55,181 bases of DNA, taken from assembly GCA_023251435.1 (NCBI GenBank), contig JAHEYU010000038.1, forward strand, positions 1 through 55,181, given 5' to 3'. The position numbers and the translations under genes were made by a program. This document shows, one piece after another, positions 1-55,181 of this stretch; position 1 is the stretch's first letter; each line of letters starts with the position of its first letter. The notes beneath the pieces were generated by a model, which saw only the letters and a program-made list of their open reading frames with translations, had not been told where the DNA came from and did no database searches. The DNA is from Bacteroidota bacterium. Lineage in GTDB: Bacteria; Bacteroidota; Bacteroidia; Bacteroidales; Prolixibacteraceae.

Positions 1-2
1 TA

Positions 3-134
3 AAAGGAGGCGATTTCGAAGAAGAAATCAGCCCATTCGGCGAACTTGCTAAAGTTTACGATCTTCAAAACTATTTTCAGGAAGAATTTTTCGAAACAAA
101 GCGGCTGATTCATTTGACTTTAAAAAATAAATGA
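3..134 (+). CDS. C-terminal fragment of an unidentified protein
   Basis: An open frame runs in from the left edge and ends with TGA at 132-134, giving the last 43 residues of a protein whose beginning lies outside the window. The fragment is acidic in its first half (GGDFEEEISPFGEL) and ends in a basic tail (LTLKNK). I do not recognise the family. It precedes rpmH in the same direction, but the promoter at 151-181 suggests rpmH is transcribed separately. Coding status rests on the uninterrupted frame and Bacteroidota-like codon use only. Confidence 0.5.
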   Translation, partial: KGGDFEEEISPFGELAKVYDLQNYFQEEFFETKRLIHLTLKNK

Positions 135-150
135 ATTAAGCACAGCTATA

Positions 151-181
151 TTTGCAGGATATTAAAAAAGAACTATTTTTG
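151..181 (+). promoter_or_regulatory. Bacteroidota-type promoter of rpmH
   Basis: TTTG at 151-154 is followed after 19 bp by TATTTTTG at 174-181, a perfect match to the Bacteroidota sigma-ABfr pattern (TTTG at -33, TAnnTTTG at -7). A second TAnnTTTG match (TATATTTG) at 147-154 overlaps the -33 box. Transcription would begin near 188, about 40 nt before the rpmH start. Confidence 0.6.
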
Positions 182-225
182 CAGTCCGAAATAAAAACGA
201 ATATTATCACTAAAAATATTGACCG

Positions 226-384
226 ATGAAAAGGACATTTCAGCCATCAAACAGAAAAAGAAAAAACAAACACGGGTTCAGAGAAAGAATGTCAACAGCC
301 AATGGCCGTAAGATATTGAAAGCACGTCGTGCCAAAGGAAGAAAAAAACTGACAGTTTCTGACGAACCACAGCACAAAAGATAG
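226..384 (+). CDS. rpmH: 50S ribosomal protein L34
   Basis: This 52-residue, very basic protein begins [20 protein letters not shown], the hallmark N-terminus of ribosomal protein L34, and continues with the conserved [20 protein letters not shown] core. L34 is a small component of the 50S subunit. The length is normal for Bacteroidota, which carry a few extra C-terminal residues (here SDEPQHKR). The gene has its own promoter upstream and a strong terminator at 420-448. In many bacteria rpmH lies near rnpA and dnaA; neither is visible here. Confidence 0.97.
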
Positions 385-419
385 CCGAAAGCTTTCAGGT
401 CGCTAACACATAAACAGAA

Positions 420-448
420 GGTAAAGAATGAATTTTCTTTACCTTTTT
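420..448 (+). terminator. Rho-independent terminator of rpmH
   Basis: GGTAAAGAA at 420-428 pairs with TTCTTTACC at 435-443, giving a perfect 9-bp stem with a 6-nt loop, followed by five T residues. It lies 36 bp after the rpmH stop codon. Confidence 0.8.
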
Positions 449-515
449 GTGTTTATTCCAGAATTGCCGGCTGACAATCCATAACAAATCCGATCGGAAA
501 GTCAGAAAAATATTT

Positions 516-523
516 TATTTTTG
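516..523 (+). promoter_or_regulatory. -7 promoter element of the PASTA protein gene
   Basis: TATTTTTG is a perfect TAnnTTTG match. No TTG box is seen at the expected distance. The predicted transcription start near 530 lies before the ATG at 545 but after an in-frame TTG at 521, which supports the ATG as start codon. Confidence 0.35.
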
Positions 524-544
524 GATGATAAAGTTAATATAATA

Positions 545-1369
545 ATGACCCTGAAAGAATTTCTTAAAAGCAAAACCTTTAAGGTAAATGCCATTGCTGT
601 TTTTGCAGTTACGATCGTCCTGATTTTATTGGGAATGCTTTCACTTCGGATTTATACCGACCATGGCGAATCGGTTGAAATACCCGATTTAAAAGGAAAA
701 ACCACCAGCGAAGTGGCTGACATACTAGACCGGAACGACCTTCGATTTGAAATTCGCGACTCGGTCTATTCGATCGAAACCGCCCCCGGAACTGTTTTAG
801 ACCAGTATCCAAAACCCGGATTAAGGGTTAAAGAAAACCGCACCATCTTTATCACATTGTGTGCAGTCAGTCAGGAGCAAATTGCAATGCCCCAACTCAC
901 CGACATTTCATACCGGCAGGCTGCCAATATAATTGAAGGCGCAGGTCTGATTGCTGGCAACATAGAATACAAGCCATCCGAATTTCCCAATCTTGTTCTT
1001 GAACAGAAAATGAACGGTAATATAGTTCCGGTTGGCAAAATGATACCAAAAGGGAGTGTGATCGATTTGGTACTTGGAAGCGACAGTAACGGCGAAACCA
1101 GCGAGGTTCCGACTCTTTTTGGGCGCAACCTAACTGAAGCCAGATTTACACTCGGAGAAGCTTTTTTGAATGTGGGTACCATCACTTACGACGAATCGTT
1201 TACTTCGGAAGACCAGAAAATAAAAGGCCTGATTTGGAAACAAAATCCTGATCCGGCTGAAATATTTGAAGTAGCCAGAGGTACTTCCATTGATATTTGG
1301 CTTACCATTGATCCAACAAAACTTGTGGCAAAACCGGAAGCGGAAGAACCCGAAAATTCATTTTTTTAG
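545..1369 (+). CDS. Membrane-anchored PASTA domain protein
   Basis: A 274-residue protein with a short cytoplasmic N-terminus, one transmembrane helix (about residues 16-37, VNAIAVFAVTIVLILLGMLSL) and an extracytoplasmic part built of three PASTA-like units: the first opens with VEIPDLKGKT, the second with IAMPQLTDIS, the third with SEVPTLFGRN. PASTA domains bind peptidoglycan or muropeptides in Ser/Thr kinases and penicillin-binding proteins; this protein has no kinase or transpeptidase domain, so a cell-wall sensing or scaffold role is inferred. Start taken at ATG 545 because the frame's upstream start is a TTG in the promoter region. The stop codon directly abuts the ATG of the next gene, so the two are probably co-transcribed. 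Confidence 0.88.
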   Translation: MTLKEFLKSKTFKVNAIAVFAVTIVLILLGMLSLRIYTDHGESVEIPDLKGKTTSEVADILDRNDLRFEIRDSVYSIETAPGTVLDQYPKPGLRVKENRTIFITLCAVSQEQIAMPQLTDISYRQAANIIEGAGLIAGNIEYKPSEFPNLVLEQKMNGNIVPVGKMIPKGSVIDLVLGSDSNGETSEVPTLFGRNLTEARFTLGEAFLNVGTITYDESFTSEDQKIKGLIWKQNPDPAEIFEVARGTSIDIWLTIDPTKLVAKPEAEEPENSFF

Positions 1370-2443
1370 ATGTTAGAAGAAAACGATTTTATTGACGATT
1401 TTGAAGATATTGAGGACATTGAGGAAACCGAAGACGGTGCCCTGTTCGAACATTACAATATAATAGTTGACCCCGGCCAAACACTGCTGCGGATAGATAA
1501 GTTCTTATCCGACCGGCTGAAAAATACCACCCGAAGCCGCTTGCAAACTGCTGCCGACGAAGGAAACATCCTGGTAAACAACCAATCCGTAAAATCAAGC
1601 TATAAGGTAAAACCCGGCGACGAGATTTCAATCGTAATGGATTATCCCCGCCGCGAATTGAAGATTATTCCGGAAGACATTCCGCTGAATATCGTGTACG
1701 AAGACGTTCATTTACTTGTAGTAAATAAACCTGCCGGTTTGGTAGTTCATCCCGGACACGGTAACTACTCGGGAACACTGGTGAACGCGCTGGCATACCA
1801 TTTTCAGGAATTGCCGCTTTTTAACTCCAACGATCCCAGACCGGGACTTATTCACCGAATCGACAAAAACACTTCGGGATTGCTGGTAGTTGCAAAAACT
1901 GTTGATGCCAAAGTGAAGCTATCGCTGCAATTTTTTGAAAAAACGACCAAACGAAAATACGTCGCGCTGGTGTGGGGCGACCTCAAAGAAAATGAAGGAA
2001 CTATCACCGGAAATATTGGCCGAAGCCTGAAAAACAGGCAGGTTTTCACCGTGTTTCCTGAAGGCGAACATGGCAAACCCGCTGTTACGCACTACAAAGT
2101 GATTGAACGGCTGGGCTATGTAAATCTGGTTGAATGCAGGCTCGAAACCGGACGAACCCACCAGATCAGGGTTCACATGAAACACATCGGGCATCCGTTG
2201 TTCAACGACGACAATTACGGTGGCGATCAGGTTTTGAGAGGTACCACTTTCACCAAATACAAACAGTTCGTCAAAAATTGTTTTGAAATGATTCCCCGGC
2301 AGGCACTTCATGCGCAGACACTTGGATTTGTGCACCCTGCAACCGGAGAAGAAATGCTTTTCGAATCGGAACTGCCGGAAGATTTGGCCAACGTAATTGT
2401 GAAATGGCGCAATTACCTTTCGAATAGGGTAACCTCGGAATAG
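1370..2443 (+). CDS. rluD: RluA/RluD-family 23S rRNA pseudouridine synthase
   Basis: The 357-residue enzyme converts specific uridines of 23S rRNA to pseudouridine. An acidic N-terminal extension (residues 1-25, rich in D and E) precedes an S4 RNA-binding domain (about 37-95, LLRIDKFLSDRL), then the RluA catalytic domain with the signature HRIDKNTSG and catalytic Asp165. Conserved downstream blocks include GRTHQIRVHMKHIGHPL. Length fits RluD-type enzymes plus the extension. It starts one base after the PASTA gene stop, a gene order I associate with Bacteroidota. Which uridines are modified cannot be read from sequence, so the rluD symbol is by best resemblance. Confidence 0.92.
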   Translation: MLEENDFIDDFEDIEDIEETEDGALFEHYNIIVDPGQTLLRIDKFLSDRLKNTTRSRLQTAADEGNILVNNQSVKSSYKVKPGDEISIVMDYPRRELKIIPEDIPLNIVYEDVHLLVVNKPAGLVVHPGHGNYSGTLVNALAYHFQELPLFNSNDPRPGLIHRIDKNTSGLLVVAKTVDAKVKLSLQFFEKTTKRKYVALVWGDLKENEGTITGNIGRSLKNRQVFTVFPEGEHGKPAVTHYKVIERLGYVNLVECRLETGRTHQIRVHMKHIGHPLFNDDNYGGDQVLRGTTFTKYKQFVKNCFEMIPRQALHAQTLGFVHPATGEEMLFESELPEDLANVIVKWRNYLSNRVTSE

Positions 2444-2464
2444 CGACGAAACAATTAATTTCTC

Positions 2465-2472
2465 TATATTTG
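2465..2472 (+). promoter_or_regulatory. -7 promoter element of the HEPN/MNT pair
   Basis: TATATTTG is a perfect TAnnTTTG match ending 4 bp before the HEPN start codon. If used, transcription would begin at or just inside the ATG, giving a leaderless or nearly leaderless mRNA. Confidence 0.4.
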
Positions 2473-2476
2473 AGTT

Positions 2477-2884
2477 ATGAATAAAGAGCAATTTGATACT
2501 CAAAAAATCGTTGACCTCTGGATTGCCGGCTCGGATGATGACTTCGAAACAATGATTGCAATGCTTGATGCAAAGAGATTTAGCTGGTCATTGTTTCTCG
2601 GACATCTGGTAATTGAAAAATTACTTAAAGCTTATTTCGTAAAAATCAATGAAGACTATCCCCCTTATGTGCATAACTTATTAAAACTAGCTATTGATTC
2701 AAAAATTGAAATCACTGATGACCTTAAATATAAATTAACGACCATTTCGGCATTTAACCTTAATGCCAGATATGACGATTACAAGAGAAGTTTTCAAAGT
2801 AAATGTACGCCTGAATTTACTTTTGGATGGATTGCAACAATTAAAGAATTGCGATTATGGATATTAGAACAAATAAAGTTATAG
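2477..2884 (+). CDS. HEPN domain protein of a HEPN/MNT toxin-antitoxin pair
   Basis: A 135-residue, all-helical HEPN domain protein. Recognisable blocks are FLGHLVIEKLLKAYFVK and FNLNARYDDYKRSF, the latter like the RYPDY block of MNT-linked HEPN families. HEPN proteins of such pairs are often RNases that act as toxins and are silenced by the partner nucleotidyltransferase. The usual R-x4-6-H catalytic motif is not present: the histidines do not follow an arginine at that spacing, so RNase activity is uncertain. The gene overlaps the downstream MNT gene by 28 bp, tying the two into one operon with the toxin-like gene first. Confidence 0.85.
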   Translation: MNKEQFDTQKIVDLWIAGSDDDFETMIAMLDAKRFSWSLFLGHLVIEKLLKAYFVKINEDYPPYVHNLLKLAIDSKIEITDDLKYKLTTISAFNLNARYDDYKRSFQSKCTPEFTFGWIATIKELRLWILEQIKL

Positions 2885-3195
2885 GTGACTACATAACAAC
2901 TGTTGCCGCACAAAATAAAGGTCTGCTAAAAGCATATCTGTTCGGTTCTTATGCAAAAGAAACCGACAGACCTGACAGTGATATTGATTTAGCCCTGATA
3001 ATTGACAATCTGGAAGACGATAAACAGTTTGATTTTCAAGTACAGTTAATGCTTCTGGCATCGGAATTTGATCTTAGAATTGAACCCCATCCAATTTCAA
3101 ATAAAGATTTTAATTACAACAATCCTCTTGCGGCCGAAATCCTAAAAACCGGAATTGAGATTGAACCACGGACACCGAACTCATGGTATAACTAA
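2857..3195 (+). CDS. MNT-type minimal nucleotidyltransferase antitoxin
   Basis: A 112-residue minimal nucleotidyltransferase. The motif G-S-x10-D-x-D is intact (LFGSYAKETDRPDSDIDLAL), supplying the nucleotide-binding Gly-Ser pair and two metal-binding aspartates. In studied HEPN/MNT pairs (MntA/HepT) the MNT protein inactivates the HEPN toxin by adding AMP to a tyrosine. Here the HEPN partner has Tyr in the RYDDY block, a plausible target (inference). The start overlaps the upstream gene by 28 bp, which indicates translational coupling. No signal peptide or membrane segment is present. Confidence 0.87.
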   Translation: MDIRTNKVIGDYITTVAAQNKGLLKAYLFGSYAKETDRPDSDIDLALIIDNLEDDKQFDFQVQLMLLASEFDLRIEPHPISNKDFNYNNPLAAEILKTGIEIEPRTPNSWYN

Positions 3196-3196
3196 T

Positions 3197-3204
3197 TAGC
3201 TTTG
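3197..3204 (+). promoter_or_regulatory. -7 promoter element of ddl
   Basis: TAGCTTTG matches TAnnTTTG perfectly and lies 1 bp after the MNT stop. A start near 3211 gives about a 50-nt leader to the ATG at 3263, supporting that ATG over the TTG at 3206. Confidence 0.4.
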
Positions 3205-3262
3205 GTTGTTCAATCATTATACTCCTTCATTTTTCTACCCAACGAATTCAAACCAAAAAATA

Positions 3263-4240
3263 ATGAAAAAAAATATTGCTGTTGTTTATGGTGGCGACTC
3301 CTCCGAATTTGTAGTTTCGGTAAAAAGCAGTAAAAACGTGTATGAATCAATTGATCCCAACATTTACAACGTCTGGAAGGTACAGATGAAAGGATTGGAT
3401 TGGGATGTTCTTGAAGATGACCTCGTGGTCGCATCGATCGATAAAAATGATTTTTCATTCAGTAAAAACGGCGAAAAAATAAAGTTCGATTTCGCGTATA
3501 TCACCATTCACGGAACACCCGGCGAAGACGGCAAGCTTCAGGGCTATTTCGAAATGGTGAAAGTCCCCTACTCTACCTGCGGCGTGTATTCATCAGCACT
3601 AACTTTTAACAAGTTTTTTTGCAGCAATTACCTGCGCAATTTCGGTGTTCCGATGGCAAAATCGGTAAGGTTGTTTAAAGGCGATCAGGTAAATGCCGAT
3701 CAGTTGGTCGAAGAACTCGGATTGCCAATGTTTGTAAAGCCAAATGCAGGCGGTTCAAGTTTTGGAGTGACCAAAGTGAAAGAGAAAGAACAGCTTTTAG
3801 GCGCGCTCGAAATGGCCATGAAAGAAAGTCACGATATTCTGGTTGAACAGTTTATCGATGGCCCTGAATTTACCTGCGGATTGGTAAAACTTTCAGATCA
3901 GGAACTGATTTTCCCGGTTACTGAAGTGATTCCCCAAAACGAATTTTTCGATTTCGAAGCCAAATATACCGTTGGAAAAACCGACGAAATTACTCCGGCT
4001 CGCATTTCTGCCGAACTGACACAAAAAATTCAGCAACTCTCGTCGCGCATTTACGATTTGTGCGATTGCTCCGGAATTGTACGAATGGACTACATCCTTA
4101 AAGACAATGAATTCTATTTTCTGGAAGTAAATACCACTCCCGGCATGACCGCCACCAGTTTTGTTCCGCAACAAATTGCAGCAATGGATCGGAAATTAGG
4201 CGATGTACTGGGACTGATTATTGAAGATAAGCTGAAGTGA
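3263..4240 (+). CDS. ddl: D-alanine--D-alanine ligase
   Basis: A 325-residue ATP-grasp enzyme that joins two D-alanines, the dipeptide later added to UDP-MurNAc-tripeptide by MurF. It opens with KNIAVVYGGDSSE, matching the Ddl glycine-rich N-terminal loop. The ATP-grasp core includes FVKPNAGGSSFGVTKV, the ITEVIPQNEFFDFEAKY-type omega loop (here VTEVIPQNEFFDFEAKY) and the metal-binding segment FYFLEVNTTPGMTATSFVPQQ. ATG 3263 is chosen because 19 upstream residues from a TTG are not conserved-looking and the predicted promoter lies there. The product feeds the MurF-Alr fusion encoded at 25711-28182; alanine racemase there supplies the substrate. Confidence 0.95.
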   Translation: MKKNIAVVYGGDSSEFVVSVKSSKNVYESIDPNIYNVWKVQMKGLDWDVLEDDLVVASIDKNDFSFSKNGEKIKFDFAYITIHGTPGEDGKLQGYFEMVKVPYSTCGVYSSALTFNKFFCSNYLRNFGVPMAKSVRLFKGDQVNADQLVEELGLPMFVKPNAGGSSFGVTKVKEKEQLLGALEMAMKESHDILVEQFIDGPEFTCGLVKLSDQELIFPVTEVIPQNEFFDFEAKYTVGKTDEITPARISAELTQKIQQLSSRIYDLCDCSGIVRMDYILKDNEFYFLEVNTTPGMTATSFVPQQIAAMDRKLGDVLGLIIEDKLK

Positions 4241-4333
4241 TTTTGTCTGTAACTGATAAAACGGGTTTAAAACCAATATAAATACACTTTTTACTGAATT
4301 TTAAAAGCTGGAAGAAGAAATTAACAGGCAATT

Positions 4334-4340
4334 AGGAGGT
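4334..4340 (+). promoter_or_regulatory. Strong Shine-Dalgarno of the DUF1016 gene
   Basis: AGGAGGT lies 7 bp before the ATG at 4348. Strong Shine-Dalgarno sites are rare in Bacteroidota genes, so this may mark a gene of foreign origin. Confidence 0.5.
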
Positions 4341-4347
4341 TTAAAGT

Positions 4348-5469
4348 ATGAGTAACACAAACGATAAAACTGAGAAAAACTCTAACGACAGTCAGTTATT
4401 TAGCAAAGTAGCCGAACTGATAGAACTTGCACGTAAAAAGGTAGCCACCACCGTAAATCTTGCAATGGTTCATACCTATTTCGAAATAGGCCGCATGATT
4501 GTGGAAGACGAGCAGCATGGGAAAGAGCGTGCTAAATACGGAAAAACGGTATTAATTGATTTGGCGGTTCGTTTAACTGAAAGGTTTGGCAGAGGTTTCT
4601 CTGAACCAAATTTGAGAAATATGCGAAAATTTTTTCTGGTATATTCGACAAGAACATTCCCAATTCAGCAGAGACCCTCTACTGAATTACAAAAATCAGT
4701 AAATCAAACTAGTACAATTCAGCAGAAGGTGTCTGCTGAATCATTCGGGTTCACATTAAGTTGGTCTCATTATCTTATTTTAATGCGAATAGATAATCCT
4801 TCGGAACGAAGCTTTTATGAAATTGAAGCATTGAGCCAAAATTGGTCGGAAACTCAACTCAAACGACAATACCACTCTTCATTGTACGAACGCCTTGCTT
4901 TAAGCCGGAACAAAGAAGAAGTGATGAAGCTGGCCAACGAAGGACATACGGTAGTGAAACCCGAAGATATACTGAAAAATCCGTTGACTCTGGAATTTCT
5001 GGGGATGGACGAAAAAGATGCGTATTCAGAATCGGATATGGAGCACGCCATCCTGTCGAAATTGCAGCAATTTATTATGGAGCTGGGAAAAGGTTTTTTG
5101 TTTGAAGCGCGACAGAAACGTTTTACCTTCGATGATAAACACTACTTCGTTGATTTGGTTTTCTATAACCGGCTGTTGCAATGCTTTGTGCTGATTGATT
5201 TAAAAACCAATGAACTGGAGCATAAGGATTTGGGGCAGATGCAAATGTATGTAAACTACTACGACCGTAACGTAAAGCTGGATGCCGAAAAACCAACCAT
5301 CGGAATACTGTTGTGCAAAAAGAAAAACAATGCTTTGGTTGAACTTACCTTGCCCAAAGAAGCCAATATTTATGCATCTGAGTACAGTTTGTATTTGCCC
5401 GACAAACAATTGCTACAGCAAAAACTGACTGAATGGCTGCACGAATTTGAAAACCTGGCGGAGGATTAA
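4348..5469 (+). CDS. DUF1016 / YhcG-type PD-(D/E)XK nuclease family protein
   Basis: A 373-residue protein of the YhcG (DUF1016) family. The N-terminal domain (about residues 15-160) has AMVHTYFEIGRMIVEDEQHG and GFSEPNLRNMRKFF; the C-terminal domain carries a PD-(D/E)XK nuclease-like core, HYFVDLVFYN followed by FVLIDLKTNEL, with the conserved Asp and the D-L-K block. Family members often sit in accessory regions or beside restriction-modification genes; no such partner is here. It has an unusually strong Shine-Dalgarno. Residues about 106-132 contain an in-frame 18-codon imperfect duplication whose DNA forms two hairpins (see the repeat at 4662-4741). Substrate is unknown; a DNA-processing role is inferred from the fold. 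Confidence 0.85.
   Translation: MSNTNDKTEKNSNDSQLFSKVAELIELARKKVATTVNLAMVHTYFEIGRMIVEDEQHGKERAKYGKTVLIDLAVRLTERFGRGFSEPNLRNMRKFFLVYSTRTFPIQQRPSTELQKSVNQTSTIQQKVSAESFGFTLSWSHYLILMRIDNPSERSFYEIEALSQNWSETQLKRQYHSSLYERLALSRNKEEVMKLANEGHTVVKPEDILKNPLTLEFLGMDEKDAYSESDMEHAILSKLQQFIMELGKGFLFEARQKRFTFDDKHYFVDLVFYNRLLQCFVLIDLKTNELEHKDLGQMQMYVNYYDRNVKLDAEKPTIGILLCKKKNNALVELTLPKEANIYASEYSLYLPDKQLLQQKLTEWLHEFENLAED
4662..4741 (+). repeat. In-frame 54-bp imperfect duplication with two hairpins inside the DUF1016 gene
   Basis: AATTCAGCAGAG (4662-4673) is followed by its near reverse complement ending at 4688 (one mismatch). Exactly 54 bp later ATTCAGCAGA (4717-4726) pairs perfectly with TCTGCTGAAT (4732-4741) around a 5-nt loop. 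Protein repeats are IQQRPSTE and IQQKVSAE. It lies in the variable linker between the two domains. Confidence 0.75.
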
Positions 5470-5645
5470 AATATGATAAGCGAAATAAAAGGAAATTTCA
5501 CTTATCCGAAAATTCCGGACAACTCAAAAAAACGAGACCTCTGCAATGTTAATAATAGATGTTGCTACCGGGTCGGGGATGAAACAAAAGCTAACTAAAA
5601 AATAGAACTTCATCTGATGTAATTTTGTCAATAACTAATATCTTG

Positions 5646-5672
5646 AAGGAGGCCTGTTGGTCTCCTTTTTTT
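5646..5672 (+). terminator. Rho-independent terminator after the DUF1016 gene
   Basis: AAGGAGGCC pairs with GGTCTCCTT (one mismatch) around a TGTT loop, followed by a run of T ending at 5672. Confidence 0.75.
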
Positions 5673-5673
5673 A

Positions 5674-5681
5674 TAACTTTG
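5674..5681 (+). promoter_or_regulatory. -7 promoter element of dnaB
   Basis: TAACTTTG is a perfect TAnnTTTG match directly after the terminator and 63 bp before the dnaB ATG. The nearest upstream TTG is too close (14 bp), so only the -7 part is convincing. Confidence 0.35.
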
Positions 5682-5744
5682 AATCCCTGCAAAAAATCAG
5701 GATAAGGAAATACACAATCAGCTGATCGTTTAGAATTCAAATAC

Positions 5745-7316
5745 ATGGCCGGAGAAAGAAAGAATTACCAGCAACAAAACAAAGTAACCATTGAGCAGGT
5801 AAATGCCCAATACGGAAAAATACCACCACAGGCAATTGAAGTTGAAGAAGCTGTTTTGGGCGCGCTGATGCTCGAACGCGATGCCTACATTACGGTTGCC
5901 GACATTATTGATACCCGAAGTTTTTACAAGGAAGAGCATCAGAAAATTTTTGATGTGATCAAATATTTATCGACCCACGAAAAGCCGGTCGATTTGCTGA
6001 TGGTGACCCAGGAACTGAAAAACCGCGACAAGCTGGAAGAAGTGGGCGGTCCGCTGATGATTACCCAGCTGACTTCGAGGGTTGCTTCGGCTGCGCACAT
6101 CGAGTTCCACTCGCGCATCATCGCACAAAAATTCATGCAACGCGAAATGATCCGCGTTTCAACTGAAATTCAGACCAAAGCTTACGACGATACTATTGAC
6201 GTGGACGATTTGATTGACTTTTCGGAAACGGCGCTTTTCCAGGTAGCTGAAGGAAATATCAAGAAAGAATCGATGCCCATTAAACCGCTCTTGCGCGAGG
6301 CAGCACTTCTGATCGAAGAAGCATCGAAACGCGAAGATGGACTTTCAGGAGTACCCAGTGGTTTTACTGCGATGGACCGAATTACTTCAGGATGGCAAAA
6401 GACTGACCTTATTATTGTTGCCGCCCGTCCTTCGATGGGTAAAACAGCATTCGTACTATCGATGGCGCGCAACATGGCTGTTGAACACAAAGTTCCGGTG
6501 GCTGTATTCTCGCTCGAAATGTCCTCTATTCAGCTTGTCAACCGTTTGATTTCCTCCGAAACTGAACTGGGTTCCGAGAAAATTAAAAATGGCCGGATGC
6601 AACCTTATGAATGGGAACATTTTCACCGCAAACTGGCCATTTTGGACGACGCGCCATTGTTTATCGACGACACTCCTGCCCTGTCGGTTTTCGAATTCAG
6701 AGCCAAATGCCGCCGCCTGAAAATGCAGCACAACATTGGCGCCGTAATTGTCGATTACCTTCAGCTGATGACTGCCGGATCTGACAACCGTGGAAGCCGT
6801 GAACAGGAAGTGAGTATGATTTCGCGTTCGCTGAAAGCCATTGGCAAAGAATTAGATATTCCGGTTATCGCGCTTTCGCAGTTGAACCGTTCGGTTGAAT
6901 CGCGCGAAGGCAAACGCCCGCAACTCTCCGACCTTCGCGAATCGGGTGCGATTGAGCAGGATGCCGACATCGTTTTGTTTATTCACCGCCCCGAATACTA
7001 CGGAATTACCGAAGACGAAAACAACAATTCGCTCATCGGTGTGGCCGAAATCATCATTGCCAAACACAGAAACGGTGCGGTGGGCGATGTCAGACTGTCA
7101 TTCAAGAAAAACCTTGCCAAATTCTCTGATATGGAAAATATTATTCCCGAAGAACTTGGTGGCGGACAATACGGACAAAAAATGCAATCGAAAATGAATG
7201 TGGATTCAGGCGATCCTTTCCGTACTAAATCGGCTGCAATACCTGTCAACACGTCATTCGAAGACGAAAAATTCAGTCATTACGGAAATTCAGGAGGTGA
7301 ACATGTACCATTCTAA
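5745..7316 (+). CDS. dnaB: Replicative DNA helicase DnaB
   Basis: A 523-residue hexameric helicase that unwinds DNA at the replication fork. The N-terminal DnaB domain (about 25-125, PPQAIEVEEAVLGALMLERDAY) is followed by a RecA-like ATPase with Walker A ARPSMGKTA (227-235), the Walker B region AVIVDYLQLM, and the conserved SREQEVSMISRSLKAIGKELDIPVIALSQLNRSVESR stretch containing motif H4. RESGAIEQDADIVLFIHRPEYY is also typical. There is no intein. A C-terminal low-complexity tail ends in GGEHVPF. The last 14 bp overlap the start of the next gene, whose Shine-Dalgarno lies inside dnaB. Confidence 0.97.
   Translation: MAGERKNYQQQNKVTIEQVNAQYGKIPPQAIEVEEAVLGALMLERDAYITVADIIDTRSFYKEEHQKIFDVIKYLSTHEKPVDLLMVTQELKNRDKLEEVGGPLMITQLTSRVASAAHIEFHSRIIAQKFMQREMIRVSTEIQTKAYDDTIDVDDLIDFSETALFQVAEGNIKKESMPIKPLLREAALLIEEASKREDGLSGVPSGFTAMDRITSGWQKTDLIIVAARPSMGKTAFVLSMARNMAVEHKVPVAVFSLEMSSIQLVNRLISSETELGSEKIKNGRMQPYEWEHFHRKLAILDDAPLFIDDTPALSVFEFRAKCRRLKMQHNIGAVIVDYLQLMTAGSDNRGSREQEVSMISRSLKAIGKELDIPVIALSQLNRSVESREGKRPQLSDLRESGAIEQDADIVLFIHRPEYYGITEDENNNSLIGVAEIIIAKHRNGAVGDVRLSFKKNLAKFSDMENIIPEELGGGQYGQKMQSKMNVDSGDPFRTKSAAIPVNTSFEDEKFSHYGNSGGEHVPF
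7292..7300 (+). promoter_or_regulatory. Shine-Dalgarno inside dnaB
   Basis: AGGAGGTGA lies 2 bp upstream of the ATG at 7303, with AGGAGG 5 bp away. It fixes the start of the following gene within the 3' end of dnaB. Confidence 0.6.
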
Positions 7317-8577
7317 CAAATATAAAAAATGGCTTGTGCTAGTAATGTTGGCTTTGCTTATCCAAACCGCAAACGCCGCTTACATTTTAATCCCGATGGA
7401 CGAAAAACAGGCCAACCATTTGAAAGCTTACGGAATAACTTACTGGACACTCGAAAAAGGGGTGGAAGTTAAGTGGCTGCTTAATTATCGCGGCGGAAGT
7501 TTCCTGATTCAGCACCAACCCGCCATCGCCAGCGAATGTTTGGTTCGGGGGGTAAGCATCGAAACCCTGGCCGATGGACAGGCAAATAATTTACTGGCCG
7601 AAATTTCGCGCGAAGACGTCAATCAGGATGCGGTAAGTATGCAGAAAGCGCCAAAAGTGGCAGTGTATTCACCACCCAACAAACAACCCTGGGACGATGC
7701 TGTAACACTGGTTTTAACTTATGCTGAAATAAAATTCGATGTTATTTACGACGAAGATATCCTGAACGGAAAATTAAAAGATTACGAATGGCTGCATCTT
7801 CACCACGAAGATTTTACGGGTCAATTTGGTAAATTCTATCAGGCCTACCAGCACGTTCCTTGGTATCAGGAAGAAGTTCGAACCAACAGGGAACTCGCCC
7901 AGAAAATGGGATTCCTGAAAGTTTCGGAAATGAAAAAAGTAATTACCCGCGATATACACCGGTATATCGAAAACGGAGGATTCCTGTTTGCCATGTGTGC
8001 TGCCACCGACACTTACGACATTACCCAGGCAGCTCACGGAATAGATATATGTGAGTCGATGTACGATGGCGATCCGGCAGATCCAACAATGAACGATCAC
8101 CTTGATTTCGGCAACACTTTGGCTTTTCACAATTTCACCATCAACCGTAACCCTTACGAGTACAATTTCTCCAATATTGATGTTTCCCTCACCCGAAAAG
8201 TTCCACGCGAACAGGATTATTTCACCCTGTTTCAGTTTTCGGCCAAATGGGATCCGGTTCCAACCATGCTTTGCCAGAACCATGTAAATATGATTAAGGG
8301 TTTTATGGGTCAAACCACAGCATACAACCGGGAACTTGTAAAGCCCAAGGTGCTTGTAATGGGCGAAAACAAAGCAGCCAACGAAGCTCGCTACATCCAC
8401 AGCGAACTGGGAAAAGGTTTCTGGACGTTTTATGGCGGACACGATCCCGAAGATTTTCAGCATTTTGTGGGCGACCCCGCCACCGACCTCAATCTGCACC
8501 CCAATTCACCCGGCTACCGGTTGATTTTAAACAATGTACTTTTCCCTGCAGCGAAGAAGAAGAAGCAGAAGACTTAA
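7303..8577 (+). CDS. Secreted protein of the Bacteroidota 'asparagine synthetase B' family; function unknown
   Basis: A 424-residue protein with a signal peptide (about 1-24, WLVLVMLALLIQTANA) and mature start AYILIPMDEKQANHLKAYGI. The sequence matches a Bacteroidota-specific family commonly labelled 'asparagine synthetase B': conserved stretches are VEWLLNYRGGSF-like (here VKWLLNYRGGSFLIQ) and KVAVYSPPNKQPWDDAVTLVLTYAEI. It lacks the N-terminal Cys2 of class II glutamine amidotransferases and the PP-loop of AsnB, and it is exported, so asparagine synthesis is not supported. The middle region (HLHHEDFTGQFGKF and FLFAMCAATDTYDI) resembles exported glutamine-amidotransferase-like folds used as enzyme or binding modules (inference). 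The basic tail KKKKQKT is odd. Start chosen from the strong Shine-Dalgarno; overlaps dnaB by 14 bp. Confidence 0.75.
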   Translation: MYHSNKYKKWLVLVMLALLIQTANAAYILIPMDEKQANHLKAYGITYWTLEKGVEVKWLLNYRGGSFLIQHQPAIASECLVRGVSIETLADGQANNLLAEISREDVNQDAVSMQKAPKVAVYSPPNKQPWDDAVTLVLTYAEIKFDVIYDEDILNGKLKDYEWLHLHHEDFTGQFGKFYQAYQHVPWYQEEVRTNRELAQKMGFLKVSEMKKVITRDIHRYIENGGFLFAMCAATDTYDITQAAHGIDICESMYDGDPADPTMNDHLDFGNTLAFHNFTINRNPYEYNFSNIDVSLTRKVPREQDYFTLFQFSAKWDPVPTMLCQNHVNMIKGFMGQTTAYNRELVKPKVLVMGENKAANEARYIHSELGKGFWTFYGGHDPEDFQHFVGDPATDLNLHPNSPGYRLILNNVLFPAAKKKKQKT

Positions 8578-8758
8578 ATAGTGGTCAGTCGCAGTTTAAA
8601 AAACAAATTATAACCAAATGAAACGAACATGCCGCGGAAATAACTATTAAGACAGCGGCACAAAAAGGAATGAAAATAAAGTTCGAGGAGGAAACATACT
8701 GGCGTGTGAGTTCCATGAGAACGATTAATAATCAACAAATTAATACCGACATTTTCGA

Positions 8759-9697
8759 ATGAAAATCTGTGTAAAATTTTCGTTTCTTTTGGGCACCATT
8801 CTTCTTTTGAATTGCATGCCTACAACTTCGTTCGCACAAAAGAAGAAAAAAGATCCTTCTCAAATCATCCTGGCGCTTAATGCGTATTCATTCAACGATT
8901 TATTGCTGGCAAAAGGCAGCCGCGACAACCAATCGCTGTTTACTTTTTTTAACCTGATGGACTGGTGTGCCACGCAAAATATCAAGGCCATTGACCTGAC
9001 AGGGTACTATTTCCCGGGGTATCCGGAAGTCCCAACTGACAAATACATTAACAAGCTAAAAACAAAAGCTGCCGGATTAGGAATCGCCATTAGCGGCACC
9101 GGAATTCGCAACAATTTCGCTTCGCCCGATCTGGCTGTAAGGGCCGCCGATGTTGAACTGGCAAAAAAATGGATTGTGGTTGCCTCCAAATTGGGTGCTC
9201 CGGTTATCCGGTTGTTTGCCGGTGAAATACCGAAAGGCTATGAAAATAAATGGGAAGAAGTGGCAGGTTGGATGATTGATTGCTACAAAGAATGTGCTTT
9301 GGTTGGCGAAAAATACGGAGTGAAAATCGGGATCCAAAATCATGGCGATATGCTTCAAACAGCCGAACAGTGCATTTACATGATGAACAGGGTTGATTCA
9401 AAATGGGCAGGAATCATCGTCGATACAGGTAATTTCAAGACTCCGGATCCTTATGTGGATATTGAAGCGATTGTTCCGTATGCCGTAAACTGGCAGGTAA
9501 AAGAAAGCGCATTCGGAATAACCAGCGATGTTCGCACCGACTGTGTGCGCTTAATGCAGATTCTGAAGAAACAAGGTTACAAAGGTTATCTACCGGTCGA
9601 AACGCTTCCGGTTCGCGGTAAACCTTACGATCCGTTCACATTGGTTCCTGAATTGATAAACGATTTGCGGGTTGCACAGGATGCTGTGTTTAAATAA
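8759..9697 (+). CDS. Exported xylose-isomerase-like TIM-barrel protein
   Basis: A 312-residue protein with a signal peptide (about 1-26, ending TSFAQ) and the sugar phosphate isomerase/epimerase TIM-barrel fold. Recognisable parts are NIKAIDLTGYYFPGYP, IAISGTGIRNNF, KLGAPVIRLFAG, VKIGIQNHGDML, GIIVDTGNF and GYLPVETLP, which carry the Glu/Asp/His residues expected to bind a divalent metal. Family members isomerise or epimerise sugars, and exported Bacteroidota members occur with DUF1080 proteins in 3-keto-glycoside metabolism; a DUF1080 lipoprotein is encoded 11 kb away (link inferred). A Cys at residue 19 could be a weak lipobox (LLLNC), but the SFA-Q cleavage site fits better. It is followed by a glycosidase gene 77 bp downstream. 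Confidence 0.85.
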   Translation: MKICVKFSFLLGTILLLNCMPTTSFAQKKKKDPSQIILALNAYSFNDLLLAKGSRDNQSLFTFFNLMDWCATQNIKAIDLTGYYFPGYPEVPTDKYINKLKTKAAGLGIAISGTGIRNNFASPDLAVRAADVELAKKWIVVASKLGAPVIRLFAGEIPKGYENKWEEVAGWMIDCYKECALVGEKYGVKIGIQNHGDMLQTAEQCIYMMNRVDSKWAGIIVDTGNFKTPDPYVDIEAIVPYAVNWQVKESAFGITSDVRTDCVRLMQILKKQGYKGYLPVETLPVRGKPYDPFTLVPELINDLRVAQDAVFK

Positions 9698-9774
9698 ATG
9701 ATTGTCAGTTTCCTTACCTATTTACTGATATCCATTAAAATAATTAAACTTGCACAAAACTTAAACTAAAACAT

Positions 9775-12045
9775 ATGAGGTTTTTGAAATTAGAAATATC
9801 CTGTTTGGTAATTGCAATAATGGTAATTTTATCAGGAGCAAATAGGGTAAAAGCACAGGAAATCAGCCCGTACCTAATTGGCAACAATGCATGGTACGAT
9901 GGAGCAGCATTAAATAATATATGGGACGATATGGCACTGGCCGGATTTCAGACCATCAGGATCGGAGGCAATGCCGCTGAAGGTTATGGAACAAACTATG
10001 CAAAATACATTAACCTGATAAATGGAATTCGTTTGGCAAAAGCCGAACCTATTGTTCAGGTTCCTCATACTTTTACGACCCAGCAGGCAATTGATATGAT
10101 TACCAATATTAACATCACCAACAAAAAGAATATCAAACTCTGGAACATCAGCAATGAACCCGACCTGGTCAGCAATAGTTTTGGAGATGCAAACGCGGTA
10201 AGCATTTATATCAAAAGAATATCGTCGGCTTTAAAATCAGTTGATCCATCTATCATCGTAATGGGACCGGAAACTTCATGGTACCAGAATACTGCTTACA
10301 TGACTCCGCTTATTGGCGGATCTGCTGATATTACCGGGAAAGATGCCGCCGGAAATTATTACATAGATGTGGTCACCTTTCATAAATACATGTTTATCGA
10401 TATTTCGGGACTAGAATCAGATGTCAACAACTTATTGGCGAAATTTAATACTGTAAACGCAAACAGGCCTGCCGGGAAAAAACTATCGTGGGGACTCACT
10501 GAATTCAATACATCGTACGATAACAGCAAAAATACATTGGGTGCCGACCAGGACGTATGGTCGTTTCATGCAGGCCAGTTATTTGCCGAAATTTATGGTT
10601 TAGGAATGCGCAAAGGGGCATTTTCAATAAATGCCTGGAGTATGCTGGAGGGGGAAGTTGAACGGAAAGGAACTGATTTAAGTCTGTTTGACAAAGATCT
10701 GAAAGGGCGTTCAAATTATTATCATTGTTCAATGCTGGGGCAGAACTTCAAGAAAAACTATATCACGACTACTGATAATCAATCAAATGTGCTTGTTATC
10801 CCGATGGCCGATGAAACGGGAATAGCGGTCATGATTTTGAACAAAAATAAGACTTCAGGCTATGACTATACGCTTCGGTTGGATAATGGAGCATTTACTC
10901 TGCCCAATGCTTTACAAATCAAGGTTGAAGCCGGAATAAATATTGAAACAAGTGGCAGTATTTCGAAACATGCCACACAAATGCTGGTATTTGATGCTGA
11001 CGGAACATTGGTAAAACGATATACTTATGCCTCCTTTGATGCAGAAGGACGCGGCGAACCATTGGTGGAAAATATTACGAACGATCCGACACCTATCGTT
11101 ACTTTTACCGCTCCAGAAAACAACATCAATGTTGGTCTGAGAGCGCCTGTAACCTTGACGGCAAACGCCACCGATAACGGTACCATACAAAAAGTGGAAT
11201 TTACTGCTAATGGCGCACTGATAGGAAAATCAACCACTGCCCCATATACATTTACATGGACACCAACTATTTCAGGAACCTACGTTGTTTCCGCCAGAGC
11301 TTTTGACCATCTTGGGGGTGTTGGTTTTGCTGCAGGATCAACAACTGTAACTGTTGAGAAAGTCTATACTTATTTGCCAATTCCCGGAACAATACAAGCC
11401 GAAGCGTTTGATGAAATGGCGGGCATTCAACTTGAACCTACAACTGATACCGGCGGAGGGCAAAACATTGGGTATTGCGATTCAGGCGATTGGCTCGATT
11501 ACACCATCAATGCAACCGTTGCAGGTCAGTATTTTGTAGAAGCGCGACTGGCAAGTCTGAATAAAACAGGTTCCTTCGATTTAAAATCAGGAGCAAATGT
11601 ATTGGCGTCTTATGCATTGCCCGCCGGAACTGGTGGCTGGCAAATGTGGACAACTTTATCGAAAATTATTACCTTAAACGCTGGTAACCAAACTTTACGG
11701 CTGGCAATTACAGGCCCCGGAATCAATATCAACTGGCTAAAATTCACAAGTATTCCCACTTCTGCAACATCATTGAATACCGGTAAAATTCAAATTTATC
11801 CCAACCCTGCATGCGAAGGAAAATTCAATTTATTACTGAACGGATTTGCTGACAATGAACCTGTTAATATCGATATCCACAACTTATCCGGACAAAATAT
11901 CTACTCAAAAAAACATATTTTCAACAATTCAGGATCTGCCAATATTTCTGTCGAAACCGACAAAACGATCGAAAACGGATTGTATATTGTTTCCGTTCAA
12001 TCAAAGACCGGCACATTCAGGGAAAAACTATTTTTAAGCAGATAA
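9775..12045 (+). CDS. T9SS-exported multidomain glycosidase (clan GH-A-like barrel, Ig-like, CBM6, sorting domain)
   Basis: A 756-residue secreted protein. Order: signal peptide (1-27); a (beta/alpha)8 glycosidase domain (about 30-330) with probable acid/base Glu128 in LWNISNEPD and probable nucleophile Glu243 in WGLTEFN; a beta-sandwich extension (about 335-415); a bacterial Ig-like domain (about 438-530); a CBM6-type carbohydrate-binding module (about 536-660, GTIQAEAFDEMAG, GYCDSGDWLDYTIN); and a C-terminal T9SS type A sorting domain (about 670-756, KIQIYPNPA to FREKLFLSR). The acid/base in N-E-P and the second Glu at a strand end are clan GH-A features; I cannot assign a GH family. CBM6 modules bind xylan, beta-glucans or agar. 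The sorting domain implies surface anchoring or release by the type IX system, consistent with gldB and a PorT-like gene in this window. Confidence 0.85.
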   Translation: MRFLKLEISCLVIAIMVILSGANRVKAQEISPYLIGNNAWYDGAALNNIWDDMALAGFQTIRIGGNAAEGYGTNYAKYINLINGIRLAKAEPIVQVPHTFTTQQAIDMITNINITNKKNIKLWNISNEPDLVSNSFGDANAVSIYIKRISSALKSVDPSIIVMGPETSWYQNTAYMTPLIGGSADITGKDAAGNYYIDVVTFHKYMFIDISGLESDVNNLLAKFNTVNANRPAGKKLSWGLTEFNTSYDNSKNTLGADQDVWSFHAGQLFAEIYGLGMRKGAFSINAWSMLEGEVERKGTDLSLFDKDLKGRSNYYHCSMLGQNFKKNYITTTDNQSNVLVIPMADETGIAVMILNKNKTSGYDYTLRLDNGAFTLPNALQIKVEAGINIETSGSISKHATQMLVFDADGTLVKRYTYASFDAEGRGEPLVENITNDPTPIVTFTAPENNINVGLRAPVTLTANATDNGTIQKVEFTANGALIGKSTTAPYTFTWTPTISGTYVVSARAFDHLGGVGFAAGSTTVTVEKVYTYLPIPGTIQAEAFDEMAGIQLEPTTDTGGGQNIGYCDSGDWLDYTINATVAGQYFVEARLASLNKTGSFDLKSGANVLASYALPAGTGGWQMWTTLSKIITLNAGNQTLRLAITGPGININWLKFTSIPTSATSLNTGKIQIYPNPACEGKFNLLLNGFADNEPVNIDIHNLSGQNIYSKKHIFNNSGSANISVETDKTIENGLYIVSVQSKTGTFREKLFLSR

Positions 12046-12083
12046 AAGGATAACGGTAATCTATTATTATTTAATGATTGTAA

Positions 12084-13289
12084 CTATATATCGAATAAAA
12101 GAAAATCAAGGAGGTTCATTTGTTTGATTCCCTGATAATCGTTCCCGATTATTAGGTCGTTAAGGGTAATTACATATTTGGGATAGTTATCGTTTATCAT
12201 CATCAGGTTTCCAAATTCACGCGTAAAGGTTGATTTTTCGACTATTTGCAAACAAACCTGAACATAAATTTTCACCCCATTTCGCTCTGCTACAAAATCA
12301 ATTTCCCTGTTATCCAATTTGCCAATAAAAACACGATATCCATTTTGCAAAAGATGCAGATAAACAGCGTTTTCAAGCAACTTATGAATATCTGTTTTTC
12401 GGTTAAATCCTTTTAATGTATTTCGCAAACCCAAATCTTCGAAATAGTATTTTTCCCCAATTTCAAACACTTTCAATCCACCTATCTCCGATCTCACTAC
12501 TTTGTGAACGAAATATGCATTCGAAAGGGCTTTCAGATAGTTAATTGTGAGCTGTGGCGATATTTCAATTCGTTGTGACTTAAGAAATTTGCTGATGTTA
12601 TTTGCGGAAAAAAGGCTACCAATATTATCTGACAGATAGAGAACAAGATTTTCAAGAAACGAGATATTGCGGATATTTTCCCTGACAACAACGTCTTTCA
12701 GTAAAATAGTTGAATAAACGTTTTTAAGATATTCAAAAGGTAAATCATCAGCAAGTCCAATGTTCTGTAAATAAGGCATTCCGCCATAAGTAAGGTATTT
12801 CATCAAACTTTCTATTTCCGGTTTTAGTTCATGGAACCTAAGAAATTCAGAAAAACTTAGGCTATGAATATTAATTTCGATGTATCTTCCCGAAAGAAAA
12901 GTGGCTAATTCTCCGGAAAGCATTCGGGCATTACTTCCAGTACAGAATATATCACATTTATTTTCGGCCAGTAAGCTTCGAAGAGTTAGCTGAAATGAAT
13001 CAATTTCCTGAATTTCGTCGATAAACAAATAGTTTGCATTATCTGCTACAAATTTATCCTGAAGGTATTCACTCAAATCTATATTTGTATGAAGATGAGC
13101 AAATTGATCCAATTCACAGTTAATGTAAACAATATTAGCCAATGGATTATCATGCCTGATAAAATCCATTAATTGAACCATAATATAACTTTTTCCTACC
13201 CTTCTCTGTCCGGTAAGAACCTTAATTATCTGCTTTCCTATAAACGGCTTAATCCTTTCTGAATAAACAGGTCGCTCAATGTATTTCAT
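12084..13289 (-). CDS. AAA ATPase with DUF4143 C-terminal domain
   Basis: A 401-residue ATPase. The N-terminal AAA_14 module has Walker A LTGQRRVGKSYIM and Walker B NYLFIDEIQEID followed by the sensor-like FCTGSNARMLSG; the C-terminal DUF4143 part has EYLKNVYSTILLKDVV and a PD-(D/E)XK-like segment GYRVFIGKLDNREIDFVAERNG. Proteins of this kind are frequent in Bacteroidota accessory DNA and their substrates are unknown. ATG 13289 is chosen over a TTG at 13316, since the -7 element at 13314-13321 would put transcription start downstream of the TTG. It stands alone, facing the glycosidase tail to tail, and a 12-bp dyad brackets its promoter. Confidence 0.88.
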   Translation of the reverse strand: MKYIERPVYSERIKPFIGKQIIKVLTGQRRVGKSYIMVQLMDFIRHDNPLANIVYINCELDQFAHLHTNIDLSEYLQDKFVADNANYLFIDEIQEIDSFQLTLRSLLAENKCDIFCTGSNARMLSGELATFLSGRYIEINIHSLSFSEFLRFHELKPEIESLMKYLTYGGMPYLQNIGLADDLPFEYLKNVYSTILLKDVVVRENIRNISFLENLVLYLSDNIGSLFSANNISKFLKSQRIEISPQLTINYLKALSNAYFVHKVVRSEIGGLKVFEIGEKYYFEDLGLRNTLKGFNRKTDIHKLLENAVYLHLLQNGYRVFIGKLDNREIDFVAERNGVKIYVQVCLQIVEKSTFTREFGNLMMINDNYPKYVITLNDLIIGNDYQGIKQMNLLDFLLFDI

Positions 13290-13300
13290 TTTGCACACAT

Positions 13301-13356
13301 TTAATGTATATCGCAAATTTAGTTAAAAACATACACATATTCGTGATATACATTAA
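13301..13356. repeat. 12-bp perfect inverted repeat bracketing the ATPase promoter
   Basis: TTAATGTATATC (13301-13312) and its exact reverse complement GATATACATTAA (13345-13356) are separated by 32 bp. The -7 element of the DUF4143 ATPase gene (13314-13321, minus strand) lies between the arms, next to the promoter-proximal arm. The arrangement looks like an operator pair. Confidence 0.7.
13314..13321 (-). promoter_or_regulatory. -7 promoter element of the DUF4143 ATPase gene
   Basis: On the minus strand this reads TAAATTTG, a perfect TAnnTTTG match, 24 bp upstream of the ATG at 13289. It supports the shorter start. Confidence 0.45.
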
Positions 13357-13421
13357 TATTTTCATAATAATAAAATCATGTATTTAAAAACTTTTTCTAT
13401 TTTTACAAAAAAAGTAATCCC

Positions 13422-15144
13422 ATGATAAACCGCATTCTCACACTTTGTCTGATTTTAATAACAACCTCGGGCATCTACGACATTTTTGCCTGCACCAACC
13501 TGATTGTTACCAAAGGCGCCAGCACCGATGGATCGGTAATGATAACCTACGCAGCCGACTCTCACACGCGTTACGGCGCCATTGCATTTTATCCGGCTGC
13601 CGATCACCAACCCGGCGATTTGTGCGAAGTTTTCCATTACGAAAATGGCAAATTACTCGGTACAATTCCTGAAGTGGCTCATACGTATTCTGTTGTTCAG
13701 TTTATGAACGAACATCAGGTAGCCATTGGCGAAACAACCTGGGGAGGTTTGGAGTCGCTCACTTCTCAACCGGATGCTATACTCGATTACGGCTCGCTAA
13801 TGCGAATCGGACTGCAACGTTCGAAAACAGCCCGCGAAATGATTAAAGTAATGACCGATCTGGTCGCTCAATATGGTTATGCCACCAGCGGCGAATCATT
13901 CTCGATCTCGGATGCCAATGAAGCGTGGATTTTGGAAATGATCGGCAAAGGCAAATTCGAAAAAGGCGCGTTTAATTCCTGAAGGATATGTAAGCGGACA
14001 TGCGAATCAGGCACGAATCACCACTTTTCCATTCCAGAAAACAAACAACTGGAACGACCCGAAACAAACGGTCTATCATTCTCCGGATGTGATAAGCTTT
14101 GCTAAGAAGCATGGTTTTTATAATGGAGCCGACGAGAACTTTAGTTTCTCGGATGTTTTTAATCCGGTAAATTTTGGTGGCGCACGTTTCTGCGATGCAC
14201 GGGTCTGGTCATTCTTCAGAAAAATAAACAAAGAAATACGCGAAAATCACGAATTTACCAATTACGCGTTGGGAAAATTTACACGAAATGCGAAGCTTTT
14301 CGATCAAAGTCCAAATCCAAACGGGTATGTTTCAAACAGATTGCCGTTATGGGTGAAGCCCGATTCAAAGATTTCACTTCAGGAGGTTATGGCCGGAATG
14401 CGTGATCATTATGAAGATACTCCGCTCGATATGCGCAACGATCCGGGAGCGGGACCTTTCAAATCGCCCTACCGATGGCGCCCGATGGAATATATGGTTG
14501 ACAGCTTGATGTACCTCAACGAACGGGCAGTTGCCACCCAGCAAACAGGTTACAGTTTCGTGGCTCAATCGCGCAGCTGGCTTCCTGCATCCATTGGCGG
14601 TATTTTCTGGTTTGGTGTTGACGATGCCGACGGATGTGTTTATGCTCCCATGTACTGCGGAATCACCAGGATTCCTGAAAGTTATGCCATTGGAAACGGC
14701 TCGATGATTACCTGGTCGGAAACTTCGGCATACTGGACATTCAGTCAGGTAAACAACTGGGCATATTCGCGTTATAACTTAATTCATCCTGAAATCGAAA
14801 CATACCAGGCTCAGCTCGAAAACCAGTTCACTTCCGAAATACAGGTGGTTGACAAACAAGCAGCAGAACTTTACAAACAAAATGCAGCATCTGCCAGCGA
14901 ATACCTGACCGGCTATTCGGTATTTTCAGGTAATAAACTGGTGAACGACTGGAAAGCCTTTTACCAGTACTTGTTTATGAAATACCTGGATGGAAATGTG
15001 AAACATACAGAAGGACACAAATTGCTGGAAAACGGAAACGGAAAAAATATTCCAAAACCACCGGCGCAACCCGGTTATGGCAAGGAATGGGAACGAATTA
15101 TGATTCAGGGAACAGGCGACCGGCTGAAAGTTCCGAAGAAATAA
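13422..15144 (+). pseudogene. C69-family dipeptidase (Ntn hydrolase), interrupted by a frameshifting deletion
   Basis: Two frames together encode one C69 peptidase. The 5' part (13422-13982) has a signal peptide (about 1-23) followed directly by CTNLIVTKGASTDGSVM, where Cys24 would be the N-terminal nucleophile after cleavage. It ends abnormally at KGKFEKGAFNS. The 3' part continues in the +1 frame from 13972 with LIPEGYVSGHANQARITTFP to the stop at 15144 (VKHTEGHKLLENGNG near the end). In intact relatives a short VWVAR-like stretch joins KGA to the PEGY block, so roughly 14-17 bp appear to be missing at 13970-13972. About 577 residues in total if joined, a normal family length. The enzyme would cleave dipeptides outside the cytoplasm. 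Genuine inactivation and a base-calling error are both possible; codon usage downstream looks undecayed. Confidence 0.8.
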
Positions 15145-15192
15145 TCAGATCGTTTTCGATTAGCCAGAAATTCAATCATTCAGATTAAACAG

Positions 15193-15675
15193 ATGACTTC
15201 TAAAAAGATAAGTTTCTCTGCCACAATCATCCAGCACGAAGGAATGAACGCCGGATACATTGAGTTTCCATTCAGTGTAGAGGAAATTTTCGGAACACGC
15301 GGAATGGTAAAAGTGAAAGCGCTGTTCGACGGAAAAGCAGAATATCGTGGAATAATGAGCAACATGGGAACCGGATGCCACATTTTGATCCTGACACAGG
15401 AAGTCCGGGGCAAGTTGGGAAAAACGTTCGGTGACAGGGTTTCCGTTGAACTGGAACACGATCTCGAAAAACGGGAGGTAATAATTCCTGAAGAAATACT
15501 GGTGCTTTTAAATAAATTTCCTGAAGCGCAGGCTTTCTTCGAAAAGCTTTCCTACACGCACCGCAAGGAATATATCAACTGGATTACTTCAGCAAAACGC
15601 GAAGAAACCCGCTCCAAACGGATTGAATTGTTCGTTGAAAAGTTACTGGAAAAGAAGAAGCCGGATCAGAAATAA
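15193..15675 (+). CDS. DUF1905 / YdeI-OmdA-like protein
   Basis: A 160-residue cytoplasmic protein. The N-terminal DUF1905 beta-barrel-like half (about 5-90) has FSATIIQHEGMNAGYIEFPF, GTRGMVKVKALFDGKAEYRG and LTQEVRGKLGKTFGDRVSVELEHD; the C-terminal part (KFPEAQAFFEKLSYTHRKEYINWITSAKREETRSKRI) is the YdeI/OmpD-associated helical domain. Family function is poorly defined; E. coli YdeI has been linked to antimicrobial peptide resistance and to OmpD-type porins. No signal peptide. It precedes a hicAB pair with about 60 bp between. Confidence 0.85.
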   Translation: MTSKKISFSATIIQHEGMNAGYIEFPFSVEEIFGTRGMVKVKALFDGKAEYRGIMSNMGTGCHILILTQEVRGKLGKTFGDRVSVELEHDLEKREVIIPEEILVLLNKFPEAQAFFEKLSYTHRKEYINWITSAKREETRSKRIELFVEKLLEKKKPDQK

Positions 15676-15714
15676 AGATCTGGAGTAAAAAATCCATATA
15701 TTGCATATTTGTTA

Positions 15715-15722
15715 TATATTTG
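15715..15722 (+). promoter_or_regulatory. -7 promoter element of hicAB
   Basis: TATATTTG matches TAnnTTTG perfectly and ends 16 bp before the hicA ATG, so the leader would be about 10 nt. No convincing -33 box. Confidence 0.4.
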
Positions 15723-15738
15723 TCTAAGTAATTGAAAG

Positions 15739-15921
15739 ATGAAATGGTCTGAACTTAAGAGAAAGGCTTTAAAGGCAGGTTGGTATCTTGTTCGAAATGG
15801 AAAAGAACATGATATTTATGGTCATCCTGAAAAAGATTTTGAGATACAGATTCCGAGACATGATTCGCACGAAGTTAAAACCGGGCTATTTCATAAACTT
15901 AAAAAGCAAATAGGATTTTAA
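15739..15921 (+). CDS. hicA: HicA-type mRNA interferase toxin
   Basis: A 60-residue HicA-like protein: a small dsRBD-like fold with the block GWYLVRNGKEHDIYGHPEKD carrying the catalytic His (residue 24) and a second conserved segment IQIPRHDSHEVKTGLFHKLKKQIGF. HicA toxins cleave mRNA and are neutralised by HicB. The toxin gene is first in the operon, as in the classic hicAB order, and its antitoxin begins 12 bp after its stop. Unrelated in detail to the second HicA at 54851. Confidence 0.88.
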   Translation: MKWSELKRKALKAGWYLVRNGKEHDIYGHPEKDFEIQIPRHDSHEVKTGLFHKLKKQIGF

Positions 15922-15933
15922 TTGATAAACAAA

Positions 15934-16338
15934 ATGAAAACGACTGCTTTAATTGAAAAAGGGAAGGATGGTACTTTTGGTATATTTACGCCTGATTTAA
16001 AAAGTACAGTTATTGGCGAAGGGAATACAGTTGGCGAAGCAAAAGCTGATTTTCTAAATTCGGTAAATGAACTTATGCTTTACTATAAGGAAACTGGCAA
16101 GCAAATACCCGAAGAACTGATTGATATTGAATTTGAATTCAAATACGACATAGCCTCCCTATTCAACTACTACAATTTTATTAATGTAAGTCAGTTTGCA
16201 AAATCCGCAGGAATCAATCCATCGTTAATGAGGCAATATAAAACGGGGCATCAATATATTTCTGAAAATCAAGTATTGAAAATTGAAACTGCCTTGCATA
16301 AAATAGCCAGGGAATTTGCTGAAATAAAGCTTGTTTAA
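15934..16338 (+). CDS. hicB: HicB-type antitoxin with C-terminal helix-turn-helix
   Basis: A 134-residue antitoxin. The N-terminal partially degraded RNase H-like HicB domain (about 1-65) begins MKTTALIEKGKDGTFGIFTPDL and contains GEGNTVGEAKADFLNSV. The C-terminal half (about 78-130, VSQFAKSAGINPSLMRQYKTG) is a Cro/C1-like helix-turn-helix likely to bind the hicAB promoter for autoregulation. ATG 15934 is preferred over the TTG at 15922. Only 12 bp separate its stop from the following AlkD-like gene, so these may be one transcript. Confidence 0.88.
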   Translation: MKTTALIEKGKDGTFGIFTPDLKSTVIGEGNTVGEAKADFLNSVNELMLYYKETGKQIPEELIDIEFEFKYDIASLFNYYNFINVSQFAKSAGINPSLMRQYKTGHQYISENQVLKIETALHKIAREFAEIKLV

Positions 16339-16350
16339 AAAACGAAAAAA

Positions 16351-17061
16351 ATGTCTCCTACACTTGTTCAGGAAATCAGATTGTACTGCATTGCAAATGC
16401 CGATGCAGAAAGGGTTAAAAAATCGCAACGCTTTTTTAAAGAAGAATTTGTTGGCTACGGACTAACTGCACCGCAAATTCAGGATAAAGTAAAAGAAATA
16501 CTAAAAAGTAATAATCCAGACTTGCAAACCATTCTGGATGCCGCCCCATTAATGATGCAAAGTGGCAAATACGAAGAAATTTCGTTTGCCCTGCTTCTGC
16601 TCGACGGACTTTGGAAACAGTTCACGCCGGAAACATTTCAGACAATTGGAAGCTGGTTTTCGTTTAGCATCAACAACTGGGCACATGCCGACACGTTGGG
16701 AATGTTTACCCTACCGAAATTTCTGGATAAAAAGATTCTCGAAATGGAGGATTTCAATTCATGGCTCGAATCTGCATTTAAGTTTCAACGCCGATGCGTG
16801 CCGGTGACGCTCATTAAGCACATAAAAAAAACAAAAAAGGTAATGCCTTCGATCCTATTTGTTGAAAAGCTAATGGCCGATCCTGAACGTGAAGTACATC
16901 AGGGAATGGGCTGGTTCCTGCGCGAAGCATGGAAGATTAGTCCAGCCGAAGTAGAACCTTTTCTCGAAAAATGGAAAGACACTGCACCTCGTCTTATTTT
17001 TCAGTATGCATGCGAGAAAATGACCCCAGAAAATAAGTTGAGATTTCGGCGGGCGAGGTAA
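16351..17061 (+). CDS. DNA alkylation repair protein (AlkD-like HEAT-repeat)
   Basis: A 236-residue alpha-helical protein of the AlkC/AlkD superfamily. Recognisable parts are KKSQRFFKEEFVGYGLTAPQI near the N-terminus, the helical stretch IGSWFSFSINNWAHADTLGM with the Trp-Asp-type base-recognition region, QRRCVPVTLIKHIK and REVHQGMGWFLREAWKISP. AlkD glycosylases remove N3- and N7-alkylated purines without flipping the base. The gene starts 12 bp after hicB with no terminator between, so it may be expressed with the toxin-antitoxin genes. A hairpin at 17073-17108 separates it from the convergent GH2 gene. Confidence 0.88.
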   Translation: MSPTLVQEIRLYCIANADAERVKKSQRFFKEEFVGYGLTAPQIQDKVKEILKSNNPDLQTILDAAPLMMQSGKYEEISFALLLLDGLWKQFTPETFQTIGSWFSFSINNWAHADTLGMFTLPKFLDKKILEMEDFNSWLESAFKFQRRCVPVTLIKHIKKTKKVMPSILFVEKLMADPEREVHQGMGWFLREAWKISPAEVEPFLEKWKDTAPRLIFQYACEKMTPENKLRFRRAR

Positions 17062-17072
17062 CTGTTATGTGA

Positions 17073-17108
17073 ATTATTCGGACGCCCTTGCCGGGGCGCC
17101 CGATAATT
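17073..17108. terminator. GC-rich hairpin between convergent alkD-like and GH2 genes
   Basis: A near-perfect stem (ATTATTCGGACGCCC against GGGCGCCCGATAAT, one mismatch and one bulge) lies between the two stop codons. The T-tracts are weak, so a bidirectional terminator is likely but not certain. Confidence 0.6.
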
Positions 17109-17117
17109 GCTCTATTT

Positions 17118-18929
17118 CTATTCTATCAGCGAATTACAAATCTTCTGATTAATTTCCCTGACGCGTTGTTCATCAATTTTAATCACTTTCCGGTCATAAG
17201 TCATCAGACCGTTTACCTCGCCTTCCACATCGGTGGTTTGGGTATAAACAGCAGCAGAGAAACCGCTTTTGATCATTTTCAATAAGGCTTCGCCATATTT
17301 CACATACTCATCGGTCACTTCTTTTGAGCTTTTAAACTGAACGTATCCCCAGTTTTTTTCAGTTGCCCACAAATGACCTTCAAGTGCCAACCCAATTCCG
17401 CCATATTCGCCTAGCACCGTCGGACGCTGACCATCGTACAAATACATATCAGGCCCCGGATAGTTGTGCAAATCGAGCATGTCTCCCACCTGATAATGGT
17501 TTCCGCCACTTGCCGGATTAACCAGTCGGCTCGGATCGTATGTTTTGGTCCATTCAGCAATTTCTGCAGTTTTAAATTGTCCCCATGCTTCGTTAAACGG
17601 AACCCAGCAAACCACACTCGGATTAGAATACAAATAGTCCATAATTTCATTCCACTCTTTGCGGAAGTTGGCTTCAGACTCCATACTGCGCTTAAATTCA
17701 TTTCCATTGAAATAATTTCTGTTTTGCCACAGCGGAGAGCGGTCGCCACTCGGCATATCCTGCCAAACCAGAATTCCCAACTGATCGCAATGAGTATACC
17801 ATCGGGCAGGCTCCACTTTCACATGTTTGCGAATCATGTTGAAGCCTAAGTCTTTTGTTTTCTGAATGTCGTATCTCAGCGCTTCGTCGGTTGGTGCAGT
17901 GTATAAACCATCGGGCCACCATCCCTGATCAAGCGGACCAAGCTGAAAGTAAGGTTTATTGTTCAGTTCCAGACGAACGATACCATTCTTGTCGCGTTTG
18001 GCCGAAACTTTACGCATCGCGAAATAGCTGTTCACCTGATCGGTCATAACACCATTGCTGATCAGGCAAACTTTCATGGTATATAGAAATGGTGATTCAG
18101 GACTCCACAGTTTTGCTTCTGGAACAGAAAGTTCTATTTTTTCTCCTGAAGCCACTTTGCTGACAGCAATTTCTTTCGATCCGTCAAACAGTTTTACTTC
18201 AACCACATCGCCATAAGATGCACCTTCAGTTTCGACCGAAACGGCCAGCTGGCTTTTGTCGATGTTCGGAACAGTCCTTAGGTTGTCGATTCGTTTGGCG
18301 GCAACCGGCTCGAGCCAAACGGTTTGCCAAATGCCGGTTACCGAGGTGTACCATATTGAGTTAGGGTTGCTTACCTGTTTCCCGCGAGGCTGAAAACCCT
18401 TATCGGTTCCATCCCACACTTTCACAACCAGTTTCTGACTCGATGTTTTATTCAGGAATGGGGTAATATCGAACGAAAATGGGGTATAACCACCCGTATG
18501 CGAACCAATTTTTATATCATTCAACCACACTTCTGCTTTCCAGTCAACCGCACCAAAGTGAAGCAATATATTTTTACCTTTCCATTTTGCAGGAACAGCA
18601 AAATTTCTCATGTACCAGACTTCATTTTCCTGCCCAACTGTTTTTTGGACTCCCGAAAGGCTCGATTCAACAGCAAAAGGAACAAGAATCTGCCCATCAA
18701 AAGTTGTTGGCCCGGCCATTCCCGTTTTCTGGATTGAATAATCCCACAAACCGTTAAGATTCATCCATTCAGACCGTTCCATAATAGGCCTGGGGTATTC
18801 GGGCAATACATTGTTAACATCGATTTTATCGGCCCATGCAGTTTTGATTTTATCGCCGGCAGGCTTCCACTGGGCAAAAGTTTGCAGCAAACAAATACTG
18901 AACAAAAACAGGAAAACTGACTTTTTCAT
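17118..18929 (-). CDS. Exported glycoside hydrolase family 2 enzyme
   Basis: A 603-residue GH2 protein with a signal peptide (1-19, cleavage after TFA). Domains in order: sugar-binding jelly-roll (about 50-210, LNGLWDYSIQK, GAVDWKAEVWLNDIKIGSHTGGYTPFSFDI), Ig-like domain (about 212-310), and a TIM barrel (about 320-600). The predicted acid/base is Glu447 in PFNEAWG and the nucleophile Glu508 in LGEYGG. GH2 enzymes act as beta-galactosidases, beta-glucuronidases or beta-mannosidases; the specificity cannot be read here. At about 600 residues it is the short form without extra C-terminal domains. It is a single gene convergent with the AlkD-like gene. Confidence 0.93.
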   Translation of the reverse strand: MKKSVFLFLFSICLLQTFAQWKPAGDKIKTAWADKIDVNNVLPEYPRPIMERSEWMNLNGLWDYSIQKTGMAGPTTFDGQILVPFAVESSLSGVQKTVGQENEVWYMRNFAVPAKWKGKNILLHFGAVDWKAEVWLNDIKIGSHTGGYTPFSFDITPFLNKTSSQKLVVKVWDGTDKGFQPRGKQVSNPNSIWYTSVTGIWQTVWLEPVAAKRIDNLRTVPNIDKSQLAVSVETEGASYGDVVEVKLFDGSKEIAVSKVASGEKIELSVPEAKLWSPESPFLYTMKVCLISNGVMTDQVNSYFAMRKVSAKRDKNGIVRLELNNKPYFQLGPLDQGWWPDGLYTAPTDEALRYDIQKTKDLGFNMIRKHVKVEPARWYTHCDQLGILVWQDMPSGDRSPLWQNRNYFNGNEFKRSMESEANFRKEWNEIMDYLYSNPSVVCWVPFNEAWGQFKTAEIAEWTKTYDPSRLVNPASGGNHYQVGDMLDLHNYPGPDMYLYDGQRPTVLGEYGGIGLALEGHLWATEKNWGYVQFKSSKEVTDEYVKYGEALLKMIKSGFSAAVYTQTTDVEGEVNGLMTYDRKVIKIDEQRVREINQKICNSLIE

Positions 18930-18984
18930 CTTAGTAAGTTATTTAGATTGATTCAGAGATAGTAAAACAGACAGTATCGATCAT

Positions 18985-19022
18985 AAAAAAATCAGGAGAT
19001 CCGAAAATCTCCTGATTTTTTT
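18985..19022. terminator. Bidirectional terminator downstream of pfkA
   Basis: ATCAGGAGAT (18991-19000) pairs perfectly with ATCTCCTGAT (19007-19016) around CCGAAA. A-run and T-run flank the stem on both sides, so it can stop transcription in either direction. It is 12 bp beyond the pfkA stop. Confidence 0.85.
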
Positions 19023-19033
19023 ATTGTGTTTAA

Positions 19034-20065
19034 TTAATCGTCACCAAACGAGACACCCATTTTCCGGCCTTTCAAAACCAATCCATGATTGTGATCAACA
19101 AGCCTCATTTTGCCTCCAACTTCTTCGAGTAAAACTGTTGTTAACTCGTTCTTAATCAGCGCTACCATGGTGCCGAAATTTCCCTCAGCAATACATTCTG
19201 CGGCATAAGCTCCATAACGGGTAGCCAGAATGCGGTCCATTGGCGAAGGACTTCCACCTCGCTGCGTATAACCTAAAACTGTTTCGCGAGCTTCAACATC
19301 CAGTTTCGATTGTATCGATTCGGCTAAATACCTTGCAGCCGACATATTTTTCGGATGTTCAATTCCCTCGGCAACTACTACAATTGTATAGGGTTTATTG
19401 TTTTTGTACCGTTGTTTAATTTTCGATATAACCGACTTCATCGAATATTTAATTTCCGGTATGAGGATGATATCTCCGCCACCCGCCATTCCGGCATAAA
19501 GAGCAATCCATCCGGCGTTATGCCCCATCACCTCAACAATCATTACCCGTCCGTGAGAGTTGGCGGTACTGTGCAAACGGTCAACCGCCTCGGTTGCTAT
19601 AAGAACAGCCGAATCAAAACCGAAAGTAAGATCAGTTCCATAAACATCGTTATCGATGGTTTTCGGAATACCGATTACGTTCAGGCCAATTTTCGACAAC
19701 AAATGAGCGGTTTTCATGGTGCCATTACCACCAATGCATACCAAAGCGTCCAATCCAAGGTCTGTGTAGTTCTTTTTGATCAGTTCCGGTTTATCATTGT
19801 CTTCTTCAGTTACAATTTTGAACGGTTTCTCGCGTGAAGTTCCTATAATTGTTCCACCAAGCGTTAAAATACCTGATAAATCTTTCTCCTTGAGTTCCAC
19901 GTATTGCTTATGAATCAGGCCTGTAAAACCTGATGAAAACCCTATCACCTCCATGCCATATTCAACAATGGCTGTTTTTCCAACTCCTCTGATAGCGGCA
20001 TTTAATCCCGGACAATCGCCACCGGCCGTTAAAATACCAATCCTTTTTGCCTTAATTTTACTCAT
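19034..20065 (-). CDS. pfkA: 6-phosphofructokinase (phosphoryl donor uncertain)
   Basis: A 343-residue phosphofructokinase, the committing step of glycolysis. Landmarks are GILTAGGDCPGLNAAIRGV, GGTIIGTSR, CIGGNGTMKTA (111-120), GIPKTIDND (132-140, catalytic Asp138), MGHNAGWIALYAG, and GYTQRGGSPSPMDR. Asn114 replaces the Asp of the common GGDG motif and Lys135 replaces the Gly of E. coli GLPGTIDND. Lys at this position is typical of PPi-dependent or group III enzymes, whereas Gly115 is typical of ATP users, so the donor is unclear. The gene is divergent from a DUF1080 gene across a 460-bp region with a repeat array and two candidate -7 elements. Confidence 0.92.
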   Translation of the reverse strand: MSKIKAKRIGILTAGGDCPGLNAAIRGVGKTAIVEYGMEVIGFSSGFTGLIHKQYVELKEKDLSGILTLGGTIIGTSREKPFKIVTEEDNDKPELIKKNYTDLGLDALVCIGGNGTMKTAHLLSKIGLNVIGIPKTIDNDVYGTDLTFGFDSAVLIATEAVDRLHSTANSHGRVMIVEVMGHNAGWIALYAGMAGGGDIILIPEIKYSMKSVISKIKQRYKNNKPYTIVVVAEGIEHPKNMSAARYLAESIQSKLDVEARETVLGYTQRGGSPSPMDRILATRYGAYAAECIAEGNFGTMVALIKNELTTVLLEEVGGKMRLVDHNHGLVLKGRKMGVSFGDD

Positions 20066-20110
20066 AATATCCTATTTTACAATTGATTAGAAACGAATCG
20101 TTAAAACTCT

Positions 20111-20118
20111 CAAAGTTA
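20111..20118 (-). promoter_or_regulatory. Proximal -7 element of pfkA
   Basis: Reads TAACTTTG on the minus strand, a perfect TAnnTTTG match 46 bp upstream of the pfkA ATG. No -33 TTG at the right distance. Confidence 0.35.
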
Positions 20119-20193
20119 CAAAAAGCTTTGGTTTCATTTATTTTATTTCTCTACTATAAATTATACAGGCGAGAAAATTTAGTTGAAACACTA

Positions 20194-20201
20194 CAAAACT
20201 A
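20194..20201 (-). promoter_or_regulatory. Distal -7 element of pfkA
   Basis: Reads TAGTTTTG on the minus strand, a perfect TAnnTTTG match. The 11-bp repeat array lies about 31-81 bp upstream of it, a position suitable for an activator. Confidence 0.3.
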
Positions 20202-20213
20202 AAGAAAAAGGAA

Positions 20214-20314
20214 ATCCGTAAATTTTCCCAATGTCAATTAATAGTCATTAAATTGTCATTGGGTGGTCATTAAATTGTCTTGCAATTAGAACTATGTGAC
20301 AACAATTTACGGAT
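20214..20314. repeat. 11-bp perfect inverted repeat framing the Pho-box-like array
   Basis: ATCCGTAAATT (20214-20224) and its exact reverse complement AATTTACGGAT (20304-20314) are 79 bp apart. The midpoint (20264) nearly coincides with the centre of the five-unit array. Confidence 0.7.
20232..20282 (+). promoter_or_regulatory. Five-unit 11-bp-phased direct repeat, Pho-box-like operator
   Basis: Seven-base units TGTCAAT, AGTCATT, TGTCATT, GGTCATT and TGTCTTG begin at 20232, 20243, 20254, 20265 and 20276, separated by 4-base spacers TAAT, AAAT, GGGT and AAAT. The 7+4 layout and the TGTCAT core match the PhoB operator of E. coli (CTGTCAT units with AT-rich 4-bp spacers), although the spacing is also used by other OmpR/PhoB-family regulators. 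Confidence 0.6.
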
Positions 20315-20464
20315 CAAAATACTCACCAGGTAAGCAAACAGGCAATCGCATTAAAGAAAATCAGTTGGTCATTTACCTTCCTATCATAAATAATCGGGAT
20401 AAAATATGCCATATTTTTCAGGATAAACCGCCATAAAGCCTGCTTTTTTGCTGAAGTTTTTTAC

Positions 20465-20472
20465 TAACTTTG
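20465..20472 (+). promoter_or_regulatory. -7 promoter element of the DUF1080 gene
   Basis: TAACTTTG is a perfect TAnnTTTG match 53 bp upstream of the ATG. A TTTG at 20447-20450 is only 14 bp away, closer than usual. Confidence 0.4.
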
Positions 20473-20525
20473 TCATCATCAACTTAAAACCACAATAAAT
20501 TATCTATAAACTAAAATCATTTCAA

Positions 20526-21320
20526 ATGAAAAAATTCTATTCCCTTTTTCTGGCCGGAACACTCATTTTTGCAATATCGTGCCAGAGTGGCAAAAAAAAG
20601 GCAGGCGAAAAATCGGCCAAAGACTCTACTTTAGTAACTGTTCCTGAAGTTAACCAACTCAGTGCCGAAGAAACCAACACAGGCTGGACACTTTTGTTCG
20701 ACGGAACAACCTCGAATGGCTGGAGAGGCTACAACAAGACTGAATTCCCAAAAGGCTGGGAAATTGCTGACGGAACATTGCATTGCATTGGAACAGGAAC
20801 CGGAGAAGCCGGTGCTGAAAACGGTGGTGATATTATCTACGACAAGAAATTCAAAAACTTTCACCTGAAAGTTGAATGGAAAATTGGTGTCGGCGGAAAC
20901 TCGGGTATTTTCTATCTTGGACAAGAAGTTCCGGAATGGCCAATTTATAAAACCGCTCCTGAAATGCAGGTTTTAGATAACATTAACCACATTGATGCAA
21001 CTATGGGCAAAGACGGAAACCGCCAGGCTGGCTCGTTATACGACCTGATTCCGGCAAAACCACAGAATGCAAAACCTGTTGGCGAATGGAATACTGCCGA
21101 AGTAATCTGCTATAAAGGAACTGTGGTTCACAAACAAAACGGTGAAACTGTTTTGGAATACCATTTATGGACCGACGACTGGAAGAAAATGGTTGCAGAA
21201 AGTAAATTCCCGAACCTGAACGAAAAATGGGCCGATGTGGCAACTGAAGGTTACATTGCTTTTCAGGATCATGGCGACGATGTTTGGTACCGCAACGTAA
21301 AAATAAAAGAATTACAATAA
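20526..21320 (+). CDS. DUF1080 (3-keto-disaccharide hydrolase-like) lipoprotein
   Basis: A 264-residue lipoprotein: signal peptide with lipobox FAISC (Cys19), a short charged linker, then a DUF1080 concanavalin-like beta-sandwich (about 52-264) with TLLFDGTTSNGWRGYNK, GGDIIYDKKFKNFHLKVEWKIG, GGNSGIFYLGQE, APEMQVLDN and GYIAFQDHGDDVWYRNVKIKEL. DUF1080 proteins include enzymes that cleave 3-keto-glycosides; function in this paralogue is inferred. It ends in a terminator shared with convergent gldB. A remote array of Pho-box-like repeats lies upstream. Confidence 0.92.
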   Translation: MKKFYSLFLAGTLIFAISCQSGKKKAGEKSAKDSTLVTVPEVNQLSAEETNTGWTLLFDGTTSNGWRGYNKTEFPKGWEIADGTLHCIGTGTGEAGAENGGDIIYDKKFKNFHLKVEWKIGVGGNSGIFYLGQEVPEWPIYKTAPEMQVLDNINHIDATMGKDGNRQAGSLYDLIPAKPQNAKPVGEWNTAEVICYKGTVVHKQNGETVLEYHLWTDDWKKMVAESKFPNLNEKWADVATEGYIAFQDHGDDVWYRNVKIKELQ

Positions 21321-21343
21321 GCTATTTCTATAAACCGATACTG

Positions 21344-21371
21344 AAAGCCTCCTGAAAAGGGGGCTTTTTTT
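21344..21371 (+). terminator. Terminator between the DUF1080 gene and gldB
   Basis: AAAGCCTCC (21344-21352) pairs with GGGGGCTTT around TGAAAA (one G-T pair) and is followed by a T-run to 21371. Confidence 0.8.
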
Positions 21372-21374
21372 GAA

Positions 21375-22373
21375 CTATGGCTGATATTCAGAATTATTCA
21401 GAATTCCCTGAAAGTCAGTATTATTCATCAAATCAGCAAGTTTAACATCTTTATTCTGTTTCATGTACGAACGTACAATCTGCCAGCCGAGCCAGGCTCC
21501 GGTACGCGCTGGCGACTGGTCGGTAAATGCCGATGTATAAGGGCCATCGTCGATAAAACGCTTAACACTCATTCTGTCGGTCGAAAACAGCAACTTGTGT
21601 TCGGCCAGAAATGTCCACATGGCGGCTTCATTTTTAGTACAATAATCAAGTTGCTTTTTGGTAAACCCAATTTTCAGAGAGTCCGGCATTTCAGGCAACA
21701 TGGCATCAATAAAATACTGCATTTTACCTTCGTGAATCATCTGGCTCAGCAAATTATTTGCATTATCAGCTTTGGGCCATTCTGTTACAGCCCACGCATA
21801 CATCATGTCGGGAATAATCTTTTCAGGATGCATATTTCTGCGTTTATAAACCGGCAAACCCAACTCTTTGTAATAACGGCTGTCGGATCCCAAATACTTA
21901 TCAAGGCTAATTCCGATGAGGTTTTCGGAAGTGACCACAGACTGATTAAATCCTGAAATACAGGTATAAATAGTTGGAATATCCTTTCCGGGGAAATAAT
22001 GCCTGTAATATTTAAAGGCTTGAACCAATTCCTGACGAAGTTTAACGGTATCGACCATTTCTGCAACATTTTCTTCGAGCTTCCGGTTAAGTGTATCCGA
22101 AATAAATGAATAAAGCAATTCAGCAAATTCTTCCTGTTCAGTACCTCCAATCGAGATCATCCGGTAAGTAAAAATATCGAAAAAATCACCGTACGATTGC
22201 TTTAATGCCGGTATTTCCGATGCCAATTGTTCTTGTTTCAGCTTCATCAAATCAACATCAAGATGCTTGATTTTTACATCGACAGAAACATCTGAAACAT
22301 TTACTTTCAGTGGATTGCGCGTACATGAAAACGAGATTGCCGTTAAGCACAAAAGGAAAAAGAATTGTTTCAT
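21375..22373 (-). CDS. gldB: Gliding motility lipoprotein GldB
   Basis: A 332-residue lipoprotein with signal peptide MKQFFFLLCLTAISFSC (lipobox ISFSC, Cys17). The body matches GldB: VDVKIKHLDVDLMKLKQ, YGDFFDIFTYRMISIG, PTIYTCISGFNQSVV, IGISLDKYLGSDSRYYKELGLPVYKRRNM, GKMQYFIDAMLP and TGAWLGWQIVRSYM. GldB is associated with gliding and the type IX secretion machinery in Bacteroidota, and its exact role is not settled; it is also found in non-gliding species. ATG 22373 is chosen because the 16 extra upstream residues would break a normal signal peptide. It is divergent from a PorT-like gene followed by nadE, an arrangement I associate with Bacteroidota. Confidence 0.88.
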   Translation of the reverse strand: MKQFFFLLCLTAISFSCTRNPLKVNVSDVSVDVKIKHLDVDLMKLKQEQLASEIPALKQSYGDFFDIFTYRMISIGGTEQEEFAELLYSFISDTLNRKLEENVAEMVDTVKLRQELVQAFKYYRHYFPGKDIPTIYTCISGFNQSVVTSENLIGISLDKYLGSDSRYYKELGLPVYKRRNMHPEKIIPDMMYAWAVTEWPKADNANNLLSQMIHEGKMQYFIDAMLPEMPDSLKIGFTKKQLDYCTKNEAAMWTFLAEHKLLFSTDRMSVKRFIDDGPYTSAFTDQSPARTGAWLGWQIVRSYMKQNKDVKLADLMNNTDFQGILNNSEYQP

Positions 22374-22452
22374 CAGGAATATTTTTTGATAATTACGGAC
22401 GAATTGCATTTTTATTGCCAATTTAAATTTAAAATTCGAGATTTGCAGAAAA

Positions 22453-22460
22453 CAAAACTA
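22453..22460 (-). promoter_or_regulatory. -7 promoter element of gldB
   Basis: Reads TAGTTTTG on the minus strand, a perfect TAnnTTTG match about 80 bp upstream of the chosen gldB start. Confidence 0.3.
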
Positions 22461-22549
22461 AGCCATTCTTGCGTTATATAGCTGGCTCAAAACCTGATTT
22501 TCGATCGTTGAGTCAATTTTTACTCATTCAGCAAATAAAAAAAATAGCG

Positions 22550-23206
22550 ATGAAACGGATTACTTTAATTTCAGTATTATTTATTCTTGTACTAACCGGT
22601 TGGAGCCAAACCCGGATACAGCTTTCGTTTACCGGGAGCCCATCACTTAACTGGATGAAATCCAACAACATGGCAGTTGACAAAGAAAAAGTAGTTGCTG
22701 GTTATGACTTTGGATTAAACGGAGATATTTTCTTTAACGAAAACGAACGTTATTCAGTATTAACCGGATTACAGATTTTGAATACAGGAGGTTCTGTCAC
22801 TTATCGCGAAGCTTTCGAATTTTCCGGCAAAACCCTGCCAGCGTCCACTAAAATCAGGTATCGCCTCCGCTATGTTGAGATCCCTTTGGCCATCAAACTT
22901 AAAACCGATCAATTTCACAGAACCCGCTATTGGGGCCAATTTGGATTGTCGTCGATGATAAATATCGGAGCCAATGGCGACAGCAGCAACGGAACATTAA
23001 GAAAAGCAAATATCAACGACGAAATCAACTTATTTAATCTGGCTATGATTGTGGGCGCCGGCTTCGATTTCGATCTGGGAGGTAGCAATTCTATAACAGC
23101 CGGATTGATTTTCCACAATGGGTTGACGGATATTACAACCGACAATGCTTTCAACGACAAAACAATTGTCAACTCCATAAAATTGAGGCTCGGCCTGATC
23201 TTTTAA
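22550..23206 (+). CDS. PorT-like outer-membrane beta-barrel protein
   Basis: A 218-residue exported protein with a signal peptide (about 1-20, ISVLFILVLTGWSQ) and alternating amphipathic strands of an outer-membrane beta-barrel (PF13568-like), including YDFGLNGDIFFNENERYSVLTGLQI, YRLRYVEIPLAIKLKT, RTRYWGQFGLSSMINIGA and the C-terminal SIKLRLGLIF with final aromatic residue. Length and the 'LRYVEIPLAIKLKT' block match PorT/SprT-type barrels of the type IX system, but this barrel family is broad, so the specific assignment is an inference. ATG 22550 gives a clean signal peptide; the frame extends upstream from a TTG without one. nadE begins 11 bp after its stop. Confidence 0.7.
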   Translation: MKRITLISVLFILVLTGWSQTRIQLSFTGSPSLNWMKSNNMAVDKEKVVAGYDFGLNGDIFFNENERYSVLTGLQILNTGGSVTYREAFEFSGKTLPASTKIRYRLRYVEIPLAIKLKTDQFHRTRYWGQFGLSSMINIGANGDSSNGTLRKANINDEINLFNLAMIVGAGFDFDLGGSNSITAGLIFHNGLTDITTDNAFNDKTIVNSIKLRLGLIF

Positions 23207-23217
23207 TAAACATACAC

Positions 23218-24861
23218 ATGAGAATAGCTATTGCGCAGCTCAACTATCACATCGGTAATTTTGAGCTGAATACATCAAAAATCATTGATTGTATCAGCAA
23301 ATCGAAGGTTGCAGGAGCCGATCTGGTAGTTTTTTCAGAACTCTCGGTAACCGGATATTACCCGCACGATTTGCTTGAGCGGAAAGAATTTATTGAGCAA
23401 TCGTACAAAGCCATCGATCAGATTGCTGCCAGTTGTACCGGTATTGCCGCCATTGTTGGCGCACCAAGTATTAATCCTGAACCCCGCGGCAAAAAGCTTT
23501 TCAATTCTGCATTTTTTATGTACGACGGTGCTGTTCAGCAAATAGTAAACAAATCGCTTCTGCCGACTTACGATATTTTTGATGAATACCGGCATTTTGA
23601 ACCCAACAAACAATTTTCTGTCTTCAATTTCTGCGGAAAAAAAATTGCCATCACCATTTGCGAAGATCTTTGGGACGAGCAGGAAACGCAAAACGAATTT
23701 GGCCGCGAAAAGCTGTATCAGCTATCTCCGTTGAAAGAATTATCAGCCTTAAATCCAGATTTGGTGATCAACCTTTCAGCCTCTCCATTCTCTTATAATC
23801 AGGAAAACTGGCGTAAAAATATTCTGGTTAAAAATGCCATAAAATATCAATTGCCCATTCTGTATGTCAATCAGGTTGGCGCACAAACCGAACTTGTTTT
23901 CGACGGAGGTTCTTTCTTCCTCGAAAAAAACGGTGTTATTCAGGAAGAACTAAACTATTTTGAAGAAGACTTCCGGATAATTGACACCGAAATACCTTCA
24001 GGAAATCTTCAGCCAAAAACCGAAACCATCGAAAAAATACATCATGCGCTGGTTCTCGGCATCCGCGATTATTTCACAAAAATGGGCTTCAAAAAAGCCA
24101 CACTGGGTTTATCCGGAGGAATTGATTCGGCTTTGGTGCTTGTTTTGGCAGTTGAAGCACTTGGCAATGAAAATGTGCGTGTTTTGCTGATGCCCTCGCG
24201 GTTTTCGTCAGATCATAGCGTAAACGATGCTTTGCAACTTGCGCAAAATCTGGGTATTCAGTACGAGACAATACCAATTCAGCCGATGGTTGATAGTTTT
24301 GAGCAAAGCCTTTCGGATGTGTTTGCAGGTTTAAAAAGCGATGTAACCGAAGAAAACATTCAGGCCCGTACACGCGGAATTTTGCTGATGGCTATTTCAA
24401 ACAAATTCGGAAATATTCTGCTAAACACCACCAATAAAAGCGAATGCGCTGTTGGGTACGGAACTTTATACGGCGATATGAACGGCGGACTTTCGGTGCT
24501 GGGCGATGTTTACAAAACCGACATTTTCAAAATGGCACGCTGGATTAATCGTGAACGTGAAATAATTCCCGGAAACACAATTCTGAAACCACCTTCGGCG
24601 GAGCTTCGGCCCGATCAGAAAGACACCGATTCGTTGCCCGACTACGATATGCTCGACCAGATTCTGTTTGATTATATCGAACTGAACCTGTCGCCCTATG
24701 AAATAATCGCCAAAGGATTCGACGATGCAACCGTTTTACGAACCGTCAGGATGGTTAACAACAACGAATACAAAAGATTTCAGGCGCCACCAATCATAAG
24801 AGTCAGTTCGAAAGCATTTGGATTCGGTAGGCGAATTCCTTTGGTAGCGCGATATTCATAA
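23218..24861 (+). CDS. nadE: Glutamine-dependent NAD+ synthetase
   Basis: A 547-residue two-domain enzyme that makes NAD+ from deamido-NAD+, ATP and glutamine. The N-terminal nitrilase-fold glutaminase carries the triad Glu41 (FSELSVTGY), Lys112 (NKSLLPTYDIFDEYRHFEP) and Cys148 (ITICEDLWD). The C-terminal synthetase has the PP-loop LSGGIDSALV (Ser299-Ser304) and LNTTNKSECAVGYGTLYGDMNGGLSVLGDVYKT, and ends with FQAPPIIRVSSKAFGFGRRIPLV. Length is typical. It lies 11 bp behind the PorT-like gene and is probably co-transcribed with it. Confidence 0.97.
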   Translation: MRIAIAQLNYHIGNFELNTSKIIDCISKSKVAGADLVVFSELSVTGYYPHDLLERKEFIEQSYKAIDQIAASCTGIAAIVGAPSINPEPRGKKLFNSAFFMYDGAVQQIVNKSLLPTYDIFDEYRHFEPNKQFSVFNFCGKKIAITICEDLWDEQETQNEFGREKLYQLSPLKELSALNPDLVINLSASPFSYNQENWRKNILVKNAIKYQLPILYVNQVGAQTELVFDGGSFFLEKNGVIQEELNYFEEDFRIIDTEIPSGNLQPKTETIEKIHHALVLGIRDYFTKMGFKKATLGLSGGIDSALVLVLAVEALGNENVRVLLMPSRFSSDHSVNDALQLAQNLGIQYETIPIQPMVDSFEQSLSDVFAGLKSDVTEENIQARTRGILLMAISNKFGNILLNTTNKSECAVGYGTLYGDMNGGLSVLGDVYKTDIFKMARWINREREIIPGNTILKPPSAELRPDQKDTDSLPDYDMLDQILFDYIELNLSPYEIIAKGFDDATVLRTVRMVNNNEYKRFQAPPIIRVSSKAFGFGRRIPLVARYS

Positions 24862-24961
24862 ATAATTGCTGCTACTTTAACTCCTGAATTTGATATTTTT
24901 AAAGCAAATAATGCAACAGGTAAAATAAATGCGTCGTTTTTCCATATTTGACAAATTTACT

Positions 24962-24969
24962 TAACTTTG
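24962..24969 (+). promoter_or_regulatory. -7 promoter element of the Crp/Fnr gene
   Basis: TAACTTTG is a perfect TAnnTTTG match 28 bp before the ATG. No -33 box at the expected distance. Confidence 0.4.
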
Positions 24970-24997
24970 ATGCTACAGAACATGAAAATTTATTTCT

Positions 24998-25699
24998 ATG
25001 GCAAGTCATGAATTGGGGATGAAAGAAGTATTTGAGAATCCAAAATCTATTTTCAGTACATTAACTGTTGAAGAAAAAGAGGATTTGCAAAAGAATCTCA
25101 CACTGGCTTATTTTAAAAAAAATGAATTCATTTTCAAGGAAGGTGAAAAACCGAATGGTTTTTTATTTCTGATCGAAGGGAAAGTGATTATCTTCAAAGA
25201 AGGAGTTGGTGGTCGCGAACAAATTATCCGGATGACTAAGCCTCTCGGAATTATTGGTTATCGTGCATTGCTTGCCGATGAGTTGCATATTGGTTCGGCA
25301 ATTACACTCGAAGATTCGACCATTTGTGTAATCACACACGAATATCTTTATAATAAATTGTTGAAAAACCCCAATTTTTCGCTTAAACTGTTACAAAAGC
25401 TTGCAAGAGAACTTGGATTTTCGAATGCCCGGACTGTTACACTTACCCAAAAACATATCCGCGGTCGTTTGGCCGAATCGTTGCTTTTGTTGAAAGAAAA
25501 ATACGGTTGGGAAAACGATGGCGCCACCCTGAAAGTCTATCTTTCGCGCGAAGATATTGCCAACTTATCGAACATGACCACCTCGAATGCTATCCGCACT
25601 TTGTCAACTTTTGCAGGCGAAAAAGTGATTGCGATTGATGGCCGAAAAATCAGGATTCTCGATATCCACAAACTCGAAAAAATAAGTAAACTGGGGTAG
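24998..25699 (+). CDS. Crp/Fnr-family transcription regulator
   Basis: A 233-residue regulator. An N-terminal cyclic-nucleotide-binding-like beta-roll (about 18-130, YFKKNEFIFKEGEKPNGFLFLIEGKVIIFKEG) is joined by a long helix to a winged helix-turn-helix (about 150-225, GRLAESLLLLKEKYG, LSREDIANLSNMTTSNAIRTLSTFAGEKVI). The Arg-Ser pair that contacts cAMP in E. coli Crp is not evident, and there is no Fnr-type cysteine cluster, so the ligand is unknown. It is a single gene that ends 11 bp before the convergent murF-alr stop. Targets cannot be inferred. Confidence 0.92.
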   Translation: MASHELGMKEVFENPKSIFSTLTVEEKEDLQKNLTLAYFKKNEFIFKEGEKPNGFLFLIEGKVIIFKEGVGGREQIIRMTKPLGIIGYRALLADELHIGSAITLEDSTICVITHEYLYNKLLKNPNFSLKLLQKLARELGFSNARTVTLTQKHIRGRLAESLLLLKEKYGWENDGATLKVYLSREDIANLSNMTTSNAIRTLSTFAGEKVIAIDGRKIRILDIHKLEKISKLG

Positions 25700-25710
25700 C
25701 GGATTGTTTT

Positions 25711-28182
25711 TTATTCCTGCAAATAAACCCGTTTTACCCGCTGCGATATTCCTGTTAGTATTTCATACGGAATAGTGCCGATGGTTTCGGCAATGTTGCT
25801 TACGGGAATATGTTCGCCCATCAGTTCCACTTCGTCGCCAACGGAAACCTGCAAACCGGTAACCTCGATCATACACATATCCATGCAAATATTTCCGATA
25901 ATTGGGACAATCTGACCTTTTATAAACACCTTCCCCACCCCATTGCTCAAGCGGCGGTCGTATCCGTCAGCATAACCAATCGGGAGAACGGCAATTTCAG
26001 AATCACGCTCAATCACACCTTTGCGACTGTACCCAACTGTTTGCCCTGCAGTAATTTTGCGAATTTGCGAAACTGAAGTTTTAAGCCTGCTGATACTTTT
26101 TATTTGTCCGTTATTGCAGGCACTCACTCCGTACAGGCCAATTCCAAGCCGCACCATTTCGAACTGAAATTGCGGAAATCTTTCTATTCCGGCGGAATTC
26201 AAAATATGCCTGAAAACTTTGTACGGTAGCTTTTCAGCAATCATCGAACTGAATTTCAGGAACTGTTGTACCTGCCCAATTGTAAATTCGTCGTGCATTG
26301 CCTCGTCGGCTCCGGCCAGATGTGAGAAAACCGAACGAACCACCATCTGTTCCTGGGCGATCAGCTTTTCTAACAACCGTTCAATTTTATCTTCCGAATC
26401 AAAACCAAGGCGATGCATTCCTGTATCCAGTTTCAAATGAACCGGATAGCGAACCACTGCATTTTGCTGCAATACCTTTCTGAACGATTCGAAAATTTCT
26501 TCGGAATAAAGATTCGGTTCGAGCCTGAACTCGATCATATTTTCGAAACTGTGTTCCTCCGGATTCATCACAACAATAGGCAAATCAATTCCGGCCTGAC
26601 GCAGTTCAACTCCTTCGTCGGCCACAGCCACTGCCAGGTAATCCACTTTGTGAAACTGAAGGATACGGGCAATCTCAGCCATTCCACTGCCATAGGAAAA
26701 TGCTTTCACCATCACCATGATGCGCGTTTCGGGACGAATAAGCGATCGGAAAAGATTGAGATTATCAATCAATGCGTTTAGATCAATTTCGAGAACAGTC
26801 TGGTGGTATTTTTTCTGAAGCACCGATGAAATCCGCTCGAAATGAAAATCCCTGGCACCTTTGAGGAGGATACAATCCTGATGAAACTTGCCTGGCTGAA
26901 ACGATTCAATAAACTGTTCGGTCGATTCATAAAACTCAACTGACATTTCAAACGAAGCTGCCTGTTTCCTGATTCGCGGACCTATCCCGATCAGATGGCT
27001 GGTTTTATTCATCTGAAGCAAACGTGCAACTTCCTGATACAATTGTTCATCAGGAATACCCGATTGCTGAATGTCAGACAGAATTACGGTTTTGCGCAAA
27101 TAAGGAGCTCTGGCATGATTGTTCAAAAATGCCAATGCAATTTGAAGCGAATTGATATCCGAGTTGTAATAGTCGTTGATCAGCAAGCAATTGTTGATAC
27201 CTTCCTTCATTTCGAGGCGCATGGCCAAAGGCTGAATATTCCGGAAAGAATCCAGAACAGCGCTATCGGCATAATGCTGCGAAAGGATAAAAGCGAGGCA
27301 ATGCCCTGCATTTTCGAGGTTGGCCGCATCCTGAAATGGCAAAGCAATTTGATACTCTCCAGAATATAGTAGTTCAACTCCATTTCCAACGTCTTCAATC
27401 CTGAAATACAGATCAGCAGACGGATCAATAAAAGACCATGCGATAAGTTTTACAGTCGGGTTCATTCTCCCGCTTCTGATTACAGAATCGACCAAAGATT
27501 GATCTTTGCAATATATTAATGTGTTGCACGAAGCAAAAAGTTTTAGTTTTTCTTCCAGCTTTTCCTGTTTCGTATTGAAATTTTCCTGATGTGCTTCCCC
27601 AATATTGGTTAAAATACCAATGGTTGGCCTGATGATTTCCTGCAAATACTGCATTTCGCCTGGTCTTGAAATACCGGCTTCGAAAATGGCCAATTCGTAA
27701 TCAGCACTCAGGTTCCAAACCGACAAAGGAACGCCTACCTGCGAATTGTAGCTTTTCGGACTGCGAATAACAGCATGGTTGTGCAGCAATTCAAACAGCC
27801 ACTCTTTAACGATCGTCTTGCCATTGCTTCCGGTGATTCCCAAAACCGGAATGTCAAATTGAGAGCGGTTCCATGCGGCAAGTTTTTGAAGCGCTTTCAG
27901 GGTATCGGCAACCACCACAAAACTACAATTTGAATACTTCAGGAATTCTTCGGAATAGCTTGAAACAACAAAGGCCCGAACACCCGAATGAACCAGATCG
28001 GCAATGTACCGGTGTCCATCGTTTCGTTCCGTTTTCAGCGCAAAAAACAAACTCAATTCCGGATCAAAAATCATCCGGCTATCAATCGCGACTGAAGAAA
28101 TATAAATTTCAGTATTAAATTGAGGAGCATGAAAATCGCCCCCGACAATTGAAGAAATCTGGTGAACCGAGAGAGTGGGCAT
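25711..28182 (-). CDS. Bifunctional MurF ligase / alanine racemase
   Basis: An 823-residue fusion. The MurF part (about 1-455) adds D-Ala-D-Ala to UDP-MurNAc-tripeptide: P-loop GITGSNGKTIVKEW (115-128), FEAGISRPGEM and LTNIGEAHQENF. The racemase part (about 462-823) interconverts L- and D-alanine: PLP Lys493 in MVMVKAFSYGSG, LDTGMHRLGF, VRLGIGLYGVSA and LPIGYADGYDRRLSNG. The fusion is a known Bacteroidota arrangement. ATG 28182 overlaps the tdk stop as TAATG, supporting it over an upstream TTG and implying translational coupling. Together with ddl at 3263 it completes D-Ala-D-Ala supply and transfer. The alanine racemase catalytic lysine and the C-terminal barrel residues look intact. Confidence 0.96.
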   Translation of the reverse strand: MPTLSVHQISSIVGGDFHAPQFNTEIYISSVAIDSRMIFDPELSLFFALKTERNDGHRYIADLVHSGVRAFVVSSYSEEFLKYSNCSFVVVADTLKALQKLAAWNRSQFDIPVLGITGSNGKTIVKEWLFELLHNHAVIRSPKSYNSQVGVPLSVWNLSADYELAIFEAGISRPGEMQYLQEIIRPTIGILTNIGEAHQENFNTKQEKLEEKLKLFASCNTLIYCKDQSLVDSVIRSGRMNPTVKLIAWSFIDPSADLYFRIEDVGNGVELLYSGEYQIALPFQDAANLENAGHCLAFILSQHYADSAVLDSFRNIQPLAMRLEMKEGINNCLLINDYYNSDINSLQIALAFLNNHARAPYLRKTVILSDIQQSGIPDEQLYQEVARLLQMNKTSHLIGIGPRIRKQAASFEMSVEFYESTEQFIESFQPGKFHQDCILLKGARDFHFERISSVLQKKYHQTVLEIDLNALIDNLNLFRSLIRPETRIMVMVKAFSYGSGMAEIARILQFHKVDYLAVAVADEGVELRQAGIDLPIVVMNPEEHSFENMIEFRLEPNLYSEEIFESFRKVLQQNAVVRYPVHLKLDTGMHRLGFDSEDKIERLLEKLIAQEQMVVRSVFSHLAGADEAMHDEFTIGQVQQFLKFSSMIAEKLPYKVFRHILNSAGIERFPQFQFEMVRLGIGLYGVSACNNGQIKSISRLKTSVSQIRKITAGQTVGYSRKGVIERDSEIAVLPIGYADGYDRRLSNGVGKVFIKGQIVPIIGNICMDMCMIEVTGLQVSVGDEVELMGEHIPVSNIAETIGTIPYEILTGISQRVKRVYLQE

Positions 28183-28757
28183 TATCGGGTAGCTTTTGTA
28201 TAACAGGAACGGCACAAAGGTTCGTATTCATCTTTTTCGCCCAGCAAAACAAGTTTGTCTGCTTTCGAAAAGCGGTGCGAAAATTGCGCAACATCGCCGC
28301 ACCTCATGCAAATTGCATGCACTTTGGTAATATGATCGGCAACGGCCATCAAACCGGGAATCGGGCCAAAAGGTTTTCCTTTGAAATCCATGTCCAACCC
28401 GGCAATAATTACACGAATTCCAAGATTCGCAAGCGACACGCTCACGTCGAGCAAACCGTTGTCAAAAAACTGGGCTTCATCAATCCCGATTACATCTACA
28501 TCGCCAGCCAAAAGCATAATATTTCCTGAAGTTTCGACCGGAGTGCTCATAATCGAATTCTCGTCGTGCGACACCACCTCGGCAACAGAATAACGGGTAT
28601 CAATGGCCGGTTTGAAAATTTCAACTTTCAACCGGGCAATTTTTGCACGTTTTAGCCGTCGTATTAATTCCTCTGTTTTACCTGAAAACATTGAGCCGGC
28701 AATGACTTCAATACTGCCGGTCTTTTTTTGTCTGTCGATTCCCCTTTCAATAAACAT
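28182..28757 (-). CDS. tdk: Thymidine kinase
   Basis: A 191-residue type II thymidine kinase that phosphorylates thymidine to dTMP in the salvage pathway. It has the P-loop [10 protein letters not shown] (21-30), the Walker B region [11 protein letters not shown], and a zinc lid with cysteines in CMRCG and CRSCY. Length is typical. It is upstream of murF-alr and overlaps it by one base, forming an operon, and is divergent from the acidic protein gene at 28925. Confidence 0.96.
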
Positions 28758-28924
28758 GTATTTTATATGCTAAAGATTTTTGTACTTTTACCCTGTTTCA
28801 ACGACCGATTCCATGCCAGATTTTGAATTCGGGCAAAGGCATTCCGGTTATACAAGCAAAGGTAAATTTAAATCATTACGAAGGAAAATTCAAGTTGAAT
28901 AACCGATTAAAATCACATATACAA

Positions 28925-29989
28925 ATGGACAAACGTAAATTAGTAAATATCATCGTCAAGGATCTTGAGGAATTAAAAATTTTATCAGAAGAAGTTGCCA
29001 ATAGTCAGAACAATTCATCGCTGATTATCGATTTGGCTGTAAACAAGGCCCGATTGCTCATTCAGGAAATTGAGTTACTGCGCGAACTGACCGTAAATGC
29101 TGCTTCATTTCAGGAAGAAACCGACGAGGAAGACAAATTTGATGAGGAAGAAGAAGAAATTTCCGAAGTTAGTTTCCCCGATCCTGAACTCGAAATATTG
29201 CATTTTGAAGAAGGTGATTATTCTGAAATCGAAGAACTTCGGGAAGAACCAGAAGAAGAATTTGTAGAACAAGAGGACGACGAACTGGAACCCGATTTAG
29301 AGGAAGATGAAGACGAACTGGAGGAAGAAGAAGAACTTGAATTGGATGAAGAGGAACCGGAAACCGTTGAAGAAGATTTAACTGAACCCGAAGTGGAAGA
29401 GGAAATTGACCCGAAAGAGGAAGAAGGTCTGGAAGTGGAAGATGATGAAGAATGGGAGGAAGAGGAAATAGAGGAAGAAGAAGAACAGGTTCAAAAACCA
29501 GTCATTCAGCAAACAGAGCTAAAAAATGATATGCAACCCGGGATTCGTGAAATTAGTATTGAGGAACTTGACGACGAAGATGAACTTGAACCGGTTCGGT
29601 TTACTCCACAGGCAGAAGCCCCGGTTAGACCACCAATGCGCGAAATTCCAAAACCAGAAAATATTGTTGCCGAGAAAACGGTTGTCGGTGAATCATTTCA
29701 GAAAGAACGTTCGCTGAATGATTCGATTGGCGAAAATAAACTGGAATCGAAAGTATCGAGCAGCCCGATAACCAGCTTGCGTGCTGCCATTGGACTGAAC
29801 GACCGCTTTATTTTTATCAGGGAAATTTTTGATAATAATTCGGATAAATACAATAAAATAATCGAAAATCTGGATAAAATGGAACATATCCAGGAGGCGG
29901 TTGAATACCTGAAAGCAAATCTTAGCATGCAAAAAAACGAAGCAAGTTTGAAGTTTGTCGATTTGCTGAAACGCCGGTTCACTAAGTAA
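28925..29989 (+). CDS. Conserved acidic protein with Glu-rich central region
   Basis: A 354-residue cytoplasmic protein. An N-terminal helical part (1-58, VKDLEELKILSEEVANSQNNSSLIIDLAVNKARLLIQEIELLREL) is followed by an extremely acidic stretch (about 60-215, dominated by E and D, for example EELELDEEEPE) and a folded C-terminal block (about 280-354, LRAAIGLNDRFIFIREIFDNNSDKYNKII and LDLLKRRF-like end). The C-terminal block resembles a conserved Bacteroidota hypothetical family found near rsmI. Function unknown; the acidic tract suggests disorder and electrostatic binding. ATG 28925 is preferred because the upstream 34 residues of the open frame overlap the promoter region. It ends 16 bp before rsmI and is likely in the same transcript. 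Confidence 0.75.
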   Translation: MDKRKLVNIIVKDLEELKILSEEVANSQNNSSLIIDLAVNKARLLIQEIELLRELTVNAASFQEETDEEDKFDEEEEEISEVSFPDPELEILHFEEGDYSEIEELREEPEEEFVEQEDDELEPDLEEDEDELEEEEELELDEEEPETVEEDLTEPEVEEEIDPKEEEGLEVEDDEEWEEEEIEEEEEQVQKPVIQQTELKNDMQPGIREISIEELDDEDELEPVRFTPQAEAPVRPPMREIPKPENIVAEKTVVGESFQKERSLNDSIGENKLESKVSSSPITSLRAAIGLNDRFIFIREIFDNNSDKYNKIIENLDKMEHIQEAVEYLKANLSMQKNEASLKFVDLLKRRFTK

Positions 29990-30005
29990 AAACCATCACA
30001 AAACA

Positions 30006-30704
30006 ATGGGTAAATTATTTTTGGTCCCGACACCAATCGGCAACCTCGAAGACATGACTTTACGCGGAATCAGAATACTGAAAGAAGTGGACTTAATTTT
30101 GGCTGAAGACACACGTACTTCAGCCAAATTACTTAATCATTATGAGATAAAGAATAAATTGGTGTCGCATCACAAATTCAACGAGCATAAAACTGTTGAA
30201 ATGATTGCAGGACAGATCGAAAACGGCAAGAATGTGGCATTAATTTCAGATGCAGGAACTCCCGGAATTAGCGACCCCGGTTTCTTACTTGTAAAAACCT
30301 GTCTCGATAAAGAAATAGAAGTTGAATGCCTGCCGGGCGCAACAGCCATGATTCCGGCTCTGGTAAATTCGGGTTTCCCGACCGACCGTTTCACTTTCGA
30401 AGGATTTCTTCCGCAAAAAAAGGGTCGTCATAAAAAAATCAAAGAACTGCTTACCGAAACCAGAACAATGATTTTTTACGAATCGCCTTACCGCCTGATA
30501 AAAACACTTGAGCAATTCGCCGAGTTCCTTGGCCCCGACAGACGTGCCTCCGTATCGCGCGAATTATCGAAGTTTTTTGAGGAAAACCGCAGAGGAACAC
30601 TCGCCGAGTTAATCGAATATTTTGGCGCGAAAGCTATCAAAGGCGAAATTGTAATAGTTTTGGAAGGTTACAAAGTGGAAACATCTGAAGAGGATGATCA
30701 ATGA
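30006..30704 (+). CDS. rsmI: 16S rRNA (cytidine(1402)-2'-O)-methyltransferase
   Basis: A 232-residue SAM-dependent methyltransferase of the tetrapyrrole-methylase fold, which 2'-O-methylates C1402 in the decoding centre of 16S rRNA. Signatures are LFLVPTPIGNLEDMTLRGIRIL, VDLILAEDTRTSAKLLNHY, ALISDAGTPGISDPGFLLV, CLPGATAMIPALVNSGFPTDRFTFEGFLP and FYESPYRL. Normal length for Bacteroidota, which lack the long C-terminal extension. Its last four bases overlap the start of the HAD phosphatase gene. Confidence 0.96.
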   Translation: MGKLFLVPTPIGNLEDMTLRGIRILKEVDLILAEDTRTSAKLLNHYEIKNKLVSHHKFNEHKTVEMIAGQIENGKNVALISDAGTPGISDPGFLLVKTCLDKEIEVECLPGATAMIPALVNSGFPTDRFTFEGFLPQKKGRHKKIKELLTETRTMIFYESPYRLIKTLEQFAEFLGPDRRASVSRELSKFFEENRRGTLAELIEYFGAKAIKGEIVIVLEGYKVETSEEDDQ

Positions 30705-31453
30705 GAAAATACGAGTTCCTTTTTTTTGATCTGGATAATACTCTCTGGGATTTCTCGGCCAACTCACGCGAAGCACTGAAACAAACACTCGAAAAACTCG
30801 GTCTGTACAGTCGTCTGAATTCGTTTGATGCCTTCTTTAAATATTACGAGGAAATTAATGAATCGCTTTGGGCCGAATACCGTGCAAAAAAAATAAACAA
30901 ACAAACATTAATTGTAGAGCGTTTTTCGAGATCACTCGAAGCTTTCGAAATCGACGGACAAGATTGGGAAGGAATCAACCGCCTTTATTTAGAATTGATG
31001 GCATTGCAAACCCGATTATTCCCCGGAACCAGAGAAACATTGGCTTATCTGAAAAAAAAAGGCTACCAAATGCACATTATAACCAATGGATTTTATGAAG
31101 TGCAACATGCCAAACTTATCAATTGCGGGTTGACAGACTTTTTCAGTAAAGTGTTTATTTCTGAAGAAATTAAAACCACAAAACCCCATCGGGAGATATT
31201 TGAACACGCCTTAAAATCGACCAATGCAAAGAAGCAAAAAAGCATTATGATCGGCGATTCATGGGAAACAGACATTGAAGGAGCCATGGCATTTGGAATG
31301 GATCAGGTGATGAACCTTAACAACGGTGACAACAAGATACCCGAAACAATAAAAACAAGCCTATCTTTAGTAGATTCTATGTTTTTGACATCAAGACAAC
31401 ATACAAAAACCTTTTTTATAAATGAAATTAGAGGATTAGCTTCAATTCTGTAA
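30701..31453 (+). CDS. YjjG-family HAD phosphatase (noncanonical pyrimidine nucleotidase)
   Basis: A 250-residue HAD hydrolase with a helical cap. The nucleophile motif is FLFFDLDNTLWDF (Asp10, Asp12), motif II is MHIITNG, the Lys of motif III is in ISEEIKTTKPHREIF, and motif IV is IMIGDSWETDIEGAMAFGM. This pattern fits YjjG-type 5'-nucleotidases that remove noncanonical pyrimidine nucleotides from the pool. The start overlaps rsmI by the ATGA junction. A 20-residue C-terminal tail after the HAD core looks nonconserved. Confidence 0.88.
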   Translation: MRKYEFLFFDLDNTLWDFSANSREALKQTLEKLGLYSRLNSFDAFFKYYEEINESLWAEYRAKKINKQTLIVERFSRSLEAFEIDGQDWEGINRLYLELMALQTRLFPGTRETLAYLKKKGYQMHIITNGFYEVQHAKLINCGLTDFFSKVFISEEIKTTKPHREIFEHALKSTNAKKQKSIMIGDSWETDIEGAMAFGMDQVMNLNNGDNKIPETIKTSLSLVDSMFLTSRQHTKTFFINEIRGLASIL

Positions 31454-31850
31454 TTTATAATCATTCCAAATAACCTACATATCACGCACTCCCATTTTCC
31501 CCAAATAACTATATTTCAACATTTTAATTCTTAACATCAGGAGTACAACAAAGGTTAACTGATTTTTATATTTGTTAACAGTGTTAAAATATGTAATTAT
31601 TTATCTTTTTAGATCAATCATCCTAAACACATTTTTCTAAATTTGTGAATCTAAGTATTGACGAATTTATATTATTGATACTTATTAAAGAAGGGGGGCT
31701 CGTTAAATTCCATTTAAAAATCCCTGATAAATTTGGTTTGGGGGAATCAAATTTTCAAGTTGCATTGCAATAGAGGGGGGCTTTTTAAGCGGAGTTTACT
31801 TGCCTATTTTTCATTAAAAATTGATGCTGTTAAATTTAAATTTAATTTAC
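31454..31850 (+). other. Upstream region of the first susC
   Basis: Nearly 400 bp, AT-rich. It contains TAAATTTG at 31638-31645 and at 31728-31735, and two copies of GGGGGGCT (31693-31700, 31775-31782) plus GGGGG at 31740-31744, which stand out in this composition. No open frame of interest. Confidence 0.5.
31728..31735 (+). promoter_or_regulatory. -7 promoter element of the first susCD unit
   Basis: TAAATTTG is a perfect TAnnTTTG match about 115 bp upstream of susC. A second perfect match lies at 31638-31645. Which is used cannot be told from sequence. Confidence 0.35.
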
Positions 31851-34800
31851 ATGAAAAAAATCGCGTTATTGCTTGCATTCTTTGCAATTGGTTTGCAGGT
31901 CCTGGTGGCCCAAACCAAGGAGATCTCAGGCAAGGTGACTTCTGCCGACGACGGAAGTTCACTACCTGGTGTTTCTGTGTCTGTTAAAGGAACAACCCTG
32001 GGAACTATCACCGACATGGAAGGTGCTTTCAGGTTAAAAGTTCCTCAAGATGCCAGAACTTTGGTTTTCACCTTTGTTGGTATGGCAACTCAGGAAGTTG
32101 TAGTTGGTGGTCAGACAACATTTAATGTCAAAATGTTATCTGATAACATTGCTGTTGATGAGGTTGTTGTTACCGCGTTAGGTATTTCAAGAGAGAAGAA
32201 AGCTCTTGGATATGCCGTTCAGGACGTTAAAGGTGACGAAATCACCAGAGCAAAAGAAACCAACGTAGTTAATTCACTTCAGGGACGTATTTCTGGTGCA
32301 CAAATCACCAATAGTTCCGGAGCAGTTGGAGCTTCTGCCCGTATTATTCTTCGTGGTGTAAACTCACTTGACGGAAATAACCAGCCACTTTTTGTGGTTG
32401 ACGGGATCCCGTTGGCGAACTCTAACTTTGGTAATACTTCCAACGAAGGAGTTAACCGTGGTAGTGGTGTTCAGGACATTAACCCTGACAATATCGAATC
32501 AATTTCGGTATTGAAAGGACCTAATGCTGCCGCACTTTACGGATCAAGAGCTTCAAACGGAGTTATCGTTATCACAACCAAAACCGGAAAAGGAAATAAA
32601 GGAATTGGCGTTGAAATCAGTAACTCAACCACTTTCGAAAATCCACTTCGTTTACCTGATTATCAAAACCAATACGGACAAGGTTCTGCTGGAAAATTTG
32701 AATATGTTGATGGAGCCGGTGGTGGTGTAAACGACGGAACCGACGAAAGCTGGGGTCCAAAACTGGACGTCGGATTAATGATTCCACAGTTTAATTCCCC
32801 CGTTAACAATGGTGTTCGTGAAGCAACTCCATGGATTTCGCATCCAAACAACGTTAAAGATTTCTTCAAAACAGGTGTTACCGCTACAACTTCTGTAGCC
32901 CTGGTCGGATCATCAGACAAAACAAACTTCAGGGTTTCCCTCACTAACCTTGACCAGACCGGTATGATGGAAAATACCCAATTGAAAAAGAATACTTTCA
33001 CATTTAATGGTAGTTCTCAATTAACCGACAAATTAGAATTCAATTCTTCGGGTTCTTATGTAAGTACCAATAGTCCTAACTTACCAGGCTATGGTTACGA
33101 CCCTGATAACGTTATGCAGCAGTTCAACTGGTTTGGACGTCAGGTTGACCTTTCAGCTTTGAAAAACTATCGCAACGCCGATGGTTCGTGGTACAACTGG
33201 AATACCAACTACCATAACAACCCCTATTCGACTTTGTACGAAAATCTTAATACCAACAAACGCGACCGTTTCTTCGGAAATGCTACCGCAAAATATAAGT
33301 TTACTGATTGGTTAAGTGCTTTTGTTCGCACAGGTGTTGACTATTATTCAAACATGAATACCAACCGCAGGGCAAAACACATGCAGGAGTTTCCGAACGG
33401 ATACTACATGGAAGAAGTTGACCTTTACAAAGAAAATAACACCGACTTCCTCGTTAGCGCTAATAAAAGCTTTGACGAATTTGAATTGGGTTTAAGTGTT
33501 GGAGGTAACTCAATGAACTATAGCCGTACCTGGAACTTTGTTGAAGCTCCTGAACTTGCTGTTGACGGAGTTTACAACGTAAAGAACTCATTGGTTCCAC
33601 AGGTTGCAGACAATTACCGCTGGAAAAAACACATCAACAGTCTTTATTTTTCAGGACAACTTGGATATAAATCAATGCTTTATGTTGATTTTTCAGGACG
33701 TAACGACTGGTCAAGCGCACTGCCTGCAGACCATAATTCATTCTTCTACCCATCTGTTCAGTTTAGTGGTGTTTTAACTGAAATGATTGAAGCTGATCCT
33801 TCACTTATTTCTTTTGGTAAAATAAGATTAAGCTGGGCTAAAGTAGGTGCCGATACCGATCCTTTCAAACTTTTACCAACCGTAGGATTTGGTGATGGAT
33901 GGAATGCCGGTACAAAACTTCTGAATCAATTTGTTCCAAACGAATTGCCAAATGCAGGTTTGAAACCACAGTTCGTAACTTCGTTCGAAATTGGTGGAGA
34001 TTTCAGGTTCTTAAGAGACCGTGTTAAATTAGATGTAACTTACTATAATTCAAGCGCAACTAATCAGATTATCTCTGTGCCAATTTCTGCTTCTTCAGGA
34101 TACGGCACAAAAGTTACAAATGCCGGTCAGATTGACAATAGCGGTGTTGAAGTATTACTTGGTGGATCAATCCTGAAATCGAAAACAGGTTTGAACTGGG
34201 ATGTAACAATTAACTGGTCGAAAAACCAAAATGAAGTTGTTGAACTTGCTGAAGGAATTGACCAATATGAACTTTCAGGCGGAGCATATTGGAGTTTGAA
34301 AGTAATGGCTATTCCTGGTCAAAAATATGGTTCATTGTTTGGTTATGACTTCGAAAGAGCACCTGACGGACAGATCATCTACAGAAATGGTCTTCCTGCA
34401 CAAGGCGACTTAACAGTTTTAGGTAACTACACTCCTGATTGGATCGGTGGTATTAACAACGAATTCAACTACAAGGGAGTTAACTTAAACTTCCTGATCG
34501 ACACAAGAATGGGCGGAGAAATGTATTCGATGACTTCGACCTGGGGACGTTATGCAGGTGTTTTGGAAGAAACCCTCATCGGACGTGAAGGTGGTATTGT
34601 TGGCGATGGAGTAAAAGAAGTAGTTGATGCAAATGGTGCTGTTACTTACGTTAAAAACGATGTTGCTGCAAACGCTGAAAACTTTAACAAAGCAGCTTAT
34701 GTAAGTGATGTTGCCTACTCAAGTGTTTATGATGCCAGCTATATTAAACTTCGCGAATTTAAGCTTGGTTATACATTCAATAAAATCGGTAATACTGCAA

Positions 34801-34970
34801 TCAAAGACGTTAACATTTCTCTGGTAGGTAGAAATCTTGCTATCCTCTGGACAAAAGTACCGCATGTTGACCCTGAAGGTGCATTCAGCAACTCGAACGT
34901 TCAAGGTCTCGAATTCGGACAAATCCCTTCTGCACGCAGTCTTGGATTTAGCGTTAGTTTCAAACTTTAA
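31851..34970 (+). CDS. SusC-like TonB-dependent transporter, unit 1
   Basis: A 1039-residue outer-membrane TonB-dependent transporter. Signal peptide 1-21 (LLLAFFAIGLQVLVAQ), then a carboxypeptidase-D regulatory-like domain (ISGKVTSADDGSSLPGVSV to about 95), a TonB-box region (DEVVVTALG), the plug (IILRGVNSLDGNNQPLFVVDGIPL, GPNAAALYGSRASNGVIVITTK) and a 22-strand barrel ending in RSLGFSVSFKL. SusC proteins import large glycans or other ligands captured by SusD lids. The 5' 45 bp of the gene are almost identical to the second susC. Start at ATG 31851; the frame extends upstream to a TTG. susD follows 14 bp later. Confidence 0.95.
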   Translation: MKKIALLLAFFAIGLQVLVAQTKEISGKVTSADDGSSLPGVSVSVKGTTLGTITDMEGAFRLKVPQDARTLVFTFVGMATQEVVVGGQTTFNVKMLSDNIAVDEVVVTALGISREKKALGYAVQDVKGDEITRAKETNVVNSLQGRISGAQITNSSGAVGASARIILRGVNSLDGNNQPLFVVDGIPLANSNFGNTSNEGVNRGSGVQDINPDNIESISVLKGPNAAALYGSRASNGVIVITTKTGKGNKGIGVEISNSTTFENPLRLPDYQNQYGQGSAGKFEYVDGAGGGVNDGTDESWGPKLDVGLMIPQFNSPVNNGVREATPWISHPNNVKDFFKTGVTATTSVALVGSSDKTNFRVSLTNLDQTGMMENTQLKKNTFTFNGSSQLTDKLEFNSSGSYVSTNSPNLPGYGYDPDNVMQQFNWFGRQVDLSALKNYRNADGSWYNWNTNYHNNPYSTLYENLNTNKRDRFFGNATAKYKFTDWLSAFVRTGVDYYSNMNTNRRAKHMQEFPNGYYMEEVDLYKENNTDFLVSANKSFDEFELGLSVGGNSMNYSRTWNFVEAPELAVDGVYNVKNSLVPQVADNYRWKKHINSLYFSGQLGYKSMLYVDFSGRNDWSSALPADHNSFFYPSVQFSGVLTEMIEADPSLISFGKIRLSWAKVGADTDPFKLLPTVGFGDGWNAGTKLLNQFVPNELPNAGLKPQFVTSFEIGGDFRFLRDRVKLDVTYYNSSATNQIISVPISASSGYGTKVTNAGQIDNSGVEVLLGGSILKSKTGLNWDVTINWSKNQNEVVELAEGIDQYELSGGAYWSLKVMAIPGQKYGSLFGYDFERAPDGQIIYRNGLPAQGDLTVLGNYTPDWIGGINNEFNYKGVNLNFLIDTRMGGEMYSMTSTWGRYAGVLEETLIGREGGIVGDGVKEVVDANGAVTYVKNDVAANAENFNKAAYVSDVAYSSVYDASYIKLREFKLGYTFNKIGNTAIKDVNISLVGRNLAILWTKVPHVDPEGAFSNSNVQGLEFGQIPSARSLGFSVSFKL

Positions 34971-34984
34971 ACAATCGTTCAATT

Positions 34985-36532
34985 ATGAAGAATACAATTA
35001 AATACCTATTTATAATTGCGTTGGTAATCGGTTTCTCAGCATGTACAGATAATTTTGAGGAAACTAACACCAACGTGAACGCTCCTTCAATAGAACAAGC
35101 AGCTCCAGATATGCTCTTGACCAATTCTATTGAGTCGATGACTGACCGTGTTCATGAAATATTCCTGGGCCACGAAATGGGATCCTGCTGGGTTCAGCAC
35201 ATGGCTAAAGTTCAATACACCGACGAAGACCGCTACATTCCACGTGTATCAGTAATTAATAATACATGGACTAGCTTGTATGCCGCTTCAGGACAAGATG
35301 TTTCTACTATCATTATGGTAGCAGAAGCTAAAGACCTGAAAAACTACAAAGGTATTGCTTATGTACTGAAAGCTTATATCACTTCAGTATTAACCGACCT
35401 TTATGGCGACATTCCTTACACTCAGGCATGGAAAGGTTCTGCTGCTGAAGTAATTATTTCTCCTGCTTATGACACTCAGGAAGCTATTTATACTGATCTT
35501 ATTGCAAAACTGAAAGAAGCCAACACCCTTTTATCAGAAAGTAATGAAGAAGTTACAGGCGATATTCTTTTTGACGGAGACATCGTAAAATGGAAAAAGT
35601 TTGCCAATTCATTGCGCTTGAGATTATTGCTACGTATGTCGGCTAAGAAAAATGTTGCTGCTGATATGCAGGCAATCGTTTCAAATCCTTCTGCTACTCC
35701 AATTTTCACATCGAACGACGACAATGCTGCTTTGCATTATTTAGGTTCAGCACCAAATAATCACCCGATCAACGAAAACCGCAAATCGCGCGACGATCAC
35801 CGGGTAAGCAAAACATTGGTTGACCTACTTTACAAAGATGCACCAAGCCCAGACTATAGGATTTCTATTTATGCCGACCTTGCTGCCGGTAAAAACGATT
35901 ATGCTGGTCTTCCAAACGGATTAAGATCTTCGGATGCAGCTAACTTTGATGGTAACGGATTAAAAAACACATCAAAAATCGGATCATTCTATACCCAGTC
36001 TGATGCTCCCGGAATGTTGATGAGTTATGCCGAACTTCAGTTTATTTTGGCCGAAGCTGCTCACAAAAACTATATCAGTGGTGGCGAAACAAAAGCAGAG
36101 GAGTATTACAATGAAGGTATTACTGCTTCTTTCTATCAGAATGAAGAATATTTCACTGAAGTTCTTAATGAAGAATGGGGTGCAACATTCAAAAGCTGGG
36201 GATGGGACGAAAAAGACATCATGGCTTATGCACTTCAGGATTTCTTTGACTGGGGTGGATGGGCTTACGATCCTGCACATGCCATGGAATTTATTGGTAC
36301 CCAAAAGTGGGTGGCTATGTTTGATCAGGGCTTACAAGCTAATTTCGAATGGCGTCGTATTGGCTACCCGGTTCTTGTAGCTCCTGCTGATGCTGACAAT
36401 CAACGCAAAATTCCGGTAAGGGTTTATTATCCTGCCGATGAATATTCCCGTAATAAAACCAATGTCGAGGCTGCAGTGGCCCGTCAGGGAAAAGATGATC
36501 TGAACACCCGTGTTTGGTGGGATGTCAACTAA
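34985..36532 (+). CDS. SusD/RagB-like surface lipoprotein, unit 1
   Basis: A 515-residue lipoprotein with lipobox GFSAC (Cys20). The sequence matches the SusD-like family with tetratricopeptide-like helices: TNVNAPSIEQAAPDMLLTN near the N-terminus, ITSVLTDLYGDIPYTQAW, MLMSYAELQFILAEAAHKNYISGG, and MEFIGTQKWVAMFDQGLQANFEWRRIGYPVL. SusD proteins bind ligand at the cell surface and cap the partner SusC. Ligand is unknown. The gene starts 14 bp after SusC1 and continues into a third lipoprotein gene. Confidence 0.94.
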   Translation: MKNTIKYLFIIALVIGFSACTDNFEETNTNVNAPSIEQAAPDMLLTNSIESMTDRVHEIFLGHEMGSCWVQHMAKVQYTDEDRYIPRVSVINNTWTSLYAASGQDVSTIIMVAEAKDLKNYKGIAYVLKAYITSVLTDLYGDIPYTQAWKGSAAEVIISPAYDTQEAIYTDLIAKLKEANTLLSESNEEVTGDILFDGDIVKWKKFANSLRLRLLLRMSAKKNVAADMQAIVSNPSATPIFTSNDDNAALHYLGSAPNNHPINENRKSRDDHRVSKTLVDLLYKDAPSPDYRISIYADLAAGKNDYAGLPNGLRSSDAANFDGNGLKNTSKIGSFYTQSDAPGMLMSYAELQFILAEAAHKNYISGGETKAEEYYNEGITASFYQNEEYFTEVLNEEWGATFKSWGWDEKDIMAYALQDFFDWGGWAYDPAHAMEFIGTQKWVAMFDQGLQANFEWRRIGYPVLVAPADADNQRKIPVRVYYPADEYSRNKTNVEAAVARQGKDDLNTRVWWDVN

Positions 36533-36565
36533 TAATGGAATTTTAAAATGATAAATTTGTTAACT

Positions 36566-37396
36566 ATGAGAAATTATTTCAAATATTTAGCTGTAGCGCT
36601 TATCGGATCTATCTTTTTTCTAACATCATGTATTGAAACAGATGACCTGATGACCAGCAATGTCAGCGTAGGCGGACTGGTAACCCCGGTTACTAAAAAT
36701 GTTCCCTATAAACTTGGCGCAACTCCCAGTTTCGATGTTTCTGTGTTGGTTCCTGTAGGACCAGCTATTCAAAAAGTTGAGATGTATAAAACCTTTACCG
36801 ACATCGCCGGTAAAAAGTCGAATTCTGCTCTTCTTGGAACTTTAGACGTAAACAGTGCTAATGCCAGTCAGAATTTTACCGGAAAAGTAACGCTGAAATA
36901 TGCCGACCTGATTAAAGACCTGACTATTGGAGGCAAAGCTTTGCCTGCCAACGAAGGCCTGCTAAACATCGGTGAAGCCTGGACAATTACATTTACTTCT
37001 GTGATGGCTGACGATCAGCGAAAAGTAAACAATGGCGCCACTACCAATATTGGTGTTGCCAACGCTTATGCCGGCGATTACCAATGTGTGGGAGTATTTA
37101 CGCATCCAACAGCCGGACCTCGTCCGATCAACGAAAAGAAATTCCTGAAACCTTTGACTGCCTATTCTTGCAATATCCCCGTAGGCGACCTTGGCGGTTC
37201 TGGTTATTTTGTTGATATCGTTGTTGATCCTGCAACAAATACTGTTACATTTAAGAATGGAGTTCCTGCTGAAATTATCGCTTCTGCAGAACGTTCATAT
37301 TACGAACCATCAACAGGTAAATTCTATCTGCATTATTACTATGTTGGCGGAACTGGTAACCGTGTTATTGATGAAGTTTATACTCCAATCAAATAA
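36566..37396 (+). CDS. Surface lipoprotein downstream of susD, function unknown
   Basis: A 276-residue lipoprotein with lipobox FFLTSC (Cys22). The mature part is beta-strand-rich, with APSFDVSVLVP-like (here ATPSFDVSVLVPVGPAIQKVEMYKTF) Ig-like segments and YYEPSTGKFYLHYYYVGGTGNRVIDEVYTPIK at the end. It follows susCD unit 1 closely and precedes a terminator, so it is a third surface component, in the position where SusE/SusF-like or other glycan-binding lipoproteins occur. I do not recognise the family. An alternative in-frame ATG at 36548 would add six residues; the later start gives the better signal peptide. Confidence 0.8.
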   Translation: MRNYFKYLAVALIGSIFFLTSCIETDDLMTSNVSVGGLVTPVTKNVPYKLGATPSFDVSVLVPVGPAIQKVEMYKTFTDIAGKKSNSALLGTLDVNSANASQNFTGKVTLKYADLIKDLTIGGKALPANEGLLNIGEAWTITFTSVMADDQRKVNNGATTNIGVANAYAGDYQCVGVFTHPTAGPRPINEKKFLKPLTAYSCNIPVGDLGGSGYFVDIVVDPATNTVTFKNGVPAEIIASAERSYYEPSTGKFYLHYYYVGGTGNRVIDEVYTPIK

Positions 37397-37419
37397 CAAC
37401 ACTATTTTATAACTCACTT

Positions 37420-37450
37420 AAAAGGCATCTGGTAACAGGTGCCTTTTTTT
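37420..37450 (+). terminator. Terminator of the first susCD unit
   Basis: AAAAGGCATCTG pairs with CAGGTGCCTTTT around GTAA (one T-G pair) and is followed by a T-run to 37450. Confidence 0.85.
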
Positions 37451-37711
37451 ATTTGCAGTACCCATAGAATAAATGAACTGTGTTAAATTTTAAAATTTTA
37501 ACTGTAGGCTAAAAATATTTCATTCAGACTGTTGTATTATATTAACATTTTTTTACATTTATGGACAAAATTTAATAGAAGCTTAATTGCATTATTATTG
37601 TTAAAACAGGAATTGTCAAAAATTACTTTGAAAGAGAATTGAGGGATTGATTTGGGGCATAGAGAAACTATTGTTATTCTTAAGAAGCTGTTTAATTTAA
37701 AATAAATTTCT
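37451..37711 (+). other. AT-rich upstream region of the second susC
   Basis: About 260 bp of very AT-rich sequence without a usable open frame. No perfect TAnnTTTG match was found; TACATTTA near 37552 is one base off. A promoter must lie here because of the terminator upstream. Confidence 0.4.
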
Positions 37712-40700
37712 ATGAAAAAAATCGCGTTATTGCTTGCATTTTTTGCAATTGGTTTGAACGTCCTTCTGGCGCAAACCAAAGAAATCACGGGCAAGGTTAC
37801 CTCCGCCGATGATGGAGGAGCCATGCCGGGAGTTTCAATTTCGGTAAAAGGAACCTCTCTGGGAACCATTACCGATATGGACGGGAAATACCTGTTAAAG
37901 GTTCCGGAAAATGCTAAAACATTGGCTTTTAGCTTTGTTGGTATGACAACCCTGGAAATGGCCATTGACAACCAAACTGTCATCAATGTTCAGCTTATTG
38001 CACAGGACATTTCTGTTGACGAAGTGGTGGTTGTAGGTTATGGCGTTCAGAAAAAACGGGAAGTTACAGGAGCAATTTCACAAGTAAAAGGTGACGCAAT
38101 TGCTAATTTGGCTACCCCAAGTTTCGAATCTCAGTTAGCTGGTCGCTCTGCAGGTGTGCAGATAACTGCTGCTAATGGAGTATTAGGAGAAGCTCCAAGA
38201 ATCCGGATTCGTGGTATTGGTTCTATTTCGCAAGGAACTTATCCTTTAGTTGTAGTTGATGGAATGCCAGTTTTTACTGGTGATATTGGTGGTTATGCTG
38301 CTACCAATGCGATGGGGGACATCAATCCCGCTGACATCGAATCCGTTGAAATCCTGAAAGACGGATCTGCTACTGCAATCTATGGATCAAGAGCTGCCAA
38401 TGGTGTTATCCTGATAACTACTAAAAAAGGGTCAAAAGGCAAATTTAATGTTACCTACAACAATTACCTTGGTGTTGCTTCGCCGGTTAATTTATTTGAC
38501 CTGCTGGAAACACCTGACTTTGTTACTATTTCGAATGAGAAAAGATCTAATCGTGCTCAGGCAGCCATAGCTGTTGGAACCGATGTGAATACTGACTGGC
38601 AGGCTGCGGTTCTCCGTCAAAATGCATTCCAGCAAGATCACAACGTTGGTATTTCCGGTGCAACTGATATGACTAACTATTACTTTTCTGCTGGATTTAC
38701 AACACAGGAAGGTGTTTCACGTCCTAATGAAATGAACCGTTATACTTTCAGATCAAATATTGATCAAAAATTGAACAAGTGGATTTCAATCGGATTAAAT
38801 GCAGCAATTACCAGATCTGAAGTCTTTGGCTTAAATACTGGTACTAATGCGTTATCAGGAAATATATTTTCTGCTATCCGCATGTTACCTAACACGACTG
38901 TTTTTGATGAAAATGACCCTACCGGTTACAACATCGATGATATAAACTCTAACTACGCAGGTCGTGGACAAAACACTCAGCAAGTTGATGATAACTTACC
39001 AAATATCCGTTATACACTCGACAAAAACGTGTATAGTTCTAAATCAATGGGAGTTATAGCAAGTACATATCTATCGGCAAATATTACCAAAGATTTGAAT
39101 TTCAGGACTCAGCTTGGTGTTGACACCAAAGGTACAGAAGGTTTCCGTTACTGGAACCCCTTCCATGGTGACGGACAGAGTGTAAATGGTCGTATCAACA
39201 ACAATTACCAAAATCTGACAAGATGGAACTGGCAGAATGTGTTAACATACACCAAAACAGTTGCTGAAAATCATAATTTCAACATCAACCTGGTAAATGA
39301 ATTTCAGCAACAAACTGTCAATTCATTTTATGGCGCCGGTACCAACATGTCAGACTCATTCTTTAGTCAAAACCTGATTGATGGTTCTTATGGGACACAA
39401 ATGTCGGGTGGTTCATTAACACAAAATGGATTTAATTCTTTTGCAGGAAGATTGAACTATAACTATGCACAGAAATATTTCCTTCAGGCATCAATCCGTC
39501 GTGACGGAATTTCCAGACTTCCGAAAGACAATCGATACGGTATTTTCCCCGGAGCCTCTGTTGGTTGGACAATTTCGAAAGAATCTTTCCTCTCTGATGT
39601 TACATTTATTTCTGATTTAAAAGTACGTGCTTCTTATGCAGAAGTAGGTAATGTTGACATTGGTAACTATCCTTATTTAGGTTTATATTCAAACGCTAAA
39701 TATGCTGATTACAATGGTATCGCATTCTCTCAAATTGGAAATGACCAGTTGAAATGGGAAACCAGTAAAAAAACTGACATCGGATTAGATGCATCATTTG
39801 TTGACAACAAATACAAGTTTACATTTGACTATTTCGTTAATAATCAGGATGGCTTAATTCTAAATGCCCCTACTCCACCATCTTTCGGTATTCCAGGAAA
39901 CTCAATTGCAAAAAACATTGGGAAATTGAATAACTGGGGTTATGAATTCTCTTTCGATGTTGCATTGGTAAGCAAAAAAGATCTGAAAGTATCTGTTGAC
40001 GGAAATCTTTCGTTGGTGAAGAATGAAGTAGTTGAATTGGTTGATCATCAGGATATCATCCAAACTTACACCATTATCCGCGAAGGTGAATCGATCCGTG
40101 CATTATACGGATACGACTATCAGGGAGTTAACATGTCGAACGGTAACCCGATTTACATGAAAGCTGATGGAACTCTGGTGCAGGGAAATATTCCTACCTC
40201 CAATTATAAAGCTTATGATCCTGCCAATCCAACCGATATATCAGTTGCTTCTTCATTGGTGTCAGCCGATCGTAAACTTTTAGGTTCTACTATACCAACT
40301 TACTTTGGTTCTCTTGGTTTTAAAGCCGAATATAAGGGATTCGATTTTAACATGATGTTTCGTTATAGCGGGGGCAATTACGTGATGAATCGTACTCGTA
40401 TGGATTTGCTGAACCAGAAATTCCAAAACAACAGCACAGAAATCTTGGGCAGATGGCAAAGTGTTGACAATCCGGGCGACGGATGGACACCTCGTTTATG
40501 GTATGCTGGTGAAACATTTGTTAACTTAACTGATAACACAAGTACTCGTTGGGTTGAAAAGGGCGACTATATTAAACTACAAAACCTTGTTCTTGGGTAC
40601 ACTCTTCCAAAATCAGTATTAAACAAAATCGGAATCCAAAATTTAAGGATTTTCGTTCAGGGACAAGATATCCTGATGATAACTGATTATACAGGCATCG

Positions 40701-40786
40701 ACCCGGAAATGGAATCAGGAGGAGTTGACTACAACGGTACTCCCCGTCAACGTGTAGTTACTTTTGGTGTTAACCTGAAATTGTAA
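37712..40786 (+). CDS. SusC-like TonB-dependent transporter, unit 2
   Basis: A 1024-residue transporter. Signal peptide 1-21 (LLLAFFAIGLNVLLAQ), carboxypeptidase-D regulatory-like domain (TGKVTSADDGGAMPGVSISVKG), TonB-box region DEVVVVGYGVQKKREVTGAIS, plug (IRIRGIGSISQGTYPLVVVDGMPV, GSATAIYGSRAANGVILITTKKG) and a barrel ending in RVVTFGVNLKL. Its first 45 bp differ from the first susC at only one base, while the rest has diverged, suggesting duplication or local conversion. susD follows 20 bp later. Ligand unknown. Confidence 0.95.
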   Translation: MKKIALLLAFFAIGLNVLLAQTKEITGKVTSADDGGAMPGVSISVKGTSLGTITDMDGKYLLKVPENAKTLAFSFVGMTTLEMAIDNQTVINVQLIAQDISVDEVVVVGYGVQKKREVTGAISQVKGDAIANLATPSFESQLAGRSAGVQITAANGVLGEAPRIRIRGIGSISQGTYPLVVVDGMPVFTGDIGGYAATNAMGDINPADIESVEILKDGSATAIYGSRAANGVILITTKKGSKGKFNVTYNNYLGVASPVNLFDLLETPDFVTISNEKRSNRAQAAIAVGTDVNTDWQAAVLRQNAFQQDHNVGISGATDMTNYYFSAGFTTQEGVSRPNEMNRYTFRSNIDQKLNKWISIGLNAAITRSEVFGLNTGTNALSGNIFSAIRMLPNTTVFDENDPTGYNIDDINSNYAGRGQNTQQVDDNLPNIRYTLDKNVYSSKSMGVIASTYLSANITKDLNFRTQLGVDTKGTEGFRYWNPFHGDGQSVNGRINNNYQNLTRWNWQNVLTYTKTVAENHNFNINLVNEFQQQTVNSFYGAGTNMSDSFFSQNLIDGSYGTQMSGGSLTQNGFNSFAGRLNYNYAQKYFLQASIRRDGISRLPKDNRYGIFPGASVGWTISKESFLSDVTFISDLKVRASYAEVGNVDIGNYPYLGLYSNAKYADYNGIAFSQIGNDQLKWETSKKTDIGLDASFVDNKYKFTFDYFVNNQDGLILNAPTPPSFGIPGNSIAKNIGKLNNWGYEFSFDVALVSKKDLKVSVDGNLSLVKNEVVELVDHQDIIQTYTIIREGESIRALYGYDYQGVNMSNGNPIYMKADGTLVQGNIPTSNYKAYDPANPTDISVASSLVSADRKLLGSTIPTYFGSLGFKAEYKGFDFNMMFRYSGGNYVMNRTRMDLLNQKFQNNSTEILGRWQSVDNPGDGWTPRLWYAGETFVNLTDNTSTRWVEKGDYIKLQNLVLGYTLPKSVLNKIGIQNLRIFVQGQDILMITDYTGIDPEMESGGVDYNGTPRQRVVTFGVNLKL

Positions 40787-40806
40787 TTCCTTTAAATTAT
40801 ACAGAT

Positions 40807-42405
40807 ATGAAAAATATATTCAAATTTTATCAAAAAGCATTTCTCAAAGGTATAGTTCTGGTTCTGATTCTTGCAATGACAATCACTTCATGCGAAAAGA
40901 ATATTGATCTGGAACCATACAATCAGGTTTCTGAAACCGCAGCTTTCCAAACAGCCCCACTTATTGCTTTAACTGTTACCGGGATGTACGAAGCTGCTCA
41001 AATTGGTTATTACGCAAACCCTGTTGACCCTGCATACCGGGGATTTCCTTTCGGTGCTGCATTTGTTCAGCAAGGCGATAATCGTGGCGAAGACGTAGTT
41101 AACGTTGCTACATTTTATCAGCTTACCTATACTGCTACCTATAGCACTACTTCAGCCAATAATGTAAACTACTGGAAAGACACGTACCGTCTGATTAATC
41201 GTTGTAATATTGTGGTTGATGGCGTAAGAAAAGCTGCCACCGCTAATGTTATTTCGCCAGCACTTGCTGAAGAATATGAAGGTGAAGCCCGCTTATTAAG
41301 AGCAATGGCATATCATGAATTGCTTGTTCTTTTTGCACGCCCATATAAGCATACTGCTGCTGGGTCGCACCCCGGTGTGCCTTATCATGAAAAACCTTTT
41401 ACTACCCAAGCTGCTATTGACGAGGGATTTGCAACCGGAAGAAGCACTGTTGCCGAAGTTTATGCAAAAATTATTGCAGACCTTGACTACGCAGAATCAA
41501 AACTTCCGTTAAAAGCAACCAGAGTTGGAAATCAGAAATTAACAAGAGGTACAAAAGGTGCTGCAGTTGCAGAAAAAACAAGGGTTTATTTGCACATGTG
41601 GGACATGGATAAAGTTATTACTGAAGGAACCAAATTCATTTCAGGTTCTTTAGCCGGAACTTATTCATTAACTGCCGACCCATCAGGACCATTTACAAGT
41701 CCATATAGCAATACCGAATCTATTTTCGGAATGGAAAGCTCAGCTACTGTTAATCCAGGCGTAAACGCTGCTTTAGCTTCACAGTATGGCCGACGTCAAT
41801 TGGTTTGTATGAGTCCTATTATCTGGAGAAATCCATCATGGCTGACTGATGACAAAAGACGTGCTGAAGGAGCCATGATTACCAGTACTACTGCAGGCGT
41901 GAAGTTTACTAACAAATACAAAGATCAGACTAATTATACCGATCCTTCACCAATGATTCGTTATGCCGAAGTTCTTCTTAATATGGCCGAAGCTTATGCA
42001 CGTAAAGGTGATGTTACCAATGGTTTGTCTTATCTGAACATGGTTCGTAACCGTGCCTTGGCTACCCCGGCAACACAGGCTTATACCGCCACAAGTTTTG
42101 CTAACAATGTAGCTCTTTTAGGTGCTATTCTGATTGAACGAAGAATTGAATTCGTTATGGAAGGTCGTCGTTGGCCAGATATTCACAGGTTACAACAGTG
42201 TCCTCATTTCCCAATCGATGGTATCCCTGCTAAATTAGCCAATGGAATGCCGGCAGGAACTCTGTTTGCCCTTGGAACTCCATACACAGGTGCTCTGGGT
42301 ACTGTTGCAGTACCTTACAGCGATTTTCGTTTTGTTTGGCCAATTCCACAGGATGAACTCAATGCTAATCCAACTTTAGCAGCACAACAGAATCCAGGAT
42401 GGTAA
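40807..42405 (+). CDS. SusD/RagB-like surface lipoprotein, unit 2
   Basis: A 532-residue lipoprotein with a long signal peptide and lipobox TITSC (Cys29). Typical RagB/SusD segments are NIDLEPYNQVSETAAFQT, INRCNIVVDGVRKA, EYEGEARLLRAMAYHELLVLFARPY, PMIRYAEVLLNMAEAYARKG, YLNMVRNRALA and ERRIEFVMEGRRWPDIHRL, which are the RagB-family helices near the C-terminus. It is the lid and ligand-binding partner of SusC2. The unit ends with a strong terminator. Confidence 0.95.
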   Translation: MKNIFKFYQKAFLKGIVLVLILAMTITSCEKNIDLEPYNQVSETAAFQTAPLIALTVTGMYEAAQIGYYANPVDPAYRGFPFGAAFVQQGDNRGEDVVNVATFYQLTYTATYSTTSANNVNYWKDTYRLINRCNIVVDGVRKAATANVISPALAEEYEGEARLLRAMAYHELLVLFARPYKHTAAGSHPGVPYHEKPFTTQAAIDEGFATGRSTVAEVYAKIIADLDYAESKLPLKATRVGNQKLTRGTKGAAVAEKTRVYLHMWDMDKVITEGTKFISGSLAGTYSLTADPSGPFTSPYSNTESIFGMESSATVNPGVNAALASQYGRRQLVCMSPIIWRNPSWLTDDKRRAEGAMITSTTAGVKFTNKYKDQTNYTDPSPMIRYAEVLLNMAEAYARKGDVTNGLSYLNMVRNRALATPATQAYTATSFANNVALLGAILIERRIEFVMEGRRWPDIHRLQQCPHFPIDGIPAKLANGMPAGTLFALGTPYTGALGTVAVPYSDFRFVWPIPQDELNANPTLAAQQNPGW

Positions 42406-42456
42406 TGAATTCTTTTGAAGTTATATCGTAGAAAATCATTTTTTGCGAAAATTATA

Positions 42457-42492
42457 ACGGCCAGCTTATCCAATAAGCTGGCCGTTTTTTTT
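42457..42492 (+). terminator. Terminator of the second susCD unit
   Basis: ACGGCCAGCTTAT pairs perfectly with ATAAGCTGGCCGT around a 3-nt loop (42470-42472), followed by a T-run to 42492. Confidence 0.9.
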
Positions 42493-42617
42493 GTAAAAAA
42501 CACATCCAATTTTAACCAACACAAATTAGTTTCACATTTTTTCAAAGAACTGAATTCCCTATATTGCCGGCTAAATCACTTCATATCAGCTTTTTAAAAC
42601 CATCAATCTTACTTCAT

Positions 42618-42625
42618 TACGTTTG
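42618..42625 (+). promoter_or_regulatory. -7 promoter element of the third susCD unit
   Basis: TACGTTTG is a perfect TAnnTTTG match about 100 bp upstream of susC3 and overlaps the tandem TTTGCATTT repeat. No -33 box is clear. Confidence 0.3.
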
Positions 42626-42726
42626 CATTTTTTGCATTTTTTAACAAATGAGAAAAATCTTCATTTTTACACGAATTAATAATTACATTCGTCGCTCAAA
42701 GTTGTTAAATACAAAAATAATTCTCT

Positions 42727-45700
42727 ATGAAAAGAATCGTTTTATTGCTTGCATTTTTTGCAATTGGGATGAATATCCTCTGGGCGCAGACCAGGGATAT
42801 CACAGGCAGCGTTACCTCCGCCGACGATGGAGGGTCCATGCCAGGTGTATCAATTTCGGTTAAAGGAACATCGATGGGTACCATCACCGATATGAACGGG
42901 AAGTATTCCATTAAAATTCCGACCGATACCAAAACTCTTGTATTTTCATTTGTAGGCATGTCTACTCAGGAAATTACTATCGGCAACCAGACAACAATCA
43001 ATGTGCAACTTAAATCGGAAGATGTAACTGTTGACGAAGTTGTTATTGTAGCCTACGGTACAGCAAAAAAAGAATCGCTTACCGGAGCCATTTCAACTGT
43101 TAATTCAAAATCGATCGAGAGTCGGCCGGTATCAAGTGTTTCAGGGGTACTTGAAGGAAAAGCAGCTGGTGTTCAGGTAAATAACACATACGGTGAACCT
43201 GGTTCCGACGCGACTATCCGTATTCGTGGATTCAGTTCGGTTAACGGCTCAAATGCACCACTATATGTTGTTGATGGTGTACCTTATGGCGGTAATGTTT
43301 CGGACATGAACCCGCAGGATATTGAAAACATTACTGTTCTGAAAGATGCGGCTTCTTCAGCATTGTACGGAAACCGTGCATCTAACGGGGTAATCCTTAT
43401 TACTACCAAAAAAGGAAAAACCGACGGTGTAGGGCTTCGGGTGAACATCAATCAGGGTGTTTATAACAGAGGTTTGAAAGAATATGACAGACTCGGAGCC
43501 GACGACTATATGGAAGTTATGTGGAAAGGTTACAGAAACAATTTGATGACCGCGCAGGCTGCCAAATATCCAACCGCAGAACTGGCTGGCACAGAGGCAT
43601 CTAAATCATTGGTTTCTAACACTTTAAAGTATAACATTTATAACAAACCTGATGCTGAATTATTTGATGCAAGCGGTAAATTGGTTGCCGGAGCACAAGT
43701 TCATTCTGGTTACAACGATCTTGACTGGTACGAAGACATCGAACGTTTAGGACACCGCCAGGACTACACAGTTAGCGGCGAAGGTGCCTCTGCAAAGAGC
43801 AATTATTTCTTCTCAACCGGTTACCTTGATGAAAAAGGATACGTTAAATCATCCGATTTTCAGCGCTTTACAGGCCGTACAAATATTAATATTACGCCTA
43901 AAAAATGGTTGAAAGCAGGATTATCACTGGCTGGATCTCATCAGGTTTCAAACAACACAACAGGTGATGCAGGAAGTGCAACTACATTTATCAATCCTTT
44001 CTATTATGCACGCAACGTAGCACCTATTTATCCGGTTTATCTGCATGATATGGCCACCGGCGAATACATTTTAGATGCAAACGGAGCAAAACAATTCGAC
44101 AGAGGTAGCCAGTATGCCCGTCCTCAAAACCTCGACCGCCATATCGTGTGGGAAACACAGCTGAATATGGACAAAACTTACAGAAATACGCTGCAAAGTC
44201 AGGTTTTCATGGATATTAATTTCCTCAATGATTTTACATTTTCGCTAAAAGGTGACATGAACACCAGAGCAACTGAAAATCAGACATACAACAATGCTAC
44301 AATCGGCGACGGTGCAGGAAACTCCGGACGTGCTTCACGTACTTTTTACCGCTACAAAATTTACACACTTCAACAACAGTTGAATTGGAATAAAGCAATT
44401 GATTTACATAATGTTGATATGTTTGCAGGTCACGAAAGTTACAATTACAACTATGCTTACACCTACGGATATAAAACAACTGAAACTTTCGAAGGAGGAA
44501 CAGAGCTTATAAACTTTACCGAAATTACTTCACTTGATGGCTATCAGAATAATTATCGTACCGAGAGCTACTTATCACGTGCCCGTTACAACTACGATAA
44601 TAAATACTTCGCCGAAGCATCTTTCCGCAGAGACGGTTCTTCGCGTTTCTACAAAGATAACCGTTGGGGTAATTTCTGGTCAACAGGTGCCAGCTGGACC
44701 ATTTCAAAAGAAAATTTTATGGCCTCTTTGAATGACCAGATCAATATGTTGAAATTAAGAGCCTCTTATGGCGAGGTAGGAAATGACGCCAGCGTTGACT
44801 ATTATGGCTACATGGCTTTATATGCAATGGAGCAGAATGCAAACAAAGGTGCTGCATTTAAAACACAAAACGAAGCACTCGACATTCAGTGGGAAACTTC
44901 AAGTTCATTTGGTGTTGCTTTAGAAGGTACTTTCTTCAACAGGGCAAACTTATCACTCGAATATTTCGACAAACGTTCTCAGGATCTTTTGTTCGATATC
45001 TATCTTCCACTTTCTGCCGGCGGAACTTCATCATCAGCAGCCGAGGCAACAATTACAAAAAATCTTGGTTCAGTATCGAATCGTGGTTTAGAATTTATTT
45101 TCGACGTGGATGTTATCAAGACGAATGACCTGAAATGGAATTTGGGTATTAACGCCACCACTCTTACAAACAAGATCGTAACTCTACCAGAACAAAACAG
45201 GAAAAATGGTATTGTAAGTGGAACGAAAAAATACATGGAAGGTCACGGAATTTATGACTTCTGGATGTTCCAGTTCGAAGGAGTTGACCAAATGACCGGT
45301 AGAGCATTGTACCAACCCGATTTGGAAAAATATTACATTGGCGAAGCAGTTGCAGGTAAAACTCAATTCCCAGCCGCTTACTTAGTACAAATTGGAGATA
45401 AAAATTACAGCACTTATACTACTTATGCAGCTAAAGACTGGAGCGGAAGCGCTATTCCTGATTTGTTTGGTAGTTTCTCAACATCATTGAGCTACAAGAG
45501 TTTCGACCTTTCAATGATTTGTACCTACTCACTCGGTGGTAAAACATTGGATTACTCGTACCAGAGCTTAATGTCGGTAAGCGCAACTCCACATGCAATC
45601 CATTCGGATGTACTTAATGCATGGGATGGTGTACCAGAAGGAATGACAGAAACTTCGGCTAACCGTATCGATCCCAATGGAGTTCCTGTTATCAATTACG

Positions 45701-45972
45701 GACTAAGCACCTTCAATGATGCTACTTCAACACGCTTCCTACAGGATGCTTCTTACCTGGTTATAAAGAATATCGGGCTGAACTACAACTTCTCTAAAAA
45801 CATTACCAACAGATTAGACATCAGCAATCTGTCTGCTAGTTTATCAGTTGAAAATTTAGCGACATTCACAAAAATGAGAGGTATGAACCCACAGCAATCT
45901 TACGCCGGAACAAATGACAATGCATTTGTAACAGCACGGGTTGTCTCTCTTGGAATTAATATTAAGTTATAA
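42727..45972 (+). CDS. SusC-like TonB-dependent transporter, unit 3
   Basis: A 1081-residue transporter with signal peptide (1-21, LLLAFFAIGMNILWAQ), regulatory-like domain (TGSVTSADDGGSMPGVSISVKG), TonB-box region DEVVIVAYGTAKKESLTGAIS, plug (IRIRGFSSVNGSNAPLYVVDGVPYG, DAASSALYGNRASNGVILITTKKG) and a barrel ending in ARVVSLGINIKL. The N-terminus is clearly related to the other two susC genes (MKRIVLLLAFFAIG) but the DNA differs more. susD begins 22 bp after its stop. Ligand unknown. Confidence 0.95.
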   Translation: MKRIVLLLAFFAIGMNILWAQTRDITGSVTSADDGGSMPGVSISVKGTSMGTITDMNGKYSIKIPTDTKTLVFSFVGMSTQEITIGNQTTINVQLKSEDVTVDEVVIVAYGTAKKESLTGAISTVNSKSIESRPVSSVSGVLEGKAAGVQVNNTYGEPGSDATIRIRGFSSVNGSNAPLYVVDGVPYGGNVSDMNPQDIENITVLKDAASSALYGNRASNGVILITTKKGKTDGVGLRVNINQGVYNRGLKEYDRLGADDYMEVMWKGYRNNLMTAQAAKYPTAELAGTEASKSLVSNTLKYNIYNKPDAELFDASGKLVAGAQVHSGYNDLDWYEDIERLGHRQDYTVSGEGASAKSNYFFSTGYLDEKGYVKSSDFQRFTGRTNINITPKKWLKAGLSLAGSHQVSNNTTGDAGSATTFINPFYYARNVAPIYPVYLHDMATGEYILDANGAKQFDRGSQYARPQNLDRHIVWETQLNMDKTYRNTLQSQVFMDINFLNDFTFSLKGDMNTRATENQTYNNATIGDGAGNSGRASRTFYRYKIYTLQQQLNWNKAIDLHNVDMFAGHESYNYNYAYTYGYKTTETFEGGTELINFTEITSLDGYQNNYRTESYLSRARYNYDNKYFAEASFRRDGSSRFYKDNRWGNFWSTGASWTISKENFMASLNDQINMLKLRASYGEVGNDASVDYYGYMALYAMEQNANKGAAFKTQNEALDIQWETSSSFGVALEGTFFNRANLSLEYFDKRSQDLLFDIYLPLSAGGTSSSAAEATITKNLGSVSNRGLEFIFDVDVIKTNDLKWNLGINATTLTNKIVTLPEQNRKNGIVSGTKKYMEGHGIYDFWMFQFEGVDQMTGRALYQPDLEKYYIGEAVAGKTQFPAAYLVQIGDKNYSTYTTYAAKDWSGSAIPDLFGSFSTSLSYKSFDLSMICTYSLGGKTLDYSYQSLMSVSATPHAIHSDVLNAWDGVPEGMTETSANRIDPNGVPVINYGLSTFNDATSTRFLQDASYLVIKNIGLNYNFSKNITNRLDISNLSASLSVENLATFTKMRGMNPQQSYAGTNDNAFVTARVVSLGINIKL

Positions 45973-45994
45973 TAACGAGCAAAAAAATATCGAT

Positions 45995-47533
45995 ATGAAG
46001 AATATAAGAATATTAACTTACCTATTGGTTGGAGTGTTAGCCTGGAGCTCTTGTTCAGAGGATTATCTCGACACAAAACCAACAGCTGAATCAGCAACTG
46101 CAACTATTTTTGAGACCACCGATAATGCTGCATTGGCAATAAACGGGATAAACAAACTGATGACAATGCAGTATCTCGGATCACAGGGATTCAATGGTGA
46201 AGGAACCATCAAAATGTACTACGGAAACTATCCCGGAAATCACTTCTATGTTAATTTAACCGGATGGGCTCCTATTATTAACTCCGACTATCATGAAAAT
46301 ATATCCAGCATATATTTATACTATCCCTGGTATTATTACTACATGATTATTGGTAACGCAAATTTCATCAATGAAAACATTGATGAAGCAATAGGTACTG
46401 ATGCCGAAAAGCAATTTATTAAAGCACAGGCGCTGACTTACCGTGCATATAGTTTCTTAATGCTTTCGCAGTTATATTGTAAACGTTGGGTCGATTCAAA
46501 TAACGGAGCAAGCGAAGGATTGGTATTACGTACAGATATCTCTACCGGAGACCAGCCTCTTTCTACTTTAAAGCAGGTTTACGATCAGATTTACAAAGAC
46601 CTTGATGAAGCAATTGCTCTTTACACATCTTCAGGAAAGAAACGCACCAAAAATTACGATCCTGATCAAAACGTAGCTTACGCAGTTTATGCACGTGCTG
46701 CAATAACACGTCAGGATTACAGCAAAGCTTCTACGATGGCCGTTAATGCCCGGACCGGATACCCATTAATGAGCAATGCCGAATACAAAGCCGGATTTTA
46801 TACCCCAAATAAAGAGTGGATCTGGGGCAGCTACGGAGCATCTGACGAAACATTGTACTTCTTTTCATACTTTTCTTATATCGCATACAACTCAAGTGCA
46901 AGTGCTGTAAGAACATACCCGAAATGTATCAGCCGTGAACTATTCAATAAAATTCCTGCAACTGATGTTCGTCGCAGCTTATTCCTCGATCCAACAGGTT
47001 ATACCTATACAACTTCGACCGGTTTAGCCAGCGCAGCATTAAAGGCTCAGGCTTTTTCTCTGTTCCCAAAACTGTACTCTACGGCATCTGCTTATGCCTA
47101 TATGCAGTTTAAGATTGGCGCAGAAGATCTTCCCGGCGTTGGTAACCTTAATCATTTCCGTTCTTCTGAAATGTACCTGATTGAAGCTGAAGCAAAACAC
47201 TTTACTTCTGATGCAACCGGTGCTCAAAATGCTCTTATTGCATTAAACAAAGACAGTGGCCGTGATCCTAATTACACCTGTACAAAAACAGGCGCCAGTT
47301 TGTTGGAAGAAATCAAAACCTACCGTGCCATCGAACTTTGGGGCGAAGGATTTGACTGGTTCGACCTAAAACGTTGGGGAGATGGTATAAGCCGTAAGAA
47401 TTATGCAGCAGGAGGAAACTTTGTTTCAACTCTTGATGTTACTTATAGCCCTGCCGATAAAAACAATTGGGTGTGGAAAATTCCGGAAAAAGAAACCGAT
47501 TACAACAAAGCAATTGGTACTGTGCTTCCATAG
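45995..47533 (+). CDS. SusD/RagB-like surface lipoprotein, unit 3
   Basis: A 512-residue lipoprotein with lipobox AWSSC (Cys20) and start YLDTKPTAESATATIFET, the classic RagB/SusD N-terminal block. Other landmarks are ALTYRAYSFLMLSQLYCKRW, LKQVYDQIYKDLDEAIALY, SSEMYLIEAEAKHFTSDATG and ETYRAIELWGEGFDWFDLKRWG-like (here IKTYRAIELWGEGFDWFDLKRWGDG). It partners SusC3. ATG 45995 is chosen because an in-frame extension upstream overlaps the susC3 coding region and lacks a signal peptide. Confidence 0.95.
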   Translation: MKNIRILTYLLVGVLAWSSCSEDYLDTKPTAESATATIFETTDNAALAINGINKLMTMQYLGSQGFNGEGTIKMYYGNYPGNHFYVNLTGWAPIINSDYHENISSIYLYYPWYYYYMIIGNANFINENIDEAIGTDAEKQFIKAQALTYRAYSFLMLSQLYCKRWVDSNNGASEGLVLRTDISTGDQPLSTLKQVYDQIYKDLDEAIALYTSSGKKRTKNYDPDQNVAYAVYARAAITRQDYSKASTMAVNARTGYPLMSNAEYKAGFYTPNKEWIWGSYGASDETLYFFSYFSYIAYNSSASAVRTYPKCISRELFNKIPATDVRRSLFLDPTGYTYTTSTGLASAALKAQAFSLFPKLYSTASAYAYMQFKIGAEDLPGVGNLNHFRSSEMYLIEAEAKHFTSDATGAQNALIALNKDSGRDPNYTCTKTGASLLEEIKTYRAIELWGEGFDWFDLKRWGDGISRKNYAAGGNFVSTLDVTYSPADKNNWVWKIPEKETDYNKAIGTVLP

Positions 47534-47586
47534 GTTTCAAGAAAAATAAGTGTTGGCTGAAAAGCTAAACCGACATAAAATGAATT

Positions 47587-47621
47587 GGCTGTCCCGATGT
47601 TAAAATTGGGACAGCCTTTTT
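47587..47621. terminator. Terminator between susD3 and the tauE-like gene
   Basis: GGCTGTCCCGAT pairs with ATTGGGACAGCC around GTTAAA (one mismatch), followed by TTTTT. It lies between convergent genes. Confidence 0.8.
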
Positions 47622-47650
47622 AATGACTTAATCTTAAAAGATTTTTACGA

Positions 47651-48019
47651 CTATTTCGAGAAGATAATCTTTAACGCCACCAAAAGAAGTAAGCCGCCAA
47701 ACATTTTCTTCAGTATTTTTTCGGGAATACTGATTGAAAGCATGGAGCCGAAATAGGTACCAATAAAAAACATGACGGCCAGGACCAGTGCAAATTTCCA
47801 GTTTACATATCCGTTTTTCGAGTAATTGAGAGCTGCCATCAGCGTTACGGGCGGAATCATGAAGGCAAGTGAAGTTCCCTGTGCCTGATGCTGCGAAAGT
47901 CCCAAAAAGTAAATAAGTGCAGGAATAACAATAATGGCACCACCAACTCCAAAGGTGCCACTGAAAACACCGGCCATCAACCCGATTATGGCTAGCAAAA
48001 GTAGTTGTGTAACTGTCAT
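47651..48019 (-). CDS. Half-size TauE/SafE-type membrane transporter
   Basis: A 122-residue integral membrane protein with about four transmembrane helices (LLLLAIIGLMAGVFSGTFGVGGAIIVIPALIYFLG, SLAFMIPPVTLMAALNY, KFALVLAVMFFIGTYFGSML, MFGGLLLLVALKIIF). The GVFSGTFGVGGAIIVIPAL stretch is the TauE/SafE repeat motif. Usual members are about 250 residues with two such repeats; this has one and may work as a dimer, as other half-size transporters do. It is the last gene of a likely operon behind the response regulator (30-bp gap). Substrate, possibly a sulfur-containing anion, is not inferable. Confidence 0.8.
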   Translation of the reverse strand: MTVTQLLLLAIIGLMAGVFSGTFGVGGAIIVIPALIYFLGLSQHQAQGTSLAFMIPPVTLMAALNYSKNGYVNWKFALVLAVMFFIGTYFGSMLSISIPEKILKKMFGGLLLLVALKIIFSK

Positions 48020-48049
48020 TTTACAGTTGAATGAAAGATTGGAATCTGG

Positions 48050-48760
48050 TCAGCTTTTGGATATCGCAGCATTAAACCTGAAACCTATTCCGTGGAGGTT
48101 CAGAATTTTGATATTTTCGTCGTTCCCCAGATATTTCCTTAACCTCGAAATAAACACATCCAGGCTGCGTCCAAGATAATAATCGTCTGATCCCCAAACA
48201 TGTTTCAGAATGTCGGAACGGCTCAGTACTTTGTTGGGGTTATCGCAAAAATAGCGTAAAAGCTCGGCTTCCTTGTAAGTCAGTGTTTTCTTTTCTTCGC
48301 TGGTTTCGAGCACCAGACTTTCGAAATAAAAGTTGAAATGACCGACTTTATAATAACTCTTTTCGGTCGAGCTATCGGTTACACCCATGCTTCTTTTCAG
48401 AAATATACGGATCTTAAGAAGCAATTCTTCCATGCTGAAAGGCTTGGTAAGATAGTCATCGCCTCCGATTGTTAATCCGGTAATCCGGTCTTCGGTCATC
48501 GAACGGGCAGTCAGGAAAATAATTGGCACATGATCGTCCGTTTCCCTTATTTCCTTTGCAAGCGTAAAACCGTCCTTTTTAGGAAGCATAACGTCTAGCA
48601 GACACAGATTAAATTTTCCTGATGAAAATAACTTAATGGCAGCATCGCCATCTTCGGCCGAAGTTACCACATAACCAGCTTGTTCCAGATTATCTTTGAT
48701 GATAAAATTGAGGGTTTTGTCGTCCTCAACCAACAGAATTTTTTCGCCTTGATTGTTCAT
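48050..48760 (-). CDS. OmpR-type response regulator (RprY-like)
   Basis: A 236-residue regulator. The receiver domain (about 7-125) has acidic pocket EDD (12-14), phospho-acceptor Asp56 in LLDVMLP, Thr in FLTARS and Lys in DYLTKPFSMEELL. The C-terminal OmpR/PhoB winged helix (about 140-232) has LTYKEAELLRYFCDNPNKVLSRSDIL and RSLDVFISRLRKYL. Close in layout to B. fragilis RprY. The gene overlaps the kinase stop by the ATGA junction. OmpR-family proteins bind direct repeats of about 11-bp period; such repeats occur upstream of the kinase at 50193-50234. Confidence 0.93.
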   Translation of the reverse strand: MNNQGEKILLVEDDKTLNFIIKDNLEQAGYVVTSAEDGDAAIKLFSSGKFNLCLLDVMLPKKDGFTLAKEIRETDDHVPIIFLTARSMTEDRITGLTIGGDDYLTKPFSMEELLLKIRIFLKRSMGVTDSSTEKSYYKVGHFNFYFESLVLETSEEKKTLTYKEAELLRYFCDNPNKVLSRSDILKHVWGSDDYYLGRSLDVFISRLRKYLGNDENIKILNLHGIGFRFNAAISKS

Positions 48761-50133
48761 TTTGCTGACTTCTTAATTTCGACAATAAATGTACTTCCTT
48801 TCCGCGAATTTTCTATCACTTTTATTCGCCAACCATGCCTTTGGACAATTTTTTGCACATAATCGAGCCCAAGGCCAAAGCCTTTCACATCGTGAACATT
48901 GCCGGTCGGAACACGATAAAACCGGTTAAATATTTTCTTGCGGTAATCTTTCGGAATTCCTATTCCATTGTCATCAAACGAAATAACATATCGGTTTTTA
49001 ACTTCATCGAGTCTGATATTGATATCCGGATCGACTGAACAATACTTGATAGCGTTGTCAAGGATATTAAAAATAAGGTTCGAAAAATGAAGTTTATCAG
49101 CTGAAATAACTGCATTTTCAACACTCGAAACAAGCTGAATGGAATATGCATTTCCGTTCTGACTATTCTTGAATTCCCTGACAGAATCGGTGATAAACGA
49201 GTTTAATTCTACATTTTCCAGATGAAGTTGCAGCTTCGTTTTTTCGATGGTTGCCATTTGAAGCAGCTTCTCTACATGAGCCGAAAGTCGCTTGTTTTGC
49301 TGTCCTACAATTTTCACATATTCGATCAATCGTTCGGGTTGTTCTGCAATTTTCGGATTCGATAGCACCTTTGCTGCCAGTTCTATCGACGCAATCGGGG
49401 TTTTAAACTCGTGTGTCAGATTATTGATAAAATTTTTCTGTATCTCACTAAGCTGTTGCTGTTTGATGATGATATACAGCGCATAACCAAAGAAAAGCAC
49501 AACAAAAATTAAAATACCGGTCATGAAATACCACGCAAGAAGCCGCGAATTATAAAACTGAGAACGGTCGGGAAAATGAACCCCAAAGTAATAGGTGTAT
49601 TTTTCGCAGGTGGGCAAATTGCAAATTTTACTTTTTTTATCCGCTTTCCTGATGTGCTTTTCGTACATCAGTTCCTCCATGCTGCACGATAGAGTATCAT
49701 TATTTTTGATGGGTTTTCTTTTGGCGTTTTTTGAATCGGAACCAAAATTATTTCCCTGAACCATTTTTTTCGCATCGCAATCGTAAATACCATATTCGAA
49801 AGGAAGGTTCAAATTTCGCTTCTTAAATTCGATGTTAAGCAGGTGCCCCAGAATATTCGGATCAATCACATCGTTCACATTCACCACATAATAGTTGTTC
49901 GAAATCTGATCGACAGGGCTGGCATCGGTGGGTTTTGGACTGTGTCCGTGAACTTTGCTGTTATATTCATTTATTTGGCTGGCAACACTTCGCAGGGCAC
50001 TATTTGTTAATTCATGAAACTGTTTTTCGTTCAGGTCAAAAGAATTTTTCAGGAATAAAAACTGAATTAGCAGGATGCCCAAAACCGAAAACGTGGCCAT
50101 TATTATTACAAAACCAATCGAATTTCTCTTCAT
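48757..50133 (-). CDS. Sensor histidine kinase (RprX-like)
   Basis: A 458-residue membrane kinase. Two transmembrane helices (about 7-28 and 203-224) enclose a periplasmic sensor domain of about 170 residues that includes the Cys-containing segments CSMEELMY and CNLPTCEKYTYYF. The cytoplasmic part has HisKA with His241 in NLTHEFKTPIASI, followed by the HATPase with N box NILDNAIKYC, G1 DDNGIGIP, F box FNRFYRVP and G2 GFGLGLDYV. It pairs with the regulator at 48050 and is divergent from the DUF1573 gene. Signal sensed is unknown. Confidence 0.93.
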   Translation of the reverse strand: MKRNSIGFVIIMATFSVLGILLIQFLFLKNSFDLNEKQFHELTNSALRSVASQINEYNSKVHGHSPKPTDASPVDQISNNYYVVNVNDVIDPNILGHLLNIEFKKRNLNLPFEYGIYDCDAKKMVQGNNFGSDSKNAKRKPIKNNDTLSCSMEELMYEKHIRKADKKSKICNLPTCEKYTYYFGVHFPDRSQFYNSRLLAWYFMTGILIFVVLFFGYALYIIIKQQQLSEIQKNFINNLTHEFKTPIASIELAAKVLSNPKIAEQPERLIEYVKIVGQQNKRLSAHVEKLLQMATIEKTKLQLHLENVELNSFITDSVREFKNSQNGNAYSIQLVSSVENAVISADKLHFSNLIFNILDNAIKYCSVDPDINIRLDEVKNRYVISFDDNGIGIPKDYRKKIFNRFYRVPTGNVHDVKGFGLGLDYVQKIVQRHGWRIKVIENSRKGSTFIVEIKKSAK

Positions 50134-50192
50134 AAAACCGCAATTATTTTGCTATTAAAGTACGAAGCTAAGCAAAAAACAATTCTCTTCTA

Positions 50193-50234
50193 TTCATTAA
50201 CAGTTCATTAACAAAAGTTAGGTCGCATTAACAG
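50193..50234. repeat. Direct repeats of CATTAACA between the kinase and DUF1573 genes
   Basis: TTCATTAACAG (50193-50203) and TTCATTAACAA (50204-50214) form an 11-bp tandem pair, and CATTAACAG recurs at 50226-50234. The 11-bp period suits an OmpR-family regulator. The repeat is roughly 60 to 100 bp from the kinase start and about 65 to 106 bp upstream of the predicted DUF1573 transcription start. Confidence 0.5.
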
Positions 50235-50258
50235 CAAATAGAAAAAAGGTTTTTTAGT

Positions 50259-50292
50259 TTTGTAATAATTACAGAACAATAAAATAAATTTG
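50259..50292 (+). promoter_or_regulatory. Promoter of the DUF1573 gene
   Basis: TTTG at 50259-50262 and TAAATTTG at 50285-50292, 22 bp apart, match the Bacteroidota promoter. Another perfect -7 match, TAGTTTTG, lies at 50255-50262. Start near 50299 gives a 45-nt leader. Confidence 0.5.
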
Positions 50293-50344
50293 TGTCTATA
50301 TTTAAAAACTGAATTAATACCCTTACCACATTAAAAAAAATTAT

Positions 50345-51439
50345 ATGAAAATCAGATTTGCACTTTTGTTAGCCCTGGTCATAAGTCTGCCAATTTTTAG
50401 TCAGGCACAAACAGCCACAGCAAAGGCACGCATTGCGTTTGAAAAACTCCAGCACAATTACGGAACCTTCAAAGAAGAACTAGGTGTTCAAACCGTGTCC
50501 TTCAATTTCAAGAACGATGGCACTGTTCCGTTAATCATCAACAATGTTCAGGCATCGTGTGGGTGTACAACGCCCGAATGGACCCGACAACCGATTGCTC
50601 CAGGAGCAAAAGGCTTGATTAAAGTAAGTTACGATCCACGAAACCGTCCGGGAGTATTTAATAAAACCATCAGGGTAAGTTCGAATGCCGAAAATCCGGA
50701 TGTTGTTTTAACCATTCTGGGCGATGTAACTGCACGTGCCAGAACCATCGAGGAAGATTTTCCAAACGTGATAGGTCCGCTTCGCGCAAAAACCAATCAC
50801 ATTGCTTTTGTACAGATCAAAGAAAATCAGTTACGAAAAGACAGTACCGAAATCGTTAATATCTCTGATCAACCCGTTCAGCTTAGTTTTAAAACACCAC
50901 CTCCTCACCTGAGTGCAGTAATCAGGCCATCCAAACTTGCTCCAAAACAAAAAGGGTACATGGTTGTAACTTTCGATGCTTCAAAAATTAAAGCCTACGG
51001 TTTTGTAATGCACCGCATCTATTTGAATATTGACGGACAGGACGATTACCGCAATTCGATTGCTGTTAGCACTACTCTGGAAGAAGATTTCTCGAAATTA
51101 TCTGCGGCCGAGCTAACCAATGCTCCTGTAGTAAAATACGATGTCGAGTCGTTCGATTTTGGCGATATTAAACCCGGTAGCAAAGTGGAGCACACTTTTA
51201 ACCTGAAAAACACCGGCAAACGCGATTTGATTATCCGCGACGTGAAAAGTTCGTGTGGATGCACCGCTGTATCGCCATCTAAGAATATGATTGCCTCGAA
51301 CGAAAGCGTGCCCTTGAAAGTTGTTTTCGACTCGACCGGCAAAAGTGGCCGCCAGAACAAAACCATTACAATTATTACCAACGACCCTAAAAACCCAACA
51401 ACCGTTTTAAGGATCTCGACCAATATTTTGACGCAATAA
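50345..51439 (+). CDS. Exported protein with two DUF1573 domains
   Basis: A 364-residue protein with a signal peptide (about 1-21) and two DUF1573 immunoglobulin-like domains. The first has FNFKNDGTVPLIINNVQASCGCTTPEW (SCGCT at 71-75) and the second has HTFNLKNTGKRDLIIRDVKSSCGCTAV (SCGC near 303). The S-C-G-C motif is the family hallmark; its cysteines may bind metal or form disulfides. Function is not established. The last 66 bp (codons for ITNDPKNPTTVLRISTNILTQ and the stop) are repeated 920 bp downstream. It is followed by a perfect 21-bp terminator stem. Confidence 0.9.
   Translation: MKIRFALLLALVISLPIFSQAQTATAKARIAFEKLQHNYGTFKEELGVQTVSFNFKNDGTVPLIINNVQASCGCTTPEWTRQPIAPGAKGLIKVSYDPRNRPGVFNKTIRVSSNAENPDVVLTILGDVTARARTIEEDFPNVIGPLRAKTNHIAFVQIKENQLRKDSTEIVNISDQPVQLSFKTPPPHLSAVIRPSKLAPKQKGYMVVTFDASKIKAYGFVMHRIYLNIDGQDDYRNSIAVSTTLEEDFSKLSAAELTNAPVVKYDVESFDFGDIKPGSKVEHTFNLKNTGKRDLIIRDVKSSCGCTAVSPSKNMIASNESVPLKVVFDSTGKSGRQNKTITIITNDPKNPTTVLRISTNILTQ
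51374..51439 (+). repeat. Direct repeat copy 1: 3' end of the DUF1573 gene
   Basis: The 66 bp from the ATT codon of ITNDPKNP to the stop codon occur again at 52294-52359. The two copies differ at two positions (T/G at 51406 and C/T at 51415), both third-codon positions that leave the protein unchanged. Confidence 0.85.
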
Positions 51440-51455
51440 ACAACGAAGATTTTAT

Positions 51456-51501
51456 AAGCCAAAAAAGCCGGTTTCTATCAAGAAACCGGCTTTTTTGGCT
51501 T
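51456..51501 (+). terminator. Terminator after DUF1573 copy 1
   Basis: A perfect 21-bp stem (51456-51476 with 51481-51501) around an ATCA loop, containing A6/T6 and GCCGGTTTC/GAAACCGGC. It could act in both directions. Confidence 0.85.
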
Positions 51502-51606
51502 ACTCCGGTCTAATGCCCCTGTTGTAGCCTCATCAAAGTCAATAGCATGCTGTAAATATATTTATGTTATCAAACACAGGTTGATCTAAGGAATCTTTTT
51601 GTTGTT

Positions 51607-51640
51607 TTTGGAATCATTAGTATATGTTTATTTAACTTTG
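51607..51640 (+). promoter_or_regulatory. Promoter upstream of the small lipoprotein gene
   Basis: TTTG at 51607-51610 and TAACTTTG at 51633-51640, 22 bp apart, match the Bacteroidota promoter. The leader to the lipoprotein start would be about 230 nt and includes the short open frame at 51727. Confidence 0.45.
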
Positions 51641-51876
51641 AGAAACTTAAAAACCAAAAATATAGAACGGTCGCCACCACATTAATCGTATTGCTATATA
51701 GTATGATAGATTTATTTACAAAAAACATGAAAACAACATTTCTTAACTTGGAGCTTTTACTCTGCTCTTTCTTCAAATTGAGTAGGATGTGAGAAAACAA
51801 TTTTCTAATGATGTGATCACTTTGGCAAACGTATTTGAAGCAAAAAATAACAACTTTAACTTTTAAAACAATAAAC

Positions 51877-52269
51877 ATGAAAAAAATTATTCCATTCATT
51901 CTTGTGATTCTTTTTTGCGCCTGTTCTGAAAACGAATACAGTGTTGAAGAAAAATTATCAGAAAAAATGAATTCCGCCACTTCTGACATCATATTGGTTG
52001 CGGAAATGCCCGACTGGCTTCAGATTAAAATTCATGACATTGAAAAAACACCTTTAGTGGAAGCGAAAGTATATCAATGTGAGTGGGAAAACCAAACCGC
52101 ATATTTTATATACAACAATTTTAATTCATGTCTGATTTGTGATGCCTATCATGCTGATGGGAACAAAATAACATTTGAAAATGATAGTAAATCTGACGAT
52201 TTCACATCAACAAGCAAAAATTGGAAATTGATTTGGTCATACTGTGATTGTAATTGGAAGAATAGTTAA
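51877..52269 (+). CDS. Small lipoprotein, possibly DUF6970-like
   Basis: A 130-residue lipoprotein: lipobox LFCAC (Cys16) and a mature part with PDWLQIKIHDIEKTPLVEAKVYQCEWENQTAYFIYNN, CLICDAYHADGNKITF and a C-terminal WKLIWSYCDCNW. The pattern W-L-x2-K-I ... Y-x-W/Y-x-x-Q-T-x-Y-x-I/V ... D-A-x-G-N-x-I ... KLIW resembles small Bacteroidota lipoproteins of the DUF6970 type, from memory. Cysteines (CLIC, CDC) could form disulfides. Function unknown. It lies between two copies of the 3' end of the DUF1573 gene, so it probably arrived by insertion. An extension upstream to a TTG is rejected because ATG 51877 starts the signal peptide. Confidence 0.75.
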   Translation: MKKIIPFILVILFCACSENEYSVEEKLSEKMNSATSDIILVAEMPDWLQIKIHDIEKTPLVEAKVYQCEWENQTAYFIYNNFNSCLICDAYHADGNKITFENDSKSDDFTSTSKNWKLIWSYCDCNWKNS

Positions 52270-52293
52270 CTTATAAAATGTGAAGAAAATGAA

Positions 52294-52359
52294 ATTACCA
52301 ACGACCCTAAAAACCCAACAACCGTGTTAAGGATTTCGACCAATATTTTGACGCAATAA
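52294..52359 (+). repeat. Direct repeat copy 2: relic of the DUF1573 gene end
   Basis: 64 of 66 bases match 51374-51439, keeping the same reading frame and stop codon. No start or upstream part of the gene is present, so it is not expressed as a protein. It is followed by its own terminator at 52382-52419. Confidence 0.85.
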
Positions 52360-52381
52360 TTTTTTCACTGAAATATGAATG

Positions 52382-52419
52382 GAAGCCACTTCAAATAAAT
52401 GAAGTGGCTTCTTTTTTTT
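52382..52419 (+). terminator. Terminator after DUF1573 copy 2
   Basis: GAAGCCACTTCA (52382-52393) pairs perfectly with TGAAGTGGCTTC (52400-52411) around AATAAA, followed by eight T residues. Confidence 0.85.
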
Positions 52420-52517
52420 ACAAAATCAACACTTCTTTATCAATTTTCAGCTAAAATTGGGTTATAAACATTTATTATTCTTTCCTGATAACTACATTCG
52501 CATAAAATTACTTGAGC

Positions 52518-53645
52518 ATGATTGGAGATCACCACCATCACCATATAGAAAACGACCCGGCATACTCCGGATTAAATGTAAATCAGGGTATTGAACCACT
52601 GCCTTCGGTAAGCGAAGACTCGGTTAAGCGTTTCCTGAAACACAAAAAAAAGCGCAGTTTATCGGTACAACAATTCGTTGACGGAATCCTGAATGGCGAT
52701 ATTACTATTTTGAGTCAGGCGGTAACGCTGGTTGAAAGTTCGAAACCCGAACACCAGGAAATTGCCCAGGAAATAATCGTAAAATGTCTGCCTTTCTCCG
52801 GAAATTCGGTTCGTATCGGGATTACCGGAGTTCCGGGAGTTGGCAAGAGTACCTTTATCGAAGCCATGGGGAAACACATTACTTCGAAAGGAAACAAACT
52901 GGCTGTTTTGGCCATTGACCCCAGCAGCGAGCGCACCAAAGGAAGTATTTTGGGCGATAAAACTCGGATGGAAGATCTTTCCATCGATCCGAACGCGTAT
53001 ATCCGTCCCTCCCCGTCGGCAGGTTCGCTGGGCGGCGTGGCCCGCAAAACACGCGAAATAATTGTGCTCTGCGAAGCGGCGGGGTTCAACCATATTTTTA
53101 TTGAAACTGTGGGCGTGGGGCAAAGCGAAACTGCCGTACATTCGATGGTTGATTTTTTCCTTTTGCTGATGCTGGCCGGTGCCGGCGACGAGTTGCAGGG
53201 AATCAAACGCGGTATCATGGAAATGGCCGATGCCATCACCATCAATAAAGCCGACGGAAACAACATCGAAAAAGCCGGACTGGCACGGGTTCAGTATATG
53301 AATGCCCTGCACCTGTTCCCTGCTTCCGATTCGGGATGGAAACCGAAAGTGCTCACCTGTTCGGCTTATATGAAAACAGGCATCGGCGAAATCTGGGAAA
53401 CCATCGACGAATATCTGGCACATGTAAAAGGAAATGGCTATTTTCAGCTCAAACGGAACGAGCAATCGAAATTCTGGATGTACGAAACAATCAACGAGCA
53501 CCTGCGAAACAGCTTTTACCAAAACGAACAAATTAATGGTTTGATGGAAGAATTGGAGGTAAAAGTTTTGAAAGAAGAAATTTCGTCGTTTGTTGCCGCA
53601 AAGAAATTACTCGATTTATACGATCAGATAAAGAAGAACATTTAA
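52518..53645 (+). CDS. meaB: Methylmalonyl-CoA mutase-associated GTPase MeaB
   Basis: A 375-residue G3E-family GTPase that protects and loads B12 into methylmalonyl-CoA mutase. Motifs are Walker A GITGVPGVGKSTF, the switch block LAIDPSSERTKGSILGDKTRM, FIETVGVGQSE and the base-recognition NKAD. An unusual natural run of five histidines follows the start (MIGDHHHHHIENDPAYSGLNV); the rest of the N-terminus is typical of Bacteroidota MeaB. The mutase genes are not in the window. ATG 52518 is chosen over a TTG at 52512. Length is normal apart from the tract. Confidence 0.95.
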   Translation: MIGDHHHHHIENDPAYSGLNVNQGIEPLPSVSEDSVKRFLKHKKKRSLSVQQFVDGILNGDITILSQAVTLVESSKPEHQEIAQEIIVKCLPFSGNSVRIGITGVPGVGKSTFIEAMGKHITSKGNKLAVLAIDPSSERTKGSILGDKTRMEDLSIDPNAYIRPSPSAGSLGGVARKTREIIVLCEAAGFNHIFIETVGVGQSETAVHSMVDFFLLLMLAGAGDELQGIKRGIMEMADAITINKADGNNIEKAGLARVQYMNALHLFPASDSGWKPKVLTCSAYMKTGIGEIWETIDEYLAHVKGNGYFQLKRNEQSKFWMYETINEHLRNSFYQNEQINGLMEELEVKVLKEEISSFVAAKKLLDLYDQIKKNI

Positions 53646-53667
53646 ACTCACTCTAATAATTAATTCA

Positions 53668-54768
53668 ATGAGAAACCTTTTAGCAATTTTGGTATTGGCC
53701 CTGACAGTATTTTCGTGTCAAACGGCAAAAGATGAATTTTCGATCAAAGGCTCTATTGCAGGCGTAGAAACCGGCAAAGTTTATCTGCAGAAGATTGTGG
53801 ACGGTCGCCCGCAAGATGTTGACACAGTAGATGTTGTTGAGGGAAAATTTACTTTAAAGGGAAAAATGGAAACTCCCGATTTCCGTGTCCTTAGACTGAA
53901 TGAGCAGGATTACTTCGCCCAGCTTTTTCTCGATAATTCGAAAGTTACGATCGTTGCCTACAAAGACAGCCTGAGAAGTACTAAAATCACAGGTTCTCCA
54001 AGTCAGGATATTTTTCAGATCTACCTTTCAGAATTCGAACGCCTAAGCAAACAAGGCAATGAACTTCAAGAGAAATATCAGGCAGCCATGATGAGTGGAA
54101 ATGCTGATGAAGCAAAAAAAGCTGAAATAGATTTTAAAGCAATGTCTGATAACATGACCGTTTTTACAAAAAACTTTGTGAAAGAGCATAACAATTCGGT
54201 TGTAGCTGCCTACATAACATTGGCTGGGCTTGCAAATCAAATAGATGGCGCCGAACTTGATTCGATTGCCAGTAAATTCCCGGCAGAAATCAGTACTTCA
54301 GAATATGTAATAAAAGTAAAAGAGAAGGTCGCAAGTATGAAAAAGACCGCCATTGGCGCTGTTGCACCCGATTTTACCATGAACGATCCGGCCGGAAATC
54401 CGGTTCAGTTGTCATCGTTGCGCGGTAAAGTGGTACTGATTGATTTTTGGGCTTCGTGGTGCGCTCCCTGCCGGCAGGAAAACCCCAATGTGGTTAAACT
54501 TTATCAGAAATACAATCCAAAAGGATTCGAAATCATTGGCGTTTCGCTCGACCGTGGCAAAGAAGAATGGGTACAGGCAATTAAAGACGATCAGTTAAGC
54601 TGGGTGCATGTTTCCGACCTTCAATTCTGGCAGAATGCTGCTGCCCGTCTTTATTCGGTTGAAGCCATACCACAAACCTATCTGCTCGACAAGGAAGGTA
54701 AAATTATTGCCAAAGGTTTGAGAAGCGATCAACTCGCTGAAAAACTGAATGAACTTTTTCCTGAATAA
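53668..54768 (+). CDS. TlpA-like thioredoxin-fold lipoprotein with DUF4369-type N-terminus
   Basis: A 366-residue lipoprotein with lipobox TVFSC (Cys17). An N-terminal DUF4369-like beta-rich domain (about 22-110, FSIKGSIAGVETGKVYLQKI) and a helical linker (about 110-225) precede a TlpA/AhpC-type thioredoxin domain (about 228-366, IGAVAPDFTMNDPAGNPVQLSSLRGKVVLIDFWASWCAPCRQENPNV). The redox motif is W-C-A-P-C (Cys265, Cys268), and the cis-Pro is in VEAIPQTYLLD. It probably acts as a periplasmic or surface thiol-disulfide reductase. It follows meaB by 22 bp, so co-transcription is possible. Confidence 0.92.
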   Translation: MRNLLAILVLALTVFSCQTAKDEFSIKGSIAGVETGKVYLQKIVDGRPQDVDTVDVVEGKFTLKGKMETPDFRVLRLNEQDYFAQLFLDNSKVTIVAYKDSLRSTKITGSPSQDIFQIYLSEFERLSKQGNELQEKYQAAMMSGNADEAKKAEIDFKAMSDNMTVFTKNFVKEHNNSVVAAYITLAGLANQIDGAELDSIASKFPAEISTSEYVIKVKEKVASMKKTAIGAVAPDFTMNDPAGNPVQLSSLRGKVVLIDFWASWCAPCRQENPNVVKLYQKYNPKGFEIIGVSLDRGKEEWVQAIKDDQLSWVHVSDLQFWQNAAARLYSVEAIPQTYLLDKEGKIIAKGLRSDQLAEKLNELFPE

Positions 54769-54850
54769 TTGAAATATACCTGCTAATAAATGTATCAAAA
54801 TAGTAACTTTAAATTTTGCTTAAAGGTATCATAAATGTTACTTTCGAATC

Positions 54851-55036
54851 ATGAAAACCGACGAAATCATAAAATTCATTGAGGAAGACGGCTGGGAAAG
54901 GGTAAGACAGAAAGGAAGTCACATCCAGTTTAAGCACCCTTTGAAGAAAGGAGCGGTTACCATTCCTTACCATGGTAACAAAGATGTTCCGAAATGGCTC
55001 GAAAGTTCAATTCTAAAACAGGCGGGGCTTAAATAG
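54851..55036 (+). CDS. hicA: HicA-type mRNA interferase toxin, second copy
   Basis: A 61-residue HicA: VRQKGSHIQFKHPLKKGAVTIPYHGNKDVPKWLESSILKQAGL is a close match to the typical HicA core, with catalytic His in GSHIQF. A TAnnTTTG-like element, TACTTTCG (one mismatch), lies just before the start. The antitoxin follows 30 bp later. It is more typical of the family than the HicA at 15739, so the two systems are not recent duplicates. Confidence 0.93.
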   Translation: MKTDEIIKFIEEDGWERVRQKGSHIQFKHPLKKGAVTIPYHGNKDVPKWLESSILKQAGLK

Positions 55037-55051
55037 CCTTTCCTTTTAATG

Positions 55052-55059
55052 AAAGGAGA
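55052..55059 (+). promoter_or_regulatory. Shine-Dalgarno of the second hicB
   Basis: AAAGGAGA lies 7 bp upstream of the hicB ATG at 55067, a clear ribosome-binding site that is uncommon in this genome. Confidence 0.5.
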
Positions 55060-55066
55060 TAGCAAT

Positions 55067-55181
55067 ATGTTTAAAGTAGATGTGATGGTTCGACCAAACA
55101 AAGATGGATGGTGGGCTGAGATAACAAGTTTGCCCGGATGTTTTTCTGGTGGCGAAAGTCTTGAAGAATTGAGACGCAACA
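55067..55181 (+). CDS. hicB: HicB-type antitoxin, 5' part only
   Basis: The first 38 codons of a HicB antitoxin, cut by the right edge of the window. The fragment MFKVDVMVRPNKDGWWAEITSLPGCFSGGESLEELRRN is a typical HicB partial RNase H-like fold beginning (W-A-E-I-x-x-L-P-G-C-x-x-x-G-E-S). It pairs with hicA at 54851. Whether a DNA-binding domain follows cannot be seen. Confidence 0.88.
   Translation, partial: MFKVDVMVRPNKDGWWAEITSLPGCFSGGESLEELRRN

What the first reader, a model, noticed from the sequence alone, without database searches (positions are those of the whole stretch)
51374..52359. Gene 3' end duplicated around an inserted lipoprotein gene, with only synonymous differences
The last 66 bp of the DUF1573 gene recur exactly 920 bp downstream. 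The copies differ at two bases, both third-codon positions that do not change the protein, and each copy is followed by a different strong terminator. Synonymous-only change in a non-expressed relic implies that the copies come from two alleles that were each under selection, as when an element integrates at the 3' end of a gene and supplies a replacement end. The insert carries its own promoter and a small lipoprotein gene, and no integrase is seen, so it may be a minimal cassette, a decayed element, or a recombination product between strains.
Basis: partly seen in the sequence, partly recalled or inferred. Interest (0 to 1): 0.75.

Follow-up and report, generated by a model that had tools for sequence, protein, structure and literature searches.

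The report
Surface-protein cassette inserted behind a gene
A small gene with its own control region has been spliced in just behind a housekeeping gene of an uncultured bacterium, leaving a second copy of that gene's last 66 letters on the far side; it belongs to a family of such inserts that occupy recurring chromosomal spots with different contents in related species.

Summary
Confirmed: the last 66 bp of the DUF1573 gene (51374-51439) recur at 52294-52359, 64/66 identical. The insert is real: 16 of 22 genus genomes with the gene have an empty site (meaB 100-158 bp on), including the sister G015, whose hairpin matches the one after copy 2. Other species carry other cargo there. The insert looks like a truncated member of a genus-wide cassette family: a conserved leader (40 copies at E<1e-7 in 16 of 23 genus genomes, none in 38 others) often with a micro-ORF M[EKQ]R[SP]PP, then a lipoprotein or barrel, often then a type IX secreted enzyme. 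The window's lipoprotein sits behind nifJ in G014. In G007 the far copy is 246 bp and diverged like a between-species allele (dS 0.29, dN 0.02). Unequal repeat lengths, missing repeats in other occupants and no integron integrase over cut-off (0 of 23) argue against a site-specific element. Best model: one-sided homologous recombination at the gene's 3' end, displacing the old end. The synonymous-only argument is weak here (two changes) but holds in G007.

The parts
50345..51439 (+). intact DUF1573 gene, the insertion target
   Evidence: Pfam DUF1573 E 1.1e-66; orthologues
51374..51439 (+). repeat copy 1 = last 66 bp of the complete gene
51455..51502 (+). hairpin T1, left edge of the insert; resembles the hairpin behind DUF1573 in G009, G007 and G014, and less closely those in empty G003, G017 and G018
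   Evidence: 22-bp perfect arms
51549..51678 (+). conserved cassette leader (palindrome-like stretch about 51563-51578, promoter-like TTTTTGG..TATATGTTT about 51604-51629)
   Evidence: operator and promoter readings are inference
51662..51685 (+). degenerate leader micro-ORF (start codon ATA; IERSPPH) of the M[EKQ]R[SP]PP type
   Evidence: codon pattern of other copies
51877..52269 (+). small lipoprotein gene (130 aa, weak DUF6970 match below cut-off)
52270..52293 (+). 24-bp linker holding an ATG (52289) that may be the start of a lost second cassette gene; right junction of the insert
   Evidence: inference from two-gene cassettes
52294..52359 (+). repeat copy 2 = displaced 3' end of the DUF1573 gene
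52382..52411 (+). hairpin T2, the older DUF1573 terminator
   Evidence: counterpart directly behind the gene in empty G015
52518..53645 (+). meaB, right-hand neighbour in empty and occupied sites
   Evidence: gaps

Best explanation
A strain with an empty DUF1573-meaB site took up DNA from a relative whose DUF1573 gene is followed by a hairpin, the conserved leader and surface-protein cargo. Recombination was homologous at one end, in or next to the 3' end of the DUF1573 gene, and non-homologous at the other, either by a single crossover with an end-joined circle or by homology-facilitated illegitimate recombination. The gene kept a complete 3' end, followed now by the new hairpin, leader and lipoprotein; the old 3' end with its own terminator was pushed 920 bp downstream as a silent relic. 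The cargo is a truncated member of a genus-wide family of leader-linked cassettes (lipoprotein or barrel, often then a type IX secreted enzyme). Shown: empty sites, the older terminator behind copy 2, the cassette family, a similar far copy in a second species (on a separate contig), relatives of the cargo at other sites. Inferred: the route of DNA entry, the one-sided crossover, the leader being a regulated promoter with a leader peptide, and loss of a second gene.
For: Empty sites with meaB 100-158 bp on in 16 of 22 genomes with the gene; occupancy is patchy: 5 changes for 6 occupied among 22 rows (4-5 over bootstrap trees), 3 forced by well-supported branches. The hairpin after copy 2 matches the sister's only hairpin there. 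Right half of T1 plus leader is 77% identical over 221 bp to the same place in G009, while leader plus lipoprotein is 80.6% identical over about 730 bp to cassettes behind nifJ in G014 and on G002 C5. G007: far copy of 246 bp before an older-type hairpin and meaB, dS 0.29 and dN 0.02 from its full copy, like G007 against G009 (dS 0.25); the junction follows a hairpin behind a secreted-protein gene, with a possible CCTTT microhomology. The window duplication looks younger than the split from G015: about 12.7 neutral changes expected on a 66-bp relic, 2 seen, P 3e-4. Precedent: in an E. coli conjugation test 56 of 60 clones gave the duplication PCR product; 14 sequenced ones had 109-950 bp of the homologous gene end duplicated, ascribed to single crossover with a truncated circle (PMC3240628, passages read).
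Against: G009, G022 and G016 have inserts at the site with one copy of the gene end only, so displacement is not obligatory or decays. The window's copy 1 is close to G015 (2 of 66) and not to G009-like donors (12 of 66), so no donor allele is visible in the gene; the donor must have been very near or the crossover lay at the stop codon. Of 26 cassette loci scanned, 4 (W, L057, L058, L108) show a repeated host flank and 17 show no repeat at all (several loci are cut by contig ends). G007's two halves are on different contigs of an assembly with 10% contamination. The relatives used are metagenome or unnamed assemblies; no donor with the junction was found. Occupancy is no more clustered on the tree than shuffled labels (252 of 500 as low), which fits repeated gain but also noise.
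Confidence: 0.6

Rival explanations
1. Site-specific mobile cassette: a recombinase inserts cassettes at the 3' end of the gene and the 66 bp is its attachment site, the element bringing a replacement end.
For: Recurrent occupation of the same site with different cargo; a gene end duplicated in the window and, across contigs, in G007.
Against: Repeat length 66 against 246 bp; one copy only in G009, G022, G016; sites are unlike genes (DUF1573, nifJ, macB-like, trpS, gldB-like, ackA, partly named by eye); I saw no integrase-like ORF in the cassettes listed (by eye); integron integrase model over cut-off in 0 of 23 genomes.
Confidence: 0.1
2. RecA-driven cassette: the repeated host end itself lets the cassette loop out and re-enter at the same site in other cells by homologous recombination, which makes it mobile without an integrase.
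For: The empty site of G015 is what recombination between the copies would leave; host ends or terminators on both sides in W, G007, G002, G014 and G011; cargo of one site has relatives at another.
Against: Only 4 of 26 loci plus G007 show such repeats; 66 bp is short for RecA (recalled); the macB-type hairpin is a common hairpin of these genomes, so that repeat is weak evidence; no circle seen.
Confidence: 0.15
3. One ancient insertion in the ancestor of G000, G015, G009, G007, G014 and G011, lost in G015 and G011; the two window copies kept alike by gene conversion.
For: Shared hairpin T1 and leader at the site in G000, G009 and G007, T1 also in G014; these six form one supported clade.
Against: A relic that old should have about 12.7 changes, 2 seen; G007 and window repeats differ in length.
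Confidence: 0.12
4. Assembly artefact joining two contigs through the shared gene end.
For: The genome is in 148 contigs; no reads could be checked.
Against: Copies differ at two bases and have different flanks; copy 2 is followed by the hairpin and meaB expected from G015; a similar far copy in G007.
Confidence: 0.03

Closest known systems
Homology-facilitated illegitimate recombination / single-crossover integration with partial gene duplication (PMC3240628, start of abstract and passages read)
   Same: One homologous end; duplicated pieces of the homologous gene end of variable length
   Different: That is a laboratory test with plasmids; here the event is inferred from genomes and the cargo is a natural surface-protein cassette
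Displaced effector 3' ends and orphan immunity genes of Vibrio cholerae type VI clusters (PMC5361080, start of abstract and passages read)
   Same: Constant upstream anchor, new cargo inserted behind it, old gene end pushed downstream, small partner gene kept; authors invoke the same recombination
   Different: Here the displaced end is of an unrelated gene, the cargo family is type IX secreted, and cassettes recur at many loci with their own leader
Allelic and domain exchange of surface proteins in Porphyromonas gingivalis (PMC5266723, abstract and outline read)
   Same: Bacteroidota surface proteins diversified by recombination
   Different: As the abstract tells it, exchange and rearrangement of given genes; no leader-linked cassettes behind housekeeping genes mentioned there
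Integron gene cassettes (recalled)
   Same: Interchangeable cargo, tandem arrays (G009 C119, G009 C63)
   Different: No integron integrase over cut-off, several chromosomal sites, each cassette with its own leader

Membership tests
Homology-facilitated illegitimate / single-crossover integration product | empty site in relatives, with the resident sequence intact on the far side | tested here: met
Homology-facilitated illegitimate / single-crossover integration product | duplicated homologous end of variable length | tested here: met
   66 bp in window, 246 bp in G007, the latter across two contigs
Homology-facilitated illegitimate / single-crossover integration product | donor allele on one copy and recipient allele on the other | tested here: inconclusive
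   two alleles in G007, two differences only in the window
Homology-facilitated illegitimate / single-crossover integration product | donor DNA with its non-homologous right end identified | tested here: inconclusive
   leader and cargo relatives found, no donor carrying the junction
Integron cassette | integron integrase in the genome | tested here: not met
   over the cut-off of TIGR02249 in 0 of 23 genomes; sub-threshold tyrosine recombinase matches in all 23 and in all 14 controls
Site-specific integrative element at a gene 3' end | constant att length on both sides | tested here: not met
Site-specific integrative element at a gene 3' end | own recombinase gene | tested here: inconclusive
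   the window insert holds only the lipoprotein as a convincing ORF; other cassettes were read by eye, with REP-type transposase-like ORFs in L099 and L106
Genus-wide leader cassette family described here | leader match | tested here: met
   (BLAST to L007, L008, L015, L002, L035, L036); model R2 E 8.9e-26, but the window is 1 of its 32 training rows
Genus-wide leader cassette family described here | intact leader micro-ORF | tested here: not met
   window start codon is ATA; frame intact in 24 of 32 copies, so not an obligatory feature
Genus-wide leader cassette family described here | second gene with type IX sorting domain | tested here: not met
   absent in the window; over cut-off in 6 of 6 second genes tested elsewhere, which I chose because their ends looked alike; other cassettes hold a barrel or lipoprotein alone

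The most novel reading that the evidence does not exclude
An uncultured Prolixibacteraceae genus runs an integrase-free expression-cassette system: one conserved promoter plus proline-rich micro-peptide leader drives interchangeable lipoprotein/barrel and type IX secreted enzyme pairs, which sit at a set of 3'-end sites and move within and between genomes by ordinary recombination through host gene ends, leader and shared C-terminal domain; the window shows one event caught with its displaced gene end and an orphan lipoprotein, which might be an inhibitor or immunity partner.
Probability: 0.35. Interest if true: 0.75.

Novelty: new variant of a known kind. Interest (0 to 1): 0.52.

Why it matters
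It gives a roughly dated, readable footprint of how cargo is added behind a housekeeping gene without harming it, and it exposes a leader-linked family of surface-protein cassettes in uncultured Bacteroidota whose promoter, micro-peptide and movement are directly testable. In the listings of my full-text searches (lists capped at 10-15 papers, and empty) I saw no title or abstract start that describes such a family; subscription papers and preprints were not searched.

Full report
Observation. The 66-bp copies are at the stated places, 64 of 66 identical, both differences synonymous; no other direct repeat of at least 30 bp and 85% exists in the window. The insert between them (51440-52293) has 31% GC against 43% in the gene and holds one convincing gene, a 130-residue lipoprotein.

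Organism. The window is a whole contig of an unnamed 5.73-Mb genome. The 19 named loci at 80-95% identity to the DUF1573 protein are records of uncultured Prolixibacteraceae or Bacteroidota, one labelled Odoribacter. The genus as held has 23 genomes.

Empty and occupied sites. Of 23 genomes, 22 have a full-length orthologue (all but G002). In 16 of these 22 meaB begins 100-158 bp behind the gene; in G000 (window), G022, G016 and G009 the distance is 1078, 1338, 1548 and 3527 bp; in G007 and G014 the contig holds no meaB behind it. A tree of the gene puts the window beside empty G015 and needs five changes for six occupied rows among 22 (4-5 over bootstrap trees), three of them forced by well-supported branches; shuffled labels do as well in 252 of 500, so occupancy is scattered. 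G015 has one hairpin between gene and meaB, the counterpart of the one behind copy 2, so copy 2 and T2 are the old end.

Other cargo at the site. G009 has leader, lipoprotein and a subtilase; G022 leader and a barrel-like ORF; G007 leader and a barrel (Pfam OMP_b-brl_2), then on another contig the tail of a type IX protein; G016 a nucleotidyltransferase-like and a PIN-like ORF (named by eye), no leader.

Left edge. T1 resembles the hairpin in G009, G007 and G014 most, but empty relatives such as G003, G017 and G018 also have a hairpin with a similar stem behind the gene. It is therefore a mark of a DUF1573 site rather than of cassettes.

G007. On contig C940 the tail of a secreted protein is followed by 246 bp of DUF1573 3' end, a TAG stop as in G011, the old-type hairpin and meaB; the full gene on C134 ends in TAA and the T1 hairpin. 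The two ends differ at 19 of 246 places: 13 synonymous, 5 others, one in the stop codon; a neutral relic would give that many synonymous ones with P 6e-5. dS is 0.29 and dN 0.02, like G007 against G009 at 0.25 and 0.007. Caveat: two contigs, 10% contamination; the fragment may belong to another member of the community.

The window event. Against G015 each copy has one private change. With dS 0.39 between window and G015, a relic older than that split should carry about 12.7 changes; two are seen (P 3e-4, simple Poisson, gene conversion not excluded). Hence probably a recent event.

The cassette family. A sequence model of the leader (R1 from 8 rows, R2 from 32) finds 40 copies at E below 1e-7 in 16 of 23 genus genomes and none in 38 genomes outside it, best there 2.9e-5 (32 of these 40 trained R2, 8 are new; stricter filters may lose weak ones). 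Copies sit behind DUF1573, nifJ, a MacB-like permease, trpS, a gldB-like gene and ackA, near mgtE and rsmA, and elsewhere, with differing cargo (gene names partly by eye). At the MacB-like site 5 of 15 readable rows show the leader within 420 bp, and G000 and G006 have it there. At nifJ, 2 of 10 readable rows show it (G009, G014), and G019. G009 has two leaders in tandem on C119 and on C63. Six second genes, chosen because their ends looked alike, all carry the type IX sorting domain over cut-off, five of them with S8, GH16, C10 or M43 domains. Other cassettes hold a barrel or a lipoprotein alone.

Kin at other sites. The window leader plus lipoprotein is 80.6% identical over about 730 bp to cassettes on G014 C541 (behind nifJ) and G002 C5; G009's DUF1573 cassette is 79.9% identical over 2250 bp to one on G009 C23, a contig that carries the right-hand neighbour of nifJ; G002 C5 is 86.7% identical over 2038 bp to G009 C63. 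G002 is awkward: its contig C210 has nifJ directly followed by the usual neighbour gene, while C5 has the cassette before such a gene, which may be strain mixture. The window's T1 and left leader resemble G009's DUF1573 site, so I read the insert as chimeric: left part from this site, cargo with kin elsewhere (inference).

Leader micro-ORF. In 24 of 32 copies an ATG opens a short frame of the type MERSPP or MERPPP (21 of 32 strictly M[EKQ]R[SP]PP). Among 23 copies (one duplicate left out, eight without intact frame dropped) entropy summed over codons 2-6 is 5.8 bits at third positions, 3.0 at first and 0.3 at second, arginine being kept by CGN and AGA. That is a peptide signature. In the window the start is ATA and in G009's DUF1573 copy the frame stops after two codons, so not all cassettes need it. 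Proline runs stall ribosomes (PMC4176338, start of abstract in a listing); a regulatory role here is inference.

Repeats at other sites. A scan of 26 cassette loci for a repeat of the upstream flank found nine with something at E below 0.01: W, L057, L058 and L108 with host end or terminator; L095, L096 and L099 with tandem leader regions; L104 and L106 unclear; 17 had none, some of them cut by contig ends. So a repeated host end occurs at several sites but is not a rule.

Mechanism. The variable length of the displaced end, its absence elsewhere and a non-homologous right junction fit one-sided recombination. In a conjugation test most such clones turned out to be duplications of the homologous gene end, explained by single crossover with a shortened circle (PMC3240628). 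Type VI clusters show displaced 3' ends and orphan immunity genes by an analogous route (PMC5361080). The window lipoprotein, alone and without an enzyme gene, may be such an orphan, but its function is unknown.

Verdict. Observation right; interpretation right on insertion and probably on the replaced end, not borne out on a fixed cassette site. The larger point is the cassette family.

Noticed in passing
window 51549-51685 and 39 further leader copies at E<1e-7: Conserved leader with a palindrome-like TATGTTT-nn-AAACATA stretch and micro-ORF M[EKQ]R[SP]PP in front of secreted-protein cassettes, found in one genus only among 61 genomes.
   Followed up: partly
L099 1417-2103 and L106 2661-3203 (oriented as): REP-type single-strand transposase-like ORFs (named by eye) lie among the cassettes, and repeated 'CATCAGGATATGC..GGATTTGTAATCC' stretches lie near cassettes in L057, L058 and L107.
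   Followed up: no
L183, L184: In Marinifilum caeruleilacunae and a Bacteroidales assembly the DUF1573 gene is followed by a second DUF1573 gene of nearly full length.
   Followed up: no
L101 7578-9248 and 10152-11315 (oriented): Two neighbouring secreted proteins in the single-contig genome G012 are identical over the last 90 residues but start differently, a sign of domain swapping or conversion.
   Followed up: partly
window 54851-55181: HicA-like short ORF and start of a HicB-like ORF at the contig end, right of the thioredoxin-family gene (by eye).
   Followed up: no
L058 971-1364: The window lipoprotein's relative in G014 is frameshifted.
   Followed up: no
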